Below are positions 1-64,000 of a DNA stretch of 64,000 nt, piece after piece. The stretch is taken from NCBI GenBank assembly GCA_030429235.1, contig JAUIDB010000006.1, positions 62,001 to 126,000 of the forward strand. The letters are read 5' to 3'. Every line of letters starts with the position of its first letter. The stretch's first letter is position 1. Made by a program: the position numbers and the translations under genes. The notes under the pieces were generated by a model that did no database searches, was not told the DNA's origin, and saw nothing but the letters and a program-made list of their open reading frames with translations. The stretch is from Thermoanaerobaculia bacterium (GTDB lineage: Bacteria > Acidobacteriota > Thermoanaerobaculia > Multivoradales > JAIOJS01).

Positions 1-437
1 TCGAGCCACTGCAGCAGGCCCACCAGAGTGACCGTGGCCAGACTCAGCAGGAGGCCCCAGCGAACCGCTTCCAACCAGGAGGGGTGGTAGCGCAGTGCGA
101 CGATGAGGAGCAGCAGGAGCGGATAGAGCAGCAGGTACTGGTTGATCTCGTAGAGGTAGTTGGCCGGAACCCAGCTCCAGAGTCCCGAGGTGGCGAGATA
201 CAGCAGGAGCAGTCCGAGGAGTGCTAGCGGGGGGCGGAGGGCAGCTCTCCCGAGCTCGTGCCAGTGACGAGCCCGGCCGAGGGTCCAGATCAAGGCGACG
301 ACGGCTAGCCAGCCGAGGACCGATAGGACGACGAGCTTCGGTTCCCGATACAGAACGAGTCGGATTCCCTCGACCCGTATAGACCAGAGGGCCAGGGCGG
401 GAAGAAAGGCCATCAGGAAGAGGAGGATCCGGACCAT
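1..437 (-). CDS. O-antigen ligase-like membrane protein, N-terminal part only
   Basis: The frame opens with ATG at 437 and stays open for 145 codons to the window edge, so the C-terminal part is missing. The start shares one base with the stop of the upstream 926-residue membrane protein gene (TGATG), suggesting translational coupling. The visible part starts MVRILLFLMAFLPAL and has four or five hydrophobic helices, one followed by the polar stretch SGLWSWVPANYLYEINQY. Several short helices with loops of this kind are typical of Wzy polymerases and O-antigen ligases, which move lipid-linked glycans at the periplasmic face of the inner membrane. The diagnostic large periplasmic loop lies outside the window, so the family call is tentative. 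That it is a polytopic membrane protein is secure. Confidence 0.6.
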   Translation of the reverse strand, partial: MVRILLFLMAFLPALALWSIRVEGIRLVLYREPKLVVLSVLGWLAVVALIWTLGRARHWHELGRAALRPPLALLGLLLLYLATSGLWSWVPANYLYEINQYLLLYPLLLLLIVALRYHPSWLEAVRWGLLLSLATVTLVGLLQWL

Positions 438-3217
438 CAGGGGCTCCAGAGCCTAGAGACCGTGCGCCAGGTCCAGAGCAGCGCGACGAGCGACGGCAGT
501 AGGGTCCAATACCAGGATCCCAAACGCCGAGGCATCAGGGCGAGGAGGGAGAGGGCGATCGCGATCCGCGGGTGGCTGAGGGGTTCGGAGGCCAGGCTGG
601 GGCCGACGGCGGCGGCCAGGTTGGCCAGCGCCAGGGCCAGGGTCGCGCCGTACAGGGGTCGGACGCTCGCGTTGCGACGTAGCAGGGCCAGCGCGGCCGC
701 TACCGAGAAGGGAAACCCGAGAAACCAGCCCTGTCGGCTGGAGTACAGGAGTCCCACGTTGGCGAGATCGAGGGGCTCCAGTCGGAGGTGGCGCCACGTG
801 ACGAGCCCGTCGACCGGGGACCACCATACGAGGAGCATGGACGACAGGCTCGCGAGGCCGAAGCCGAGACCGACCCAGGACCAGGCAGTAGGGAGTCGAC
901 GTGGACCAGCGAGGTCGTAGCCCAGGAGAGCCAGGGGGAGGAGGGCCCAGAATGGGTCGAGGGTCGCGGCGATCGCCAGGAGCGCTCCCCACGTTGCGGC
1001 ACGTCGCGGGGAGCAGTTGTTCCAGGAGTCGTCGGACCAGGCGAGCAGCGGTAGTGCCAGGCAGCAGAGTTCCAGCAGGGTGCTGGTGGGAAGCAGCGCC
1101 CATCCGGCGATGAGGCTGCAGGGGAGGGCCAGGAAGGCGAAGAGGCGATCGGAGACCTCGCCACCTCGAGACCTCCTGACGGCGATGACGGCGAGGCCGA
1201 ACAACAACAGAAGGTTGCCCAGGACGACTCGATCCAGACCGACGGCAGCGGCGGTCAGCAGGAAGAGTCCGGCGAGGTCGTAGGCTGGAAGGGGTTCCCG
1301 CAGTGTTAGCCCCACCGGACCATCGGTCCAACGACTCGCGGCACGTTCGCGGTCCCGTTCCTGGTAGAGGGCGTCCCCATCGAGGTCGACGCTCGAGGTG
1401 GCCAACCAGACCGTGGCCTGGCCGGAGCGCGGCTCGACGCGGCTCGCCGGCAAGGGAATCGGGGGGATACTCTGAGCGGGGAGCAGTGGGTCGAGCAGTC
1501 CACGGATCCGAGGTACCACCTGCACCCGTTGCAGCTGGATGGTTGCCTCTCCCGAGGCGACGGCGGCTTCGATCTCTAGACTCCGCGTGGCGCGCAGCGC
1601 GGCAGCCTCGCCGGGCACTGTGATCTGGCGGGTGAACGAGCCTTCCGAAGTGGGGAGATCGACCGTGAACCAGGGCACCTCCCCGTCCCCGAACAGCTTC
1701 AGGACCATGGTTGCCTCTGCCTCAGCTCCGGCGATGTGCCCCTCGACGACGATTCGGAAGTCCGGGGGTAGGGATCCGATCGGAATGGAGATCGATCGGG
1801 GTTGCCCGGGGCGCAGCACCAGGTGCACCTGGTCGGCGCGCGCGGTCTCGCGGTCGAGGCGTCGGAAGTCGTCGGCCGGGCTGAGCAGAACCGTCCACGA
1901 GTTGCTCTGGGTATAAGGCCAGACGGCAAGCGGGCGGTACGGATTCTGGCGCCAGGCGGCGACCTCGGCCGCCCAGGACGGGTGGCCCAGGCGGTGGTGA
2001 ATGAAGTAGACCGGCTCGCGGTCGTGGCGCAAGATCGGCTCGGCCCAGTAGCCGAGGAGTCCACTGGCGGTGGCGAGGAGTAGACCGGCGCAGGCCGACC
2101 ACCGGACCCAGCGTGCGGGGCGCTGGTCGGTGGCCAGCAGGACCAGGAGCAGGAGCACGATCGACCCCGAGACCACGGCGTAGCGGCCTACAGGTAGTCC
2201 GTGGGCCAGGATCGAGGTGGCCACCAGGCTGCATACCAGGCTCGCCACCGCGACGCGGGCTTCGCGGCTGTCGATCGAGCGCAGACTCCTCATCAGGACG
2301 AGAAGGACGACCGCCAGCAAGGGCAGGACTCCGAGTCCCAGTCGGGTCAGGCTCTCGCGAAGCTCGAAGGAGACGGCCATTCCCACCCACGGCTGGACGA
2401 GGTGTTCGAGGAATAGAGCGGCGAGCCCGGACGGGTGACGAACCGAGGCGAGTCGATCGATGGCGGAAGCCTGAGCCCAGTAACCGACCAGACAGACTCC
2501 TTGCACCAACGCGGTCAGGGTGACGAGCGTCGCCTGGGCCCGGGCTTCGCGCGAAGGTCGGAGGTAGGCTCGCAGCAGATAGACAGGAGCCAGAATCACG
2601 GTATAGGCACCCGTGAGACCACCGAGCAGGAGGAGCAACCGGTAGGCGCGGCGTCGAAGACGGGTCGTTTCGTCGAGATTCTCGAAGAGGAGGAGGAAGG
2701 CGACGATTCCCAGCCATACCTGAGCCTGAATGATCTGGAGCCAGACCTCGGGGCGGAACGGGCTGCCTATGACCAGGAGCAGGCAGGCGAGCAGTTGGCG
2801 TGGCGCCCGGCCCCAGAACCTCGATCGACCCCAGAGCAGCACCGCAATCGGCAGGAGCTGGACCAGCAGCGCGATTCCGGTTGTGACCCCGGCGGCCAGC
2901 TCCATCGGCAGGGCGTTGGCGAGGAGAGCTCCCAGGTTGGCGACCAGGTGGAGGTATCCGGCCGGGCCATCGCTGGTGGGCACGAGAAGCAGGGTCCGGA
3001 GGGGGTCATGGCCGAACGCGTAGGCCAGGTACACGGCGGCCTCTTCGGCGACCAGACGGGGCGCGAGCAACAGTTGTGGGGCACGCAGCACCGTCGTCAC
3101 GAGGCACGCGGCCAGCACGATCCAGCGCCCGGAGGAGGACAGTGGACGTTCGTCGTCGAGCAGTCGGCGAAGCGCGGCCTGCGGGGTAGCTTTCTCGACC
3201 GAATCCGGGAGCGACAT
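437..3217 (-). CDS. large polytopic membrane protein with an internal beta-rich domain
   Basis: 926 residues. About ten hydrophobic helices occupy residues 30-390. A soluble, beta-rich segment follows at about 400-620, then a second block of six to eight helices runs to the C-terminus. Just before the second block is the acidic stretch DLDGDALYQERDRERA. Its position and composition recall the first luminal loop of GT-C type lipid-linked glycosyltransferases (a catalytic Asp between two helices), but I could not confirm a family. The gene couples through TGATG to the O-antigen-ligase-like gene downstream, so a role in surface-polysaccharide assembly is plausible by context. The start ATG at 3217 gives the only long N-terminus without a better candidate nearby. 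Confidence 0.75.
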   Translation of the reverse strand: MSLPDSVEKATPQAALRRLLDDERPLSSSGRWIVLAACLVTTVLRAPQLLLAPRLVAEEAAVYLAYAFGHDPLRTLLLVPTSDGPAGYLHLVANLGALLANALPMELAAGVTTGIALLVQLLPIAVLLWGRSRFWGRAPRQLLACLLLVIGSPFRPEVWLQIIQAQVWLGIVAFLLLFENLDETTRLRRRAYRLLLLLGGLTGAYTVILAPVYLLRAYLRPSREARAQATLVTLTALVQGVCLVGYWAQASAIDRLASVRHPSGLAALFLEHLVQPWVGMAVSFELRESLTRLGLGVLPLLAVVLLVLMRSLRSIDSREARVAVASLVCSLVATSILAHGLPVGRYAVVSGSIVLLLLVLLATDQRPARWVRWSACAGLLLATASGLLGYWAEPILRHDREPVYFIHHRLGHPSWAAEVAAWRQNPYRPLAVWPYTQSNSWTVLLSPADDFRRLDRETARADQVHLVLRPGQPRSISIPIGSLPPDFRIVVEGHIAGAEAEATMVLKLFGDGEVPWFTVDLPTSEGSFTRQITVPGEAAALRATRSLEIEAAVASGEATIQLQRVQVVPRIRGLLDPLLPAQSIPPIPLPASRVEPRSGQATVWLATSSVDLDGDALYQERDRERAASRWTDGPVGLTLREPLPAYDLAGLFLLTAAAVGLDRVVLGNLLLLFGLAVIAVRRSRGGEVSDRLFAFLALPCSLIAGWALLPTSTLLELCCLALPLLAWSDDSWNNCSPRRAATWGALLAIAATLDPFWALLPLALLGYDLAGPRRLPTAWSWVGLGFGLASLSSMLLVWWSPVDGLVTWRHLRLEPLDLANVGLLYSSRQGWFLGFPFSVAAALALLRRNASVRPLYGATLALALANLAAAVGPSLASEPLSHPRIAIALSLLALMPRRLGSWYWTLLPSLVALLWTWRTVSRLWSP

Positions 3218-3273
3218 CGGCGGAGGGTTCGAACGTCGAAGCGACGGGAGGGGTTCCCCCGCCGCGGGCGACG

Positions 3274-5571
3274 TCAGCGGCTCGCCGGCTCCCGATCGCT
3301 CCTCTGGCCGATGGCGAAGAGGTGGCGATGTCCCCGCAGGAGCAGCAGGCCATCCGAGGCGGCCGGCGTCGTCATCAACTTCTCGCTCAGTTCGTTGGTC
3401 GCCACCAGGTCGTAGCGGTCTCCGGCTCGGACGACATAGGTCGTTCCGTCTTCCGAACTGAAGAAGAGGAGACCATCGGCGGCGATCGGCGAGGCGGAGA
3501 AGCTCTCACTGTGGCCGACCCGAGCCCGGTAGATCTCTTCGCCGCTCGCGGCCTCGTAGGCGACCAGGCGACCGTTGTTGTGCAGGACGTAGAGCTGGCC
3601 ACGGTAGTGGATCGGAGTCGGAATGTAGGTCCCTCCGCGCTCGGCGCTCCAAGGAATCGCTTCGCTTGCGGTCGCGTCCTCGGGAAGGTCGAGCGAACCG
3701 CGAGATCCGGGTCGGATGGCGTAGATCGGGCGGGCCGGTGGATAGCCGCCGGTGACGAAGGCGTGGCCGTCTCCGACCACTGGTGAGGCGACGGTGATCT
3801 CCGAGTTGGGGCTGAGGGTCCACAGCTCCTCTCCCGTGCTCGCGTCGTAGCCGCGAATCGTCGGCGCGTTGGTGATCAGTTCCGTAGGACCGTTGGGATT
3901 CTCAAGCAGCGTCGGCGTACCCCAGGACGAGATCTCGTCTCGCTCCGTGCGCCAGACCTCTTCGCCGCTCGTGGCGTCGTACGCGGCCACGAAGGAGTCT
4001 CCCGAGATGTCCACCTGTACCAGTACCTTGTCGCCCCACAGGATGGGGGAACTCGCGAACTCCCACTCGTACGTCGGATCGTAGAACCAGCCGGACGACA
4101 GCGTCCCCAGGTCCTTCTTCCAGAGAAGCTTGCCGGCGTGGTCGTAGCAGTACAACCCGGCAGAGCCAAAGGACACCACGAGCCGTTTGGCGTCGACGGC
4201 TGGGGTGGGACTGGCATGGCTCGACTTGAGATGGCGCCGTACCTTGGGTTGGCCCCGGGTCGCCTCCTGTTCCCACAGCACTTCGCCACTCGATAGATCG
4301 AGGGCGAGGACCTTCCAGACCTGGACGGAGTCGTCCTCGACCGAGGAGACATCGCCGTACAGGCCGGTCTTGAGACTATCGTCGCCGTCGACCGAGACGG
4401 CCGTGGCGAGAAACACCCGGTCTCCCCACACCACGGGGCTCGCGAGTCCCAGTCCCGGGATCGGAGTCTTCCACGCGACCTCGACCCCGGTGGCACCATC
4501 CCAGACCGTGGGAACGCCCTGCCCGTCGGCGTTGCCCGCTCGGTTGGCGCCGCGAAACGCTGGCCAGGGGCGAGCTGCCGTGCGCACCGCGGGGGGGCTC
4601 ATCGGTGGTTCTGCCCCCGGGGATTCGGAGTCCGCTACCGTCGGAGTGGGGTCTGGTTCGACCCTCGGAGTCGCCGCTGGGTCGGCGGAGGCAACTTCAC
4701 CCTTCTCCGTCGTGACCCGTTCGAAGGGATGGCGCCGCTCTCCGCTCTGGTAGATGAAGCGGAGACTCGCCCCCTCGGCGGGCTCGAACTCCAGGGTCGA
4801 GTCGGCCGAACCCAGCACCGCGAACGAGTTCTGGTTGCGGGGCACGAGGCCGCGCACATCGTCTTCGGAGAGGAACAGCTGGTAGCCATCCTCGGCTCTC
4901 TGTAGCCGAGCCGTCACTCCGAATTCGGCGTTGTGGTAACTACCCTGCATCGCCTCCCAGCGCTCGGCTGAGAGACTGAACTCGTCGGCCTCACCTTCCG
5001 GAAGGGCCGCGGTGAGCTCCTGGGCCATCTCGTCTTGGTCCTGGGATCGAGCGAGGTCTCGGCTGGCTCGAAGTCCCTCCACCGAGACCCGTTGTCGTGC
5101 GATCAGGGTCCGCGCGATCTCCATCTCCTCGGCCTCGACCGCGGCCAGCAGCAGGGAGTCGAGATCCTCTCCCTCCTCGCGGAGGTTCTGGACCAGCGCC
5201 AGGACGATGGCTCGGTGGTCGTCGGACTCGTCGAGGCTGCCCTGAACCCAACCGATGGCAGTGGTCCCGTAGAAGGTGTCCTTGATCTCGGGATCCGCCC
5301 CCCGGTCGAGGAGGGCTCGGACCATCTCGAGATTCACCTTGTCGCAGGCAAAGAAGAGCGCCGTAGCCCCGTAGCGCGACTGCGCGTTGGGATCGACGCC
5401 GTCCGCGAGCAGCGCCCGGACCTTGGCGAGATCGTTGGCTTGGGCGGCTGCGATCAACTCGTCTCCCTTCTTCTCCGCGGCTCCCAGGGAACTGCCGAGC
5501 AGGGTGATGAGGAGGAGGAAACCGCCGAGACAGGAGCGCGAGAACCGGCTCGAAGATGGGTCGGAGAACAT
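3274..5571 (-). CDS. secreted ankyrin-repeat / PQQ-like beta-propeller fusion protein
   Basis: 765 residues from the ATG at 5571, chosen because GAGG lies five bases upstream and the start gives a clean signal peptide (basic SSRFSRSC, then GGFLLLITLLGSSLGAA). An in-frame ATG at 5607 would add 12 residues without this fit. Residues 35-160 hold two to three ankyrin repeats, for example AAQANDLAKVRALLADGVDP. A linker rich in Pro, Thr and Glu follows. From about residue 330 to the end is a PQQ-like propeller with repeated Trp-docking segments such as SGEVLWEQEA, GKLLWKKDLG, SGEEVWRTER and TGEELWTLS. PQQ-type propellers are often scaffolds (BamB, for instance) rather than enzymes; no dehydrogenase active site is evident. 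The cargo or partner is unknown. Confidence 0.85.
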   Translation of the reverse strand: MFSDPSSSRFSRSCLGGFLLLITLLGSSLGAAEKKGDELIAAAQANDLAKVRALLADGVDPNAQSRYGATALFFACDKVNLEMVRALLDRGADPEIKDTFYGTTAIGWVQGSLDESDDHRAIVLALVQNLREEGEDLDSLLLAAVEAEEMEIARTLIARQRVSVEGLRASRDLARSQDQDEMAQELTAALPEGEADEFSLSAERWEAMQGSYHNAEFGVTARLQRAEDGYQLFLSEDDVRGLVPRNQNSFAVLGSADSTLEFEPAEGASLRFIYQSGERRHPFERVTTEKGEVASADPAATPRVEPDPTPTVADSESPGAEPPMSPPAVRTAARPWPAFRGANRAGNADGQGVPTVWDGATGVEVAWKTPIPGLGLASPVVWGDRVFLATAVSVDGDDSLKTGLYGDVSSVEDDSVQVWKVLALDLSSGEVLWEQEATRGQPKVRRHLKSSHASPTPAVDAKRLVVSFGSAGLYCYDHAGKLLWKKDLGTLSSGWFYDPTYEWEFASSPILWGDKVLVQVDISGDSFVAAYDATSGEEVWRTERDEISSWGTPTLLENPNGPTELITNAPTIRGYDASTGEELWTLSPNSEITVASPVVGDGHAFVTGGYPPARPIYAIRPGSRGSLDLPEDATASEAIPWSAERGGTYIPTPIHYRGQLYVLHNNGRLVAYEAASGEEIYRARVGHSESFSASPIAADGLLFFSSEDGTTYVVRAGDRYDLVATNELSEKLMTTPAASDGLLLLRGHRHLFAIGQRSDREPASR

Positions 5572-5636
5572 GGATACCTCGCTTCTTGGGTTGACGGTTC
5601 CGATCATAGCGAACTGCCAGCGGTATTCTCGGGGGC

Positions 5637-6413
5637 ATGAACCGACTGCTCCTGGACCCTTCCGAACTGAACGATGCGGGTGTCGTTCGTCTGGTCGGTC
5701 GCCGGGCGCGCCATCTGGTCGAGGTTCTGAGAGTCGACCGCGGGAGGAGGGTGCGCACTGCGGTCCTGGATGTCGGACGGACCGAGGCGACGGTGCGAGC
5801 GGTGGGCGAGGACTGGGTCGAGTTGGCGATCGGCGACGAGCCGACGCCGCCGCTGCCAGAACCGGAACTTCGGCTGATCCTCGCCTTGCCGCGGCCCAAG
5901 ACGGTGCGTCGGATCGTGCTGGACGCCACGACGTTGGGGGTGACCCGGATCGACCTGGTCAACGCCTGGCGGGTCGAGAAGAGCTACTTCGACTCGCCGC
6001 TCCTGGCGGCAGAGAGACTCTCCGCCGCGGCCCGACTGGGGGCGGAGCAGGGCGATCGCTGCCGACTCCCCCAGATCGAGGTCCACTCCCGGCTGATGCC
6101 GTTGCTGTCCTCGCTGGAGATTCCACCCTCCGTGGCGGCCCTGCTGGCCCAGCCAGGCGCACCGCACGGCGTTGCCGACCAGCTCGGAGAGCGCCGGCCG
6201 GAGGCGTACTGGCTGGCATTGGGACCCGAACGGGGCTGGATCGAGCGCGAGGTGCAGACCCTGGTCGAGGTGGGGTTTGCGCCGGTGCAACTCTGCGCGG
6301 GGATCCTGAGGAGCGAGGCCGCCGTCGTGGCGGCACTGGCGCAGGTCCTTCTGGTTCGGGACCGTGGTCGCGAGGTGGAGGCCCCGGTGCGCGTCGGCGA
6401 TCAGTCGGGGTAG
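5637..6413 (+). CDS. rsmE: 16S rRNA (uracil-1498-N3)-methyltransferase RsmE
   Basis: 258 residues, the normal RsmE length. RsmE methylates N3 of U1498 in helix 44 of 16S rRNA using S-adenosylmethionine. The N-terminal PUA-like part contains ARHLVEVLRVDRGRRV. The C-terminal SPOUT knot carries the signatures LALGPERGW (about residue 198) and AGILRSEAAVVAALAQ, corresponding to the usual GPEGG and RILRTETA motifs. The charged RNA-contact stretch of typical members (SxRS) appears here as AARLGAEQGDR, a divergent form. The gene is divergent from the ankyrin/PQQ gene and its last 13 bases overlap the end of the convergent dehydrogenase gene. Confidence 0.93.
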   Translation: MNRLLLDPSELNDAGVVRLVGRRARHLVEVLRVDRGRRVRTAVLDVGRTEATVRAVGEDWVELAIGDEPTPPLPEPELRLILALPRPKTVRRIVLDATTLGVTRIDLVNAWRVEKSYFDSPLLAAERLSAAARLGAEQGDRCRLPQIEVHSRLMPLLSSLEIPPSVAALLAQPGAPHGVADQLGERRPEAYWLALGPERGWIEREVQTLVEVGFAPVQLCAGILRSEAAVVAALAQVLLVRDRGREVEAPVRVGDQSG

Positions 6414-7354
6414 TCGATCAGGATCTTCAACGCGCCCGGACGCGCGGCGTGTTCGAAGGCCTCGAGGGCACGATGGAGTGGGTATCGGGCTTCGATCAAG
6501 TCGTCGACGACCACCTGGCGTCGGGCCAACTGCTCGAGCGCCGGGGCGAACGGACCGCAGCGTGAACCGACCAGCGTGAGCTCATCGACCACCACCGCGG
6601 CGGCGTCGAGGGTCAGCTCGCCGGCGTAGGTGCTCTTCATCACCAGGGTGCCGCGCGGGACCAGAGCGCGTCGCGCGAGTTCGAATCCCTCGGGGTTGCC
6701 GGTACATTCGACCGCCAGATCAAAGCTGCGCTCGGGTAGCTCCGCAGCGCGGACCGTAGGGATGCCCTGGGCCTCGAGGAGGGCGAGGGATCGGTCGCGT
6801 CGGCCGAGGGCCTGCACCTTGCAGCCGCGCTGGAACAGTGACCGTGCGATCAACTGGCCGAGCTTGCCGGTGCCGACCACCAGGCAGCGCTGGCTGGGAT
6901 CCAGAGCGACCTGTTCGCCGATTTCGAGGGCGGCGGCCAGCGGTTCGGTGAAGGTGGCGACGTCGGTGGAAACGGATTCCGGGACCAGGTGAAGGTTGTC
7001 TACCGGCAGTCGGAGGTATTCGGCGAAGGCGCCGTCTCGACCGACGATCCCGAGTACGGTACGGGTCGCGCAGTGGGTCGGGACTCCCGATCGACAGAGT
7101 GCGCAGTCGCCACAGGAGGCGTTGATCTCCCCCACCACCCGTCGACCACGGAGCGCGTCCGGTCCCTCCTCGACCACCCCGACGAACTCGTGGCCGAGCA
7201 CGCCGCGGAAAGGGTAGTAGCCAGCGACCAGCTCGAGGTCCGTATTGCATACCCCGGCGCGCCGGACCCGCACCAAGGCCTCGCCCGGCACGCAGTCGGG
7301 TCGAGGTATCTCGCGTACGGAAAGCTCTCCTTCGTCCAGCCAAAGCGCTTGCAT
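6401..7354 (-). CDS. zinc-dependent medium-chain alcohol dehydrogenase family protein
   Basis: 317 residues from ATG 7354 (MQALWLDEGELSV, the usual family N-terminus); ATG 7378 would add eight residues. Catalytic-zinc ligands are visible in AGVCNTDLELV and VLGHEFVGVVEEG. The structural-zinc lobe is CGDCALCRSGVPTHC, with all four cysteines. The NAD(P)-binding Rossmann segment is RCLVVGTGKLGQLIARSLFQ, slightly off the usual GxGxxG. The protein should oxidise or reduce an alcohol, polyol or sugar with a nicotinamide cofactor; the substrate cannot be read from sequence. It converges on rsmE with a 13-base overlap. Confidence 0.9.
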   Translation of the reverse strand: MQALWLDEGELSVREIPRPDCVPGEALVRVRRAGVCNTDLELVAGYYPFRGVLGHEFVGVVEEGPDALRGRRVVGEINASCGDCALCRSGVPTHCATRTVLGIVGRDGAFAEYLRLPVDNLHLVPESVSTDVATFTEPLAAALEIGEQVALDPSQRCLVVGTGKLGQLIARSLFQRGCKVQALGRRDRSLALLEAQGIPTVRAAELPERSFDLAVECTGNPEGFELARRALVPRGTLVMKSTYAGELTLDAAAVVVDELTLVGSRCGPFAPALEQLARRQVVVDDLIEARYPLHRALEAFEHAARPGALKILIDYPD

Positions 7355-7445
7355 GGAGTGTGGCTCTCTTTTTGACATTTTCGGATTCTATGGCTCGTTT
7401 TGGACAGGGGCCCGCAGGAGACCTCGACGCTGGTATCGTCGGTCC

Positions 7446-8345
7446 ATGAGAATCTACACCTCGCTCGGTTTGATGGTCCTCCTGAGTGGCTCATTGGGGG
7501 CGCAGGTGCCATCGACCGACATCTACGTCGTGTCCATCGAGGGGGAGGGTGACGAGAGGCCTCGCTTCGGAGAACCCCGAAACCTGACCGATCGCGAGGG
7601 CTACGACAACCAGCCAGCGTTCCTGCTCGACGGCAGCGGGCTGCTCTACACCTCGATCCGGGACGATCAGGCCGATATCTATCGCTACGATTTCGCCGCC
7701 GATACGGCGGCGGCCGTGACGTCGACGCCGGAGAGCGAGTACTCGCCGACCCCGATCGATGGGGGCCGAGGCATGTCGGTGGTCCGGGTCGAGGCCGACG
7801 GCCGCCAGAGGCTCTGGCGGTTCGCCTTGACGGCCACCAAGACGCCAGGGGTCGAACTCCTGCTCGAGGAGGCCGAGCCGGTCGGTTACCACGCCTGGGG
7901 GGAGCAGGGAGCGTTGCTGCTGTTCGTCCTCGGGGAACCCCACACCCTGCAGTGGTGGGTGCCAGGAGCCGACCCCACGATCGTGGCCGAGTCGATCGGA
8001 CGTTCGCTGCACCGCATCCCGGGGAGTCAGCGATTCAGCTTCGTGCAGCAGAGCGAAGACGGCAACCAGCTGTCCTCGTTTGATCCCGCTACCGGGCAGG
8101 TCGAGGTGCTCATCGGCACCCGACCGGAGCGGGAGGACCATGCCTGGGACCGTGAGGGGCGGGCCTGGATGTCCGACGGCAGTCGTCTATACCGCTACTG
8201 CCCCGCGTGTGGCGGCGGCTGGCGCCGGATGGTCGACTTCGGGAACCAGGGGCTCGGTGCGATCACCCGACTCGCTTTCTCGCCCGATGGCCGCCAGTTG
8301 GCCCTGGTGGTCGAGCGAGCCGCTGAGACTTCGCCGACGGAGTAG
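7446..8345 (+). CDS. exported TolB/WD40-like beta-propeller protein
   Basis: 299 residues starting at ATG 7446, chosen because it gives a compact signal peptide (MRIYTSLGLMVLLSGSLGAQ). The mature part has repeated blades of the PD40/TolB kind: NLTDREGYDNQPAFLLDG, TSTPESEYSPTPIDGGRG and, at the C-terminus, ITRLAFSPDGRQLALVVE. The stretch YCPACGGGW near residue 250 has a single CxxC and is not a full zinc site. The protein is probably periplasmic, with a binding or scaffold role. It is not clearly linked to the Hsp70 gene 28 bases downstream. Confidence 0.8.
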   Translation: MRIYTSLGLMVLLSGSLGAQVPSTDIYVVSIEGEGDERPRFGEPRNLTDREGYDNQPAFLLDGSGLLYTSIRDDQADIYRYDFAADTAAAVTSTPESEYSPTPIDGGRGMSVVRVEADGRQRLWRFALTATKTPGVELLLEEAEPVGYHAWGEQGALLLFVLGEPHTLQWWVPGADPTIVAESIGRSLHRIPGSQRFSFVQQSEDGNQLSSFDPATGQVEVLIGTRPEREDHAWDREGRAWMSDGSRLYRYCPACGGGWRRMVDFGNQGLGAITRLAFSPDGRQLALVVERAAETSPTE

Positions 8346-8373
8346 GTAGGCACCTCTCCTAGAATATCGAGTG

Positions 8374-10830
8374 ATGTTGGAGACTGCTTTCGTCGGGATC
8401 GACCTCGGCACCACGAACTCGGCGATCGCGCGTTTCGACGGTACCCGAGCCGAGGTGATCCCCAACGCTCGAGGCGAAAATCTAACGCCATCGGTCGTGC
8501 GTCTCGACGCCGAGGGGGTACCGACGGTGGGTCGCGCGGCCCAGCGGCGCCTGGAATCGGACCCGGCCAACACCCGGGCGGAGTTCAAGCGCCTGATGGG
8601 AACCGACGAGCGACTCGAGTTCGCTCGGGCCGGGGCAGCACGATCTCCAGAGGAGTTGTCGGCCTATGTCCTGGCCTCCCTGCTCGACGACGCCGAGGCA
8701 ACACTCGGCGTTCGCCCCTCGCAGGCCGTGATCTCGACGCCGGCCCTGTTCGAACTGCCACAGAGTCACGCCACGGTGCGCGCTGGCCAACTCGCGGGCC
8801 TGGACGAGGTGCAGCTGATCCAGGAGCCGATCGCTTCGGCGGTGGCGACGGGTTGGCAACGGGATGCCCAGGGGCTCTGGCTGGTGTTCGATCTCGGCGG
8901 TGGGACCTTCGACGCTTCGCTGCTGGAGACCGAGGATGGGTGGTTGAGGGTCCTCGACCACGACGGTGACAACTTCCTGGGTGGTAAGGACTTCGACCGC
9001 AAGTTGCTCGACTGGGCGGTGGCCGAATTGGGCCGCCGCGGCGTCGAGGTGCCGCGACGAGAGACCCCGGACGGTCGGCGCGTGGCGGCCGCGCTCAAGC
9101 AGGCCTGCGAATCGGCTCGGATCGAACTCTCGCGTCTGGAGCGCACCGAGCTGCTGGTTCCGGAGCTGCGAGGGGTGGGTTGGGACGGGGCTCACGAACT
9201 CGACCTAGTGGTCACTCGGCAGACCTTCGAAGCCCTGATCGAACCCCTGGTGGAACGGTGCCTGGAGGTTTGCCGTCGGCTGCTCTCGGCCAACCAACGG
9301 GATGCGGAGGCCGTCGAGCGGGTGGTTCTGGTCGGGGGACCGACCTTGACGCCGAGGGTGCGCCAGCGGGTGGCCGAGGTCTTTGGCGGCCGGGTGGCGA
9401 CCGACGTGGACCCGATGACGGTGGTCGCTCGGGGGGCCGCGTTGTTCGCGGGGACCCTGGGTCTCGAGGCAGCAGCGGAGAAGACTTCCGCCCAGAATCC
9501 GGCGGGATTGCCTCTCCAACTCGAGTACCCTCCGGCCACGGTCGATCCCGAGCCCTTCGTGGTCGGCCGTTTCCCGACCGAGGGGGCGAATCCGCCGCAC
9601 ACGGTCTCGCTCCAACGGGGAGACGGCTGGACGAGTGCAGAGGTCGGAGTCGACGAACGGGGGACCTTCGTGGTCCAGGCGGAACTGGCGGCCCATGCGG
9701 CGAGCCGGTTTCGCGTGATCGCACGGGACAGCCGGGGAACCCTGGTGGCCGTCCGCGGTGACGAGTTTCAGATCGTGCACGGCCTGTCGGTGGCTGATCC
9801 ACCGCTCGCGCGCAGCATCGGGGTGGCGCGATCCAATGACGAAGTGGCGGTCTTCTTTCGCAAGGGGACACCCCTTCCCGCCCGCCGGAGTGTCTACTTG
9901 ACGTCGGCGACGGCGGTGACGGCGGGTTCCGAGGAGAGTGCGTTGTCGATTCCGATCGTGCAGGGAGAGCGCCACCGGGCGCACAACAACCGATTGATCG
10001 GACGCCTCCGTGTGGACGGCCGCCAACTCCAGCGAGACCTGCCCCGCGGAGCCGAAGTGCGGGTTGGTCTCGAGTTGGATCGATCGGGCGTGTTGCGGGC
10101 GGTGGCGAACATCCCGTCTCTCGAACTGACCTGTGAAGAGGTGGTCCACATCCTCGTCGACTCCACGACCGCGGAGGGCCTGGCGAAAAAGCTCGAAGAA
10201 CTGGAAGCGCGAGTGGCTTCGATTCGCAGCCAGCTGTTCGGGGGTGGGGCGTCGTCGCTGCTTCGCGCGCTGCAGGGCGTCGACGAGTCGTTGATCGAAG
10301 TGCGCTCCGGGGTCGAGTTGGCTCGGGCGGGGGACCGGGATGCCGCGGCGCGGACTCAGCGGCTTCTCCAGGAGATCGACGCCTCGCTCGACGAGGCCGA
10401 GATCGGGAGTGAATGGCCCGACATCGAGGCGGAAGCAGACCGCAAGATCAGCTGGGCCCTCTATTGGCTGTCGATCCACGGCACCGAGGGTGAGCAGGAA
10501 CGGGGCGAACGGGCCCTGACCGTCGCCAACGAGGCTCGGCGGGCCACCGATGTCGTCGCCCTCGAACGTGCCGTCGGGACGTTGACGTCGCTGGGCAGCA
10601 TCGCCTGTCGGCGCGACGAGGAGTTCCCGCTCTGGGAACTACAGTGGTACGAGGAGCACGTGGCCGAGGCCGTCGAACCCGAGAAGGCGGTCCAACTGCT
10701 GGCCGAAGGGCGCGAGGCCTGGGACAACGGCGAGCCCGAGCGAGCGCGAAAGGTGTTGCGCCAGCTCGATCGCCTCCACCCCGGTACCGAGGACGAGCGA
10801 CGCCTGAGCTTCGACTCGGGAGTGTTCTGA
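8374..10830 (+). CDS. Hsp70 family protein with extra domain and long helical tail
   Basis: 818 residues from ATG 8374; a GTG directly before it (8371) is an alternative. The actin-like ATPase domain is intact: GIDLGTTNSAIARF (phosphate 1), AVISTPALFELPQS, VFDLGGGTFDASLL (phosphate 2) and VVLVGGPTLTPRVRQ (adenosine site). After about residue 370 a beta-rich insert of roughly 100 residues separates it from a substrate-binding-like module (LSIPIVQGERHRAHNN, DRSGVLRAVANI). The last 200 residues are helical and charged, and the chain lacks the EEVD-like end of DnaK. At 818 residues it is far longer than DnaK (about 640), so this is a specialised Hsp70, not the housekeeping one. It leads a tight cluster with a J-like protein and a membrane protein. 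Confidence 0.92.
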   Translation: MLETAFVGIDLGTTNSAIARFDGTRAEVIPNARGENLTPSVVRLDAEGVPTVGRAAQRRLESDPANTRAEFKRLMGTDERLEFARAGAARSPEELSAYVLASLLDDAEATLGVRPSQAVISTPALFELPQSHATVRAGQLAGLDEVQLIQEPIASAVATGWQRDAQGLWLVFDLGGGTFDASLLETEDGWLRVLDHDGDNFLGGKDFDRKLLDWAVAELGRRGVEVPRRETPDGRRVAAALKQACESARIELSRLERTELLVPELRGVGWDGAHELDLVVTRQTFEALIEPLVERCLEVCRRLLSANQRDAEAVERVVLVGGPTLTPRVRQRVAEVFGGRVATDVDPMTVVARGAALFAGTLGLEAAAEKTSAQNPAGLPLQLEYPPATVDPEPFVVGRFPTEGANPPHTVSLQRGDGWTSAEVGVDERGTFVVQAELAAHAASRFRVIARDSRGTLVAVRGDEFQIVHGLSVADPPLARSIGVARSNDEVAVFFRKGTPLPARRSVYLTSATAVTAGSEESALSIPIVQGERHRAHNNRLIGRLRVDGRQLQRDLPRGAEVRVGLELDRSGVLRAVANIPSLELTCEEVVHILVDSTTAEGLAKKLEELEARVASIRSQLFGGGASSLLRALQGVDESLIEVRSGVELARAGDRDAAARTQRLLQEIDASLDEAEIGSEWPDIEAEADRKISWALYWLSIHGTEGEQERGERALTVANEARRATDVVALERAVGTLTSLGSIACRRDEEFPLWELQWYEEHVAEAVEPEKAVQLLAEGREAWDNGEPERARKVLRQLDRLHPGTEDERRLSFDSGVF

Positions 10831-10838
10831 AGAGCCGC

Positions 10839-11147
10839 GTGAGCGAGGGTGGAGACCAGGGACCCGGAGCGAGGCAGCGCTGCCGCAATCGCTGGGAGCT
10901 TCTAGTGCACAATCCCTTCTTCGTGCTCGGCTTGGACCCGGGGGCAGGCCGATCCGAGATCGAACGACAGGGAGCGAAGTTGCTGGCCTTGCTGGCCGCT
11001 GGCAGCCCGCAGGCGCGACGCTTCTCCGGCCCTGGAGGCAACGAGTTCGAGCGCTCGGATAGCTCGGTCCGGGCCGCGATGGCGGAACTGAGGGATCCGG
11101 TCCGGCGTTTGCGACACGAGTGGTGGTTCGGAAGGCTGGGCGGCTGA
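10839..11147 (+). CDS. small J-domain-like protein lacking the HPD motif
   Basis: 102 residues from GTG 10839, eight bases after the Hsp70 stop. The centre, NPFFVLGLDPGAGRSEIERQ, matches the start of J-domains (xPYxvLGv.pxAs..eI...). The end, MAELRDPVRRLRHEWWF, matches the region where J-domain helix 4 ends and the peptide is packed (LxDPxxRxxYD). The His-Pro-Asp tripeptide that J-domains use to stimulate Hsp70 ATPase is absent; the loop reads SGPGGNEFERSD. It is most likely a degenerate co-chaperone or adaptor for the adjacent Hsp70. Its stop directly abuts the GTG of the next gene. Confidence 0.75.
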   Translation: MSEGGDQGPGARQRCRNRWELLVHNPFFVLGLDPGAGRSEIERQGAKLLALLAAGSPQARRFSGPGGNEFERSDSSVRAAMAELRDPVRRLRHEWWFGRLGG

Positions 11148-12686
11148 GTGTTCTCGTCGCTCGTTCCGGTCCTCATCCTGATCGTCTGGATCCTGCGATG
11201 GCTCGGCTCGCGATCCGGAACCGAAGGCGGTCCACGACCGTCGGCGTCGCCCCAGCCGACGCGAGTGACGGTCCACGTCCTGCCGGTCCTCCTCTTCTGG
11301 CTGCCGGTCTCGGTTCTGTTGGTGGACGCGGGGCTCGGTTGGCTGGAGATCGAGCCGTCCGGGGTGTACTTCCTGGCCCTGGTGGTCCTGTTCCTGACGG
11401 GTCTCTGGCTGCCGCACTGGTTGGGTTGGCGGGTCCTCGGACCGTTGGGGTGGAGGCGAGCCGGGTACTGGGCCGTGGTGCTGGCGCCACGACTGAGCAT
11501 GCGGCACCACGTGGGCAGCGTCGAGACCTACATCGCAGCGTTTGGCGTCGGTCGGCCCCGACCCGATCGCTGGTGGGGCGATGCCTGGAGCATCTTCACG
11601 CTGGCGGTGCGGGCCCGCGGTGACGGCGCCGAAGAGCGACTGCATCTGATCGCAGGGTTCCTGGACCGGTACCCACGGCAGCGGGTTCCCCGGCGGCTCC
11701 GGACCCAGGGCTGGGAGCTGTTGGCCTGGCCCGCCGTCGACCGCGGGCACTGGGAGGAGGCCTGGTCTCTCCTCCAATCTGGCGAGGGGCGGGGAGTGCG
11801 GTTCCTGCGGGCCCTGGTCGCGGCGGGCCGTGGGGAGTCGGAACTCGGTTGGAGCGGGCGGGCACGCCTGTGGTGTCTGTGGTCGTTCGCTCCCTACCGC
11901 CGTCGGTCCCTCTCGGCGGTGCAGCGGGCGAGCCGCCGAGCGTGTGGCCGGTCGCAACCGGAAGCGGTGCAGCCGACGGCGGCGGTGGAGCCGTGGGTTG
12001 CTAGTAGCGGAACCGCCGCGACCTCGACGGTTCCGATCGGTCGTCGACACCTCGAGGCCTTGCAGGCTGTAGCCCGCGGGGAGGTTCTCACCGGCAGTTG
12101 GCTCGTGGCCTTGGCTCGAGGCTGGGACGAGGTGCTGCGGGCCGAGACTCAGGCAGAGTTCATTCGCCGCGGACTGGAACTCGGAGTGCCGCATCCCTCT
12201 CAGCGAGCCGAGGAGTGGGCGGCGGAGATCCGCCACGACCTCGATACCCTGCTGCAGGTTGCGATCGCTCCCTGGCCCGAGGTGGTCCCCGAGGGCGCCC
12301 TCACCGACTACGTCCTACGCCACCGTGTCGACCCGCTACTCGACGCCCTGCGACCGGTGGTGGAGCCGTGGCGCATCGGGGCCGACATCGGCCGACGGGC
12401 GGCGCCGACCCTGCGCGAACTCGAGGCCTGGCTCGAGTTGCGGGTGGCGGTCGACCGGCTCGACCATCTGGCCGGAGACGAGGGGCTGGCCACGAGTTGG
12501 CACGAGGGTTTGCGCTATGCCGCCTGCAATTGGCCGGTCTTCCTGATGCGAGCGCGAGACGATCTCACCACCAACTGGGTGTGTCGAGAGATGTTCGAGT
12601 GGTGTGCTCACCTGGCGGAGAGAGTGGGGGACCCCGAGATCCTCGAGCTGACGTTGGGCAATCTGGAATCTCTGGCCGAGCGCTAG
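11148..12686 (+). CDS. membrane-anchored protein of an Hsp70/J-like gene cluster, unknown function
   Basis: 512 residues from GTG 11148, immediately after the J-like gene's stop. Three or four hydrophobic helices lie in the first 120 residues (LVPVLILIVWILRWLG, VLPVLLFWLPVSVLLV, VYFLALVVLFLTGLWLP, AGYWAVVLAP). The remainder, about 390 residues, is soluble and helical, rich in Trp, Arg and Leu, with helix-turn-helix spacing reminiscent of TPR-like solenoids. I recognise no family. The back-to-back position suggests it anchors, or is the client of, the Hsp70/J-like pair at the inner membrane. Confidence 0.8.
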   Translation: MFSSLVPVLILIVWILRWLGSRSGTEGGPRPSASPQPTRVTVHVLPVLLFWLPVSVLLVDAGLGWLEIEPSGVYFLALVVLFLTGLWLPHWLGWRVLGPLGWRRAGYWAVVLAPRLSMRHHVGSVETYIAAFGVGRPRPDRWWGDAWSIFTLAVRARGDGAEERLHLIAGFLDRYPRQRVPRRLRTQGWELLAWPAVDRGHWEEAWSLLQSGEGRGVRFLRALVAAGRGESELGWSGRARLWCLWSFAPYRRRSLSAVQRASRRACGRSQPEAVQPTAAVEPWVASSGTAATSTVPIGRRHLEALQAVARGEVLTGSWLVALARGWDEVLRAETQAEFIRRGLELGVPHPSQRAEEWAAEIRHDLDTLLQVAIAPWPEVVPEGALTDYVLRHRVDPLLDALRPVVEPWRIGADIGRRAAPTLRELEAWLELRVAVDRLDHLAGDEGLATSWHEGLRYAACNWPVFLMRARDDLTTNWVCREMFEWCAHLAERVGDPEILELTLGNLESLAER

Positions 12687-12722
12687 CTTCCCGCTCTCTA
12701 CGGGCCGGAGCAGGACTCGGAC

Positions 12723-13655
12723 TCAGTCCTGGTGACGAACGGTGAGCACCGGACAGGGAGCCTGTTGCACGACGCGTTCGGCGTTGCTTCCGAGCAGAAG
12801 ATGGGAAAGCCCGGTCCGGCCGTGGGTGCCGAGCGCGATCAGGTCGACATCGCGTTCCCGCGCGGTCTCGACGATCGCTTCGGGGGGGTACCCTTGACAG
12901 GCGACGGTTTCGACCTCGAGGCCATCGCGCGCCAGCTCGTCCGCGACCTTGAGCAGCTTTTCCTCGGCGAGGGCCGCCACGTCCTGGTGGAAGTTCAGGC
13001 CGGTAGGGATCGCCCCGTAGGCGGTGTACTCGAGGGGCAGGTGGTAGGCGTGCAGCAGAATCAGGCGAGCGCCCTGTTCGATCGGTCGGAGGACCCGCTG
13101 GGCTTTGCGGGCCGCATGCAGAGCGTGGCGCGAGAAATCGGTGGGAACGAGGATGGTCTCGATCGGTCGATGCACTTCGGCGTCTCCGGGGTGCACCGTG
13201 AGGACGGGGCAGGGAGCGTGCTGCACCACCCGTTGCGCCGTGCTTCCGAGCAGCAACTGGCTGAGTCGCGACTGCCCGGTGGTGCCCAGGACGACGACCG
13301 CTGGTGAGAGCTTCTCGGCGAGTTGAACGATGGCCTGCGACGGGATCCCCAGCTCGAGCCGGGTCTCGATCGGAACCTCGTCGGCGCCGTCACGGTCGGC
13401 GAGGCGCCCGGCTGAGCTGTCCAAGCGCTCCATCGCCGCCCCCTGCAGGTGCTCGTCGAGGTCCGGCGGTGAGGGGAGGAAGTCGCTCATCGGCCCGTAG
13501 AGGTGAAGAGCATGGACCAGCACGATCCGTCCCCGGTGGCTCCGTGCGAGTTCGAAACCCCAGTCGAGGGCCGCTTCGGCCGTGTCGGAAAAGTCGGTGG
13601 CGACGAGGACCAGAGGACCATCGCCGACGGCTCGGGTTGCCATGTTCTCGCTCAT
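12723..13655 (-). CDS. tandem universal stress protein (two UspA domains)
   Basis: 310 residues. Two UspA folds follow each other (about 15-155 and 165-305). Each begins with the usual beta-strand (PLVLVATDFSDTAEAAL; ETILVPTDFSRHALHAA). Each ends with the ATP-binding signature G-2x-G-9x-G-S/T: GTTGQSRLSQLLLGSTAQRV and GTHGRTGLSHLLLGSNAERV. Both sites look intact, so the protein probably binds ATP or AMP and acts in general stress or energy adaptation. It converges on the Hsp70-cluster membrane gene, with 36 bases between stops. An in-frame ATG four codons in is an alternative start. Confidence 0.93.
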   Translation of the reverse strand: MSENMATRAVGDGPLVLVATDFSDTAEAALDWGFELARSHRGRIVLVHALHLYGPMSDFLPSPPDLDEHLQGAAMERLDSSAGRLADRDGADEVPIETRLELGIPSQAIVQLAEKLSPAVVVLGTTGQSRLSQLLLGSTAQRVVQHAPCPVLTVHPGDAEVHRPIETILVPTDFSRHALHAARKAQRVLRPIEQGARLILLHAYHLPLEYTAYGAIPTGLNFHQDVAALAEEKLLKVADELARDGLEVETVACQGYPPEAIVETARERDVDLIALGTHGRTGLSHLLLGSNAERVVQQAPCPVLTVRHQD

Positions 13656-13774
13656 GCTTCGACTCTATCAAGGGAAGGCTGTCTCGTCGCTGGTTTCCCG
13701 GCCCCTGTGGTATCTTCTTGGGCCGCCTCGGCGCGGAGACCCCGCCCAGACCTGCGCACCATTTGGAGCTTCCG

Positions 13775-15226
13775 ATGACACCGAAACTCACCGGGCCCGT
13801 TCGGGTCCGCTTCGCCCCTTCCCCTACCGGCTATCTGCACGTCGGAGGCGCGCGGACGGCGATCTACAACCAGCTCCTGGTCCAGAGCCTGGGTGGTGCC
13901 TTCATCTTGCGGATCGAGGATACCGATCGGGAGCGGTCGGATGAGGCCATGACGCAGCAGATCATCACCGCCATGGAGTGGTTGGGCGTCTCGGTCGACG
14001 AGGGTCCCTTCCTGCAGAGTGAACGCCTGCCACGCCACCGAGAACAGGCCGAGAAGTTGCTGGCGGCGGGTCTGGCCTACCGCGACTTCCGAACCCCAGA
14101 CGAGATCGAAGAAGTGCGCCGACGTGCTCACGCCGAGGGAGTGACGCTCAGGAGCCTGACCGCCGAGGTGGAGCCGTCGGAGGCGGAGCGGAGAGTGGCC
14201 GCCGGCGAACCTTCGGTAGTGCGTTTCCGCATGCCGGCCACCGAGATCGTGGTGCACGATCTGGTACGGGGCGACGTCTCGTTTCCTCCCGAGGTCCACG
14301 AGGACTTCGTGATCTTGCGGGCGGACGGTTCGCCGACCTACCACCTGTCCGTGGTCTGCGACGACATCGACATGGGGGTTTCCCTGGTGCTGCGAGGAGA
14401 AGACCACCTCTCCAACACGCCGAAGCACATTGCACTCTTCGAGGCGTTGGGGGCGACACTACCCGACTTTGGTCACTTGCCGCTCATCCTGGGTGCCGAC
14501 AAGAAGCGGCTCTCCAAACGGACCGGTGCGACCTCGGTCGAGGAGTTCCGAGACCAGGGGGTCCTGCCCCAGGCTCTCTACAACTACCTGGTGCTCTTGG
14601 GTTGGTCCCCGGGCGACGACCGAGAGGTGATGGCTCGCGACGAGATCGTCGCCGCGTTCTCGGCCGATCGATTGGGGAGCTCGGCGTCGGTGTTCGACGT
14701 CGACAAGTTGGCTTGGATGAACACCCAGTACATGGTCAATCTGGATGTGCAGCAGTTCCTCCCGGAGGTCACGCCCTTTCTGCGCGCCGTGGGTCTGGAG
14801 GACCATGCCGGTACGGAGCGGATGAACGCCGCGCTCGAACTCCATCGCGTGCGCAGTGCCAACCTGGTCGAACTCGCGGAGCAGGTAGGAATCTACTTCG
14901 GTGACGAGGTCACCTGGGACGAGAAGCTGTCGCGCAAGTACGCCAGCAAGGACGATCAGCTGGTGGCCCATCTGGAGGCCCTGGCCCAGCGGTTCGCGGC
15001 GAGCGACTTCAGTGTGGAAGCGCTGGATCGAGCCCTCCGGGACCTGGCCGAAGAGGAGGAGCTCAAGGCGGGAGTGCTGATCCATCCTACGCGCATGGCG
15101 CTCTCGGGGTCGAAGGCCGGACCCCCTCTGTTCGACCTCGTTTCCCTGATGGGAAGGGAGCGGACGGCCGAGCGACTTGCCGCCTACGGCCGCTACCTGC
15201 AGGATCTACCCCCGATCGTCGATTGA
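13775..15226 (+). CDS. gltX: glutamate--tRNA ligase
   Basis: 483 residues. It charges tRNA-Glu (possibly also tRNA-Gln, if the organism uses the amidotransferase route). The start ATG 13775 has GGAG six bases upstream, and the protein begins correctly for the family: VRVRFAPSPTGYLHVGGART, in which HVGG is the HIGH-motif variant. The KMSKS equivalent is KKRLSKRTGA near residue 245. RIEDTDRERS and LRGEDHLSNTPKHI are further class I GluRS signatures. The C-terminal anticodon-binding helices are complete (YLQDLPPIVD at the end). The methionine operon promoter starts about 45 bases after its stop. Confidence 0.97.
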   Translation: MTPKLTGPVRVRFAPSPTGYLHVGGARTAIYNQLLVQSLGGAFILRIEDTDRERSDEAMTQQIITAMEWLGVSVDEGPFLQSERLPRHREQAEKLLAAGLAYRDFRTPDEIEEVRRRAHAEGVTLRSLTAEVEPSEAERRVAAGEPSVVRFRMPATEIVVHDLVRGDVSFPPEVHEDFVILRADGSPTYHLSVVCDDIDMGVSLVLRGEDHLSNTPKHIALFEALGATLPDFGHLPLILGADKKRLSKRTGATSVEEFRDQGVLPQALYNYLVLLGWSPGDDREVMARDEIVAAFSADRLGSSASVFDVDKLAWMNTQYMVNLDVQQFLPEVTPFLRAVGLEDHAGTERMNAALELHRVRSANLVELAEQVGIYFGDEVTWDEKLSRKYASKDDQLVAHLEALAQRFAASDFSVEALDRALRDLAEEEELKAGVLIHPTRMALSGSKAGPPLFDLVSLMGRERTAERLAAYGRYLQDLPPIVD

Positions 15227-15272
15227 TCCGACACTTCCTCGAGTCCGGGTTCGGGTCGCGGCGAAGCGGGCC

Positions 15273-15302
15273 TTGACAAGGTCATCGGGAGGCCGTTAGG
15301 GT
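15273..15302 (+). promoter_or_regulatory. sigma-70-type promoter of the methionine operon
   Basis: A perfect TTGACA (15273-15278) is followed after 18 bases by TAGGGT (15297-15302). The expected transcript start, about seven bases later, falls at the first base of the SAM riboswitch. This fit supports the promoter even though the -10 element is a weak match. Confidence 0.65.
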
Positions 15303-15309
15303 GGCCGCA

Positions 15310-15427
15310 ACTCATCGAGACCGGCTGAGGGAATGGGCCCGAAGACGCCGGGGCAACCCAGGACGCTAACCACGTTCTGAAGGTGCCAACTCCTACGGGG
15401 ATCGCGAGATCCAACCGCAAGATGAGG
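15310..15427 (+). ncRNA. SAM-I (S-box) riboswitch
   Basis: The segment carries the conserved S-box core in order: P1 5' strand CTCATC (15311-15316), GAGA turn, CTGAGGGAATGGGCCCGAAG, GCCGGGGCAACCC, then GGTGCCAACTCC and the closing P1 strand GATGAG (15421-15426), which pairs perfectly with CTCATC. These elements form the S-adenosylmethionine-binding four-way junction. It lies 87 bases before metX, the first gene of a metX-metB-aspartate kinase operon, the expected regulon. No terminator with a U-run follows, so control is probably at translation (see the hairpin at 15471-15509). Confidence 0.95.
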
Positions 15428-15470
15428 GCCGCAGAGCACGACAGTGATGGAAGCGGCTCGAATGACACGG

Positions 15471-15509
15471 ACCTCCGTAGAGTTTCCGATGAGAGAAACC
15501 GAAGGAGGT
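15471..15509 (+). promoter_or_regulatory. hairpin that can hide the metX ribosome-binding site
   Basis: ACCTCC (15471-15476) is complementary to GGAGGT (15504-15509), the Shine-Dalgarno sequence of metX. An inner stem GTTTC (15482-15486) pairs with GAAAC (15495-15499), leaving an eight-base loop CGATGAGA. In this fold the ribosome-binding site is buried, giving an off state for the riboswitch. The pairing is read directly from sequence. That it switches with SAM is inferred. Confidence 0.7.
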
Positions 15510-15513
15510 ATCG

Positions 15514-16632
15514 ATGGATTCTTCAGTTCTCTCAGCGGCGACCCGTTCTTCCGACCCGGGACCGGTTTCGCCAGCATCCGTTAACTCGCCCGTACCGCCG
15601 CACGTGGCCGTGGGAGCCGTGCGGGTACGACGTGGCCGGCTGTCTCTCGAGCCGCGGCCGCTGCATCGAGGTGGCTCCTGGCCCGATGGGGTGTCCCCCG
15701 TTCTGGCTTGGGAGGAAGTTCTTGCCGCCGATGCGACCGATGAGCTTCCGACGGTGGTGGTTCTGGGGGGGATCTCCGCCGGTCGCCACGTAGCGGACAC
15801 CGATCGCCGCGGCTGGTGGAGCGAGATCGTCGGTCCGGGCAAGGCGGTCGACCTCGCGGCGTACCGTGTACTCAGTTTCGACTATCTGGGGGGCAACGGG
15901 GAGTCGACCGGTCCACGGTTTGGCGGGGCCGAAACCTCGGCCTGGCCGTCGGTCGATTCCCAGGACCAGGCCGCGGCTCTGGTGCAGTTGCTGGATGCCC
16001 TGGGAGTGACGCGGCTGCGGGCTGTGGTCGGGGCTTCCTACGGCGGAGCCGTGGCCCTGGCCTTTGGCGAACACCACGGGGCGCGGGTGGATCAGTTGGT
16101 CGTCATCAGTGCCGCCCATCGGTCGCACCCGGTGACGACGGCCTACCGAACGCTGCAGCGTCGGGTGGTACGCGAGGCCTTGCGTTGGCACGAGGCAGGG
16201 ACGGGGCTTCGCTGGGCGCGGGGGTTGGCGATGGTGGGATACCGCACTCCCGAGGAGTTCGCGGCGCGTTTCGACGGAGAGCCGATCCGAGTGGAAGACG
16301 GTTACCGGTTTCCGGTCGAAGACTACCTCGAGGCGCGCGGAGAGGCCTTTGCCCAGACCTTCGATCCCTTGGCCTTCCTGGCCCTTTCGGAGTCGCTCGA
16401 TCTCCACCGGGTGGACCCGGCGCGGATTCACGTGGCCACTGATCTCGTCGGTATCACGTCCGACCAGATCGTCCCTCTGGCCGACCTCGAGTCCCTGCGC
16501 CGCTCGCTCGCCGGACCGGCTCGTTTACGGGTGTTGGCCTCCCTCTACGGTCACGACGCGTTCCTCAAAGAGGTTGCCGCGGTCACGGGCATCCTGCGGT
16601 CGATCCTGACGGCCGAGCGGGAGGTGGTTTGA
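15514..16632 (+). CDS. metX: homoserine O-acyltransferase, MetX family
   Basis: 372 residues. It acylates homoserine from acetyl-CoA or succinyl-CoA, the first committed step to methionine. The start ATG 15514 follows GGAGG at the usual distance. It is an alpha/beta-hydrolase: nucleophile Ser175 in GASYGGAV, Asp317 in ITSDQIVP and His347 in LYGHDAF form the expected triad, and FDYLGGNGESTGPR is the family substrate loop. Whether the acyl donor is acetyl- or succinyl-CoA cannot be decided by eye. It leads the riboswitch-controlled operon, and metB starts two bases after its stop. Confidence 0.93.
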   Translation: MDSSVLSAATRSSDPGPVSPASVNSPVPPHVAVGAVRVRRGRLSLEPRPLHRGGSWPDGVSPVLAWEEVLAADATDELPTVVVLGGISAGRHVADTDRRGWWSEIVGPGKAVDLAAYRVLSFDYLGGNGESTGPRFGGAETSAWPSVDSQDQAAALVQLLDALGVTRLRAVVGASYGGAVALAFGEHHGARVDQLVVISAAHRSHPVTTAYRTLQRRVVREALRWHEAGTGLRWARGLAMVGYRTPEEFAARFDGEPIRVEDGYRFPVEDYLEARGEAFAQTFDPLAFLALSESLDLHRVDPARIHVATDLVGITSDQIVPLADLESLRRSLAGPARLRVLASLYGHDAFLKEVAAVTGILRSILTAEREVV

Positions 16633-16633
16633 G

Positions 16634-17842
16634 ATGACTCATCGAAGCGACAACGATCTGGCGACCGTGGCGGTACGGTCAGGTCTCAACAGCGACCAGC
16701 AGCACGGAGCCGTGGTGCCGCCGCTCCACCTGTCCTCGAACTTCTCGTTCGCCGGCTTCGACCAGCCGCGGCAGTACGACTACACCCGGTCGGGGAATCC
16801 CACTCGGGACCTGCTGGGCCAGGCCCTCGCCGATCTCGAGGGCGGGGCGAACGGCGTCGTGACGTCGACGGGAATGTCGGCGGTGCATCTCGTCCTGCAG
16901 CTGGTCTCCCCCGGGGAGACGATCCTCGCCCCCCACGATTGTTACGGGGGCACCCACCGCTTGCTCACGGCAGGGGCCAAACGGCACCACTTCCGGGTCG
17001 AGTGGGTCGACTTCGGAGATCCCGCCGCGGTGGCCCGGGGACTGGCTGGGCTTCCGCGATTGGTCTGGCTGGAGACCCCGTCGAATCCGCTCCTGCGGAT
17101 CACCGACATCGCCTGGGTGGCAGAGGCGGCCCACCGGACGGGAGCGCTGGTTGCGGTCGACAACACCTTCCTGTCGCCGGCGCTGCAGCAGCCGCTGGCG
17201 CTGGGGGCAGATCTCGTCGTCCATTCGACCACCAAGTACCTCAACGGTCACAGCGATGTCGTCGGTGGCGCCGTGGTAGCAGGTCGCGCCGAGCTCGGAG
17301 AGGAACTCGGCTGGTGGGCCAACTGTCTAGGCATTACCGGGGCCCCGTTCGACTCGTTCCTCACGCTGCGTGGGCTCCGAACCCTGGAAGCGCGGATCGG
17401 CTGTCATCAGGACAACGCCGGCACCATCGCCCGGGAGTTGGCCGGCCATCCCGAGGTCTCGGCCGTGCACTATCCTGGTCTACCCACGCACCGGGGACAC
17501 GAGATCGCCTCCCGCCAGCAGCGAGGGTACGGTGCGATGCTGAGCTTCGAACTGCGGGAGACCGAACCCGAGGGGCTGCTGTCGTTCCTCGACGGCCTGC
17601 GGTACTTCACGCTGGCCGAGTCGCTGGGTGGGGTCGAGAGTCTGATCGCCCATCCCGCCACGATGACGCACGCGGCCATGGACCCCGGGGCTCGTCGGAC
17701 CGCTGGAATCTCGGACCGCCTCCTTCGGCTCTCGGTGGGGATCGAACGGGTCGAGGACCTGTTGGATGACCTCCTCGAGGGGCTCGACCGAGTGCGTCGG
17801 CTCGATCGTCGTCGGTCGGCGGCGGCGCGGAGGATCGGCTAG
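16634..17842 (+). CDS. metB: cystathionine gamma-synthase (Cys/Met metabolism PLP enzyme)
   Basis: 402 residues. It is a PLP enzyme of the Cys/Met gamma family. With metX upstream it should condense O-acylhomoserine with cysteine, or possibly with sulfide (the O-acylhomoserine sulfhydrylase reaction). Visible: the cofactor lysine K201 in STTKYLNGHSD, Asp176 in VAVDNTFLSP, the phosphate/neighbour-subunit pair Y50-R52 in YDYTRSGNPTR, and the C-terminal LRLSVGIERVEDL. The stop overlaps the GTG of the aspartate kinase gene by one base. Confidence 0.93.
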   Translation: MTHRSDNDLATVAVRSGLNSDQQHGAVVPPLHLSSNFSFAGFDQPRQYDYTRSGNPTRDLLGQALADLEGGANGVVTSTGMSAVHLVLQLVSPGETILAPHDCYGGTHRLLTAGAKRHHFRVEWVDFGDPAAVARGLAGLPRLVWLETPSNPLLRITDIAWVAEAAHRTGALVAVDNTFLSPALQQPLALGADLVVHSTTKYLNGHSDVVGGAVVAGRAELGEELGWWANCLGITGAPFDSFLTLRGLRTLEARIGCHQDNAGTIARELAGHPEVSAVHYPGLPTHRGHEIASRQQRGYGAMLSFELRETEPEGLLSFLDGLRYFTLAESLGGVESLIAHPATMTHAAMDPGARRTAGISDRLLRLSVGIERVEDLLDDLLEGLDRVRRLDRRRSAAARRIG

Positions 17843-19137
17843 TGTCTCTCTCGACGCTACCGTCGCCGGAGGCGGTCCAGACTGCGGTGGAGGGTGACGG
17901 CGAGGGCTTTCGGGTGCTCAAGTTCGGCGGCACTTCGGTGGCTTCGGCCGAAGCCCTGCGCGAACTGGTGACGATCGTCGCCGACTCGCGTCGGCGAGGA
18001 CCAACCGTGGTGGTGGCTTCGGCGATCCGGGGTGTCACCGACGAGCTCATGCTGGCCTGTGCCGGAGCTCCAGACCCGGACCGGATTGCCGCCCTGGTCG
18101 GCAGGCTACGCCGTCGGCACCTGGAAGGTCTTGCCGGCTGGCTATCGGAGGCTAGCCTGGAGGCGCTGTCGGGTCGCCTACAGTACGAACTCGACCGGTT
18201 GGCCCGAGCCCTGGCCGCCGGCCCGCGGTTGCACGAGGTCCTCGCCGCGGGCGAGCGTCTCTCGGTGATCCGATTGGCGGCTTGCCTCCACCACCGTGGC
18301 TTGACGGCAGAACTGATCGACGGCACCGAGGTCCTCGCCCTGGCCTCGGACGGTTGCGTGCACCGACACCGATTGGAGGCCGGGCTCGAGCGGCTCGCGG
18401 TCGCTGCTCGCCGAGCCGGCTCCGTGGCTGTCGTTCCTGGGTTCATCGCGGCGGATCACTACGGTCGTACGGTGACGCTGGGGCGGGGGGCGTCGGATCT
18501 CTCGGCCACGGCCCTGGCCCACCTGCTGGCGGCGGACAGGGTCGAGATCTGGACCGACACTCCTGGGATACTGTCGGCCGATCCTCGGTTCGTACTCGGA
18601 GCCCGCACCCTTCCTCGCCTGCACCCCGAAGAGGCCACGGCGCTGGCGCGTTACGGAGCTCGTGTGCTCCATCCCGAGGCGCTGCGGCCGCTCGTGTCGG
18701 GGGTGGCTTCGGTGCGGGTGCTGTCGACGCTCCAGCGGCACCATCCCGGGACCGAGATCGATGCGGTGTCCTGCGACCTGACCGAGGGACCCTTCGGGGG
18801 AGTGGCCAAGTCGGTCACCGTGCTCGATCTCGCCACCGATGACGTGCGACCCGATCTCCCGGCCATCGTGGCGGCTCTCACGACGCGGCCGGCCGCAGAG
18901 CAAGCGCTCCAACGACTGACGGAGTGCCTACAGCGAGAGGGGCTTCCGGTGGGGGCGACGCGGATCGAGGCGGCCGGCCCGTCGAGCCTGGTGGTGGTGC
19001 AGACGATTCGGGGCGGAGTGGAGCAGGCCCTTCCGAAGATCCATCAGGCGCTCTGTGAAGGGCCACGGAGTCGGCCCGCAGACGAGGTGTTGCACCATCG
19101 CGACCGCAGAGAGGGGGCGAGAGTGGGGACGGGATGA
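17842..19137 (+). CDS. lysC: aspartate kinase
   Basis: 431 residues from GTG 17842. It phosphorylates aspartate, opening the pathway to homoserine, and so feeds metX in the same operon. Signatures: VLKFGGTSVASAEAL at the N-terminus, VPGFIAADHYGRTVTLGRG followed by ASD (usual GRGGSD, here GRGASD), and WTDTPGILSADPR. The C-terminal 130 residues (from GGVAKSVTVLDLA) look like a divergent ACT region, so allosteric control may differ from standard enzymes. Placement under a SAM riboswitch suggests a methionine-dedicated isozyme. The last 30 residues are charged and unmatched. Confidence 0.9.
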   Translation: MSLSTLPSPEAVQTAVEGDGEGFRVLKFGGTSVASAEALRELVTIVADSRRRGPTVVVASAIRGVTDELMLACAGAPDPDRIAALVGRLRRRHLEGLAGWLSEASLEALSGRLQYELDRLARALAAGPRLHEVLAAGERLSVIRLAACLHHRGLTAELIDGTEVLALASDGCVHRHRLEAGLERLAVAARRAGSVAVVPGFIAADHYGRTVTLGRGASDLSATALAHLLAADRVEIWTDTPGILSADPRFVLGARTLPRLHPEEATALARYGARVLHPEALRPLVSGVASVRVLSTLQRHHPGTEIDAVSCDLTEGPFGGVAKSVTVLDLATDDVRPDLPAIVAALTTRPAAEQALQRLTECLQREGLPVGATRIEAAGPSSLVVVQTIRGGVEQALPKIHQALCEGPRSRPADEVLHHRDRREGARVGTG

Positions 19138-19181
19138 TCGGGGCGGTCGAGACCGTTCCTTCGAGGTCGGTTCAGAAGGCG

Positions 19182-21836
19182 CTAGAGCGCTCCGCCGAAC
19201 AGGAGCCAATCCAGCAAGACGGGAAGCGTCCCCCGGGTGAGGAGTCGGAAGGCGGGATCTTGATGGAACAGGATGACCGCGCCGGAGCCCATCGAGCGTT
19301 GGCTGACCAGGGGGGAGCCTGGGAGGCGTTCTCGGCCTTCGTTCCAGGCGAACCCGACGGCCGGCTCGGAGGCGACCCGCATCAGCACCTCGCCGCCCAT
19401 GGGCTGCTCGCCGGCCGCGCCGTAGAAGAGCCAGAACGGGGAGGCAGAGCCGCCGCGGGTGGTGGGATGTCGTTCGGACTCGCTGGCCACCAGCGCGCCC
19501 GGAACCTCCAGGGTCGCGGCGGGAGGTTCCTCGGCCTCGGCCTTGGCGGCCTCCTCGGGGGCCTCGCTCCCGTCGTTTGCGTCGCCGAGGAAACCAGACT
19601 CGATCAGCCAGCCACTCGCCGAGCCGATGGTGATGAGCCGGCCTCCGTCGCGCACCCATCGGTCCAGATGCCTCAGGGCTTCTTCGTCGAGTGCGTCGAA
19701 CCTCCAGCCGTCCGGAAGGAGCAACGTATCGTACTCTTCGAGCGCCAGGCGAGACAGGCGTTCGACGGGGAGAACACTGTGGGGAGCCTCGAGATCGCGA
19801 TCCAGCAGGTGCCAGAGGGAACCGAAGGAGGTGGCGGAGAGTCCCTCCCCCCTCAGCAGGCCGATTCGAGGAGGCGCCACCGCCGAGAAATCACTAGATC
19901 CAAGGTCGATCCCCGCCCGGGTCCAAGAGGAGGTCACCGGTTCGATCGGCAGTGGAACGCGGGCGGCGAGGCGCGAGATCCACTCCCGCTGGTGCGGCCA
20001 GGCTCCGCCGGGTTGGTCCTCGGCCACCACCAGGAGTGAGCCGGCCGGGAAGGCGCGTTGGGTGAGTTCGAAGGGCTCGGTAGCCCAGCGCAATCGGATG
20101 CCCTCGCGCCACAGGTTCCAAGCGAAGCGATAGCCCTCGACGCCATGCGGAGGCAGGGCGAAACCGAGCGTGTTGCCTTCCGGAGCCGTTTCCTCTGGCG
20201 GCGGCGCGGCCGTCCCCACGCTACCCTCCGGAAGGCGTCGGTCGAGTTGCCAGGCGGGAACGCCGTAGACCAAGGGCAGCGACCAGGCCGTGATGTCGTA
20301 GAACTGGGCGTAGCGGTCCTCCTCCACCCGTTCGCGCTGCTGGCGAATGAACTGGTCGGAGATCTCCGCCTGTCGCTCGAGCAGGCTGGCCGCCAGAGCC
20401 CCGAGAGGTTGGGCGGTATCGACCACATAGTCGCCCGGCTGGAGCGTGATCTCCCCAGGGGCTTGCCGCGGGTCGACGGGGAGGGCCCGCGTTTGGAACT
20501 GGCGCTGGATCCGTTCCACCCGGATTCCGTGCCGATCGAGGACGTTGGCCAGTTGGTGCGCCTCGGCCGCAGCTGCCGACCAGACGAAACTCTCGGCCGG
20601 TCGCTTCAACTGATCTCGGCGGCGCTGGTGGAACTCCTCGACCATCTGGGGGCCGTGCTGGGCTGCGGTCTGCACCGTGGCCAGTGAGGCGGCGAGGTGT
20701 CGAGTGACGCGATCGGCGAGCGTGCGAACGCGACCGCCGGTGAGATCGATGGCGGCTCCGGCCCGCCCGCCGCCTCCTACCTCGTAGGTCATGCCGATGC
20801 CGCCGCGCAGGGTGGGATAGGAATCCCCGTACGCCGGGTAGAAGAGGTCGAACTGGTCGGCGACGTAGTAGGTCCACCCGATCTGGTCGAAGGCGCTCGC
20901 GTTGCCCCGACCGAACACCTCGAGCCAATGGCGAGCTCGCGCATCGATCCGCGGGTGGACCGGCTCCGCGGGAGGAGGAAAGAAGTAGGTGGCGGACGCC
21001 CCCATCTCGTGAAGATCGACGGTGACCTGAGGCTCCCAGGCGGTGAAAGCTCGCAGACGATGACGAGTCTCGAGTTGGGTTCCCCAGGCCCAATCTCGGT
21101 TCAGGTCGAATCCGTAGTGGTTGCCGCGCCCCCCGGGCCACGGTTCGATGTGCTCCACCGATTCGCCGTCGGGGTTCGGTAGCCGGCCCCGAAGACTCCG
21201 GTAGGCCTGAACATACCGTTCGCGGCCGTCGGGGTTCATCAGCGGATCGATGATCACCACGAGTCGTTCCAGTTGGCGTGCGAAGTCGCCCGTGCCCGCA
21301 GCCAGTACGTAAGCGGTGGCCAGTGCGGCTTCGGCGGAAGAGGACTCATTGCCGTGTACGCCGTACCCCAGCCAGAGGACCGCTGGCGTACGGGCCATCA
21401 GGTCCCCTGCCTCCGCCTCGTCGACCAGCGCGGGATCACCGAGGAGCCGCCGGTCGGCGCGAATCTCGTCGAGTCGCTGGAGGTTTTCGGGACTGGAGAG
21501 AATCGCCAGCGTCAACGGTCGCCCCTCGTACGTCTCGCCGTAGGATTCGACGATCACGCGGGGAGAGGCCTCGGCGAGTGCCTCGAGATAGCGCAGGAGC
21601 TGATGGTGGTGGTGGAACCGCTCGCCGAGGGGACTTCCGAGGATCTGGGCCGGCGAGGGGATGGCAGGATCGAGTTCGGGTAGTTCGAGTCTTCGTTCGT
21701 CGCTGGTTGGGGCCAGCCACTCCGCCAGGTCGGAGCGGGCGTCGCCGACGTACAGGAGGGTTGCCGCGAGGCAAACTCCGGCGACGAGTCGGGGCAGTGA
21801 GCCGGGCGAGGAACTCAGGGGGCGAATCAGCGGCAA
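19182..21836 (-). CDS. exported M14 zinc carboxypeptidase with C-terminal amidotransferase-like domain
   Basis: 884 residues with an N-terminal hydrophobic segment (LVAGVCLAATLLYVG), so it is exported. The M14 catalytic domain spans about 70-380: zinc ligands H161 and E164 in VHGNESSS, H276 in VDLHEMG, substrate-binding Arg247 in FDLNRDWAW, and general base E352 in MTYEVGG. All key residues are present. The middle is helical. From about residue 640 a flavodoxin-like fold with GLLRGEGLSATSFG and YDTLLLPDGWRFDALDEEAL resembles class I glutamine amidotransferase/ThuA-like domains but has no obvious Cys nucleophile. It likely trims peptides in the periplasm or outside the cell. It converges on the aspartate kinase gene. 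Confidence 0.92.
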   Translation of the reverse strand: MPLIRPLSSSPGSLPRLVAGVCLAATLLYVGDARSDLAEWLAPTSDERRLELPELDPAIPSPAQILGSPLGERFHHHHQLLRYLEALAEASPRVIVESYGETYEGRPLTLAILSSPENLQRLDEIRADRRLLGDPALVDEAEAGDLMARTPAVLWLGYGVHGNESSSAEAALATAYVLAAGTGDFARQLERLVVIIDPLMNPDGRERYVQAYRSLRGRLPNPDGESVEHIEPWPGGRGNHYGFDLNRDWAWGTQLETRHRLRAFTAWEPQVTVDLHEMGASATYFFPPPAEPVHPRIDARARHWLEVFGRGNASAFDQIGWTYYVADQFDLFYPAYGDSYPTLRGGIGMTYEVGGGGRAGAAIDLTGGRVRTLADRVTRHLAASLATVQTAAQHGPQMVEEFHQRRRDQLKRPAESFVWSAAAAEAHQLANVLDRHGIRVERIQRQFQTRALPVDPRQAPGEITLQPGDYVVDTAQPLGALAASLLERQAEISDQFIRQQRERVEEDRYAQFYDITAWSLPLVYGVPAWQLDRRLPEGSVGTAAPPPEETAPEGNTLGFALPPHGVEGYRFAWNLWREGIRLRWATEPFELTQRAFPAGSLLVVAEDQPGGAWPHQREWISRLAARVPLPIEPVTSSWTRAGIDLGSSDFSAVAPPRIGLLRGEGLSATSFGSLWHLLDRDLEAPHSVLPVERLSRLALEEYDTLLLPDGWRFDALDEEALRHLDRWVRDGGRLITIGSASGWLIESGFLGDANDGSEAPEEAAKAEAEEPPAATLEVPGALVASESERHPTTRGGSASPFWLFYGAAGEQPMGGEVLMRVASEPAVGFAWNEGRERLPGSPLVSQRSMGSGAVILFHQDPAFRLLTRGTLPVLLDWLLFGGAL

Positions 21837-21920
21837 GGTGGAACCTCCAGAGGTGGAGGGGCGATCTTACCTGGATCCGTAGGCGTTACCCGACGACGGT
21901 GAGCCGCCGGCACCAGGACT

Positions 21921-23297
21921 CTAGGAGCCGACGCTCTCGAGGGAGACCTTGAGGCGCTTCATCATCTCGTGCAGGGTCGTCGGCTTGAGCTTGAGGAGTT
22001 CGGCGGCGTGCTTCTGGACACCGTTGGTGGCCTCGAGCGCCTGGAGGATCAACCGTCGTTCGTAGGTCCGGACGGCGTCTCGGAAGGCGATCCCGTTCGA
22101 GGGCAATTCGACCGCACGGTGGCGCTGACTCGGGCTCTTGACCTGCTCGGGGAGGAGTGCCTCGTCGAGCAACTCCCCGGTCGAGAGAACCACGGCTCGT
22201 TCGATGACGTTCTCGAGTTCACGAACGTTGCCGGGCCAGTGGTAGTCCATCAAGAACTGCATCGCCCCCGGTGAGATCTCCTGGATCGGTTTTTCGTTCT
22301 CCTGGGCGTATCGCTTGAGGAAGTGGTGGGTGAGGAGCGGAATGTCTTCGCTGCGGTCGCGCAACGGTGGTAGGGCGATGGTAATGACGTTGAGTCGGTA
22401 GTAGAGATCTTCGCGGAATCTCTGCTCGTGGACCGCTTCCTGCAGGTCCGCGTTGGTCGCCGCGATCAGTCGGACGTCCGCCTTGATGGTCTCGACTCCG
22501 CCGAGTCGCATGAACTCGCGTTCCTGGATGACGCGGAGCAGTTTGGCCTGGGTGTCCATCGGCACGTTGCCGATCTCGTCGAAGAAGATCGATCCACCGT
22601 CGGCGAGTTCGAAAAGACCCTTCTTCGAGGAGACGGCACCGGTGAAGGCACCCTTGACGTGACCGAAGAGGTTGCTCTCGAGGAGGTCCGCCGGCATCGA
22701 GCCTGAGTTGACGGTGATGAAGGGACCATCGGCACGTCGCGAGTGGTGGTGGATCGCCTTGGCCACCAGCTCTTTCCCGGTCCCGCTGTCGCCCAGGATC
22801 AGGATGTTGCTCTTCGACGGTGCTGCGAGTTGGATCAACTCGAACACCTGCTGCATCGGTTTGCTTCGCCCGATGAGGCGGTGGAAGCCATAGCGGCTCC
22901 GCAGTTGTGCTTTGAGAGCGCGGTTCTCCGAGGTCAGGCGCCGCCGCTCCAGACCCTTGCGGACGGTGTGCAGGACCTCCTCGTTCTTGAACGGCTTGGG
23001 TATGTAGTGGAAGGCGCCCAGACGCATCGCCTCGATGGCCCCCTCGATCGAGGAGTAGGCGGTGATCATGACGACCACCTGCTCCGGATCGGTCTGTCGG
23101 ATCTGACGCAGTACTTCCATCCCGGACATACCGGGCAGCATCATGTCCAGGAGGACCAGGTCGATCTCTTCACGATCGAGGATCGTCAGGGCTTCTTCGC
23201 CGGTGCGGGCGGTGTGCGGAGTGTGGCCCTCGTCTCGGACCAACTTGGTGAGGATGTCCTGGAGAACCTCCTCGTCGTCGACGATGAGGACGTTCAA
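21921..23297 (-). CDS. NtrC-family sigma-54-dependent response regulator
   Basis: 458 residues, complete three-domain layout. Receiver domain 1-120: acidic pair D7-D8, phospho-acceptor D51 in LVLLDMMLPG and K101 in IPKPF. AAA+ domain about 140-375: Walker A GDSGTGKE (170-177), the sigma-54 contact loop GAFTGA (216-221), FDEIG of Walker B, and the arginine-finger region REDLYYRLNV. A Fis-type helix-turn-helix ends the protein (KHAAELLKLKPTTLHEMM). It activates RNA polymerase with sigma-54 on phosphorylation. Its ATG overlaps the sensor kinase stop by four bases, so the two form a cognate pair. Confidence 0.96.
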   Translation of the reverse strand: MNVLIVDDEEVLQDILTKLVRDEGHTPHTARTGEEALTILDREEIDLVLLDMMLPGMSGMEVLRQIRQTDPEQVVVMITAYSSIEGAIEAMRLGAFHYIPKPFKNEEVLHTVRKGLERRRLTSENRALKAQLRSRYGFHRLIGRSKPMQQVFELIQLAAPSKSNILILGDSGTGKELVAKAIHHHSRRADGPFITVNSGSMPADLLESNLFGHVKGAFTGAVSSKKGLFELADGGSIFFDEIGNVPMDTQAKLLRVIQEREFMRLGGVETIKADVRLIAATNADLQEAVHEQRFREDLYYRLNVITIALPPLRDRSEDIPLLTHHFLKRYAQENEKPIQEISPGAMQFLMDYHWPGNVRELENVIERAVVLSTGELLDEALLPEQVKSPSQRHRAVELPSNGIAFRDAVRTYERRLILQALEATNGVQKHAAELLKLKPTTLHEMMKRLKVSLESVGS

Positions 23298-26080
23298 CGA
23301 GTCTCCTCGACCACGGGTCGGTGGAGGGGAAGGTCGACCAGGAATCGGGTTCCTTGTCCCGGCGTGCTCTCTGCGGTCAAGTGGCCGCCGTGGCGCCGCA
23401 CGATCTGGTAGCTGATCGACAGTCCCAGTCCCGTGCCGCCGCTCGACAACTTGGTCGAGTAGAACGGTTGGAAGATCTTGTCGAGCTCTTCGGCGGCAAT
23501 GCCAGGGCCATCGTCTTCGACCACCACCTGGGCTCGGCCATCGGTCGTCTCGGAGACTCCCAGGATAATCCGGCCTTCTCGGGGGCCGATCGCGTCGATC
23601 GCGTTGGAGATGAGGTTGGTGATCACTTGTTGCAGGTCGCCTTCCCCGCCCAGCACGGCGACCGGCGTGGCGGGGTATTGCTTACGGAGAATGACCGGCG
23701 AATGGTCGAGCTTGTCGTCGAGGATGTCGATCGCCTCGTCGACCACGCGGTCTAGTCTTAGTACGCGTTGATCCTGCTTACGGTTGCGCGAGAATTCGAG
23801 CAGGTTGTTGACGATGCGTGAAGCGCGGAAGGTCTGCCGCTCGACCTTTTCGAGCAACTCGCGGCGCGGGTCGTCGGCGGGGGTATCGGCGAGGAGCATC
23901 TGGGCGTAGCTCGAGATCCCGGTGATCGGAGTGTTGACCTCGTGGGCCACTCCGGCGGCGAGCATTCCGAGAGAGGCCAGGCGTTCCTTCTCCTTCAGGG
24001 ATTGCTCCATCTCGACCTTCTCGGTGACGTCGACGACGACCAGGACCTCCAGTTCCCCTCGCTCGTCGTAGGCGGCGGAGGAAGCTTGTAGATGGCGCTC
24101 GGCACCCGAGGCGTCGACGAAGGTGAGTTGGTGCAGTGCCTGGCCGGGTTCTGGGAGGGAGTCGAACGGCAAGATCTCCGAGAGGGGTTGGCCGAGGACC
24201 TGCCCCGGTTCCCGCCCGACGATCCGGCAGAACGCGTCGTTGGCGTTGTCGATCACCCCTTCTCCGCCGAGCACCGCGATGCCGGCGGGACTCGAGTCGA
24301 GGATCTGCTCGCTGTGCTGCTTGAGAAGCTCGACTTCGTCGAGCCGCTGTCGGAGCGCCTCCATCAGATGGGCGTTCTCGACGGCCAGAGCGGTCTGGTC
24401 GAGGAGGGCCCGAATCAGCGCCATCTCCTCGCTGTTGAGCGGTTCTCCGTCCAACTTCAGGCCGGTGGTCAGAAGGCCGAGAGGACGTCCCTGGAGGGTC
24501 AACGGGAAGAGGTAACGAAAGCCACGTCGGTGGATCTGGTCGAGAGCCGAAGTGGGCGCCGTCGGCAAGGCTCCTCCCGTGAGGTGGTGCCACCGACGTT
24601 CCCAGATTTCGGGGCCAAAGTCGGAAACCTCGAACCGGGGCAGGCCGAACTCTGTACTCGTCGGGGCCAGGCTGTCGGTGCGTCCGAGGAGTAGCTCCGC
24701 CCGTTCCAGCTCGAGTCCGATGCGGAGTTGATCGAGAAGGCGCCCGGCGAGTACCGGGAGGTCGCGCTCGACCAGGAGTTCACGTCCCAGTTGGCTCAAG
24801 GCCTTTCGTCGGCGGAACGATGCGCCTGACTGGATTCGTTCGAGCCCGCTGCGTACCCCGCGTTCGGTGGGTACGAGGACCCCGGCGATCAGCAGGCCCG
24901 CGAGGAAGGTCAAGAGATTGCGGGTGAGCAGACTCTCGTCCGGTACGCCCCGCGAGAGGCCGAGATGGACGAGCGAGAAGGCGACGGCTCCGAGGCCGAG
25001 AGTGACGGCGAAGGAAGCGGCCTGTCGCAGGATGACCTCGACGTCCCAGAGCCGGTAGCGGAAGATCGCCCAGCTGAAGGCGATCGGTACCAGCGACAGC
25101 GGAACGACGGCGGCGACGGTGGTCCAGGTCGGCCAACTCAGCGAGAGGGCCCAGGGTACGACGTAGAGGGCGAGAAACGGCAGGTAGCCGGCAGCCAGTC
25201 CGCCGGCGATCCACTGCAGCTGGCGACGTTGCTGCCAGTCGTCGCTCCTACGGAGCTGATAGACCAGGACCGCGAGCGAGAGCAGCGAGAAGAGGACCAG
25301 ATGTCCGATCTCGACCTGGTCGAGCGCCTGCAGCGTGCCCCGACTGAGACCTCCGAAGAACAGCTCGCCGCGGTTGAGCATGAGGTCGGCCTGCAGCGCC
25401 GCCAGGCCAAGCGAGGGCAGGTAGATCAGCGTGGCCAGGCGGCCGAAGTGGACGGTCAGCAGCGGCCGGGGGAAGAGCAAGAACAGATGCAGGGTGAGAG
25501 CGGGGAGGAAGATGCGAGCCAGTTCTTCGACCGCGAAGGTCGCGCGCTCGAGATCACTCAGCGCACCCCCCTGGGGGTAGGTCAGCAAGTACACCGCGGC
25601 GGACGTCGTGGCCCACAGGAAGAAGAGGCCGGCGGGCCGCCGCCGGCTCTGGAACAGCACGTAGAGGCCGAGGGCCAGGTAGATCAGGCCGCTGGCGGCG
25701 AGGACCAGGTACTTGCCGTCGATCTGGAGGGGAGGCCGCTCGTAGACGACTTCGACCAGCTGCTCGCCGCGGAGGAGGGCTAGGGGAGTGGACTCACTCG
25801 AAGTCAACCGACTGCGCAGTTCAGCGGCTCCCGCCGGGCTCTCGCCCGCCACCAGAACGAGGTGGTCGCCGACCTCGAGAGCACAGTCGGTATCGAGAAC
25901 CGCGGTGACCAGGTAGCCGCCGGCGCTGCGTTGGGCCTGAAATCCGAGAGGCTGGAACGACTCGATCTTGTGGAACGCATTGACCGAGCCGAGGGAGACG
26001 ACCACCAGCGTCAGCACCACCGCGCCCAGGAGGACCAGGAGGTGGGGACGGCGGGTGGGGTGAGGAGCTGCGCTGCGCAT
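23294..26080 (-). CDS. membrane sensor histidine kinase with PDZ-like, GAF and PAS regions
   Basis: 928 residues from ATG 26080; a GTG at 26089 would add three residues. Order: a transmembrane helix (about 15-35), an external PDZ-like segment (TDCALEVGDHLVLVAG), about eight further helices (120-400), a GAF-like domain (about 430-570), a PAS domain with GVIDNANDAFCRIVGRE, then HisKA with the phospho-acceptor His in GVAHEVNTPITG, and HATPase_c with N-box NLISNAIDAIG, GPGIAAEELDKIFQPF and SSGGTGLGLSI. It autophosphorylates and should pass phosphate to D51 of the NtrC-type regulator whose gene overlaps it by four bases. The signal is unknown; a PDZ-like extracytoplasmic part suggests an envelope cue. 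Confidence 0.94.
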   Translation of the reverse strand: MRSAAPHPTRRPHLLVLLGAVVLTLVVVSLGSVNAFHKIESFQPLGFQAQRSAGGYLVTAVLDTDCALEVGDHLVLVAGESPAGAAELRSRLTSSESTPLALLRGEQLVEVVYERPPLQIDGKYLVLAASGLIYLALGLYVLFQSRRRPAGLFFLWATTSAAVYLLTYPQGGALSDLERATFAVEELARIFLPALTLHLFLLFPRPLLTVHFGRLATLIYLPSLGLAALQADLMLNRGELFFGGLSRGTLQALDQVEIGHLVLFSLLSLAVLVYQLRRSDDWQQRRQLQWIAGGLAAGYLPFLALYVVPWALSLSWPTWTTVAAVVPLSLVPIAFSWAIFRYRLWDVEVILRQAASFAVTLGLGAVAFSLVHLGLSRGVPDESLLTRNLLTFLAGLLIAGVLVPTERGVRSGLERIQSGASFRRRKALSQLGRELLVERDLPVLAGRLLDQLRIGLELERAELLLGRTDSLAPTSTEFGLPRFEVSDFGPEIWERRWHHLTGGALPTAPTSALDQIHRRGFRYLFPLTLQGRPLGLLTTGLKLDGEPLNSEEMALIRALLDQTALAVENAHLMEALRQRLDEVELLKQHSEQILDSSPAGIAVLGGEGVIDNANDAFCRIVGREPGQVLGQPLSEILPFDSLPEPGQALHQLTFVDASGAERHLQASSAAYDERGELEVLVVVDVTEKVEMEQSLKEKERLASLGMLAAGVAHEVNTPITGISSYAQMLLADTPADDPRRELLEKVERQTFRASRIVNNLLEFSRNRKQDQRVLRLDRVVDEAIDILDDKLDHSPVILRKQYPATPVAVLGGEGDLQQVITNLISNAIDAIGPREGRIILGVSETTDGRAQVVVEDDGPGIAAEELDKIFQPFYSTKLSSGGTGLGLSISYQIVRRHGGHLTAESTPGQGTRFLVDLPLHRPVVEETR

Positions 26081-26129
26081 GGTGGTCACTCGAGACGGGG
26101 GTACATAAACCCTGTCTCTTTAGAGGAAA

Positions 26130-26145
26130 AGCACATATCGTGCCA
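26130..26145 (-). promoter_or_regulatory. sigma-54 (-24/-12) promoter of the sensor kinase/regulator operon
   Basis: Read on the minus strand the site is TGGCACGATATGTGCT. It matches the consensus TGGCACG-N4-TTGCW at all but one specified base, with the invariant GG and GC exactly ten bases apart. A start about 12 bases beyond the GC would give a leader of about 40 bases before the ATG at 26080. The operon it faces encodes a sigma-54 activator, so autoregulation is likely. The same bases form a GCAC-N5-GTGC dyad, so an operator is an alternative reading. Confidence 0.65.
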
Positions 26146-26334
26146 CGGACCGACCGGGAGCGAGAGCGGGATGGGTCCCCGCGCTGGTTGGAACGTGTTG
26201 GGCGGCGACGCGCGCGGGTCGCGGTGGTTCAAGAGATTGGATCCAAGAAAGTGAATCCGCCTGCCTGGTTGAAGCAGGTGTCCCAGGGCTCCCGTCCGTC
26301 GTCTGGCCGACACGAAGGCGCTCGGATGAGCGGT

Positions 26335-28206
26335 CTAGAAGCGGAGGGAGACGCCACCACTCACGCGGCGACGGAGTTCGTCGAAGTCCTGGTCCTCGAG
26401 CGAGTAGGGCATCGAACCGCGGCTCAGTTCGAGGTTGAGATGTACCGCGAGATCACCGGCCGCCCGCAGGAGGACATCGAGATCCTGGCTGAGCATCAGT
26501 TGTAGGCGATCGAGGTCGAGGGTCGGATCGGCGAAACGTTGGTCGGCCTGCGCTTCGAGCGCCTGCTCGAGGTGATGGAACGCGAGGAACACCCCGGTGG
26601 AACTGCGCTGGAACCGCGTGTCGATGGAGGTCACGAGGTAACGGACCTGATTCTCGTACGAGGTCTTGTCCGTGGCGTAGAGCATGCCTCCGCCGCCTTC
26701 GGCGTAGGTCGACTCGAGTCGTGCGAGGACCTGCGGGGTGATCTGCCGCTGGAATACGACCTGCACCTCCGGAAGCTCGTCTCCCCGCACGAGATAGAGA
26801 CTCTCGAGCTGGTTGAAGAAATCGTCGTTGAAGTGGAGCTGGAGGGTCTCCGCCACCTCTCGATGTCGAGCGCCGACCGACAGTAGATTGTTGTCGTCCT
26901 CGGCCTGGCGAGAGAGTGAGAGTCGGTAGCAGTGTTCGTCGAGCCCCTGGCAGCTTCCATCCGTAGCTCCGAACCGCACGGGGGCGCTGAACAGAGGCTC
27001 GGGGTTGCCCTCCTCGATCCGCTGACTGACGCTGGCGGCGGTCTGCCAGTTGGCCCCGAGTTGTACGACCACGTTGCCTTGTGGCGCCAGCGCCATGCTG
27101 CCATCCTGGAGTTGGGTGTAGATGCCGTACTCGACGAGGACTCGTGGTTGAGCTCGCCAGCCGCCGCGGCCGAACACCTCGAGGGCACGTTGGTCGAGCG
27201 CCGCACCGGGAGTGAGTCCCGAGAGGGCATTCTGCTCGACGTAGCGGATACCGGTCTCCAGCGACGTGCGATTCGACAGGTCGATGCTGTACGACCCGGC
27301 GACGTTCATCGAGCGCGTCGCGTGCGGAGCGATCAGGGGGGCGGCCCAATCGGGTTGAAAGTAGTTGTTCTGCTCGAGGTACTGGGCCGAGAAGCTCGAG
27401 TGGCTACGCTCGCCGATCGGCTGGTCCCACTGTAGCTGGTAGCGTTCGAAGTCGGCCTCGTCCAGGGTCTTGAGTTGTCGGTTGGCGTAGCGTTCGTTGA
27501 CGCTCGTCATGTCGACGCGCCCCTCGCCGCTACCGGCTCCCCGCATGGTGAGAGCGACGGTGGCCGCCTCGCCTTGGGTAGCCCCCAGGGCTGGTCCAGA
27601 ACCGCGACTCTCGAGCTGCCACAGCTGGCCGTCGAGATCGATCTGCATCGCTCCGATCTGCGTTTCCATGCCGACCTCGGCACCGGAAATCTGGGACTGG
27701 GATTCTCCCTGTCGCTGGAGAGAGGTGGAGGCTTGGAGCTCGGCGGTGAAGGGGCGGGTCGGCCCGCCCGTGACGGGGCGACTCCATTCCGCCAACCGGA
27801 CGGCTTCGATGTCCCGCAGTACGTCGGGTGGGATTTCCTGCCGCAGCGACCAGTAGTCCTCACCCTCTCGGACATCGGGCGAGTCCTGTTGCAGACGAAG
27901 CTCGACGAACTGCTGTGCCTCGGCCGCGGCGCGGCTCAGGAGAACGACCGCCGGCTCGAAACCCGCCTTGAATGCGATCAGTTTGTAGACCCCAGCGGGC
28001 AGACGCTCGAATAGGAACTCGCCGTCGGATCCTGACTCGACTTTGCTGACTTCGAGGTTGGCGAGTTCGTAGGCGTAAACCGAAGCCCGGGCCAGGGGCG
28101 CAGACTCCGCCGTCACTTGGCCGCGCAGGCCATCCAGGGTCTCGACCGCAGCCGCAGCGTGGGAAATGAGCCAGATCGAGAGGAAGGCGGGGAGTGTCTT
28201 CTTCAT
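26335..28206 (-). CDS. outer-membrane beta-barrel protein with N-terminal carboxypeptidase-regulatory-like domain
   Basis: 623 residues from ATG 28206, chosen for the GGAGG eight bases upstream and a clean signal peptide (MKKTLPAFLSIWLISHAAAA). Residues about 22-100 are a CarboxypepD_reg-like beta sandwich (GLRGQVTAESAPLARASVYA; GEFLFERLPAGVYKLIAFKA). The rest alternates polar and aromatic residues typical of barrel strands and ends in VSGGVSLRF, a terminal Phe being the usual BAM recognition signal. It lacks a TonB plug domain, so it is not a standard TonB-dependent receptor despite similar architecture. It has its own promoter and is probably monocistronic. Confidence 0.85.
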   Translation of the reverse strand: MKKTLPAFLSIWLISHAAAAVETLDGLRGQVTAESAPLARASVYAYELANLEVSKVESGSDGEFLFERLPAGVYKLIAFKAGFEPAVVLLSRAAAEAQQFVELRLQQDSPDVREGEDYWSLRQEIPPDVLRDIEAVRLAEWSRPVTGGPTRPFTAELQASTSLQRQGESQSQISGAEVGMETQIGAMQIDLDGQLWQLESRGSGPALGATQGEAATVALTMRGAGSGEGRVDMTSVNERYANRQLKTLDEADFERYQLQWDQPIGERSHSSFSAQYLEQNNYFQPDWAAPLIAPHATRSMNVAGSYSIDLSNRTSLETGIRYVEQNALSGLTPGAALDQRALEVFGRGGWRAQPRVLVEYGIYTQLQDGSMALAPQGNVVVQLGANWQTAASVSQRIEEGNPEPLFSAPVRFGATDGSCQGLDEHCYRLSLSRQAEDDNNLLSVGARHREVAETLQLHFNDDFFNQLESLYLVRGDELPEVQVVFQRQITPQVLARLESTYAEGGGGMLYATDKTSYENQVRYLVTSIDTRFQRSSTGVFLAFHHLEQALEAQADQRFADPTLDLDRLQLMLSQDLDVLLRAAGDLAVHLNLELSRGSMPYSLEDQDFDELRRRVSGGVSLRF

Positions 28207-28230
28207 AGGGCCATCCTCCAGCAATACGAT

Positions 28231-28259
28231 AGCGTACCCGTCCAAGCAAGTCCTGTCAA
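28231..28259 (-). promoter_or_regulatory. sigma-70-type promoter of the outer-membrane barrel gene
   Basis: On the minus strand TTGACA (28254-28259) is separated by 17 bases from TACGCT (28231-28236). The -35 is perfect and the -10 weak. The predicted leader is about 20 bases and contains the GGAGG site before ATG 28206. Confidence 0.55.
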
Positions 28260-28441
28260 TGTGGGCGCTGCCGACTCGGCCATCGAGGCGGTAGAAGAGT
28301 GGCTCGCTGGAGGTCGGGATTGGCGCATGGTGGAGTTTCTCTAACCGGAGGTACGCGCGCCGTCGCGCGAGGTTTCTCGGAGTCGCTTGGACATTCCCGA
28401 AAAGGGGACTCGAGGGTCTGCTGTTGCAAGATGCGAGCCGA

Positions 28442-29209
28442 CTATTCGTCCCAGGACGGTGTGCGGGCCGCCGCTGCCACCACGACCGACTTCGCTCCGG
28501 CGGCCAGCAGGCACTCGGTGGCAGCCCGGACGGTGCTACCGGTCGTCACCACATCGTCTACCAGCAGTACCCGTTCCCCCTGTAGAGCCTGGCGGCAGCG
28601 GAAAGCACCGCGCTGGAGCTCGATTCTCCGGGCTCGACTCTGCAATGCCTGCTTGGGTCGCGGGCGGCGGGAAAGGAGCCGGCGCCAGTCTCGGTCGAGC
28701 TGTTCCGAGAGAACTCGCGTCAGTGATTCGGCCTGGTTGAAGCCGCGTCGGAACAGTCGCAGGGGCGCGAGGGGGATGGGGGTGACGACATCGCACTGAG
28801 CGAGGCGGTCGTGGTCCCTCGCTAGCAGCGCAGCGGCCAGGTCGTCCGCGAGGTACTCCAGCCGAGAGGTCTTGAGGCCCAGCACGACGGTGGACAATGG
28901 TGGTCGGTACTCGAACGCGGCGACCAATCGATCGTACGGGGGAGGCGAGGCACGGCAGCTGCCGCACAGCGGGTCGGGTCTAGCGAACCGAGCCGTCGGG
29001 CGACCACACCCGCGACAGCCGGGCCGCGCGGTGAGGCGCAGCCCGAGCCGACAGTCGGGGCAGAGTCCGAGCCTACGATCCGAGGCTTGGGCCAGGGTCT
29101 CGCAGGCTAGACAGGGGTACGGAAGGAGTAGGTTTAGCCCCGCCTCGAGAGCGCATCGGCACGATTGTAGGAGTCGCGCGGCAACGGTCTCCAAGCGGCT
29201 TCGAGTCAT
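28442..29209 (-). CDS. comF: ComF family phosphoribosyltransferase-like protein
   Basis: 255 residues from ATG 29209, which lies one base after AGGAG; this spacing is tight, so the true start could differ slightly. The N-terminal zinc-finger part has paired cysteines (LACETL..LCPDC, GCRGCGRP, LCGSC). The phosphoribosyltransferase domain follows with KTSRLEYLADDLAAAL, the FNQAE and PRPKQALQSRARR motifs and the PRPP loop RVLLVDDVVTTGST. ComF proteins support DNA uptake during natural transformation in several bacteria; pilB, also encoded in this window, would be consistent with competence. It is divergent from a small barrel protein gene. Confidence 0.92.
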   Translation of the reverse strand: MTRSRLETVAARLLQSCRCALEAGLNLLLPYPCLACETLAQASDRRLGLCPDCRLGLRLTARPGCRGCGRPTARFARPDPLCGSCRASPPPYDRLVAAFEYRPPLSTVVLGLKTSRLEYLADDLAAALLARDHDRLAQCDVVTPIPLAPLRLFRRGFNQAESLTRVLSEQLDRDWRRLLSRRPRPKQALQSRARRIELQRGAFRCRQALQGERVLLVDDVVTTGSTVRAATECLLAAGAKSVVVAAAARTPSWDE

Positions 29210-29339
29210 GCTCCTGTCTACGGGGATTGCGGGACTATACTTACGAGCCCCGGCGGAATCCGGGGTGGGGAGCGACCCCGTTGGGGGGCGCCGCTGTCCC
29301 CCTTCACGGACGACGGAGAGGAGCGAGAGTTTGCGCCGA

Positions 29340-29879
29340 ATGGGATGGAAGACTGGTTGGCTGATCTTGGTCTTGGCGGCTCTGGTGAGCGACGCCGGAG
29401 TCGCGGCGGAGCCGTACTCGTACAGCGTCGGCCTGCTCGCGGGAGTGGGGGGACCGATCGACTCGGACCCCGACATCGGCCTGGATCACAGTCTGCTGCA
29501 GCTGAACCTCGGTTTCGTCTCGCGGCCACGGACGCACGTGGTGGCTCGCCTCGGGCAGCTCGGCCTCGACGATCCTCGGGGCCTGGAAGGACTCGACGAT
29601 GCCGAGCTGACCTATTTGACCCTGGGGGGGGAATATCGGTACCTCGAGTCGCTCTACGACTCCGGGATCTTCCTGGCCCTGGGGGGGTACCGACTGGAGG
29701 GAACCGAGCTGGGAAGCGGACGCGACGAGACCGCGATCGGGCTCTCTTTTGGCGTGACCGGCGACTTTCGGATCAACCAGAACTGGAGTGTAGCGGCGGA
29801 ACTCGTTGGCCACTGGGCCGACTTCGACCGACTGCAGACCTTCGCGACCGGTCAGATCGGGATCGCCTACCACTTCTAG
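29340..29879 (+). CDS. small outer-membrane beta-barrel protein
   Basis: 179 residues from ATG 29340. A TTG at 29331 is a real competitor because AGGAG sits seven bases before it, and it would add three residues (two basic). The signal peptide is WKTGWLILVLAALVSDAGVAA. The mature part is an eight-strand-like barrel of alternating residues (FLALGGYRLEGTELGSGRDE, WSVAAELVGHWADF) ending in IGIAYHF, with the C-terminal Phe expected for outer-membrane insertion. Size and pattern fit the OmpW/OmpA-like barrel group; function is unknown. A TATACT at 29236-29241 may be its -10 element. Confidence 0.8.
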   Translation: MGWKTGWLILVLAALVSDAGVAAEPYSYSVGLLAGVGGPIDSDPDIGLDHSLLQLNLGFVSRPRTHVVARLGQLGLDDPRGLEGLDDAELTYLTLGGEYRYLESLYDSGIFLALGGYRLEGTELGSGRDETAIGLSFGVTGDFRINQNWSVAAELVGHWADFDRLQTFATGQIGIAYHF

Positions 29880-29929
29880 GCGACGCACCTCCCAGGAGGT
29901 CACTGGGGCTCTCTGCAACCGGACGGTTG

Positions 29930-31645
29930 CTACAGGACGGTCTCGCGCACCACCTCTTCGACGGTGGTGACGCCTTGGCGGATCTTCTCCAGTCCGCTAC
30001 GGCGGAGGCTGATCATGCCCTTCTGCATGGCTCGCTGACGCAGTTCGAAGGAGCTGGCTCCGGCGAGGATCATCTCCTTCATCTCCTCCTCGATGACCAT
30101 GACCTCGTACAGTCCGACACGGCCCTTGTAGCCCGTGTTGGAGCAGCGCTCGCAGCCTTTGCCGCGGAACAACCGCACGCCTCGGGCCTCTCCTTCGCTG
30201 AACCCGATCGCGGTGAGTGCGGCCGGCTGCGTGTCGACGGGTTCCTTGCAGTAAGAGCAGATGCGGCGGACCAGACGCTGGGCCGCCACCAGGTGCACCG
30301 AAGTGGCGACGAGGAACGGTTCGACGCCCATGTTCATCAAGCGGCTGATGGTCGAGGGCGCGTCGTTGGTGTGCAGCGTCGAGAGCACCAGGTGCCCCGT
30401 CATGGCGGCCTTGATTGCAACCTCGGCCGTCTCGAAGTCTCGGATCTCACCGACCAGAACGATGTTCGGGTCCTGGCGCAGGAAGGACCGGAGGGTCGCG
30501 GCGAAGTTCAGGCCGATCTGCTCCTTCATCTGCACCTGGTTGATGCCGGCGAGGTTGAACTCGACCGGATCCTCGGCCGTCATGATGTTGACCTCGGGCG
30601 TGTTGATCCGCTGGAGGGCCGAGTAGAGGGTGTTGGTTTTTCCAGACCCGGTGGGACCGGTGACCAGGACCATGCCGTAGGGACGGAGGACCGCGGTTTC
30701 GAAGTTGCGCAGCGACTCCGGCTCGAATCCCAGCTTGGTGAGATCGAGCATGAGGTTGTCCTTGTCGAGCAACCGCATGACGATCTTCTCGCCGAAGATG
30801 GTCGGCAGCACGCTGACTCGGTAGTCGAGGTCCTTCCGCTTGCCCCCGATCCTGGTCTTGATCTTGATGCGGCCGTCTTGGGGCAGTCGTTTTTCGGCGA
30901 TGTCGAGTTTGGCCAGAATCTTGACGCGGCTGGTGATCGCCTCGCGGAGTCGGAGGGGGGGGTGCATCATCTCGTAGAGCACGCCGTCGATCCGGTAGCG
31001 CACCCGTAGGTCCTTCTCGTACGGCTCGATGTGGATGTCGGAGGCACCTCGCTTGATGGCATCGGTCAGGATGATGTTGACCAGCCGGACGACCGGGGCC
31101 TCCTCGGACTCCTGTTCCAGGGTGGCGAGGTCGAGATCTTCCTCTTCCTCCAGAACCTCGAGGTCTCCGTCGTCCTCTTCTTCCGACAGATCCTCCATCA
31201 CCTTCTTCAGTTCGATGGCGTGGGTCGAACCGTAGTAGCGCTCGATCGCAGACCGCAGCTGCGATTCGGCCGACACCACCGGCTCGACGTTGTAGCCGGT
31301 CATGAACTTGATGTCGTCCATCGCGAACACGTTGGTCGGGTCGAGCATGGCGATGGTCAGCTTGGCGCCGGCCTTGGAGATGGGGACGATGGTGTACTTT
31401 CGCGCCACGTCGGCCGGGATGATCTTGATGATCGTCTCGTCGACTTCGACCCGGTCGAGGTTGACGGAGGGGACGCCGAAGTGTTTGGAGAGGGTCTCGG
31501 TGAGCTTCTCTTCCGTCAGGTATCCGAGCTTGACGAGGTTCGAACCGACCCTTCCTCCCTCCTTCTTCTGGAGATCGACGGCTTCCTTGAGCTGGATATC
31601 GTCGACGAGTCCAGCCTGCGTAAGTAGTGCTCCGATCTTGCTCAT
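29930..31645 (-). CDS. pilB: type IV pilus assembly / type II secretion ATPase PilB/GspE
   Basis: 571 residues from ATG 31645 (MSKIGALLTQAGLV, the usual family start). The N-terminal MshEN/T2SSE_N domain is followed by an acidic linker (SEEEDDGDLEVLEEEEDLDL) and the ATPase core: Walker A GPTGSGKTNT, Asp box VNIMTAEDPVEF, Walker B VLVGEIRDFETAE, His box GHLVLSTLHTNDA. A tetracysteine zinc loop is present (ICSYC..CERCSNTG). It powers pilin polymerisation at the inner membrane. No other pil or gsp genes are in the window. The upstream LPS genes are on the same strand, 72 bases away. Confidence 0.95.
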   Translation of the reverse strand: MSKIGALLTQAGLVDDIQLKEAVDLQKKEGGRVGSNLVKLGYLTEEKLTETLSKHFGVPSVNLDRVEVDETIIKIIPADVARKYTIVPISKAGAKLTIAMLDPTNVFAMDDIKFMTGYNVEPVVSAESQLRSAIERYYGSTHAIELKKVMEDLSEEEDDGDLEVLEEEEDLDLATLEQESEEAPVVRLVNIILTDAIKRGASDIHIEPYEKDLRVRYRIDGVLYEMMHPPLRLREAITSRVKILAKLDIAEKRLPQDGRIKIKTRIGGKRKDLDYRVSVLPTIFGEKIVMRLLDKDNLMLDLTKLGFEPESLRNFETAVLRPYGMVLVTGPTGSGKTNTLYSALQRINTPEVNIMTAEDPVEFNLAGINQVQMKEQIGLNFAATLRSFLRQDPNIVLVGEIRDFETAEVAIKAAMTGHLVLSTLHTNDAPSTISRLMNMGVEPFLVATSVHLVAAQRLVRRICSYCKEPVDTQPAALTAIGFSEGEARGVRLFRGKGCERCSNTGYKGRVGLYEVMVIEEEMKEMILAGASSFELRQRAMQKGMISLRRSGLEKIRQGVTTVEEVVRETVL

Positions 31646-31674
31646 GGTGTCGCTCGGGTTCCTCGTGAGACGCG

Positions 31675-31687
31675 TTGAACTGTTCAA
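31675..31687. promoter_or_regulatory. perfect 6-1-6 palindrome upstream of pilB
   Basis: TTGAAC-T-GTTCAA lies 30 bases before the pilB ATG. A 13-base perfect dyad in an AT-richer intergenic patch could be an operator. No regulator can be assigned. Confidence 0.35.
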
Positions 31688-31717
31688 TCGATGAGACTGG
31701 ACATCATTCTAGCGGAT

Positions 31718-32752
31718 TCACTGGTTCGAGGCGGCCAGAAGGGCGCGGGCCCGAGCGAGTACCGTGGACGGTGAAATCAACGCGAGACAGGCTTTGGTCT
31801 CGGGGAGCCGGCGCGAGCAGAAGCTGCAGGGTAGTCGATGGACCAGGGACCGCTCCGGTGCTTGGTAGGGGCCATGGCGGGCTGGATCGGTGGGGCCCAT
31901 GACGGCGAGTACCGGTACCCCCAGCGCGTGCGCGAGATGGAGCGGCCCCGTGTCGCCGCCGAGCAGCAGCCGCGCTCCGCGCAGAACGCCGGCCAGGTAG
32001 GGCATGCCCGGTCCGTTGGCGACTTCGGCTCGCCCGCCGCTGCTCGTCACCACGGTCTCGGCCAGGGTCTCTTCACCGGGACCCGCCAGGATCAGAACGT
32101 GGTGGCCGTCGTCGGCGAGACCAGCGGCTACCTGCCCCCAACTCTCGGCGGGCCAGCACTTGTTGGCCCAACCGGCTCCCGGTTGGATCAGGATGTAGGG
32201 CGTGGGCGAGCGGCGGCGGAGGGCCGCAGCCGCTTCGTCCAACTGTGGGATGCAGTGCGCGCCGAGAAAGTCTGCCGGTTCGTCCTCGATCTCGAGGGCT
32301 CGCAGCAGGCTCAGTCCGCGGTCCACCGCGTGCTCGCCCACCAGAGGTTGTGGCCGGTTGATCCACCAACCGCTGCCGGCCTCACGTCGATCGTGGGGAG
32401 CGGCTCCGACGCGGATGGCGGCCCCGCTGAGTCGGCTCAGGAAGGCGCCCTTGTGGTTTCCCATCAGGTCGAGGGCGACGGTGGCCCCGAAGGAACGCAG
32501 TTGCCTCCAGGCGGCACGAGCCTCGGTGCGGGTGGACCGCACGTGCCAGCTACGCCGCCAACCCCGGAGTCTCACCGGGATGACCGTATCGAGGTGGGGA
32601 TGATCGGCAACCAGCGGAGCAAACAGATCTTCGACGACCCAGCCGATGCGACTCTGGGGAAACCGCTTCCCGAGCGCGGTGAGGACCGGAAGAGCGTGGA
32701 CGACGTCGCCGAGGGCGCTCGTCCGAACGATCAGGATGGCGCTGAGGTCCAT
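31718..32752 (-). CDS. waaC: glycosyltransferase family 9, LPS heptosyltransferase I-like
   Basis: 344 residues. GT9 enzymes transfer heptose from ADP-heptose to the lipid A-Kdo core. Signatures: ILIVRTSALGDVVHALPVL at the N-terminus (family RxSxLGDvvhtlP), GWVVEDLFAPL, ILIQPGAGWANKCWPAESW and GGDTGPLHLAHALGVPVLAV, the nucleotide-binding motif; MGPTDPARHGPY follows. The Lys/Trp in NKCWP matches the donor-site pattern. It is the last gene of the hemF-hldE-like-waaC group, seven bases after the nucleotidyltransferase, so the whole group probably makes and uses ADP-heptose. The exact acceptor (first or second Kdo-proximal heptose) is inferred from similarity to WaaC. Confidence 0.9.
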   Translation of the reverse strand: MDLSAILIVRTSALGDVVHALPVLTALGKRFPQSRIGWVVEDLFAPLVADHPHLDTVIPVRLRGWRRSWHVRSTRTEARAAWRQLRSFGATVALDLMGNHKGAFLSRLSGAAIRVGAAPHDRREAGSGWWINRPQPLVGEHAVDRGLSLLRALEIEDEPADFLGAHCIPQLDEAAAALRRRSPTPYILIQPGAGWANKCWPAESWGQVAAGLADDGHHVLILAGPGEETLAETVVTSSGGRAEVANGPGMPYLAGVLRGARLLLGGDTGPLHLAHALGVPVLAVMGPTDPARHGPYQAPERSLVHRLPCSFCSRRLPETKACLALISPSTVLARARALLAASNQ

Positions 32753-32758
32753 CCCGCT

Positions 32759-33250
32759 CTAGATCTGCTCGAGCCTGATCAGCCGTTTTAGATTGGCGAT
32801 CAGGTCGCTCGTGGCGTGGTCCTTGGGGTCGCCCACCAGAGCGGTTCGACCACCGTACGCTCGTACGGTCTCGAACTCCGGGACCCCTTCGGGCGTGCCG
32901 TAGTCGGTACCCTTGCAGTGCACATCGGGCTGCAAGCGAGAGATCAAGGGCCCGGGCGAGTCTCCGTCGAAGACGATGACCGCATCCACTGGCTCGAACG
33001 CGGCGAGGAGTTCGGCTCGTTCGACCGCTGGGACCAGTGGCCGGCCGGGTCCTTTCAGACTCTCGACCGAGGGGTCGTCGTTGATCGCGACGATCAAGCG
33101 GTCGGCCTCGGCGGCGGCGCCCCGTAGGTAGCGCAGGTGGCCCACGTGGAGCAGATCGAAGTGGCCGTTGGCCAGCGCGACCGTGAGTCCTGCTCGAGCC
33201 CAAGATCGCCGTAGGCCGGTCAGCGTGGTTTCGTCTAGTACGTCGCCCAT
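32759..33250 (-). CDS. rfaE2: D-glycero-beta-D-manno-heptose 1-phosphate adenylyltransferase
   Basis: 163 residues, a stand-alone version of the nucleotidyltransferase half of HldE. It uses ATP to make ADP-D-glycero-D-manno-heptose. Signatures: ALANGHFDLLHVGHLRYL (HxGH nucleotidyl-transfer motif), RLIVAINDDPSVESLKG with the usual RP nearby, RAELLAAFEPVDAVIVF and PDVHCKGTDY. Its ATG lies inside the end of the kinase gene (16-base overlap), so translation is coupled. The phosphatase GmhB normally acting between the two is not in the window. Confidence 0.93.
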   Translation of the reverse strand: MGDVLDETTLTGLRRSWARAGLTVALANGHFDLLHVGHLRYLRGAAAEADRLIVAINDDPSVESLKGPGRPLVPAVERAELLAAFEPVDAVIVFDGDSPGPLISRLQPDVHCKGTDYGTPEGVPEFETVRAYGGRTALVGDPKDHATSDLIANLKRLIRLEQI

Positions 33251-34275
33251 TGCAGTGCCTCCAGAGGACGAGGATCGGCGACCACGCTCTGACGGAGTTC
33301 GTCCGGTTGCAGGGTAGCGGTTCCGACCTTCATCACGACGATGCCGCCGGCGTAGTTGGCGAGAAGTGCTGCTTCGAGTGGCGTGGCGCCGGCCGCGAGG
33401 GCCAGGCCGAAGGTGCCGATCACCGTATCTCCCGCTCCCGTCACATCGGCGACCTGGTCGGTTCCGTGGACCGGGAGCGCGGCGCAGCCGGCGGGGGTTG
33501 TCAGCAGCATGCCGGAGCTCCCACGGGTGATCAGGAGCGACGCAGCTTCGATGCTCTCCCGCAGGATGCGGGCGCTCGCCGCGGCTTCGGTCAGCGACTC
33601 TCCGAGGGGGGCCCCGAGCAGAGCCTCAGCCTCCTCCTCGTTCGGCGTCGCGCTATCGAGGCCTCGGAACGATCCGAGGCGGTAGCGGCTGTCGGCGATC
33701 AACTGGACCTGATCTCCCAGCTCGTCGCGCAGCGCCGGGATCCAGCCGGGGGGAACCGATCCGTAGCCGTAGTCGCTGAGGAGAGCGACCCGCGCTCGAT
33801 CTTTCCAGGGTCGGAGTCGAGCGGCTTGTTGGCGTAGGGTCTCGTCGTCCAGGAGCCGAGAGCTCTCGATGTCGTAGCGCACGATCTGTTGCTTGATGGC
33901 GTGCCGCCCGCCGGCCAGGATTCGCGTCTTGGTCGTGGTGCGATGACCCTCGAGCTGGTCGATGCCGTCGGTGTCGATCTGGCGCTCCTCGAGCGCCTCG
34001 AGCAGGGCTTCGCCGTCGCGATCACGGCCCACGGTGCCGATGGTGATGGGGCGCCCTCCCAGGGAGCGAACGTTGGCTACCGCGTTGGCACCGCCTCCCG
34101 GCACGACCGTCTCCCCTTCGTAGGAGAGGATGAGAACCGGCGCCTCGCGGCTGATCCGTTTGGGCGCGCCGTGAATGAAGCGGTCGGCGACCAGGTCGGC
34201 GATCAGCACGACCGGCTGTGCCTGCATGGCGTCGATGAGCTCGAGCAGACGATCCTGGGTGGGGGCTTCGAACAT
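33235..34275 (-). CDS. rfaE1: D-glycero-beta-D-manno-heptose-7-phosphate kinase
   Basis: 346 residues from ATG 34275, giving a 26-base gap from hemF; ATG 34320 would run back into hemF. It is a PfkB-family sugar kinase phosphorylating heptose 7-phosphate at O1. Signatures: LIADLVADRFIHGAPKRISR, the PfkB-1 site VPGGGANAVANVRSLGG, and the PfkB-2/active-site motif VADVTGAGDTVIGTF with catalytic Asp. The neighbouring nucleotidyltransferase and heptosyltransferase fix the pathway. The order kinase then transferase mirrors the single HldE protein of Escherichia coli. Confidence 0.92.
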   Translation of the reverse strand: MFEAPTQDRLLELIDAMQAQPVVLIADLVADRFIHGAPKRISREAPVLILSYEGETVVPGGGANAVANVRSLGGRPITIGTVGRDRDGEALLEALEERQIDTDGIDQLEGHRTTTKTRILAGGRHAIKQQIVRYDIESSRLLDDETLRQQAARLRPWKDRARVALLSDYGYGSVPPGWIPALRDELGDQVQLIADSRYRLGSFRGLDSATPNEEEAEALLGAPLGESLTEAAASARILRESIEAASLLITRGSSGMLLTTPAGCAALPVHGTDQVADVTGAGDTVIGTFGLALAAGATPLEAALLANYAGGIVVMKVGTATLQPDELRQSVVADPRPLEALQWATY

Positions 34276-34301
34276 CTGGGGCAGAATCCTAACCGTAGCC
34301 G

Positions 34302-35204
34302 CTAGTCCTTCGTGACCCAATCGCGGGGCTCGCGTAGCAGATCGAGGGTGCGGGCCTCTGGGCCGTCGGCCTGGGGTTGGTGGCCGTACTCCCAGCGTGC
34401 GGTGGGAGGCATCGACATCAGGATGCTCTCCACGCGCCCTCCGGTGCGGAGCCCAAACCGGGTGCCACGGTCGTACATCAGATTGAACTCGACGTAGCGT
34501 GAGCGCCGGATGCCCTGCCAGCGGAGTTCGCGTTCGCCGTATTCCTGATCCCGTCGGCGAGCCAGGATTGGGATGTAGGCCGGCAGGAAGGAGGCGGCGC
34601 AGTCCGACACGAACGCGAAGGCACTCTCGGGGTCGTCGGTCCGCAGATCGTCGAAGAAGATGCCGCCGACTCCGCGACGCTCACCCCGATGCTTGATATC
34701 GAAGTAGCCGTCGCACCAGGCCTTGAAGCGCGGGTAGTACGTCTTGTCGTGTCGATCGCAGCAATCGCGGTGGACGCGGTGGAAGAGTTCGGCATCTTCG
34801 GAGTAGACGTAGATCGGCGTGAGGTCGGCTCCGCCCCCAAACCACCAGCGGCCGTCGTCCAGCTCGAAGTAGCGGTAGTTCGCGTGAACGATCGGTGCAT
34901 GGGGATTGCGAGGATGGATCACGATCGAGAGGCCGACCGCGGCAAACTGGTGGGGGCCCGTCCCGAGGCCCTCCTTGTGCAACATCACCTGCTCGGCCTC
35001 GGGAGGCAAGGTTCCCCAGACCGAAGCGACGTTGACGCCTGCCTTCTCCAGCGTCGCTCCGTCCTGAAGGATGCGACTCAGCCCCCCGCCGCCTTCAGCG
35101 TGGCTCCATCGATCCTCCACGAACTGCACCGAACAGAGTTCTTCCAGGGCGCCCGTGATCGAACCCTGAGCTTCCCGGACCATCTGCTTCATTCGTTCCT
35201 TCAC
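34302..35204 (-). CDS. hemF: oxygen-dependent coproporphyrinogen-III oxidase
   Basis: 300 residues, standard HemF length. It decarboxylates coproporphyrinogen III to protoporphyrinogen IX using O2 and implies that the organism lives with oxygen. Family stretches are clear: FGGGADLTPIYVYSEDAELF, the HANYRYFEL loop, KHRGERRGVGGIFFDD and YVEFNLMYDRGTRFGLRTG. The gene heads a leftward group with the heptose genes (26-base gap) though it belongs to a different pathway. It is divergent from the orphan B2-like gene. Confidence 0.96.
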   Translation of the reverse strand: MKERMKQMVREAQGSITGALEELCSVQFVEDRWSHAEGGGGLSRILQDGATLEKAGVNVASVWGTLPPEAEQVMLHKEGLGTGPHQFAAVGLSIVIHPRNPHAPIVHANYRYFELDDGRWWFGGGADLTPIYVYSEDAELFHRVHRDCCDRHDKTYYPRFKAWCDGYFDIKHRGERRGVGGIFFDDLRTDDPESAFAFVSDCAASFLPAYIPILARRRDQEYGERELRWQGIRRSRYVEFNLMYDRGTRFGLRTGGRVESILMSMPPTARWEYGHQPQADGPEARTLDLLREPRDWVTKD

Positions 35205-35268
35205 GCCGCGATTGTCGCACAGCGTGGAGCCCTCTTCGGGGCTTTCGAGCGCCGGCTGTCGTACGATG

Positions 35269-35748
35269 GAGCCGATGAGCGGAGAGGCGCATTCCCGGTC
35301 CCGGACCGAGCCGGGCCCTGGTTCTGGGTTCGGTGGCTGGTGCTCGAAGGTCCTCTTTCTGGTCGTGATTCTGCCGGCAGTGCTGAGGGCTCGGCTGCGG
35401 TCGGGCTACTGGCTCCGCCACGGCTCGCTCGATCGGGCGATCGAGGAGTTGCGGACGGTTCGGCCGTTCCGATGGCGATTTCTGCACAACCCACGCTGGC
35501 TGGCGGGGGCGGTGAATCGCCTCCAGCCCTGGTTGCCTCGGCGCGGGACCGGCCCCTGCCTCCTGCGTTCCCTGATGCTCCTCGATCTCTGGGCTCGATG
35601 CGAACTCGAGCCGAGATTGCACCTGGCACTGCGGCGCACGGCCGAGGGGGCCGCGGCGGCAGCCGAAGGCCATGCCTGGGTGACGTCTTCGGTGGACCGC
35701 GAGTTGGGGACTTCAGACCAGGGGTATCGCGAGACCTTTTCTCTGTGA
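35269..35748 (+). CDS. lasso-peptide B2-like (transglutaminase-type) cysteine protease, orphan
   Basis: 160 residues from ATG 35269 (ATG 35278 and an upstream TTG are alternatives). A transmembrane helix lies at about 27-45 (WCSKVLFLVVILPAVL). The rest matches the lasso-peptide B2 / microcin J25 McjB C-terminal fold: catalytic Cys98 in GTGPCLLRSLMLLDL, His136 in AEGHAWVTSS and a candidate Asp144. In known systems this enzyme removes a RiPP leader peptide. Precursor, recognition element and cyclase genes are not adjacent; it sits between hemF and the F0 ATP synthase genes. The N-terminal helix is unusual for a stand-alone B2. It could instead be a housekeeping peptidase of the same fold. Confidence 0.72.
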   Translation, partial: EPMSGEAHSRSRTEPGPGSGFGGWCSKVLFLVVILPAVLRARLRSGYWLRHGSLDRAIEELRTVRPFRWRFLHNPRWLAGAVNRLQPWLPRRGTGPCLLRSLMLLDLWARCELEPRLHLALRRTAEGAAAAAEGHAWVTSSVDRELGTSDQGYRETFSL

Positions 35749-35788
35749 CCGAGCGGAGAGCTTCCCTGTGACCGAGCGGAAAGCCTCG
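35743..35788 (+). repeat. tandem 23-base duplication across the B2 stop and atpZ start
   Basis: Two adjacent 23-base units (35743-35765 and 35766-35788), both beginning CTGTGACCGAGCGGA, agree at 20 of 23 positions. The first contains the TGA of the B2-like gene and a dead-end GTG frame of eight codons. The second contains the GTG start of atpZ. A slipped duplication of a gene start is the simplest explanation. Confidence 0.8.
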
Positions 35789-36094
35789 ACCCGACCGGCT
35801 CGGTGGCAGTCCACCGAAGCCGTCGAGGCGAAGTCGGGGAGTCTGGATGCCGATACTCCTTCCGGTGCGCATGGGCGCAAGGCTCAGTCCTCTCGGCCGG
35901 AGGCCATGGCGCGGGTAGTGGAGGTCCTTTCGTTGGCTATTCTCTGCCCGGCCGCGGTTCTGCTGGGTATCTGGCTCGGCGGCGGGCTCGGCGGGTTTGC
36001 GGGCTGGTCGACGGCAGGATCGGTCGTGGGAGCGACAATCGGGGGCGTGGCGGCCTTCTACGAACTGGTGCGACGAGCGCGAGGGGGACGGTAG
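35768..36094 (+). CDS. atpZ: AtpZ/AtpI-type F0 ATP synthase accessory protein
   Basis: 108 residues from GTG 35768. A polar N-terminal 45 residues is followed by two transmembrane helices (about 50-70 and 77-97) with the family pattern LLGIWLGGGLGGFAGWSTAG then SVVGATIGGVAAFYELVRRA. This matches the small membrane protein that often heads F0F1 operons (PF09527 type) and is linked to c-ring assembly or Mg/Ca transport. The position just ahead of atpI, atpB and atpE supports the call. Its stop overlaps the next GTG by one base. Confidence 0.8.
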   Translation: MTERKASTRPARWQSTEAVEAKSGSLDADTPSGAHGRKAQSSRPEAMARVVEVLSLAILCPAAVLLGIWLGGGLGGFAGWSTAGSVVGATIGGVAAFYELVRRARGGR

Positions 36095-36525
36095 TGGGAT
36101 TGCGGGGGACGGAAACCCAGACGGGTGTCGCCGGGGTCGAGATCCTGCGGCGGGTGCAGTGGATGGCGATCGCCCTGGCCCTGCTGGGTGCTCTCGGGTT
36201 CGGTTTGAGCCGCGGGTGGGAAGCGGCTTTGAGCTTGACAGTAGCTGCGCTGGTCAGTATCGTTTCGCTCCGAACTCTGGAGGCGGCCGTGCGCCGAATC
36301 CAGGTTGACGACGACGGGGGTTCGAGTACGGGAAGCACACGCTTCTCACTGCGCTGGACGCTCCTGTTGGTGATCCTCAGTACCACTCTCATCCTAGGCT
36401 TGCGCGACGCTCTCGCTCTCCTGGTGGGGCTTTCGGTTCTTCCGGTGGCCGCTATCCTCGAAGCAGGGGTGCAGGTGTGTAGGTCGGGAGCCCGCGACGG
36501 AAGAGACCGAACTCATGGAGCATAG
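36094..36525 (+). CDS. atpI: ATP synthase subunit I-like membrane protein
   Basis: 143 residues from GTG 36094. Four hydrophobic helices are visible (MAIALALLGALGFGLSRGWE, AALSLTVAALVSIVSLRTLE, WTLLLVILSTTLILGLRDA, LALLVGLSVLPVAAILEAG), the AtpI topology. AtpI helps assemble the c-ring. The 3' end overlaps atpB by 11 bases, which implies coupling. The sequence is weakly conserved, so the call rests on topology and position. Confidence 0.75.
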   Translation: MGLRGTETQTGVAGVEILRRVQWMAIALALLGALGFGLSRGWEAALSLTVAALVSIVSLRTLEAAVRRIQVDDDGGSSTGSTRFSLRWTLLLVILSTTLILGLRDALALLVGLSVLPVAAILEAGVQVCRSGARDGRDRTHGA

Positions 36526-37240
36526 CCACTCAATTCTGTACGGCCCGATCAACGCGATCTGGGACTGGCTGCTGTCGGTGACTGGCCTAGCGGGTCGTTG
36601 GGGGCATATCGAGGTCCCCGACCATGTCGCGATGGCGCTCTTCGTCGTCGCCCTGATCACGGCGATCGTGGTTCCGTTGTCGCGCAATCTGTCCGAGGAC
36701 AACCCCGGGAAGGTGCAGCTCCTCTTCGAGGAGATCGTGCTGGCGCTGCGGAGCATGATCGATGGCCAGGCCGGACACGGTGCTTCGAAGAGCTACCTCC
36801 CGCTGATCGGTGCCTTCACCTTCTTCATCTTCCTGTGCAACTTCTGCGGTCTCTTCTTCTTCCTTTCGGTCCCGACGTCGAACACCAACACGACCTTTGC
36901 GTTGGCCTTCATCTCCTTCTTCTTCTATAACTTCATCGGAATCAAGCGGCACGGGTTCGGCTACCTCAAGCACTTCATGGGACCGATCTGGTGGCTTGCG
37001 CCGTTGATTTTCGTGGTCGAGATCGTCTCCCACAACGCGCGCTGGCTCTCTCTCGGTCTGCGGCTGTTCGGCAACATGTTCGGCGAACACACCGTCTCCG
37101 GTGTCTTCAACAGCCTCGTGCCGCTCCTCGTCCCGCTGCCTTTGATGGCGATCGGGCTCTTCGCGGCAGTGATTCAAACGTTCATCTTTATCATTTTGAC
37201 GACGGTGTACATCGCCGGGGCCGAAGCGGAGGAGCACTAA
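36515..37240 (+). CDS. atpB: F0F1 ATP synthase subunit a
   Basis: 241 residues. Subunit a forms the ion half-channels against the c-ring. Key residues are present: the essential Arg183 in LSLGLRLFGNMFGEH, the PTSNTNTTFALA loop, and helix 6 with AVIQTFIFIILTTVYIAGA. Five to six transmembrane helices are predicted. It is preceded by atpZ and atpI and followed 79 bases later by atpE. Confidence 0.96.
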   Translation: MEHSHSILYGPINAIWDWLLSVTGLAGRWGHIEVPDHVAMALFVVALITAIVVPLSRNLSEDNPGKVQLLFEEIVLALRSMIDGQAGHGASKSYLPLIGAFTFFIFLCNFCGLFFFLSVPTSNTNTTFALAFISFFFYNFIGIKRHGFGYLKHFMGPIWWLAPLIFVVEIVSHNARWLSLGLRLFGNMFGEHTVSGVFNSLVPLLVPLPLMAIGLFAAVIQTFIFIILTTVYIAGAEAEEH

Positions 37241-37319
37241 CCCCCCCTTCTTTTCCCCGTCTGAGGTAGGCCCATCGGCCGTCCCGACGACGAAGCCGTC
37301 ACTACTAGGAGCGAAAACA

Positions 37320-37643
37320 ATGAACAAGAAGATTCTAGGACTCATGGTCCTTTGCTTGCTTGCCCTCGCCATGCCGGCGATGGCAGAGACGGGTGCCGAG
37401 GCCGGTGCGGCCGGTGCCGGAATGGACCTGGGCATGCTCGGAGCGGCGTTCGCGATCGGTGTTGCTGCCGCCGGCGGTGCGGTCGGTCAGGCCAAGGCCG
37501 TGTCGTCGGCCTGTTCGGCGATGGCTCGCAACCCTGGAGCCGCTGACAACGTGCGGTTCGCCCTCATCCTGGGTCTGGCGCTGATCGAGTCGCTGGTTCT
37601 GTACGCGCTGCTGATTGCGGCCAAGGGAGCCGGCCTCTTCTGA
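37320..37643 (+). CDS. atpE: F0F1 ATP synthase subunit c
   Basis: 107 residues, longer than the usual 70-80 because of an N-terminal signal-like segment (MNKKILGLMVLCLLALAMPA) that is probably removed. The two-helix hairpin has the loop MARNPGAAD and ion-binding Glu90 in LALIESLVLYALLI. Gln57, Ser91 and Tyr95 sit at the spacing of the Na+-binding residues in known Na+-type c-subunits, while two other positions of that site differ (Leu88, Leu92). The gene ends the F0 cluster; a strong terminator follows and no atpF or F1 gene is nearby. Confidence 0.96.
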   Translation: MNKKILGLMVLCLLALAMPAMAETGAEAGAAGAGMDLGMLGAAFAIGVAAAGGAVGQAKAVSSACSAMARNPGAADNVRFALILGLALIESLVLYALLIAAKGAGLF

Positions 37644-37701
37644 GCCCAGATCGGCCGTCCCCGTCAGGGAATCGGCCACTTTGACGCCACCTAGGTGGCC
37701 G

Positions 37702-37735
37702 AAAGAGCGTCCCCGGCCGGGGACGCTCTTTTGCG
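37702..37735 (+). terminator. rho-independent terminator after atpE
   Basis: AAAGAGCGTCCCC and GGGGACGCTCTTT form a perfect 13-base-pair stem around the loop GGCC, with the T-run at its 3' side. This is the clearest terminator in the window. It ends the F0 transcript before any b-subunit gene. Confidence 0.92.
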
Positions 37736-37821
37736 TTTCTTGAGACATCGGAAGTCGAGCGCTGGTCGCAAGGGTGTCCTGCTTGGCGGACGGTGGCGCC
37801 TGATCCGCAACGTCGATCCGT

Positions 37822-37837
37822 TGGCACGGCTTGTGCG
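37822..37837 (+). promoter_or_regulatory. GCAC-N5-GTGC dyad / sigma-54-like element upstream of the ECF sigma gene
   Basis: TGGCACGGCTTGTGCG has the same TGGCACG...TGTGC arrangement as the site at 26130-26145. As a sigma-54 promoter it would leave only about nine bases of leader before ATG 37857, which is short. As a dyad (GCAC, five bases, GTGC) it could be an operator. Such a dyad is expected roughly once or a few times per 64 kb by chance. Confidence 0.35.
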
Positions 37838-37856
37838 TATATCCAAGTCGGAGGGC

Positions 37857-38474
37857 ATGATGACCACGACAGCTCACAGCGATACTCAAGGCGGCAAATG
37901 GGACTTCGAATCGGCGACGATGCCGTTCGTCGACGGTCTCTACAACGCCGCCTATCGGATGAGCCGCAACGCCCAGGACGCCGAAGACTTGGTGCAGGAG
38001 GCCTACCTCAAGGCCTACAAGTACTACGACAAGTTCGAAGAGGGCACCAACCTCAAGGCCTGGCTCTTCAAGATCCTCAAGAACACCTTCATCAATAGCT
38101 ATCGGAAGAAGCAGAACGTTCCTCCCCAGGCCGATTTCGCCGACATCGAAGGAGGCTTCGAGAGCGCGGTCAGTGACCAGGCCCCGGTGGCGATCGAGGA
38201 TCCTGAGACGGAACTCCTGGCGGAGGTGTTGGACGAAGACGTGCAGCGGGCCCTGGACGAACTGTCGGATGACTATCGCATGGCGGTGGTACTGGCCGAT
38301 CTCGAGGGCTTCTCGTACAAGGAGATCGCCGAGATCCTCGACGTCCCCGTGGGGACGGTGATGAGTCGGCTGTATCGTGGTCGTCGCAAACTCGAGAGCA
38401 CGCTCTTGGACTACGCGCGCGAATACGGTTACTTGCGGGAGCGGGAGCCGGTGAAGATGAGAACTCGCGGCTAA
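37857..38474 (+). CDS. sigR: ECF RNA polymerase sigma factor, SigR-like
   Basis: 205 residues from ATG 37857, chosen for GGAGG two bases before and the family N-terminus. Region 2 is strikingly like the thiol-stress sigma factor SigR of Streptomyces: [20 protein letters not shown] and [20 protein letters not shown], then RKKQ. Region 4 is [20 protein letters not shown]. It would direct RNA polymerase to oxidative or disulfide stress promoters when released by its anti-sigma factor, encoded 245 bases downstream. An exact SigR-type promoter candidate lies in the gap between them. Confidence 0.92.
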
Positions 38475-38534
38475 GCACCCGTCGTTGGCCCCGCTCCTGA
38501 GGGCTCGAGGCTCCGCTCCCCGTGCGCAAACCGG

Positions 38535-38560
38535 GGAATATCCCGACCTGTTCTGCGGTT
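38535..38560 (+). promoter_or_regulatory. candidate SigR-type promoter (GGAAT-N18-GTT)
   Basis: GGAAT (38535-38539), exactly 18 bases, then GTT (38558-38560). This is the published Streptomyces SigR consensus. It lies after the SigR-like gene and before the anti-sigma gene. Transcription would begin about ten bases later and cover the small ORF, the anti-sigma gene and the thioredoxin-like gene, giving negative feedback. Confidence 0.6.
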
Positions 38561-38624
38561 GCAGGATAGGATCGCCCACACGTTCAGTGGCCAGCAAACC
38601 ATCCGGCGTTCCGATTTCGATAGT

Positions 38625-38720
38625 ATGCAGATGGATAGCACTCAGATCGACGCACCCGACTCCGGCGGCGGGGACCTCTCTCCGATCGTCCGCGGAAGGC
38701 GCGAACCAAGGCCCGTGTGA
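38625..38720 (+). CDS. possible 31-residue leader peptide coupled to the anti-sigma gene
   Basis: ATG 38625 opens a 31-codon frame (MQMDSTQIDAPDSGG...) whose TGA shares its last base with the ATG of the anti-sigma gene (TGATG). That geometry suggests translational coupling. No clear Shine-Dalgarno precedes it, and the peptide has no recognisable domain, so it may be fortuitous. Confidence 0.4.
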   Translation: MQMDSTQIDAPDSGGGDLSPIVRGRREPRPV

Positions 38721-38959
38721 TGGACTGCCAACGAACTCGAGAGACGATGTATCTAGCCTCCGACAACCAGTTGGAGGATGATGTTGCGATCCACTTCGAG
38801 CAGCATCTCGAGAAGTGCCCCCACTGCGCAGGCCGCTTTCAGGCGGTCGTGCACGTGTTGACCTTGGTGCGCAAGCGGTGCCGTCGCGTGCCCGCCCCCC
38901 AAGGGTTGATCGTGCGGATCAGGCAACACATCCGCATCGTCGAGGAAGGTAAGTCGTGA
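38720..38959 (+). CDS. rsrA: zinc-binding anti-sigma factor, RsrA-like
   Basis: 79 residues from ATG 38720. The ZAS motif His29-x3-Cys33-x2-Cys36 (HLEKCPHC) with Cys3 as likely fourth ligand mirrors RsrA. The following helix VHVLTLVRKRCRR and the end IVRIRQHIRIVEEGKS also resemble RsrA. In that family thiol oxidation forms a disulfide, expels zinc and frees the sigma factor. An additional Cys54 could take part. It should bind the SigR-like factor encoded upstream. Its stop overlaps the GTG of the thioredoxin-like gene (GTGA). Confidence 0.86.
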   Translation: MDCQRTRETMYLASDNQLEDDVAIHFEQHLEKCPHCAGRFQAVVHVLTLVRKRCRRVPAPQGLIVRIRQHIRIVEEGKS

Positions 38960-39420
38960 AGAACCCTCGCTGGGCCGGAGTTCTCCTCCTGGTCGGCGCT
39001 CTCCTGGGTGTCGAGGCTGGTCCCGCTCAGGAGTCCTGGCGACTGCCGGGCTTGGACGGCGGAGCCCTGACCTCGGCCGACGTGGCCGAGGGCAATACGG
39101 TGGTGGTGGTCTGGGCTGGATGGTCTCCGCGTTGCCGAGATATCGCGCGACAGGTAGCGGAGCTGCGTTCTCAGATCGGATCCAAGGCTCGGCTCGTTAC
39201 GGTCAACTTCCAGGAGAAGGACGAGGAGATCCGGCAGTTCCTGCGCGAGCAGCCGATCGGGTCCCCGGTTTATCTCGATCGGGATGGAGCCTTCTCGCGA
39301 CAGCACCGCGTGACGACGCTGCCCGGCTGGGTGATCTACCGAGCCGGTGAAGTCGTACACCAGGGTAAGCTGCCGAGCGATCCGGGCCCGACGCTCGAGC
39401 GCTCGTTCGGTTCGCGGTAG
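38956..39420 (+). CDS. exported thioredoxin-fold protein with a single active-site cysteine
   Basis: 154 residues from GTG 38956. Signal peptide or anchor WAGVLLLVGALLGVEAGPAQ, then a TlpA/thioredoxin fold: VVVVWAGWSPRC at the active site and the cis-proline loop VTTLPGWVIY (Pro123). The usual WCxxC reads W56-S-P-R-C60, so the attacking first cysteine is Ser. It cannot act as a standard dithiol reductant; binding, monothiol or sensing roles are open. Coupling to the RsrA-like gene places it in a redox-stress unit. Confidence 0.82.
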   Translation: MKNPRWAGVLLLVGALLGVEAGPAQESWRLPGLDGGALTSADVAEGNTVVVVWAGWSPRCRDIARQVAELRSQIGSKARLVTVNFQEKDEEIRQFLREQPIGSPVYLDRDGAFSRQHRVTTLPGWVIYRAGEVVHQGKLPSDPGPTLERSFGSR

Positions 39421-39475
39421 ACCCCCGCAGTCTCGGTCTCCTTGTGGTAACCTTTCGCCGTTCAAGGAGATCTGG

Positions 39476-39508
39476 ATGGCGCTCACGAGGGATTGGCGCT
39501 TCTCCTAA
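39476..39508 (+). CDS. possible 10-residue leader peptide before the M23 peptidase
   Basis: A strong AAGGAG seven bases upstream of ATG 39476 opens only MALTRDWRFS followed by TAA. The ORF overlaps, in another frame, the start of the M23 peptidase gene, whose own candidates are weak TTG codons (39493, 39532). Either a leader peptide feeds ribosomes to the TTG start or the sequence has a frameshift here. Confidence 0.4.
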   Translation: MALTRDWRFS

Positions 39509-40851
39509 ATCACTCGTCGAAGGGTTCCCGCTTGACTTCAAGAGCCTCTCTGGTGCGTCGCCTCGCCGTGGTCGGAACGGTACTGAGTCTCGGAGCCGTA
39601 GGACTGTGGGTTTGGGGAGGGGAAGCTGAGGCTCGGGAGATTACGACCGCCCCGAAGTTCGATGCGGCGGCCGTGCGGTGTCCGTTGCCGTGTGCGGCAG
39701 ACTCGGCCACGACGTTTCCGCTCGTGGTCACGCTGGAGTCGGGGGAGACGATCGACCAGCTGTTGGAACGACTGGGCTTTGGGGCTACCGAGCGAGTCGA
39801 GTTGGTAGAGCGACTGTCGGAGCATCTCGAGATTCGAAAGGTCCGTCCGGGTCTCCAGGTCGCCGGCTACTTTGAGGGCTCGGCGCCAGAGCAGCTGCAG
39901 GTCGAGGTGCGGCGCAAGGGCCGTTTGTTCCTCGAGCCTTCGAGCGACGGCTGGACGAGCCGGTGGCACCCCTTCGTCGAGTCCATTCAGACTCGCCAGG
40001 TCGAGGGCGTCGTCGAAGGGAGCCTGGTGGGGGCCCTGGCCACGGCCGGTGCCCCCATCGATGTCGCCTACCGGATGGCGGACGTCCTCCGCTGGGACGT
40101 CGATTTCAATCGCGACCTGAGAATCGGCGATCGCTTCCAGGTAGTGTGGGAAGAGGTCTATCTGGATGGCGTGCGCGATCGCACCGGCGAGGTCGTCGGA
40201 CTCGCCTTCTGGAACCGCGGTCGTCGACTGGAAGCCTACCGGCACAACGGTGGCTACTACGACGCCGAGGGGCGCCCCCTGCAGAAGATGTTCTTGCGCT
40301 CGCCCCTTCCCTTCACTCGGGTGACCTCGCGGTTCAGCCACCGTCGGTTTCATCCGGTGCTGAAGACCTACCGGCCCCACTACGGTGTCGACTACGGTGC
40401 CCCGACCGGGACTCCGGTGCGGGCCACGGCGGACGGAGTGGTCTCCTTCGCGGCCTGGGGTAAGGGGGCTGGACGCATGGTCAAGATCCGGCATCCCAAC
40501 GACTACGTTACCGCCTACCTGCACCTGTCCAAGTTCGGCTCTGGCATCAGGCCAGGGCGCCGGGTACGACAGGGTGAGGTGATCGGGTACGTCGGGTCGT
40601 CGGGTCTGTCCACGGCCCCCCACCTGGACTACCGGGTCCAGCTCCGGGGCAAGTGGATCGATCCTCTGTCGATTCGTTCGGTGCCCGCCGATCCGATCCC
40701 CAGCAGCGCGATGGCTGAGTTCCTGCAGACCCGCGACGACCTGCGAGCCCGTCTCGTCGGCGATGGGCTGCCTTGGGATCCGGTCGAGGCCAAGGCGGAA
40801 GTGGTCGTGGCGACCGCGTCGGATTCTGCTTCGCGTGTCGCTGGGCGCTAG
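39493..40851 (+). CDS. exported M23 family metallopeptidase (peptidoglycan endopeptidase-like)
   Basis: 452 residues from TTG 39493; TTG 39532 is equally possible and has GAAGGG upstream. Hydrophobic signal/anchor AVVGTVLSLGAVGLWVWGG. Residues about 70-270 are an OapA/LysM-like and Csd3-type N-terminal part (LESGETIDQLLERLGF; LRIGDRFQVVWEEVY). The M23 domain (about 275-400) has the ligands in SRFSHRRFHPVLKTYRPHYG (HxxxxxxxxxH), VDYGAPTGTPVRATADG and the catalytic pair of HLDYRV. It should cut peptidoglycan cross-links. The C-terminal 60 residues are an extra tail. A GHMP kinase gene follows two bases later. Confidence 0.92.
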   Translation: MALLLNHSSKGSRLTSRASLVRRLAVVGTVLSLGAVGLWVWGGEAEAREITTAPKFDAAAVRCPLPCAADSATTFPLVVTLESGETIDQLLERLGFGATERVELVERLSEHLEIRKVRPGLQVAGYFEGSAPEQLQVEVRRKGRLFLEPSSDGWTSRWHPFVESIQTRQVEGVVEGSLVGALATAGAPIDVAYRMADVLRWDVDFNRDLRIGDRFQVVWEEVYLDGVRDRTGEVVGLAFWNRGRRLEAYRHNGGYYDAEGRPLQKMFLRSPLPFTRVTSRFSHRRFHPVLKTYRPHYGVDYGAPTGTPVRATADGVVSFAAWGKGAGRMVKIRHPNDYVTAYLHLSKFGSGIRPGRRVRQGEVIGYVGSSGLSTAPHLDYRVQLRGKWIDPLSIRSVPADPIPSSAMAEFLQTRDDLRARLVGDGLPWDPVEAKAEVVVATASDSASRVAGR

Positions 40852-40852
40852 A

Positions 40853-41851
40853 GTGTCGAGTCCCCCCAGCGCAGTACGGACCGAGAGCCGCTGTCGAGTC
40901 GATCTGGCGGGTGGAACCCTGGACATCTGGCCCCTGGGATTGCTCTTCGAGGGCGCTCAGACGGTGAATCTGGCCATCGAGCTACCGGTGGTCGTGACTA
41001 TGGCGAGGCACGAGAGCGGTTTCGTCGTCGAGACGACCTCGGGAGCCAGTGCTCCGCTTTCGTTGGCCGAGTTGGCTCGTCATGCCGACGGAGGTTTGCT
41101 CTTTCAGGTCGCCAACCATTTTGGTCTACCACCCGTTCGGGTTCGGCTCGACAGCGGTTCGCCTCGCGGCGGTGGTCTGGGGGCGAGTTCGGCGATGACG
41201 GTGGGTCTCATCGCGGCGGCCGATCGTCTGACGGGTCGCGGTCCGCGAGAGGTAGAAGAGACGGCGCGGCTGGCTCGCGACCTCGAGGCTCGCTTGATGC
41301 GGTTGCCGACCGGAACCCAGGACCACTACCCGGCGCTGCTCGGCGGCTGTTTGGCGATCGAGTACCACCCCGGAGGAACGAGAGTTCGGAGGATCGAAAC
41401 CGATCTCGCAGAGCTCGGACGCCACCTGTTGATCGTCTATTCGGGGAAGAGCCACTTCTCGGCCAGCACCAACTGGGAGATCATTCGTGGTTGTCTCGAA
41501 GGCGACGCCGAGATTCGAGGGCTCTTCTCCGGGATCGCCGAAGTGGCGTCGCTCTTGCCCGCGGCGCTGAGCGCAGGAGACTGGCCCCTGGTCGGCGAGC
41601 TCGTGGGCCGGGAGTGGAGCCTGCGACGCCACCTGGCCGCGGGGGTTTCGGTGCCGGCGGTCGACAGCCTGCTGTCGATGGCGAAGTCGTTGGGAGCTTG
41701 GGGTGGCAAGGCCTGTGGCGCTGGCGGTGGGGGTTGCGTGGCGATCCTCTGTCCGGCCGAGCGCAGGTCGGCGATCCGAGACGCCCTCGTCGCGGCGGAC
41801 GGTGCGGTGATCGAGGCCCTCCCGACGAACTACAGCCTCTCCGTCGACTAG
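40853..41851 (+). CDS. GHMP family small-molecule kinase
   Basis: 332 residues from GTG 40853. GHMP signatures are complete: RVDLAGGTLDIWPLG (motif 1), the ATP loop PRGGGLGASSAMTVGLIAAA (motif 2) and GGKACGAGGGGCVAILCP (motif 3). Substrate choice within the superfamily (galactose, heptose phosphate, mevalonate and others) cannot be read from the sequence; motif 1 resembles sugar-1-kinases feeding nucleotide-sugar synthesis. It follows the M23 peptidase directly and may share its transcript, though no functional link is evident. A kinase for a surface-glycan sugar would suit the glycosyltransferase-rich surroundings. Confidence 0.88.
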   Translation: MSSPPSAVRTESRCRVDLAGGTLDIWPLGLLFEGAQTVNLAIELPVVVTMARHESGFVVETTSGASAPLSLAELARHADGGLLFQVANHFGLPPVRVRLDSGSPRGGGLGASSAMTVGLIAAADRLTGRGPREVEETARLARDLEARLMRLPTGTQDHYPALLGGCLAIEYHPGGTRVRRIETDLAELGRHLLIVYSGKSHFSASTNWEIIRGCLEGDAEIRGLFSGIAEVASLLPAALSAGDWPLVGELVGREWSLRRHLAAGVSVPAVDSLLSMAKSLGAWGGKACGAGGGGCVAILCPAERRSAIRDALVAADGAVIEALPTNYSLSVD

Positions 41852-41914
41852 GACTCCGGCCGAAGTGGTCCCTCCCCGGGTTGGGACAGGAGAGGGGCTC
41901 GAGGTGGGGGTTTT

Positions 41915-43279
41915 CTAGTGGGCCAGGCGCTGCTGGAGGATGTGGTAGACCCTTTGCGCGTCGACGTGGTCGTCGAGCTCGATCGACCGTTCCTCGCCCC
42001 AGCCGTCTCCATCGCTCTCGACGTAGTGCACACTGTCTTCTTCCGTCCAGGCGACGATCATCGAGTGTCCGTCGGGAGCCAGGAGGAGGGCTGGAGTCAC
42101 GTCCGCGGGAAGCTGCGCCGGTACCGCGCGATCGTTCAGTACTTCGAGCGCGATCGAGCGACCGAACGGCAGTCCCGGATGGTGGCTGCCGATGATGATC
42201 ACTTGCGCGCGGGCATCCCCGGTCACATTGGTAATGCCTTCCCGGACCCGGGCGCCGATAATGATCACCTGGGCGCGCGCTTCGTCGGCGGCGTTCTGGA
42301 TGGCCGTTCCGGCCGGCAGGTCTCGCAGCGCGTCGGCCGCCGATTGGGCCAGGTAGTCGGCCAGGAGGGGATCGACGTGGGAGGACTCCGCTAGCGACGT
42401 GTGGAGTTCGTTCGCCAGCTGATCCAGGCCACCGGCGTGCAACCCGATGATGATCACCTGAGCCCTCGCCTCGTCGGCCAAGGCGTCGATTCCGATTCCG
42501 TTCAGTCGGGACGCGACGGTAACGAGACGCTGACTGGCGGGATCGACGAACGCCAGGAGAATCTCGTTGGCGTCGGCTCCGGGTTCGATGTAGGGCGAGT
42601 GGGCCAGAACCTCGTTGTCGATCGCTTCCTCGACCGGAAGGGAGTCCGGCAGGAAGTCCCGCAGATCGAGGGCGTCGGTGATGATCAAGCCCTCGGGCTC
42701 GAGCAGGAGCGGGGCGTAGAGGACTCGGCCCTCTCCGTTGCTCTCGTCCCACCAGGTGAGGTGTAGGACCGTGCGTTGCACCGTCTCGGGGATCTCATTC
42801 TCGAACACGATGTGTCGCTCGTGGGTGGCGACCAGGCGGGGACTCGACTTCAGGGTAAAGGGATTGCCCGAGAACTCCAGCAACTCTGACCAGCCGTCTT
42901 CGCTGCGCTGGATGATGTAGAGCTCCGAGTGGATTGTCCGTGTCGCCTCCCAGACGATGAAGAGGCTCTCCGACGCTCGGTCGTGCGTGGCCGAAGGGGC
43001 GGACTCGAACTCCGGCCCCTCCGTGCCGGGGACCAGCAAGCGTTCCGAGTCCTCGCCGTGCCGGTCGATCTGGAGGGCCAGTACCTGGTGGTGGGGAGGG
43101 ACTTCGGTTCCCTGCGGGAAGAGGTCGCCATAGGTGCCCTGCAGGACTTGCAGGAGCTCCCCCTCGGCTCCCAGGATGATGTTCTCGCCGAAGAGGTTCT
43201 CGCCCGCCGCGAGCACCATGGGGCTCGAGAGCAACATCGCGCTCAGGCCGAGAGTCTTGAGATGATGGCGGAGCGACAT
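41915..43279 (-). CDS. secreted protein with three ADEARAQVIIIG repeats, unknown family
   Basis: 454 residues from ATG 43279, five bases after the TPR gene stop. Signal peptide HLKTLGLSAMLLSSPMVLAA. Residues 60-250 and 395-440 look like propeller or beta-sandwich blades (RASESLFIVWEATRTIHSEL; MIVAWTEEDSVHYVESDGDG). In the middle, residues 268-279 and 331-342 are both exactly ADEARAQVIIIG, and 354-364 is GDARAQVIIIG. Each is a short polar helix start plus a hydrophobic VIIIG. I recognise no domain. The gene is the last of an XRE-TPR operon, so it is probably controlled by, or signals to, that regulator pair. Confidence 0.82.
   Translation of the reverse strand: MSLRHHLKTLGLSAMLLSSPMVLAAGENLFGENIILGAEGELLQVLQGTYGDLFPQGTEVPPHHQVLALQIDRHGEDSERLLVPGTEGPEFESAPSATHDRASESLFIVWEATRTIHSELYIIQRSEDGWSELLEFSGNPFTLKSSPRLVATHERHIVFENEIPETVQRTVLHLTWWDESNGEGRVLYAPLLLEPEGLIITDALDLRDFLPDSLPVEEAIDNEVLAHSPYIEPGADANEILLAFVDPASQRLVTVASRLNGIGIDALADEARAQVIIIGLHAGGLDQLANELHTSLAESSHVDPLLADYLAQSAADALRDLPAGTAIQNAADEARAQVIIIGARVREGITNVTGDARAQVIIIGSHHPGLPFGRSIALEVLNDRAVPAQLPADVTPALLLAPDGHSMIVAWTEEDSVHYVESDGDGWGEERSIELDDHVDAQRVYHILQQRLAH
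42188..42478 (-). repeat. three-copy coding repeat (ADEARAQVIIIG)
   Basis: Copies at 42443-42478, 42254-42289 and 42188-42220. The first two encode the same 12 residues but differ at 6 of 36 bases, all synonymous. The third encodes GDARAQVIIIG, 10 of its 11 residues matching. Conserved peptide with diverged DNA argues for selection on the protein, not a recent duplication. Confidence 0.9.
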
Positions 43280-43284
43280 TGGGT

Positions 43285-44226
43285 TCAGGCTCGCAGGTTG
43301 AAGAGCTGGCGGGTATCGATTGCTTCGAGGTAGAGGCGAACCTCGGGCTGTCCGGGATAGAAACGACGCTGGAGCCGCGCGTGGACCTCGCGGGCCCGAT
43401 CCCACTCGGCGAGATCGCTCCAGATCTCCCCTTCCAGGTAGAGACCGTTCTTGATGGAGTCCCGATCCCCGGAACGCTCGGCGAGGGCCAACCCTCGCGA
43501 GACGTGGCGGAGCGCCAGATCCGGACGTTGGGCTTCGAGGGTGCCCAGGGCGAGATCCAGTCGCGCGATCATCTCGAGGCGGGTGAGATTCTGAACCCGC
43601 GCATCACGCAGGCCACGATAGAGCATACCCAAGCCTTCCGGGAGCTGGGACTCCATCAACAGGCAGTAGCCGAGGTTGATGCGCGCCTCCAGGTTGCTGG
43701 TCGGGTCGTCCGAGGGCAGCGAGGCAATCGCTTCCCGGTAGCGAGCGGCCGCCTCGCCGAACCGGCTCTCGGCCGCCAGGGCGTTGGCAATCTGGTTCAG
43801 GGCGCCGTAGGCCCACTCGGGCCGCGCCAGATCGTTCGCTCGATCGCGCGCAATTCGGCCGTAGAACAGGCTCTTCTTCGGCTCCTTGGCGAGCTCGTGA
43901 CAACGCGCCAGGTTGTAGGCGGCGAGGAAGGAGTTCTCGAGCGAACGGTTTCCCATCAGGATCTGGCGTAGCTCGAGCTGGGTCGAGACGTTCTCTCCGA
44001 GGGAGATCGAGATCGCGGCACGGTTGCAGACCGCACGGTCGATCAGCTCGTCGTCGCCGATCTCTCGCGCGACGTCGAGGGCATGATCGAGGTGCTCGAA
44101 CGCCTCGTGGAGCAGGCCTCGGTCTCGAGCCTCGATGCCGAGGCTCCGAAACTGTTCGTAGCGCTCTTCGGGGCTCTGAATCCGCCCCTCTGGGCTCGAA
44201 ATCACAGCGTGAGCCGCCGCGTTCAT
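43285..44226 (-). CDS. tetratricopeptide-repeat protein
   Basis: 313 residues, entirely helical with five or more TPR-like pairs: LGIEARDRGLLHEAFEHLDH, AAYNLARCHELAKEPKKSLF, NQIANALAAESRFGEAAARY and LALGTLEAQRPDLALRHVSR. No signal peptide, so cytoplasmic. TPR solenoids bind peptides or partner proteins. The start ATG overlaps the XRE stop by four bases (ATGA), so the two proteins are made together. Regulators that pair an HTH with a TPR (the RRNPP type) sense peptides, but here the two parts are separate chains and a link is inference. Confidence 0.85.
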   Translation of the reverse strand: MNAAAHAVISSPEGRIQSPEERYEQFRSLGIEARDRGLLHEAFEHLDHALDVAREIGDDELIDRAVCNRAAISISLGENVSTQLELRQILMGNRSLENSFLAAYNLARCHELAKEPKKSLFYGRIARDRANDLARPEWAYGALNQIANALAAESRFGEAAARYREAIASLPSDDPTSNLEARINLGYCLLMESQLPEGLGMLYRGLRDARVQNLTRLEMIARLDLALGTLEAQRPDLALRHVSRGLALAERSGDRDSIKNGLYLEGEIWSDLAEWDRAREVHARLQRRFYPGQPEVRLYLEAIDTRQLFNLRA

Positions 44227-44633
44227 TGGGTCGTGTCCCTGCGGTTGCGCCCCGGAGCGGTGCGTGGATCCTGGCTCCGCTTGAAACGGATGAATCCCTC
44301 GACCTCGCGTTGATCCTCACCGGGGAGAGTCTTAAACTCGCGGACCAGCCGAACATCGCGAGCCGTGAAGGTGTCGCGGTTCATCTCGTCGAAGAACTCG
44401 CCGATACCCATGTCGAACTCCGCCAGAATCTTGAACAGCGTGTCGAGACTGACCCGATACTGCCCCTTCTCCATTCTGGAGAGGTCCGGCTGCTGGATTC
44501 CGATGCGCGACGAGAGTTCCGTCTGGGTCAACCGGCGCTCCTTGCGCAGCTGCCGAATCCGTTTCCCCACCAGTTGGACCTGGCGCACGGTGGGACGACG
44601 ATTCGTGGCTCGGGAGTTGCGGTGGTTTGCCAT
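44223..44633 (-). CDS. XRE family helix-turn-helix regulator
   Basis: 136 residues. HTH_3 domain at about 22-84: VGKRIRQLRKERRLTQTELS, SRIGIQQPDLSRMEKGQY and LDTLFKILAEFDMGIGEFFD. The arrangement QTELSSRIGIQQPDLSRME gives a normal recognition helix. The tail (FTARDVRLVREFKTLPGEDQ) is helical and could contact the TPR protein encoded next. It is divergent from the Wzm-type permease gene with a 147-base intergenic region containing the weak dyad ATGC-N7-GCAT (44726-44740), a possible operator. Confidence 0.9.
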   Translation of the reverse strand: MANHRNSRATNRRPTVRQVQLVGKRIRQLRKERRLTQTELSSRIGIQQPDLSRMEKGQYRVSLDTLFKILAEFDMGIGEFFDEMNRDTFTARDVRLVREFKTLPGEDQREVEGFIRFKRSQDPRTAPGRNRRDTTQ

Positions 44634-44780
44634 ATCGGATCAGGGTCAGTTCAGCCGGTGCAGAACCTGCTCGACGCAGTTGAGAGGTCCGTTCAGGAAT
44701 CTCCGCGAAGAGGCTCCTGGCGCCTATGCGAGTTTAGCATCTATGTGGCGAGAACGGAATTGTAGAGGGACGACTGGCGG

Positions 44781-45641
44781 GTGGTCAAATCGATGGCGAG
44801 CCGCCGGGCAGCGTCGGTCGCGGGCGCCGAAGCGAGGGCGCCGGGATTGAGGTCGTTGGTCAGGCACTCTTTCCTCCTGAAGGAGTTGGTGCGGCGAGAC
44901 TTTCAAGGACGCTACGCCGGTTCTGTCTTTGGCGCCCTGTGGTCGTTCGCGAACCCCCTGTGGCTGCTACTGCTCTACACCTTCGTCTTCTCTACCGTCA
45001 TGAAGATCTCGCTGGTGGGGGAGCGGAGCGAGAACTTCGGCATCTGGATGTTCTGCGGCATCCTGCCCTGGATGGCGATCGCGGAGTCGATGACGCGCGG
45101 TGTGACGACGATCACCGACAACGCCAACCTGGTCAAGAAACTGGGGTTTCCCAGTCGCGTTCTGGTGGTGTCGGTCGTGCTCTCGTCGCTGCTTCACGAG
45201 GCGGTGGCGGCGATCGTGTTCGTTGTGGTTCTCGCGATTCTCGGCGAGGCCGACTTCGTCTCCTTGGGCTGGTTGCTACCGGCGGTGATCCTGCAGTTCG
45301 GTATGACCCTGGGCATCGTCTCTCTGGTGGCCAGCGTGCAGGTCTTCTTTCGCGATGTGGCCCAGGTTCTGGGCATGCTGATGAACGCCTGGTTTTTCCT
45401 GACCCCGATCGTCTACCCGCTCTACCTGGCCGAGGAGGCGCACCCGACCTTGGCCGCCGCGCTCCTCTACAACCCTCTGACCAGTCTCGTGGAGCTCTAT
45501 CGCTGCGCCTTCTTGGGCGGAGGGATGACGGCCGAACTCGCCTGGGGTGTGGCGAGGCTGTCGGTGGTGGCTGCGGTCCTAGCCGGAGTCGGGATGGTTG
45601 TGATTCGTCGACTGGAGTCCTCCTTTTCGGACGTTCTCTAG
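44781..45641 (+). CDS. wzm: ABC-2 type polysaccharide export permease (Wzm-like)
   Basis: 286 residues from GTG 44781; ATG 44793 is an alternative. Cytoplasmic N-terminus with LLKELVRRDFQGRYAGSVFG, the usual Wzm/TagG opening, and six helices. It ends LESSFSDVL. Wzm with the ATPase Wzt exports undecaprenol-linked glycans or lipids across the inner membrane. Normally wzt follows directly; here no ATPase gene is next to it, so the partner must be elsewhere or supplied in trans. Confidence 0.9.
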   Translation: MVKSMASRRAASVAGAEARAPGLRSLVRHSFLLKELVRRDFQGRYAGSVFGALWSFANPLWLLLLYTFVFSTVMKISLVGERSENFGIWMFCGILPWMAIAESMTRGVTTITDNANLVKKLGFPSRVLVVSVVLSSLLHEAVAAIVFVVVLAILGEADFVSLGWLLPAVILQFGMTLGIVSLVASVQVFFRDVAQVLGMLMNAWFFLTPIVYPLYLAEEAHPTLAAALLYNPLTSLVELYRCAFLGGGMTAELAWGVARLSVVAAVLAGVGMVVIRRLESSFSDVL

Positions 45642-45731
45642 TCGGGCTCGGTTCGGGGGGCAGGGAGCGGCTGCTCGGGGCGACCATCCTGCGGAGCCGC
45701 GCGGTGTGAGCGGCGAGAGCGCGGCGAAGTG

Positions 45732-45760
45732 TTGCTCCGGTGCCTGGCCGCTGCTACGAT
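45732..45760 (+). promoter_or_regulatory. possible promoter for the VCBS-repeat gene
   Basis: TTGCTC, 17 bases, TACGAT. Both hexamers are partial matches. It falls in the 261-base gap before the GTG at 45903, which also holds a 7-bp hairpin (GTGACCC/GGGTCAC, 45773-45790) without a T-run. Nothing else was seen in that gap. Confidence 0.3.
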
Positions 45761-45902
45761 GCGGCCCCCGCCGTGACCCGCCCGGGTCACCCTTGCCCAG
45801 TTCTTCGGGGTCGGGCGGCGGCCGTGAGTGGCTCTTTCGAGTCCCTGGTCGCCAGGCCGAGTCCCAGAAACCCTTCTTCCAAGTATCCGTTCGGAGGTTC
45901 AT

Positions 45903-47639
45903 GTGTTCGACTTGATGCGTCCACTCCGTATCGTCTCCGCGACTCGCCGCTTCGACGCTCCTTCTCGAGCCGTGGTGGGAGTTCTTCCCTTCGTGCTGAT
46001 CCTGATCGCTCTTCTGGCCGCCCTCCTGGTCTGTCCCCTGTCGGCGGACGACACCGCGGCTCAGGACGACGAGTTGACCGCGAGCGGCGAGTGGCCGCCG
46101 GCAGACTCCGAGTGGGTGGAAGACGAAGAGAGCGGTCGGAAGTACACGATCGTCCAGGTGAAGAAGCGGGATGGTCGCTATCGCTGGATCGATGACACCC
46201 ACATCCGCGTGACCTACGGACAGATTCTCGAAGTAGTCGAGCACGACGACGAGTACTTCTGGGTGAGAGTGTGGGAAGCCAAACCCTGGCAGCGTCGAAA
46301 AGAGCCGACGCCGGAGGAACTCGCCGCGGCCGAGAAGGCCCGCGAGGCCGCGGCCGCCGCGGTCGCGGCGACGTACGCGACCGACTGGGAGACGGTGGAT
46401 CGGTTGCGTCTCGAATCGATCGCGCAGGGGCTCCCGAGTTCCGGCCAGTGGCGGAACAACTTCGACATCGTGGACATCGACGGCGATGGCCGTCTGGATA
46501 TCGTCCACGGCCCGGCTCGTAAGTCACGCAACCAGCCGAACCTCTTCCTGCAGAAGGACGACGGTTGGGCGCGCTGGGACCAGGCGAGATTCACGGGGCG
46601 GCCCCTCGACTACGGCGGCGTCTCTGCTGGTGACTTCGACGGCGACGGCCGACAGGACCTCGTGTTCGGCGTCCATCTGCGCGGCCTGATGGCCTTCGCT
46701 CAGCGGGACGACGGTGCGTTCGAGCCCTGGGACGAGGGGATCGAGTGGGACCACCCCGGCCAGGGTGGAGACGCCTCCTCGTTCTCGTCGCGTCGGGTCG
46801 AGACCGTCGACTGGGACCTCGACGGCGATATCGACATCGTGACCCTGGGCGAGGGCCCCAAGGGGCGTTCGGCCTCCCCGAACAGTCCGGGGGCGATGAT
46901 CGGGAGCTCTCGCGGGCTCGTCCTCTACGAGAACGTTGGGGATGGAACCTGGAAGTGGAACCGCCTCGATTCCGGAATCGAGTTTGGAGACCACTTCGAG
47001 CTCGCCGACCTCGACGGAGACGGCAAGTTGGACGTCGCAGTGGCCGGACGACACGGGGGACTGAAAGACATCCTCCGATTCCAGAACGACGATGGCACCC
47101 TGGAGACGTCCGGAATCGCCTCCCTCCGTGACGGTCTCTTCACCTCCAGCATCGCGGTCGATGATCTCGACCGGGACGGAAGGGCCGATGTGATCGTGGG
47201 CTACCGAGCGATGGAGGCCGAGGTCTGGCGCAGCGGTGTCGACATCTTCTACGGCGGCGCCGAGGAGAGCTGGACGCGGGTGACTCTGGCCGCGGTCGAG
47301 GGCCGGAGCGACTTCACGGCGCTCGATACTGGGGATCTGGACGGGGACGGGTTCGTCGACGTCGTCGCGTTGACCGGAGAGGGCATGGTCCGGATCTTCC
47401 TCGGGTCGGAAGGACGCTCCTTTCGCGAGGAGGTGGTGGCCGAGGGCCCGCCGCGGCAGGAGGGGTGTAGCGGTCACGCCGTGCGCATCGTCGACCTGGA
47501 TGCGGACCCTGGGCCGGAGATCGTCGCCAGCTTTGCAGGTGAAGTCGTGGGAATGGTCGGGATCCCCGGCCTGAGCAAGCCCGGCTGTCGGGGCGAGGGC
47601 AGCCTGCGAGCCTGGAAGGTCGTCAAGGCGACCGACTGA
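45903..47639 (+). CDS. exported VCBS/FG-GAP repeat protein
   Basis: 578 residues from GTG 45903, five bases after GGAGG. A membrane segment (VGVLPFVLILIALLAALLVC) follows a basic N-terminus. After a polar/Ala-rich stretch (residues 60-180) come six or seven FG-GAP/VCBS blades with calcium-type loops: DIDGDGRLDIV, DFDGDGRQDLV, DLDGDGKLDVAVA, DLDRDGRADVIVG, DLDGDGFVDVVAL. The C-terminal blade is more degenerate (DLDADPGPEIVAS). Such propellers act in adhesion or carbohydrate binding; no enzymatic motif is visible. The orphan Wzm gene lies 261 bases upstream. Confidence 0.88.
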   Translation: MFDLMRPLRIVSATRRFDAPSRAVVGVLPFVLILIALLAALLVCPLSADDTAAQDDELTASGEWPPADSEWVEDEESGRKYTIVQVKKRDGRYRWIDDTHIRVTYGQILEVVEHDDEYFWVRVWEAKPWQRRKEPTPEELAAAEKAREAAAAAVAATYATDWETVDRLRLESIAQGLPSSGQWRNNFDIVDIDGDGRLDIVHGPARKSRNQPNLFLQKDDGWARWDQARFTGRPLDYGGVSAGDFDGDGRQDLVFGVHLRGLMAFAQRDDGAFEPWDEGIEWDHPGQGGDASSFSSRRVETVDWDLDGDIDIVTLGEGPKGRSASPNSPGAMIGSSRGLVLYENVGDGTWKWNRLDSGIEFGDHFELADLDGDGKLDVAVAGRHGGLKDILRFQNDDGTLETSGIASLRDGLFTSSIAVDDLDRDGRADVIVGYRAMEAEVWRSGVDIFYGGAEESWTRVTLAAVEGRSDFTALDTGDLDGDGFVDVVALTGEGMVRIFLGSEGRSFREEVVAEGPPRQEGCSGHAVRIVDLDADPGPEIVASFAGEVVGMVGIPGLSKPGCRGEGSLRAWKVVKATD

Positions 47640-47694
47640 GTCGCCGTATCAGGTGGCGGCCGCGCGAGGATCTCTCCTCGACTGGCTGAGGCCC

Positions 47695-47724
47695 TTGCAC
47701 TTTTCCGCCGCACTCGTGTATCCT
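47695..47724 (+). promoter_or_regulatory. promoter of the 451-residue secreted protein gene
   Basis: TTGCAC, 18 bases, TATCCT. It opens a leader of about 180 bases that is much richer in A and T than its surroundings. No other good hexamer pair was found in the 270-base gap. Confidence 0.5.
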
Positions 47725-47891
47725 TTCCAGGTTTCCGGTCGAAAGGCCCCTAACAACGCCTATTTAGAGTTTCAGAATTCTTTCACTGGGAGGTGGTTGT
47801 TCAAGCGCGTTTAGAGAGACACTAAGTACAAAGTCTCGAACGTCACTCCGGTCAGTTACGGCTGGATGACAGGTCTTATCAAAATTGAATT

Positions 47892-47912
47892 CCTGAGGAG
47901 ATATCAGGTATG
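47892..47912 (+). promoter_or_regulatory. Shine-Dalgarno displayed in a hairpin loop
   Basis: CCTGA (47892-47896) and TCAGG (47904-47908) can pair, leaving the loop GGAGATA that contains the GGAG ribosome-binding site, one base before ATG 47910. Loop placement would keep the site exposed, favouring strong translation, or allow a sensor role. Confidence 0.5.
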
Positions 47913-49265
47913 AAGAAGTTTGGAATTTGCCTCGCTCTCACCGGGCTGCTCGGCCTTGGTGGACAGGCTTTCGCTGAGATCGGCGCGATCGATGCGGTGC
48001 CCGCAGCTACCCTGCTGCTGCCGTACTTCGAGGTCGATCTCGACGGTGGAGACGGTGTCAACACCCTCTTCCAGGTCAGCAACGCGTCGGCCGCTCCGGC
48101 CCTCGCTCACGTTACCCTCTGGACCGACTGGTCGCAGCCCACGCTCGACTTCGACGTCTTCCTGACGGGTTACGACGTACAGACGTTCAACCTGTACGAC
48201 ATCATTGCCAACGGTAACCTGCCGCAGACTGCCGACGAGCAGAACGACGGTGGTGACACCATCAGCCCGCACGGTGGCGACTACTCGAACAACCCGGCTT
48301 GGGATGGTTCCTTCCCGAACTGTGGTCCGTTCTTCCCGCTGCCCAACATTCCGGCTGGCCACCTGGCCAACATCCAGAATGGTCACACCGGTCAGCCCGT
48401 GGGCGCCGGTTGTGTCGGTGCTGATCACGGCGACAACATCGCTCGTGGTTACATCACGATCGATAACGTGAGCGCTTGCTCGACGGTCTTCCCGGCCGAG
48501 CCCACCTACTTCCAGGATGGCGGTACCGGTATCGCGAACAACATCAACCAGCTCTGGGGCGACTACTTCATCGTCGACAGCGCCAACGACTTCGCCATCG
48601 GCGACACGATGGTGCACATCGAGGGTGATGACCTCTACAACGCTGGTTCGACTGCCACGGGTTACACCTTCTACGGCCGGTACATCTCCGCCGCGGGTGG
48701 TGCTGACAACCGTGAGCCGTTGGGAACCACCTGGGGCGCTCGCTACACCGTGGGTGGTCCGTTCGACGGCACCGACATGATCGTGTGGCGTGACTCCACC
48801 AGCGCCGAGGTCGATGCCAGTGGCTTCGTCTGTGGCCCCGCTGGTGTCGGCGGGGTAGGCCCGTCCTGGCATCCGCTCAACGAGACCGAGGTCGTGGCCT
48901 TCAACGAGGCCGAGGACGCGGTTGCGCTGTGCTTCATCCAGGGTGGTGGCGTGATCTCGCCGCCGTCGCCGGACTCCGACCCGGTCTGCTTCCCGCTCGA
49001 GACGGGTCGCTACGCCTGGGGCGTGGGCGAGCTGGCTGGTCCGTTCAACTTCGGTTGGGCGTACCTGAACCTGAACGTCGGTATCGACAGCGTTGCTGAC
49101 GACTTCGATCCGGGTTCGAACGGCACGCTGGCCCAGAGCCACGTGACGCTCAGCCACTCGGCTCTCGGTCGTTACAGCGCCGGTCTCGGTGCGATTCAGC
49201 TGACCTCGGCTGAAGACGACGTCGATCCGCTGATCTCCGACTACGGAGACATCGGCGAGCCCTGA
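47910..49265 (+). CDS. abundant secreted protein, unknown family
   Basis: 451 residues with a textbook signal peptide (MKKFGICLALTGLLGLGGQAFA). The mature chain is acidic and Gly/Asn-rich, with many aromatic strand-like segments (AATLLLPYFEVDLDGGDGVN, LAHVTLWTDWSQPTLDFDVF) and at least six Cys in pairs. Starting so close to the signal site, AATLLLPYFEVDL is a recognisable motif of secreted proteins with cohesin-like or beta-sandwich folds in this group of bacteria, function unknown. Codon choice differs from neighbours: more GGT, GCT and other highly expressed codons. With its strong leader and terminator it is likely a major envelope protein. Confidence 0.85.
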   Translation: MKKFGICLALTGLLGLGGQAFAEIGAIDAVPAATLLLPYFEVDLDGGDGVNTLFQVSNASAAPALAHVTLWTDWSQPTLDFDVFLTGYDVQTFNLYDIIANGNLPQTADEQNDGGDTISPHGGDYSNNPAWDGSFPNCGPFFPLPNIPAGHLANIQNGHTGQPVGAGCVGADHGDNIARGYITIDNVSACSTVFPAEPTYFQDGGTGIANNINQLWGDYFIVDSANDFAIGDTMVHIEGDDLYNAGSTATGYTFYGRYISAAGGADNREPLGTTWGARYTVGGPFDGTDMIVWRDSTSAEVDASGFVCGPAGVGGVGPSWHPLNETEVVAFNEAEDAVALCFIQGGGVISPPSPDSDPVCFPLETGRYAWGVGELAGPFNFGWAYLNLNVGIDSVADDFDPGSNGTLAQSHVTLSHSALGRYSAGLGAIQLTSAEDDVDPLISDYGDIGEP

Positions 49266-49279
49266 TAGGGCACCGCTTG

Positions 49280-49306
49280 GGTAGCTGGATCTCCGGATCC
49301 GCTACC
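49280..49306 (+). terminator. hairpin after the secreted protein gene
   Basis: GGTAGC and GCTACC plus an inner GGATC/GATCC stem form a hairpin with one bulged T and a four-base loop. It lacks an immediate T-run and may be an RNA-stabilising 3' stem ahead of the true terminator at 49322. Confidence 0.45.
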
Positions 49307-49321
49307 TAGGATCTTTGGATG

Positions 49322-49356
49322 GGCCCGGTCTCTTTGGAGGCCGGGCCTATTCTTTT
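49322..49356 (+). terminator. rho-independent terminator of the secreted protein gene
   Basis: GGCCCGG (49322-49328) pairs with CCGGGCC (49341-49347), with an inner CTC/GAG pairing, followed by TATTCTTTT. Good stem and T-run. Confidence 0.85.
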
Positions 49357-49423
49357 GCCTCCTTCCCCGTGAGTTGGCCTTCTGGGCCAACCCGTACTTT
49401 GAGGGTGTTGCAAGCCCCCGGTA

Positions 49424-49452
49424 TCGACCGTAGGTTGTCACTGTGGCATAAT
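49424..49452 (+). promoter_or_regulatory. extended -10 promoter before the LVIVD/PKD gene
   Basis: TGG-CATAAT at 49444-49452 (extended -10) lies 17 bases from a weak -35, TCGACC. The gene starts at 49548, giving a leader of about 90 bases. A hairpin GTTGGCC/GGCCAAC at 49374-49392 precedes it. Confidence 0.5.
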
Positions 49453-49547
49453 GCTGCCGGCCGCCGGCCCCGTTCGGCACCATCCCCGATGCCCTGCGAG
49501 CGCTCGCCCGTGGGGCCGACCTATATCTCCAACCCAGGAGCCCACCT

Positions 49548-52307
49548 TTGCGCCCCAACGCCCCCTCCCTGAACTTCCTCCCCCCGTCTCGGATCCTGCC
49601 CCAGGTCCTCCTGGTTCTCATCGCCGCGGTGGTGTTCGCGGCGGCCCCGCCCGCCATGGCCGGGCAGAACTGCGGAGTTCCACCTCTCTGCGGTTCGAGA
49701 TGTCCTGCCGTCCCCGCGCCCAAGTGCTGTACGGCGGATCTCCCATGCCCCAACAACATCACGGCGGCCTGTCCCAATGGGCAGCTCTGGCCCGACGGCT
49801 TCCAGCCGGTCGCGCCGGGACAGGTTCTCCCCGAGCCTCGCGACAGCACCGACTACCGCTCGACCAGCATTCCGGGATCGCAGTCGGGACACGAGTTGTT
49901 CAACGCGCTGGATATCGAGGATGATCTCCTGTTCGTTTCCTACAACGCCGGCATTCAGGTCTGGGATATCGCCAGCAATCCAGAACAGCCCGTGAAGAAG
50001 GCCTTCAAGGAGGGCTGGTTGGGCCAATTCCTGCGCTTTCCCCCGTTCCACGAGACGGATAGCTTCATCGAAGACATCGACGTCCTCGATCCGTCGGTTG
50101 GCACCGAGTACTTCGTCGCGGTGGCCGGAGAAACTCCGGTGGGTTTCTCGCTCTGGACCTACAACAAGGCGACGGCTACCCTGGCACAGCTCTATCAGCA
50201 TACCGAAGAGAACAGCTACGACGTCCGCATGACGGAGGTCGGCGGCGTGGTCTACGCGTTTGCTGCCTCACATGACGCCGGCGTCCAGGTCTACAACGTC
50301 ACGGCAGCAAAGAATCTGGCTTCACCTTGCGTCGACGAGGGTGGTCCTTCCTGTGGGGTCATGTTGGGAAGGGTTGGAGGTGGCTCAGAGATCAACCTCA
50401 CCAAGTACCTCGACTTGAGCCAGCAGGGCTCGACCACCTACCTGGCGGCCAGCGACGGCGAGTTCTTCGGGATCGACCTCGAGATCTGGAGTCTGCATCC
50501 CAGCAACCCCACGGCCGCGGTACAACTCTTCGACGGCATCGACACCCGGGTGCACGGGGTCGCCTTCTTCCGCCATAGCGGCACCGACTACCTCGGCCTC
50601 ATCAACGAGGGTGCCGACCGCATCGAGATTCGCGATGTCGATCAGTGCCTGGCCGGAGGTGCCTGCAACCCGGCGATCAGCTCCTACGGGACCAAGCCGA
50701 TCGCTGGAAACCTGAACCCACAACGGCGTTTCTTGACCTACTCCGTTTCGGAGGGGTCGCCCTTCTTGTACGTCGGTTCGAGCCTGACCCTGGGCAAGGG
50801 ACCGGGCCACGAGCAGCTGTTCGACCTCTCGCAGGTCGGCGTCATGGAGGACATCACGGCGGGGGCCGGTAGTTTCCTCGAGGGATGCTTCAGCGAGCCC
50901 GGGGTGGACTACTGGGGCTACTACCAGGAGTTCAACGAGACTGGCTACCGTAACGTGGCTGGCTTCATCGGGATGTTCAACGACGCCTACTTCTATCGCG
51001 CCGCCCGTGGTGTCCTCGATATCCACGTGCGCTCCGATTTTACGCCGTCTCCCGTCTTCAACGTACAGGTCATCGACCCAGCTCCGTACTGGTTCGACGA
51101 ACCGATCACCTTCAGCGCCTCGGCCGACCACTGCACCGGCGCGGAGAACTGGACCTGGCTCTCGAGCAATACCAACGCCACAGGTCTTGGTGCGGGAACG
51201 GGCAACGCAATCCACGACATTTCGTGGGATCTCTGTGGTTCGGCCCACTGTCCGGACCAGGTGATCAACGTCTCGGCCGAGAAGGAGGCTTGCGCCGATG
51301 ATCCCTCGGCGCAGGTCAACGGCGTAAACGTCACCCTCGCCGATCCCCGACCCGAGGTCCAGGCGATCAACGCGAATCCCCCTGGCACGACCCATCCCCT
51401 CTGCACGGTAGTGACCTTCACCGCCGATGTCGACGGTAAGCCTCCGTTTACCCTCGATTGGGAAGTACGTGATTCCATCGGCACGGTACTCGATTCAGCT
51501 ACCGGCAGCTCCTTCGTCTGGGATACTACGACGACGCTGACGAGCGACATCTTCGCCGACGGCTTCGAGAGTGGTGACACCACGGCCTGGGGGGCACCGG
51601 TGCCCTCCCCGGTCTACACCATCGCGGTCAACGCGACCAATGCCCAGGATCTGATCGGCGACGACGGGCAGGTGGAGGTCACCCTCACCACCGGCCCGGC
51701 TTCGCTCGACGATCCGCCCATCGTCGCTAGCGATCTGGGAGCGGGTGAGTTCCAGTTCACCGCCCAGGCCACCAACGCCTCGGAGTATCGCTGGGAGTTC
51801 GAAGATCCGGGCAACGGAACCGCTGGCGGCTGTGAACACTACGCCCTGTGCGAGGTGATCGACTGGAGCACCCAGTCTCAGGTAACGCACCACTGGACCC
51901 CGCCGAACGTCGACGACGACTACGGCGTAACGGTGGCGGTCCGCAGTTGCAGCACCGGCGTGCCTCCGACCGGCGAGCTCATTCTCGCGGTCGAGCCGGA
52001 AGAGCCCGATCCACCGGCTGTCACCAGCTTCCAGGTCAACGAGCCGTCGAGTCCGAGTTGCTCCTGCTTCCTCGGCGACTGCATCTGCGATGCCGGCGCG
52101 AGTATCCGCTTCGATGCCACGGCCTCGGGCGACCCGGATCACTTCGTCTTCAACTGGGACGACGGAACTCCCGATACCACGGACACCGATGGCACCGTCA
52201 ACCACACCTTCACCGACGCTGGCTTCTACGACTGCGAGGTCAAGGCGGTCCGCGGGGTTCAGGAATCGCCCTGGCAGGGACTTCCCGGCAACCTACAGAT
52301 CCAGTAG
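49548..52307 (+). CDS. secreted LVIVD-repeat and PKD-domain protein with internal IFADGFESG motif
   Basis: 919 residues from TTG 49548, seven bases after AGGAG. Signal peptide ending VVFAAAPPAMAGQ, then a Cys-rich segment (CGVPPLCGSRCPAVPAPKCC). Residues 110-480 are propeller-like with LVIVD-type strands (ALDIEDDLLFVSYNAGIQVW; VYAFAASHDAGVQVYNV). Residues about 500-919 are PKD-like Ig domains (ASADHCTGAENWTW, FNWDDGTPDTTDTDGTVNHT). Inside one, residues 660-675 read DIFADGFESGDTTAW, a motif normally seen at the C-terminus of secreted proteins. The gene heads a long rightward group with a DUF1573 protein and glycan genes. Confidence 0.87.
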   Translation: MRPNAPSLNFLPPSRILPQVLLVLIAAVVFAAAPPAMAGQNCGVPPLCGSRCPAVPAPKCCTADLPCPNNITAACPNGQLWPDGFQPVAPGQVLPEPRDSTDYRSTSIPGSQSGHELFNALDIEDDLLFVSYNAGIQVWDIASNPEQPVKKAFKEGWLGQFLRFPPFHETDSFIEDIDVLDPSVGTEYFVAVAGETPVGFSLWTYNKATATLAQLYQHTEENSYDVRMTEVGGVVYAFAASHDAGVQVYNVTAAKNLASPCVDEGGPSCGVMLGRVGGGSEINLTKYLDLSQQGSTTYLAASDGEFFGIDLEIWSLHPSNPTAAVQLFDGIDTRVHGVAFFRHSGTDYLGLINEGADRIEIRDVDQCLAGGACNPAISSYGTKPIAGNLNPQRRFLTYSVSEGSPFLYVGSSLTLGKGPGHEQLFDLSQVGVMEDITAGAGSFLEGCFSEPGVDYWGYYQEFNETGYRNVAGFIGMFNDAYFYRAARGVLDIHVRSDFTPSPVFNVQVIDPAPYWFDEPITFSASADHCTGAENWTWLSSNTNATGLGAGTGNAIHDISWDLCGSAHCPDQVINVSAEKEACADDPSAQVNGVNVTLADPRPEVQAINANPPGTTHPLCTVVTFTADVDGKPPFTLDWEVRDSIGTVLDSATGSSFVWDTTTTLTSDIFADGFESGDTTAWGAPVPSPVYTIAVNATNAQDLIGDDGQVEVTLTTGPASLDDPPIVASDLGAGEFQFTAQATNASEYRWEFEDPGNGTAGGCEHYALCEVIDWSTQSQVTHHWTPPNVDDDYGVTVAVRSCSTGVPPTGELILAVEPEEPDPPAVTSFQVNEPSSPSCSCFLGDCICDAGASIRFDATASGDPDHFVFNWDDGTPDTTDTDGTVNHTFTDAGFYDCEVKAVRGVQESPWQGLPGNLQIQ

Positions 52308-52315
52308 AGAAGCGG

Positions 52316-53401
52316 ATGGATCGTCAGGTGTTCGTTTCGATGAAGAAGTGCGTTCTGGTTTCGATCGGAGTTCTGCTGCTCGCGAGTCACCCGCTCGCGG
52401 CGTCAGAGGACGAGGAGACAGTCCAGGGACCAAAACTCGCGATCCCCGAGAGACTGATCGGCCTCGGAGAGTTGGTGGAAGGCCAAGTGGTGGAGAGTCA
52501 CATCGAACTGCGCAACGAAGGTACGGAGCCGCTCGAGATCCAGCAAGTGACCTCGTCGTGCCTGTGTGCGACCGCGACTGCGCCCGCGCCCATTCCGCCG
52601 GGTGCGACGGGACAGCTGACTGTGACGCTCGATACCAACCTGCAGGTAGGTAAGGGGAGTACCGAAGTCTGGTTCACCACCAACGACCCGGAGATCCAGC
52701 GCACCAAGGTGGTGGTGACCGCAGAGATCAAGAACCTTCTGTCGGTCGAGCCCCAGAAGTTGCGTTGGCATACGGTGCAGCACGAGGGTGACGGCGTGCT
52801 CGAGGTCGAGGTCACAGCGACCGACGGAGAGTCCTTTCCCCTACTCGAAGCCCGAAGCAGCGACCCCGCCGTTCGGGTCGAGTTCCAGCCCATCGGGGAG
52901 GCCACCCGCCGCGACGACGGTCTGGAGGTGGCACCCCGCTGGGTACTGCGCGCGGTCTTGGCTGACGACGTGGGGGTCGGTCCCTTTGCCGGGCGGATCA
53001 CCATGAAGACGGGGCACAGCCGCCAAACCTCCAAGGTCATCCCCTTCTCGGGTCAGATCCAACCGCGAGTCTTCCTGACTCCGCTCGATGCTACCTTCGG
53101 TGAGATTCCGATCACCGATGGACCCGCCCGCAGCAGCCGCTACTGGGTGCGAAGCTACACCACCGAACTCGTCGAAGTCGAAGAGGTTTCGACGACGGTC
53201 GAGGGGATCGAGGTCGAACTCGAGACTCAGGCGCCGGGTCGTGCCTACCGCTTCGTCCTGCGGTTCGAGGAGTCGCTGCCGGAGGGGCCGTTCGAGGGAA
53301 GACTCGTGGTGCGGACCTCGGATGCTCACCAGAGCGAGATCGAAGTCCCTTTGACGGGTACGATCGTCCATTCCGAGCCGACTTCACAGATCCAGGAGTG
53401 A
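52316..53401 (+). CDS. exported DUF1573-domain protein
   Basis: 361 residues from ATG 52316; ATG 52340 gives a shorter signal peptide (MKKCVLVSIGVLLLASHPLA) and is equally likely. Residues about 50-140 match DUF1573 (ASPM-SPD-2-Hydin-like Ig fold): HIELRNEGTEPLEIQQVTSS followed by CLC, where family members usually have CGC. The C-terminal part repeats similar beta-sandwich units (PARSSRYWVRSYTTELVEVE). Probably an extracytoplasmic binding protein. Its stop overlaps the first glycosyltransferase gene by four bases (GTGA), linking it to the glycan cluster. Confidence 0.82.
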   Translation: MDRQVFVSMKKCVLVSIGVLLLASHPLAASEDEETVQGPKLAIPERLIGLGELVEGQVVESHIELRNEGTEPLEIQQVTSSCLCATATAPAPIPPGATGQLTVTLDTNLQVGKGSTEVWFTTNDPEIQRTKVVVTAEIKNLLSVEPQKLRWHTVQHEGDGVLEVEVTATDGESFPLLEARSSDPAVRVEFQPIGEATRRDDGLEVAPRWVLRAVLADDVGVGPFAGRITMKTGHSRQTSKVIPFSGQIQPRVFLTPLDATFGEIPITDGPARSSRYWVRSYTTELVEVEEVSTTVEGIEVELETQAPGRAYRFVLRFEESLPEGPFEGRLVVRTSDAHQSEIEVPLTGTIVHSEPTSQIQE

Positions 53402-54498
53402 CGCGGCTCGAGGAGTCCGAGGCTACCGTTCCTGCCCCGACTCGTCGGCGGCTCCAGATCAACTATCTGCTCGAAGACACCGTCCTCTTCGGCGGAGTCA
53501 AGGTGGTGCTGCGCCAGGCCGAACTCCTGAGCGCGAGCGGCCACCGCCCCAGGATCGTCACCCCGGCCTCGAAGCCGAGCTGGTTTTCCCTGGACTGCGA
53601 TTTCGTTCAGATTGCTTCGCTGACCCCGGCGTTGATTCCGCCCGCCGACCTTCAGATCGCTACCTACTGGACCACCATCGCTCCCGCAGTGGGATCGGTA
53701 GGCCAGGCCGTGCACTACTGTCAGGGTTACGAGGCGAGCTACACCCACAACGAAGCCGAGCACCCCGCCATCATCGAAGCCTACCGTGAACCCTTGCCGG
53801 GGCTGGTGGTTTCCCCCCACCTGGGTCGGTTGTTGGCGACACGCTACCAGCGGCCTTCGCGGTGGCTCCCGCAGCCGCTGGAGAAGTTCTTTGCGCCGCG
53901 GGATCGCAGCCTTCGGCTGAAGCGTCCGAGGGTCCTGGTGATGTCCCCCTGGGAGATCGACTGGAAGGGGGTTCGAACCGCCCTCCGCGCGGTACGTTCC
54001 CTGACCTCGCGGGGGCTCGACCCGCAGTTGGTTCGCATCTCCCAGTGGCCGCTGACACACGAGGAAGCGGCCTGTCTGCAGGCGGCTGAGTTCCACACTC
54101 ACCTCGCTCCGCGCGAGGTGGCGGCCCTCATGCGGGAGTGCGATCTCCTCCTCGCCCCTTCCTGGCCGCAAGAGGGTTTCGGTCTCCCGGTGCTGGAGGC
54201 GATGGCGAGCGGGGTTCCGGTCGTTTGCTCGGACATCGATGCCTTCCGGGAGTTTGCCGGTGACGCAGCGTTGCGCGTTCCCTACCAGGACTGGCAAGCG
54301 CTGGCTGACGCCGCCGCGGGATTGCTGACCAACCGAGCGGCCTGGACCGAACGGCGGCGACGAGGTCTCGAAATCGCTGCGGGGTTTCATGAGAAGCGCG
54401 TCACTGCGGATACCGAAGAGGCTCTGTACTGGATCCACAGCGGAGCCTGGCGATCCGAAGCCGCCCAGCTCCAGAGACCGCCGAGAGCGCAGGCGTGA
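53398..54498 (+). CDS. glycosyltransferase, GT4 type
   Basis: 366 residues from GTG 53398. GT-B fold: N-terminal NYLLEDTVLFGGVKVVLRQA (acceptor side with the family GG motif) and C-terminal donor-binding motif APSWPQEGFGLPVLEAMASG followed by VPVV, in which EGFGLPVLEA is the EX7E-type signature of retaining enzymes. PSRWLPQPLEKFF marks the hinge. Cytoplasmic, acting on lipid-linked glycan or LPS. It opens the cluster of six overlapping glycan genes; its end overlaps the next start (GTGA). Confidence 0.9.
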   Translation: MTRLEESEATVPAPTRRRLQINYLLEDTVLFGGVKVVLRQAELLSASGHRPRIVTPASKPSWFSLDCDFVQIASLTPALIPPADLQIATYWTTIAPAVGSVGQAVHYCQGYEASYTHNEAEHPAIIEAYREPLPGLVVSPHLGRLLATRYQRPSRWLPQPLEKFFAPRDRSLRLKRPRVLVMSPWEIDWKGVRTALRAVRSLTSRGLDPQLVRISQWPLTHEEAACLQAAEFHTHLAPREVAALMRECDLLLAPSWPQEGFGLPVLEAMASGVPVVCSDIDAFREFAGDAALRVPYQDWQALADAAAGLLTNRAAWTERRRRGLEIAAGFHEKRVTADTEEALYWIHSGAWRSEAAQLQRPPRAQA

Positions 54499-55577
54499 GT
54501 TCCGCCGGTCGGCAGCCCGACCTCAGCGCCGTCCTGGTCAGTCACCACAGCGCGGCCGAGTTGGCCATCTGCCTTCCGGAGCTGCGGGCGGCGGCGCAGG
54601 AGGCTGGGCTCCAGCTCGAGCTCGTCGTGGTCGAGCAGTCCGAAGATGCTCAGGAGGTCGCACGGATCGAGTCCCTGGGCCCAGACCGGCTGCTCGTCGC
54701 CCCGAATCGTGGGTTCGCTGCGGGTCTGAACCGAGGCGTCGAGGTCAGCCGGGGCGAGGTCATCGCGCTCGGCAATCCCGACCTGGGTTTCGCCCCTGAC
54801 AGCCTCGCTTCCATGATGGAGGCGTTGGCGGCAGGCTGGGACGTCGTGGGACCTCAGCTCACCCTCGGTCAGGTTCTGATGCCTCCGGCCGAGTCCCAGA
54901 CGGTCGTCGCCGAACTGGGCCGCCAACGGGCTCGTCGCACTCGCCGAGCTACCCATCGGTATCTGCGTCGCTACCTCCAGCAGTGCGACCGGCTCTGGGC
55001 CGCCTCGGAGCCGGTCGCGGTCGACACACTCTCCGGAGCCTTCCTGATGACGCACCGGCAGGTGCTCGAACGGATCGGACCGTGGGACGAGGAGTATTTT
55101 CTCTACTTCGAGGAGACCGACTGGCTGCGGAGAGTCCGTCGGGCCGGGTACCGCCTGGCCCAGGTTCCGACCGCCCGGGTCGAACACCGCTGGGGACACT
55201 CGGCCCGTCCCGCCGCCCAGGGGCGTCAGTACGAGTCGTCTCGCCAGCGCTACTATCGACGCTGGAGTCGGATGCTGGGGCCCTGGCTGACCTCTCGCCG
55301 GACCCCTCGACCGCCCTGTCCGGAGCCTTGGCCTCTCGAGGGGACCTCCGCGACGGAAGCTACGGCGGCCGCGCGTTGGCTGGTCACCGCGTCTCCCTGG
55401 GGTTTCCCGGCAGGCTTGCTCCCGTCGACTCCGGAGGGTCCGGTCGCCGCCAGTCGTTCGTTCGTCGAGGGGATGCCCCTGGACTCGGCCTGTCTCCTTC
55501 TGCGCTGGGCCGACGGTGAGGTGCTAGGACCCTGGGTCCGCCCGCTCGACGCGGCCCCCTCGTCGACGGCCTCGTAG
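54495..55577 (+). CDS. glycosyltransferase, GT2 (rhamnosyltransferase-like)
   Basis: 360 residues from GTG 54495. GT-A fold: SAVLVSHHSAAELAICLPEL, the APNRGFAAGLNRGVEVSRGE donor loop, ALGNPDLGFAP where the usual DxD is NPD, and the catalytic ED in YFEETDWLRRVRRAGYRLAQ. GAFLMTHRQVLERIGPWDEE is typical of WbbL/RfbF-like rhamnosyltransferases. The C-terminal 110 residues are Pro/Arg-rich and unmatched. Confidence 0.88.
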   Translation: MSSAGRQPDLSAVLVSHHSAAELAICLPELRAAAQEAGLQLELVVVEQSEDAQEVARIESLGPDRLLVAPNRGFAAGLNRGVEVSRGEVIALGNPDLGFAPDSLASMMEALAAGWDVVGPQLTLGQVLMPPAESQTVVAELGRQRARRTRRATHRYLRRYLQQCDRLWAASEPVAVDTLSGAFLMTHRQVLERIGPWDEEYFLYFEETDWLRRVRRAGYRLAQVPTARVEHRWGHSARPAAQGRQYESSRQRYYRRWSRMLGPWLTSRRTPRPPCPEPWPLEGTSATEATAAARWLVTASPWGFPAGLLPSTPEGPVAASRSFVEGMPLDSACLLLRWADGEVLGPWVRPLDAAPSSTAS

Positions 55578-55604
55578 CGCGTCGCAGGCTGGTAGAATTC
55601 CCGA

Positions 55605-56309
55605 ATGTCCGTCGACCTCAGTGTCGTCATCCCCGCTTTCAATGAGGGCCGACGACTCGAAGCCACCCTGCGCTCGATCCACCAGTACTTCGAAGGGCGC
55701 GGACGGAGCTTCGAGGTGCTGGTCGTCGATGACGGAAGCGCGGATCGAACGGCTGAAGTTGCCGAGGGGTTCGAGGGGCAGGTCTACCTCCTGCGGTTGG
55801 CCAAGAATCGGGGGAAGGGAGCCGCTTTGCGCCACGGAGTGGTCGCGAGTTCGGGGCGGGTGGTCCTCCTGACCGATGCTGATCTGTCGACACCGATCAC
55901 CGAACTCGAGCGACTCGAGCCGTACCTCGAGGTGGCGGATATCGTCCTGGGCAGCCGAGCCATCGCGGGCGCCGACATCAAAGAACGCCAAAGCCGCCAC
56001 CGCGAACTGCTGGGGAAGGTCTTCAATCTCTTCATTCGGTGTCTCGGGGTCGGGCCGATTCGCGATAGCCAGTGCGGCTTCAAGGTACTCCGCGGGGAGG
56101 TTGCGCGCGATCTTTTCCCCCAACTGACCATCGATCGCTTTGCTTACGACGTCGAGCTGATCTTCGAGGCGCGGCGCCGCGGTTTGCAGCTGGCCGAAGT
56201 GGGGGTGGAGTGGAGCGATGCACCCTTCTCCCGGGTTCGTCCCTTTCGCGACGGCATGGAGATGGTGCGCGACGTCCTTCGGATGCGGTTCCGCCGGAGA
56301 AGAGCGTGA
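55605..56309 (+). CDS. dolichyl-phosphate glucosyltransferase-like GT2
   Basis: 234 residues. SVVIPAFNEGRRLEATLRSI, VLVVDDGSADRTAEVA, NRGKGAALRHGV, LTDADLSTPITEL (DxD) and GVGPIRDSQCGFKVLRGEVA match polyprenyl-phosphate glycosyltransferases that load a sugar onto a membrane lipid from a nucleotide sugar. The VGVEWSDAPFSRVRPFRDG end is typical. No transmembrane helix follows, so it is the soluble form. It could supply lipid-linked donor for the polytopic membrane proteins elsewhere in the window. Its stop overlaps the next gene (GTGA). Confidence 0.9.
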   Translation: MSVDLSVVIPAFNEGRRLEATLRSIHQYFEGRGRSFEVLVVDDGSADRTAEVAEGFEGQVYLLRLAKNRGKGAALRHGVVASSGRVVLLTDADLSTPITELERLEPYLEVADIVLGSRAIAGADIKERQSRHRELLGKVFNLFIRCLGVGPIRDSQCGFKVLRGEVARDLFPQLTIDRFAYDVELIFEARRRGLQLAEVGVEWSDAPFSRVRPFRDGMEMVRDVLRMRFRRRRA

Positions 56310-58105
56310 CCCAGGCGACCCCACCGCCGGGTCGGGTCACCCCGATCGGGCCGGCCGACTGCCTCGTCCTCGCACCTCACTACGACGACGAAACGCTGGG
56401 CTGTGGCGGTCTCTTGCATCAGCTGGCGAACGCCGGAAGCCGGGTCGAGGTGCTCTTTCTCAGCGATGGACGGGGTGGCGTCGAGGTGGTGCCCGACCCG
56501 GCGGACTATGGCGAGCGCCGCCGCCGCGAGGCCGAAGCTGCCTGCGCCGCCCTAGGCGTCACGCGCTGCTACCACCTGGATCTTCCCGACGGTGGTCTGC
56601 AGTTCCATCAGGCGGAGCTTCGGGAGGGGCTTGCCGCTCGGCTGAGGACACACGGCTGGCAACTCCTGCTCGCGCCGGGGCCCCTGGAGATCACGGAGGA
56701 CCATCAGGCGACCTTCAAGGCCCTGCACGACGTCCTCACGTCGTGGCGACCGGGAAGTGACCTCGGCGACCTCTCTGAGCTGCGGGTTCTGCTCTACGAG
56801 ATCAACCATCCGGCCTACCCGAATCTGCTGGTGGACGTCAGCGCGGAACTCGGAATTCTCGAGGCGGCCATGTCCTGCTACCCCAGCCAGCAGGAGCGGC
56901 ATGACTACCTGGCGGCTGGGATCGGCCTGCGACGCTACCGCACGCACTCTCTGGCTCCTGAAGTGCAGGCGGTGGAGGCCTTTTATGAGCTCACCGTGGA
57001 GGACTTCGTCCAGCACGACCGGGCGACTCTCATCCGTCGCCTCGGCGGCGCTCCCGAGGTGGTCGAGATCCAGGAGGGGCCGGTGATCTCGCTCGTCATG
57101 AGGACCTGTGAACGCCCCGAGTTGCTAGGTCAGGCGCTGGCTAGCGTGGCCGCCAGCAGCTACCGAAATCTCGAGGTCGTCCTGGTGGTCGATGGCGGCG
57201 GCGCGGCGCCGGTGCCCAGCGGCTTTCCATTTCCTGTACACCGAGTCGACCTCGTGCCGAATCGCGGACGCTCGGGCGCGGCCAACGCCGGGGTCGCCGC
57301 GGCGAACGGTGACTTCGTGGCGTTTCTGGACGATGACGACGTGGTGGGGGCCGAGCACTTCGCACATCTCGCGGGTATGGTGCAGGCGGCCGACGTTCGC
57401 GTTGCCTACAGCGACGCCGCGGTCGTCTCGTTGGCGCTCGACGGTACTGGCAGCTGGCGAGAAACGGAGCGTCGTCTACCCTACAGTCGAGACTTCGATC
57501 CCGACTTGCTTCTGGTCGACAACTACATCCCCCTCAACACGCTGTTGATCGATCGATCTCTGTTGTCAGAGGTCGGGCCCTTCGACGAGGCACTGCCCTT
57601 CTTCGAGGATTGGGACCTGCTCATTCGGCTCGCCCAGAGATCACGGTTCCATCACTTGCCTCGCGTGACGTGCGAGTACCGTCACTTCCAGGGAGGGGGC
57701 CACATCCTGGGCCAACGGCCGACCGAACATCCCGACTTCCTGGCCATGAAGGCGCGCGTCGTCGAGCGCTACCGCGAGCTCTTGACGCCAGATCGGTTGG
57801 CGCGAGTGGTCGACACGCTGCGCCGCGAGGCGGTCGAGGGGTTCGAGGGACACCGAGCCATGCTGCGCGACCGTGACAGAGCTCTGCGTGATCTCGAGGT
57901 CGCGCAGGCCGAGTTCCACGCCCAACACGGGGAGGTGGTGGGACTGCGGCAGGAGGTCCCTGCCCTGCGCGCCAAGGTCGAGGAGCAGGAGGAGCACCTG
58001 CGTCGGCTCTATGCCGAGATCGAGCGCTTGGGGAGCGTCATCGAGGAGATGCAAGGGACGCGAGCCTGGCGAGTGCACGAATGGCTGCAGCGACGCCGAC
58101 GATGA
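56306..58105 (+). CDS. PIG-L family deacetylase fused to a GT2 glycosyltransferase
   Basis: 599 residues from GTG 56306. Residues 15-235 are a PIG-L/LmbE deacetylase: zinc motif APHYDDETLGCGG (family PHPDDE) and the second motif LEITEDHQATFKAL. Residues about 255-470 are GT2: VISLVMRTCERPELLGQALA, GGRSG-like loop NRGRSGAANAGVAAANGD, DxD in FLDDDDVVG and LPFFEDWDLLIRLAQ. The tail 500-585 is coiled-coil (QEVPALRAKVEEQEEHLRRL) and ends TRAWRVHEWLQRRRR. N-deacetylation of a GlcNAc-type unit and sugar transfer by one chain is the likely job. Confidence 0.92.
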   Translation: MTQATPPPGRVTPIGPADCLVLAPHYDDETLGCGGLLHQLANAGSRVEVLFLSDGRGGVEVVPDPADYGERRRREAEAACAALGVTRCYHLDLPDGGLQFHQAELREGLAARLRTHGWQLLLAPGPLEITEDHQATFKALHDVLTSWRPGSDLGDLSELRVLLYEINHPAYPNLLVDVSAELGILEAAMSCYPSQQERHDYLAAGIGLRRYRTHSLAPEVQAVEAFYELTVEDFVQHDRATLIRRLGGAPEVVEIQEGPVISLVMRTCERPELLGQALASVAASSYRNLEVVLVVDGGGAAPVPSGFPFPVHRVDLVPNRGRSGAANAGVAAANGDFVAFLDDDDVVGAEHFAHLAGMVQAADVRVAYSDAAVVSLALDGTGSWRETERRLPYSRDFDPDLLLVDNYIPLNTLLIDRSLLSEVGPFDEALPFFEDWDLLIRLAQRSRFHHLPRVTCEYRHFQGGGHILGQRPTEHPDFLAMKARVVERYRELLTPDRLARVVDTLRREAVEGFEGHRAMLRDRDRALRDLEVAQAEFHAQHGEVVGLRQEVPALRAKVEEQEEHLRRLYAEIERLGSVIEEMQGTRAWRVHEWLQRRRR

Positions 58106-59355
58106 ACCGGGTGGGTCTGGTCTCGAGCGAACCGATTCGTGAGCGGATGGCTGGCATCGGGATCCGCTACCTGGAGTTCTCCCGACGGCTGCCGGAGTTT
58201 GGGGTCGAGACGGTCCTGCTGTCGCCGGCCGCGGTGGCCGAAGCTCCCACGACCCCCGCAGAGGTGCGTTCTCTCGCCGATGCGTCGCTGTCAGAACTCC
58301 TGGCCGACTGCGACCTGGCGGTGGCCCAGGGACAGCTCGCCAATGATGTCGTGCTGGGCTGTCGTCAGCTGCCGACGGTCATCGACCTCTACGATCCCTG
58401 GTTGGTGGAGCACTTCCACTACCTGGAGAGTCTGGGGCTCGACCCCTACCGCAACGATCATGCGAGTTGGATTCTGCAGCTGTCCCAGGGTGACTTCTTC
58501 CTCTGCTCCTCCGCCGAGCAAAGGCTCTACTATTTGGGGCTGTTGACGGCGTTGGGGCGAGTGCACCCGGAGGCCGCGGCGGCCGACCCCGACTTCGACG
58601 GCCTGATCGCAGCGGTCCCGTTTGGTCTGCCCGAGGAACTGCCCGAGTACCGACCGCTGCTTCCGCCTCGGCGTCCGGGCGAGATCAGAATCCTGTTCGG
58701 GGCACTCTACGACTGGTACGACCCCTGGACGCTGATCGAGGCCTTGGCCGATCAGTCACCTTCGGTACGGCTCTTCTTCGTCGCACATCCGGATCCCGAC
58801 GGGACGCCGCAGCGGCTGCTGGCGAAGGTCGAGGATCTCTGTCGGCAACGCTCCTGGTGGGGCGATCGGGTCGAGGTCCTGCCGTGGGTTGAGAGCGCGC
58901 GCCGTTTCGACCTTCTGCGCGACGTCGATGTCCTCGCGGCCCCGCACCGGCCGAGCCTCGAAACACGTCTCTCTCTGCGGACCCGTTTCCTCGACGCCCT
59001 GGCGGCCGGTTGCCCGGTGGTGCTGACTGCGGACGGCGCCATGAGTCGGTTGGTCGGGGAGTACCGAGCGGGATGGGTCGTCCCGCCCCGAGACCGAGAC
59101 GCGCTAAGCGCTGCGTTGGTCGAGGCGGTCGGGGACGAGGCGGCTCGCTCGCGGCGGGCTGCCGGCGCGGCCCGGCTCGCGACCGAGTTCCGGTGGCGAC
59201 AGGTCCTCGAGCCGCTAGCGCGCTTCTGCCGTGAGCCGCGCCGGGATACTTCCAAGGACCGGTTCGCGTTTCGGCCCCAGACCCAGGCTCCCCCCGACCG
59301 GCTGGGGTTTCGACTGCGGCGGCGGATCGGCCGATGGCTCGGAGAGTTCCGATGA
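58102..59355 (+). CDS. glycosyltransferase, GT4 type
   Basis: 417 residues from ATG 58102, overlapping the previous stop (ATGA). VGLVSSEPIRERMAGIGIRY opens a GT-B protein. PTVIDLYDPWLVEHFHYLES and WILQLSQGDFFLCSSAEQRL are typical of large GT4 enzymes of surface polysaccharide. The donor side has DVDVLAAPHRPSLETRLSLR and AAGCPVVLTADGAMSRLVGE. It carries the SLETRLSLRTRFLDALAAG form of the EX7E motif. Cytoplasmic or peripheral membrane; the basic C-terminus (RRRIGRWLGEFR) may dock on the membrane. Confidence 0.88.
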   Translation: MNRVGLVSSEPIRERMAGIGIRYLEFSRRLPEFGVETVLLSPAAVAEAPTTPAEVRSLADASLSELLADCDLAVAQGQLANDVVLGCRQLPTVIDLYDPWLVEHFHYLESLGLDPYRNDHASWILQLSQGDFFLCSSAEQRLYYLGLLTALGRVHPEAAAADPDFDGLIAAVPFGLPEELPEYRPLLPPRRPGEIRILFGALYDWYDPWTLIEALADQSPSVRLFFVAHPDPDGTPQRLLAKVEDLCRQRSWWGDRVEVLPWVESARRFDLLRDVDVLAAPHRPSLETRLSLRTRFLDALAAGCPVVLTADGAMSRLVGEYRAGWVVPPRDRDALSAALVEAVGDEAARSRRAAGAARLATEFRWRQVLEPLARFCREPRRDTSKDRFAFRPQTQAPPDRLGFRLRRRIGRWLGEFR

Positions 59356-60635
59356 CGGCTGAGCCCCGCGTCGCGGTGTTGATCCCCAGTTGGGACGGCC
59401 GTGCCCATCTCGAGGTCTGCCTGGAAGCCCTGGCCGACCAGGAGGACCCTGGCCTGCCGTGGGAGATCTGGGTCCACGACAACGGTTCTCGAGACGGAAC
59501 CTTCGAGTGGTTGGCGGATCGACACCCCGAGGTGCGGTGCCGGCGAAGCTCCCACAACCGGGGGTTTGCCGAGGCGATCAACCAACTCGTCGACGCGGCC
59601 GGCGCTTGCGACTTCGTCGTCTTTCTGAACAACGACACCCGGCCCGACCCGGGCTGGCTGCGTGCCTTGGTCGGAAGCCTGCGGGAGGCGCCGGCCGAAG
59701 TGGCGGCGGTGTCCGGACTGATCGTGGACTGGTCGGGCGAGCGGCTCGATTTCGGTCGTGGCATCGTCACCTTCGACGGCCACGCCTTTCAGCCAGGGTA
59801 CGGCCGCCCTCTCGACAGGGTCACGCTGCCCGCGAGCGGCGAGGAACTGCCCTTTGCCTGCGGCGGCAACATGATCGTCCGTCGGTCGGCCCTACTCGAG
59901 GTCGGGGGGCTCGACGCCGCTTACTTCGCCTACTACGAAGATGTCGATCTCGGCTGGCGGTTGTGGGCGCGTGGCTACCGTATCCTGTTTTCGGCAGAGG
60001 CACGTATCCACCATCATTCTTCGGCCACTTCCGACCTGCTCGGTATGTACCATCGCGGATACCTGTTCGAGCGCAACGCCTTCCTGACCGCCTACAAGAA
60101 TCTCGACGAGGAATTCCTGCGCAGGCTGCTGCCCGCCATTCTCTGGACCCTGATGCATCGGACCCAGACCCTGTTGATCGAGCGGAATCCGGGGGGAGCC
60201 GAACTGATGGTCGATCCCTACGCCGGGCTGATCGGGGGGACGGCGGGGGAACCGGGCCAACTCGACGAGACCGCGCCGGGAGGAGGCTCGATCCGGCAGT
60301 GGCTGCGGCGACTTCGGTTGGGGCTGGCACGCCGCATCGCCGGGCGGTCAGCTCACGTGGAACTGACCTGCGATCAGACGCTGGCACAGCTGCGAGCGGT
60401 CTCGAATCTGCTCGGCTCGCTCGATCAGGTCGCCGATCGGCGGCAGCGCGTGCAGGCACTTCGTCGACGGCCAGACCGCGACTACCTCAACCGCTTCCCC
60501 CTCTACGTGGTGCCGACCTATCCGGGCGACGAGCGCCTCTTCGCCAGTGCTGGATTCCGGCGCTGGATCGAGCCCGAAACGGGGCCACCACTGCCACTGG
60601 TCGAAGCGGAACTGGGAGACCTGATCGAGCCTTGA
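59352..60635 (+). CDS. glycosyltransferase, GT2 (rhamnosyltransferase-like)
   Basis: 427 residues from ATG 59352, which overlaps the preceding stop (ATGA). VAVLIPSWDGRAHLEVCLEA, SHNRGFAEAINQLVDAAGAC, VVFLNNDTRPDPGWLRALVG (donor DxD as NDT), and GGNMIVRRSALLEVGGLDAA followed by YFAYYEDVDLGWRLWARGY, with the catalytic ED. This is the WcaA/RfbF-like group. The C-terminal 120 residues are helical with several Arg. It is the last gene of the overlapping cluster and ends ten bases before the convergent ybjQ. Confidence 0.9.
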   Translation: MTAEPRVAVLIPSWDGRAHLEVCLEALADQEDPGLPWEIWVHDNGSRDGTFEWLADRHPEVRCRRSSHNRGFAEAINQLVDAAGACDFVVFLNNDTRPDPGWLRALVGSLREAPAEVAAVSGLIVDWSGERLDFGRGIVTFDGHAFQPGYGRPLDRVTLPASGEELPFACGGNMIVRRSALLEVGGLDAAYFAYYEDVDLGWRLWARGYRILFSAEARIHHHSSATSDLLGMYHRGYLFERNAFLTAYKNLDEEFLRRLLPAILWTLMHRTQTLLIERNPGGAELMVDPYAGLIGGTAGEPGQLDETAPGGGSIRQWLRRLRLGLARRIAGRSAHVELTCDQTLAQLRAVSNLLGSLDQVADRRQRVQALRRRPDRDYLNRFPLYVVPTYPGDERLFASAGFRRWIEPETGPPLPLVEAELGDLIEP

Positions 60636-60644
60636 GGCCTCGGT

Positions 60645-60965
60645 CTACTCGTCTTCGATGATGACAGCGGTCCCGTAGGCCAGGAGCTCGGCGGCCGCAC
60701 TCATGACCTCGGTGGTCTGGAAGCGGATGGCGACGATGGCGTTCGCGCCGAGCGTCTCGGCGTCTTCGACCAGACGGTCGATGGCCTGTTCCCGGGCTTC
60801 GGCGAGCAGCTTGGTGTACTCGCCGACCTCGCCTCCGACCATGTTGCGGAACGTCGCCATGATGTCCTTGCCGAGGTGGCGGGAGCGAATGGTATTTCCC
60901 CGCACCATACCCAGGGTCTTGACGATTCGCTTGCCGGCAATGGTATTGGTGGTGGCGATGATCAC
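60645..60965 (-). CDS. ybjQ: YbjQ family (heavy-metal-binding-like) protein
   Basis: 106 residues, full length for PF01906-type proteins. Signatures: ATTNTIAGKRIVKTLGMVRG, NTIRSRHLGKDIMATFRNMV, GGEVGEYTKLLAEAREQA and LGANAIVAIRFQTTEVM. These form small pentameric folds of uncertain role. Its ATG overlaps the end of the anti-sigma gene by four bases, so it is probably regulated with that ECF system. Confidence 0.9.
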   Translation of the reverse strand: MIIATTNTIAGKRIVKTLGMVRGNTIRSRHLGKDIMATFRNMVGGEVGEYTKLLAEAREQAIDRLVEDAETLGANAIVAIRFQTTEVMSAAAELLAYGTAVIIEDE

Positions 60966-61411
60966 TTGTGAACCCTCCGATAGCGGTCGTGTCGGCGATC
61001 GTGGAGTCGATCCATCAATACCGAAGCGAACAGGAGTCCGACGCCCCCCAGGACACCGAAGACGGTGACTTTAACCCACCAGGGTTCGGGAGAGGCAGCG
61101 GCCTCCCAGAGCAGAATTCCGGCCCCGGCCGCCGCACAGAGAATCACGAAGAGCCAGCCGAGCTGCCGGGACCAGCGGCCGGGCAGAGTGCGGGCCGTCT
61201 CACGCCACTGTTCGTCGGTCGGTACGGCAAACGCTGTGCTGCGGGCGGCATCACGCACGGCTCGCATACTCTCCTGCAGGGTGCGGCAGGACGCGCACTC
61301 GGCGAGGTGAACCTCGATCCGTTGGCGCTCTCCCTGGCTGAGTTCGCCGTCGATGTAGCCGGAGAGGAGCTCTTCGTCGAAGGCTCGCTGGCACGGGTTG
61401 GTATCGGTCAT
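60962..61411 (-). CDS. membrane anti-sigma factor with zinc-finger-like ZAS motif
   Basis: 149 residues. N-terminal ZAS/zf-HC2 domain: CQRAFDEELLSGYIDGELSQ, then GERQRIEVHLAECASC with His-x3-Cys-x2-Cys. Two membrane helices follow (LGWLFVILCAAAGAGILLW, VKVTVFGVLGGVGLLFASVL). It should hold the ECF sigma factor encoded 19 bases upstream at the inner membrane until an envelope signal releases it. Its stop overlaps ybjQ. Confidence 0.88.
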   Translation of the reverse strand: MTDTNPCQRAFDEELLSGYIDGELSQGERQRIEVHLAECASCRTLQESMRAVRDAARSTAFAVPTDEQWRETARTLPGRWSRQLGWLFVILCAAAGAGILLWEAAASPEPWWVKVTVFGVLGGVGLLFASVLMDRLHDRRHDRYRRVHK

Positions 61412-61430
61412 GGGTTTCCCCTTGGGGTGA

Positions 61431-62036
61431 TCAGGTATAGGTTGCTCCGGCGGAAGGGGGAGCCAGTTGGGAGGCGAGTTGCTTGCGGGCGCGGTGCAGT
61501 CGTGACATCACCGTACCCTGTGGGATGCCCAGAAGATCGGAGATCTGGGAGTAGGACAGGTCTTGGTAGTCGCGCAGGACCAGGATCTCCCGATGGTCGG
61601 GGCGCAGCTGCCCGAGCGCGGACCAGACCCGGGTTCGGAGACGAGAGCGTTCGAGGTCGCCGTGGGGATCGGCCGACTCGTCGACGATTTCGGGGCGCCA
61701 GCGCTCGTCATCGCTGTCGATCGGTTCGGTGCGACGAACGCGCCGACGACGCAGGAGGTCGCGGCAGCGATTGCGCACGATGCTGTAGAGCCAGGGCTTG
61801 AGGGGGCGCTCGGCGTCGAAGCGGTTGAGGTGCACACAGAAGCGGATCAGTGCATCCTGGGTAGCGTCGAGGGCATCGTCGGGGTTGCCCATCAGCTGCA
61901 GAGCCAAGAGATAGGCCGAGCGGCGGTGTCGGGTCGTCAGAGTCGACAGTGCCTCCTGGTCACCTTCGCGGGCGAGCAGCACGAGTTCGCGGTCGCTCTC
62001 GCCGACCGGCGGTGCCATCGTTGAAGTGAGGGTCAT
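61431..62036 (-). CDS. ECF RNA polymerase sigma factor
   Basis: 201 residues from ATG 62036, with GGAG six bases upstream; the GTG at 62048 is less likely. Region 2 has NPDDALDATQDALIRFCVHL and LKPWLYSIVRNRCRDLLRRR; region 4 has LSYSQISDLLGIPQGTVMSR followed by LHRARKQL. It belongs to the broad RpoE-like ECF group and is distinct from the SigR-like factor at 37.9 kb. A candidate ECF-type promoter (GGAAT-N17-GTA) lies just upstream. The anti-sigma gene follows directly. Confidence 0.93.
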   Translation of the reverse strand: MTLTSTMAPPVGESDRELVLLAREGDQEALSTLTTRHRRSAYLLALQLMGNPDDALDATQDALIRFCVHLNRFDAERPLKPWLYSIVRNRCRDLLRRRRVRRTEPIDSDDERWRPEIVDESADPHGDLERSRLRTRVWSALGQLRPDHREILVLRDYQDLSYSQISDLLGIPQGTVMSRLHRARKQLASQLAPPSAGATYT

Positions 62037-62058
62037 CGTCGTCTCCACAATAGGTCCC

Positions 62059-62083
62059 TACGGACCGGGAAGGAGGATATTCC
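62059..62083 (-). promoter_or_regulatory. candidate ECF-type promoter of the sigma/anti-sigma/ybjQ operon
   Basis: On the minus strand GGAAT (62079-62083), 17 bases, GTA (62059-62061). A start a few bases later leaves a short leader holding GGAG before ATG 62036. The shape fits ECF promoters and would make the operon self-controlled. Confidence 0.45.
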
Positions 62084-62147
62084 ATGGAGACGCGTTCGAG
62101 GCGGCGAAGCGTTGGACATCCGGGCTCGGGCACGGGAGACTAACGCT

Positions 62148-63062
62148 ATGGATCCGACCTTCTCGATCGTCATACCCACTTGGAATCGAATGGATACCCT
62201 ACCCGAGGTGATGGCGGCAGTGGAGGATCAGATCGCCGATCGGGCCGCGGAGCTGATCGTGGTCGACGATGGATCGACGGACGAAACCGCGGGGTTTCTG
62301 CAGCGTCGTCCGCAGACCGATCGGTTTCGGTGGGTGAGGCAGGAAAACCAGGGGCCGGCGGCGGCGCGCAACGCTGGCGTAGCTCTAGCCCGAGGACAGC
62401 GGGTGGCCTTTCTCGGGGACGACACCGTACCGGAGCCGGGATGGCTCGAGGCGCATGGTCGCGCCGCCGAAAGCCACGGCGTAAGGGACGAGGTCGCGGT
62501 TCTTGGGTACACCGCCTGGCACCCGCGGGTACGGCTGACCCGATTCCTGAAGTACATCAACGACTACGGCCTGCAATTCGGCTATGCGCTGATCGATGAT
62601 CCCGAGCAGGTGCCGTTCAACTTCTTCTACACCTCGAACATCTCGCTGCCGCGCGCGCTGTTGATCGAGGAGCCCATGGATACGGGGTTTCCCTATGCCG
62701 CTTGGGAAGACACCGAGCTCTCGTATCGCTTGCAGCGGCGAGGTCTGCGGATGGTCTACGAACCGCAGGCTCGGGTTCTGCACGACCACCCGACCGACTT
62801 CGACCGCTTTACTCAGCGTCAGGAAAAGGCGGGCTATTGCGCGGTGGTGTTCTTTCGTCGGCACCCCGAACTGGGAGGGTTCCTCGGCCTCTCCGCCGAG
62901 GGTCCTCCGGACCTCCCACCCAGGGGCCGGCAGCGGGTGCGGGAATGGTTGGTCCGAACCTTGCAGAGACTTCCATTGACAACGCCGACGCTGTGGGAAG
63001 ACGCCCTGCGGTACCATTACATACGAGGTCTTCGGCGCGGCTGGAAGGAGATGACACCATGA
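62148..63062 (+). CDS. glycosyltransferase, GT2 type
   Basis: 304 residues from ATG 62148, nine bases after GGAG. IVIPTWNRMDTLPEVMAAVE, LIVVDDGSTDETAGFL, NQGPAAARNAGVALARGQ, and FLGDDTVPEPGWLEAHG with the DDT donor site. Acceptor-side residues follow in PYAAWEDTELSYRLQRRGL. It uses a nucleotide sugar at the inner-membrane surface. Its stop overlaps the start of the PEGA-domain gene (ATGA), so the two are co-expressed; how a GT2 and a secreted PEGA protein cooperate is unknown. Confidence 0.9.
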   Translation: MDPTFSIVIPTWNRMDTLPEVMAAVEDQIADRAAELIVVDDGSTDETAGFLQRRPQTDRFRWVRQENQGPAAARNAGVALARGQRVAFLGDDTVPEPGWLEAHGRAAESHGVRDEVAVLGYTAWHPRVRLTRFLKYINDYGLQFGYALIDDPEQVPFNFFYTSNISLPRALLIEEPMDTGFPYAAWEDTELSYRLQRRGLRMVYEPQARVLHDHPTDFDRFTQRQEKAGYCAVVFFRRHPELGGFLGLSAEGPPDLPPRGRQRVREWLVRTLQRLPLTTPTLWEDALRYHYIRGLRRGWKEMTP

Positions 63063-64000
63063 AGAAGTTCGTGACCCAAACCAGGCCTCAGAGCCTACTG
63101 ATCGCGGGAGCCGCGGCCTTACTGCTGTTCGCGACTCCGCTGCCTACCTCTGCCAAGGAGCGGCGTAGTGCGGAGGCGAAGCGGCCGTCGCACGGTGCTT
63201 CGGCTACCCGCCCCGCCACTACCTCCAGCTCCTCGGGGTCTGCCTCCAGCGGCCGAACCCGCGTCGGCAGCTCAACCAGTGGTCGGAGTGCAACTCCGCA
63301 GCGACGTGGTAGCGGACAGGCCGCGACGAGTTCGAGTTCCCGCCGCAGCCATGCCAGCTCGTCGAGTGGCGCGCGGACCCGGGTCCATGACTCGGTGGGA
63401 CGCCACCGCCATCCCCACCGGGGACCGCATAGCTACCGCTACTCCCCGTATCGCTATCGAGGTCACTACGGCTATCGGTACGTCCCCTACTACGGCTGGG
63501 TGTACGGTTCCGACTGGGCCTACGATAGCTACTGGGGCCGCTACTACCGTCCGTTCTGGGGCGGCTGGTGGGGTAGCTACTGGGATTGGTTCTTCTACAC
63601 CGGCTACACGCCGCGGGCGACCCGAGTCGCTGCGCGGTCGGGAGGTTACGTCTCCCGCTCGGGTGCACTGGACCTCGATGTTTCGCCCGAGGAGGCCGAG
63701 ATCTGGATCGACGGGGAGTACCTCGGGCAGGCCGACGACTACGACGGCTTCCCTGAGTATCTGTGGCTGCCCGCGGGAGATGTCACCGTAACCTACTACC
63801 TGGATGGCTACGAAACCCTGACCCGTGACTACACCCTGCGTCCGGGGGACGTCCGGCGGGTGCGGGACAAGCTGCGCCCAGGGAACTCGGTCCATCCCCG
63901 CGACCTGTACCAGGACCCAGAGCCAACCCGCAATCAGCCCCGACCCTACTCGGGAGCTTCGACCTATCGCGAAGACCGAGAGATCCGGAACTCCGAGCGA
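63059..64000 (+). CDS. secreted His/Tyr/Ser-rich protein with PEGA domain, truncated by window end
   Basis: At least 314 residues from ATG 63059, open at the window edge. Signal peptide SLLIAGAAALLLFATPLPTSA. Then a Ser/Arg/Thr-rich linker (ATTSSSSGSASSGRTRVGSS) and a region dominated by Tyr, Trp and Gly (GHYGYRYVPYYGWVYGSDWA). Residues about 195-260 are a PEGA domain: LDLDVSPEEAEIWIDGEYLG and VTVTYYLDGYETLTRDYTL. PEGA domains are found on surface proteins. The rest is outside the window. Confidence 0.83.
   Translation, partial: MKKFVTQTRPQSLLIAGAAALLLFATPLPTSAKERRSAEAKRPSHGASATRPATTSSSSGSASSGRTRVGSSTSGRSATPQRRGSGQAATSSSSRRSHASSSSGARTRVHDSVGRHRHPHRGPHSYRYSPYRYRGHYGYRYVPYYGWVYGSDWAYDSYWGRYYRPFWGGWWGSYWDWFFYTGYTPRATRVAARSGGYVSRSGALDLDVSPEEAEIWIDGEYLGQADDYDGFPEYLWLPAGDVTVTYYLDGYETLTRDYTLRPGDVRRVRDKLRPGNSVHPRDLYQDPEPTRNQPRPYSGASTYREDREIRNSER

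Follow-up and report, generated by a model that had tools for sequence, protein, structure and literature searches.

The closest described relatives of the locus reported here are the SigH-RshA pair of Corynebacterium glutamicum and the SigR-RsrA pair of Streptomyces. In C. glutamicum, the promoter PrshA, experimentally shown to be SigH-dependent, transcribes rshA alone and was proposed to provide a fast shut-down of the response; the published SigR/SigH consensus is GGAAT/GTT, with a spacing of 16–19 in variants (PMC3489674). In Streptomyces, i) RsrA holds zinc through Cys11, His37, Cys41 and Cys44 and requires Cys11 for sensing (PMC4960319), ii) rsrA of S. venezuelae has its own promoter inside sigR (PMC5472188, PMC4960319), which is not described as SigR-dependent in the passages considered, and iii) an autoregulatory SigR promoter, p2, upstream of sigR raises sigma and anti-sigma factor jointly (PMC5472188). 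All AS12 anti-sigma factors in a survey of AS12 and ECF12 proteins were from Actinobacteria (PMC7406223).

The present locus, from a member of the Thermoanaerobaculia (Acidobacteriota), shares with that of C. glutamicum a SigH/SigR-type factor, a CHCC anti-sigma factor encoded directly downstream and a putative GGAAT/GTT promoter for the anti-sigma gene; the transcription of sigH from sigma-independent promoters in C. glutamicum is also counted as a shared trait. However, PrshA lies inside sigH, with 2 bases between sigH and rshA, whereas here, in another phylum, the two genes are separated by a 245-base gap. The C. glutamicum SigH targets include mycothiol genes, whereas no MshC (mycothiol pathway) above cut-off was found in this genome, and no thioredoxin-fold gene is described for the rshA transcript, whereas here one overlaps the end of rsrA. 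Common to this locus and that of Streptomyces are the homologous pair, all four zinc/redox residues, the consensus and the targeting of Clp proteases. As in the AS12/ECF12 systems, a cognate ECF12-type sigma factor is paired with an RsrA-type anti-sigma factor, but unlike those of the survey the pair is found in Acidobacteriota (Thermoanaerobaculia), and its sigma factor branches apart from the SigR of Actinobacteria. A limited literature search on SigR and RsrA in Acidobacteria gave no match.

Organization of the locus

The window, i.e. the whole 64,000-nucleotide stretch of DNA analysed, belongs to a genome of 4.85 Mb in 92 contigs. Its closest named relative is L146, a Thermoanaerobaculia MAG (Acidobacteriota), with a sigma factor 82% identical. 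The genes are arranged in the order atpB, atpE, hairpin, sigR-like gene, 245-base gap, rsrA-like gene and thioredoxin-fold gene, with the following features:

37700..37733, + strand, terminator-like hairpin separating atpE from sigR and suggesting a separate sigR promoter (one consensus match, where shuffles give 1.2)
37857..38474, + strand, sigR/sigH-like ECF sigma factor gene, 205 aa (Pfam r2/r4_2; TIGR02947; 5zx2)
38535..38542, + strand, predicted -35 element GGAATATC with the core GGAAT, conserved in 46/47 rsrA-bearing relatives
38558..38560, + strand, predicted -10 element with the core GTT, N18 after GGAAT, a pattern match conserved in relatives
38561..38719, + strand, putative 5' leader of the rsrA transcript, deduced from the promoter position, its length not conserved
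38720..38959, + strand, rsrA-like zinc anti-sigma factor gene, 79 aa (TIGR03988; RsrA 5frf; CHCC ZAS site)
38956..39420, + strand, tlpA/resA-like thioredoxin-fold gene overlapping the rsrA end (Redoxin/AhpC-TSA Pfam; CxxC now SPRC)

The SigR-like protein contains ECF regions 2 and 4 only (Pfam). In the NCBIfam search, TIGR02947 (SigH_actino) was the top of 108 models with an E value of 1.9e-64, but the score of 216.9 bits missed the curated equivalog cut-off of 251.55. The top solved relative is Mycobacterium tuberculosis SigH (5zx2, E 5.6e-51), and the region 4.2 helix is nearly identical to PIGTVMSRLHRGRRQL of that protein. The RsrA-like protein matches TIGR03988 (antisig_RsrA, the mycothiol system anti-sigma-R factor) with an E value of 3.1e-14, again below the curated equivalog cut-off (52.8 bits against 62.5), and has RsrA (5frf) as its structural relative; all 22 relatives match the same model, the best with an E value of 6e-19. 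Residues C3, H29, C33 and C36, forming the CHCC zinc site, are invariant in the 22 aligned relatives and align with Cys11, His37, Cys41 and Cys44 of RsrA, C3 being the equivalent of the trigger cysteine. By these sequence comparisons the pair is homologous to SigR-RsrA, and since both equivalog cut-offs were missed, the names are kept at SigR-like and RsrA-like.

Since the terminator-like hairpin separates atpE from the sigR-like gene, the latter appears to be transcribed from a putative promoter of its own at about 37734–37856. No sigma-70-like promoter was found in a search before sigR in this genome.

The GGAAT-N18-GTT element and its conservation

In the gap between the two genes lies GGAAT-N18-GTT, GGAATATCCCGACCTGTTCTGCGGTT, at 38535–38560 on the + strand, with the consensus and spacing published for SigR/SigH; from its position, the rsrA transcript is predicted to start near 38566–38572. 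The window holds this one exact match, where 0.71 would be expected by chance and at least one occurred in half of the shuffles, and the 4.85-Mb genome holds 84, mostly GGAATC. Taken alone, the single match in the window is not significant, and these figures would permit a functionless coincidence of eight bases; it is the comparison of loci that decides.

We gathered 75 orthologous loci within the order and class. Of the 47 that have an adjacent rsrA, 46 carry GRAAT-N18/19-GTT in the stretch from the sigR 3' end to the rsrA start; shuffled sequences would give 0.26, and the reverse strand gave 1. Such counts come from phylogenetically related loci and are not independent events. The sole exception is L048, an rsrA-bearing locus with overlapping genes and no motif. 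The distance from the promoter to rsrA differs between relatives, and, measured from the sigR stop, the motif lies at offsets of -28 to +184. Because of these shifts, the motif is not merely unchanged ancestral sequence but has been kept while its surroundings changed. When strict GGAAT was counted in the 300 bases after sigR, the spacing peaked at N18 (22 loci) and N19 (9 loci), with no more than 2 loci at each of the other spacings from 10 to 26. This strict count misses loci with the GAAAT variant (L033, L034, L037 and L039, among others) as well as sites that overlap the end of sigR, which were recognised by reading the sequences. Bases outside the searched pattern were also biased, position 6 being A/T in 46/48 sites and position 8 being C in 35/48. 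The spacing peak, together with the conservation at shifting offsets and outside the pattern, leads us to reject a chance match, whose probability is negligible.

Further evidence came from a clade of 20 loci (f3/g3) in which sigR lies between ATP synthase and M23 peptidase genes, and both rsrA and the thioredoxin-fold gene are absent. In these the motif was found after sigR in 0/20, and this joint absence of promoter and anti-sigma gene can be regarded as a natural control. The loci of the clade are L075-L078, L080-L084, L086, L087, L090, L091, L093-L095 and L102-L105.

Two other loci, L068 and L079, were scored as lacking rsrA, yet they keep the promoter and encode an RsrA-like protein behind sigR. 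These proteins have neither the trigger cysteine nor the zinc histidine, and are possibly redox-blind anti-sigma factors.

The element could also be a genuine promoter that is read mainly by another ECF sigma factor, which would place rsrA under cross-pathway control with no direct feedback. GGAA..GTT-type elements are common to several ECF groups, and the genome has 22 sigma factor matches at E<=0.001. We consider this very unlikely, since the site occurs together with the sigR-rsrA pair (46/47) and is absent after sigR in the rsrA-less clade, and since region 4.2 is nearly identical to that of SigH, with the consensus and spacing as published (PMC3489674). The reading that we prefer, with a probability of roughly 0.9, is that 38535–38560 functions as an ECF promoter, recognised by the SigR-like factor encoded just upstream, and drives the rsrA-like gene. 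In the initial annotation, the element had been described as an exact SigR-type promoter between a SigR-like and an RsrA-like gene in a Gram-negative-looking genome. The match was confirmed as the sole exact one in the window, the two gene identities hold by Pfam, TIGR02947, TIGR03988 and the SigH and RsrA structures, the host belongs to the Acidobacteriota, and the promoter reading gains support from the 46 of 47 related loci.

Feedback layout in different lineages

With strict GGAAT, 35 of the 43 same-order rsrA-bearing loci had the motif between sigR and rsrA (0.07 in shuffles), whereas none of the 43 had GGAAT-N18/19-GTT within 450 bases upstream of sigR (0.42 in shuffles); a search of the upstream side with either GTT or GTC at the end and with various spacings gave nothing above background in the order. 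A counterpart of the Streptomyces p2 was likewise not seen there (0/43). The reverse was observed for Actinobacteria loci obtained with the same query, which had the motif upstream of sigR in 42/67 (0.28 in shuffles) and between sigR and rsrA in 0/67. In a sister group of the same class (gp7-type), the motif was present in both places, in 6/7 loci each. The comparison shows that the layout varies with lineage: the promoter serves sigma factor and inhibitor in most Actinobacteria, the inhibitor only in this order, and both sites are occupied in the sister group. The gp7-type loci with the motif upstream of sigR, at about -300, are L132, L151-L153, L155 and L156.

In view of the lack of a consensus promoter before sigR in this order, the circuit is predicted to boost the anti-sigma factor and not the sigma factor, i.e. 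to form a negative-only loop. This claim is weaker than that for the promoter, as it depends on the absence of the consensus upstream of sigR. Positive feedback might be added by a non-consensus SigR-dependent promoter before sigR, as in Streptomyces, where sigRp2 precedes sigR (PMC5472188); the gp7-type relatives with both sites and the failure to find a sigma-70-like promoter before sigR here are in keeping with it. The same search of 450 bases, however, detected the motif in 42/67 Actinobacteria and in 0/43 same-order loci, which makes such an additional loop unlikely. The negative-only layout, the absence of the motif upstream of sigR being the reverse of Actinobacteria, goes beyond the initial annotation; such a wiring is already known from PrshA of C. 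glutamicum (PMC3489674). Judged from promoter position, the layout here is that of C. glutamicum in another phylum, conserved across an order. Such a lineage-specific layout would offer a natural experiment relating promoter position to the shut-off of a stress response.

Genome-wide motif sites and candidate regulon

A genome-wide enrichment of the motif upstream of thioredoxin and other thiol genes had been suggested as a check on the promoter, and was borne out. The genome contains 33 GGAATW sites at N18/19, compared with 15 at N22/23 and 9 at N14/15. Of the right-spaced sites, 12/30 were intergenic and within 300 bases before a downstream start, against 0/24 controls (0/15 and 0/9), the genes being called by a simple codon-bias caller that gives only rough starts and missed rsrA itself. 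The list of downstream genes, which rests on pattern hits and these gene calls, includes Hsp70 (dnaK), ClpX, Hsp90 (htpG), an ErpA-like Fe-S biosynthesis protein, NAD kinase, a DksA/TraR-type protein, an M50 protease and an ArsR-type gene directly before trxA. Motif sites before thioredoxin and protein-quality-control genes, as expected of a SigR regulon, were found for trxA, clpX, htpG, dnaK and the ErpA-like gene, indicating that the motif sites probably mark a proteostasis/thiol regulon. In composition it is similar to the set of C. glutamicum SigH targets for protein quality control and thioredoxin (PMC3489674). The motif may serve as a direct predictor of thiol-stress genes in these mostly uncultured bacteria.

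In relatives, the motif preceded clpX in 18/30 (0.14 expected), the ErpA-like gene in 9/30 (0.19 expected), trxA in 7/30 (0.24 expected), dnaK in 4/30 (0.29 expected) and htpG in 7/15 (0.06 expected). The targets are only partly conserved as targets, e.g. trxA and dnaK, and conserved regulation of dnaK was rejected as weak. Mycothiol dependence was also rejected: MshC matches were sub-threshold only, and similar matches were present in 14/14 control genomes, 1 of them above cut-off.

The sole thioredoxin above the TIGR01068 cut-off in the genome (G000:C85:22555-23357, - strand) lies behind the ArsR-type gene (L128, L331). The site upstream of that gene, GGAATATTCC...GTT, is conserved in a sister genome (L328), and its palindromic GGAATATTCC part could also be an operator.

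Proposed circuit and the thioredoxin-fold gene

From the residues and sites described above we infer the following circuit, which follows the RsrA model and is the best supported. In reduced cells, zinc-bound RsrA (C3/H29/C33/C36) would sequester the sigma factor. Thiol oxidation would lead to a disulfide of C3 with C33 or C36, with loss of zinc and release of the sigma factor. The freed factor would then transcribe clpX, htpG, arsR-trxA, the ErpA-like gene, dnaK, the NAD kinase gene and rsrA, the promoter at 38535–38560 very probably driving the overlapping thioredoxin-fold gene as well. Once thiols are re-reduced, surplus new RsrA would turn the response off, making it self-limiting. This would extend redox-controlled zinc anti-sigma circuits, together with a regulon that can be recognised, beyond the Actinobacteria.

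The thioredoxin-fold gene is kept behind rsrA in most rsrA-bearing relatives and is likely co-transcribed with it. Its active site is mostly W-[A/T/S]-x-W-[S/A]-P-R-[C/S/G], with the first cysteine of CxxC lost, whereas other Acidobacteriota (L137-L145) retain WATWCPPC in the gene at the same place. As a speculative and rather doubtful proposal, the inhibitor-only wiring may be order-wide and the thioredoxin-fold protein, with its N-terminal signal-like stretch and lost CxxC, may have become a working part of the circuit. If so, it could act e.g. as a redox-inactive sensor or adaptor linking the envelope thiol state to the response.

Phylogeny of the sigma factors

The Thermoanaerobaculia sigma factors formed a supported branch of their own beside one that joins other Acidobacteriota, KSB1 and Actinobacteria, in a tree that was midpoint-rooted, had no outgroup ECF and contained long branches. 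The separate position of this branch in such a tree argues against a recent transfer from Actinobacteria, and the circuit has apparently been inherited vertically within the class. Two records were placed at odds with their labels: the sigR of L199, an 'Acidobacteria' MAG contig (ATN4), was beside Ornithinimicrobium, and that of L170, a 'Bifidobacterium breve' MAG contig, was among Acidimicrobiia. Both records are probably mis-binned or mislabelled.
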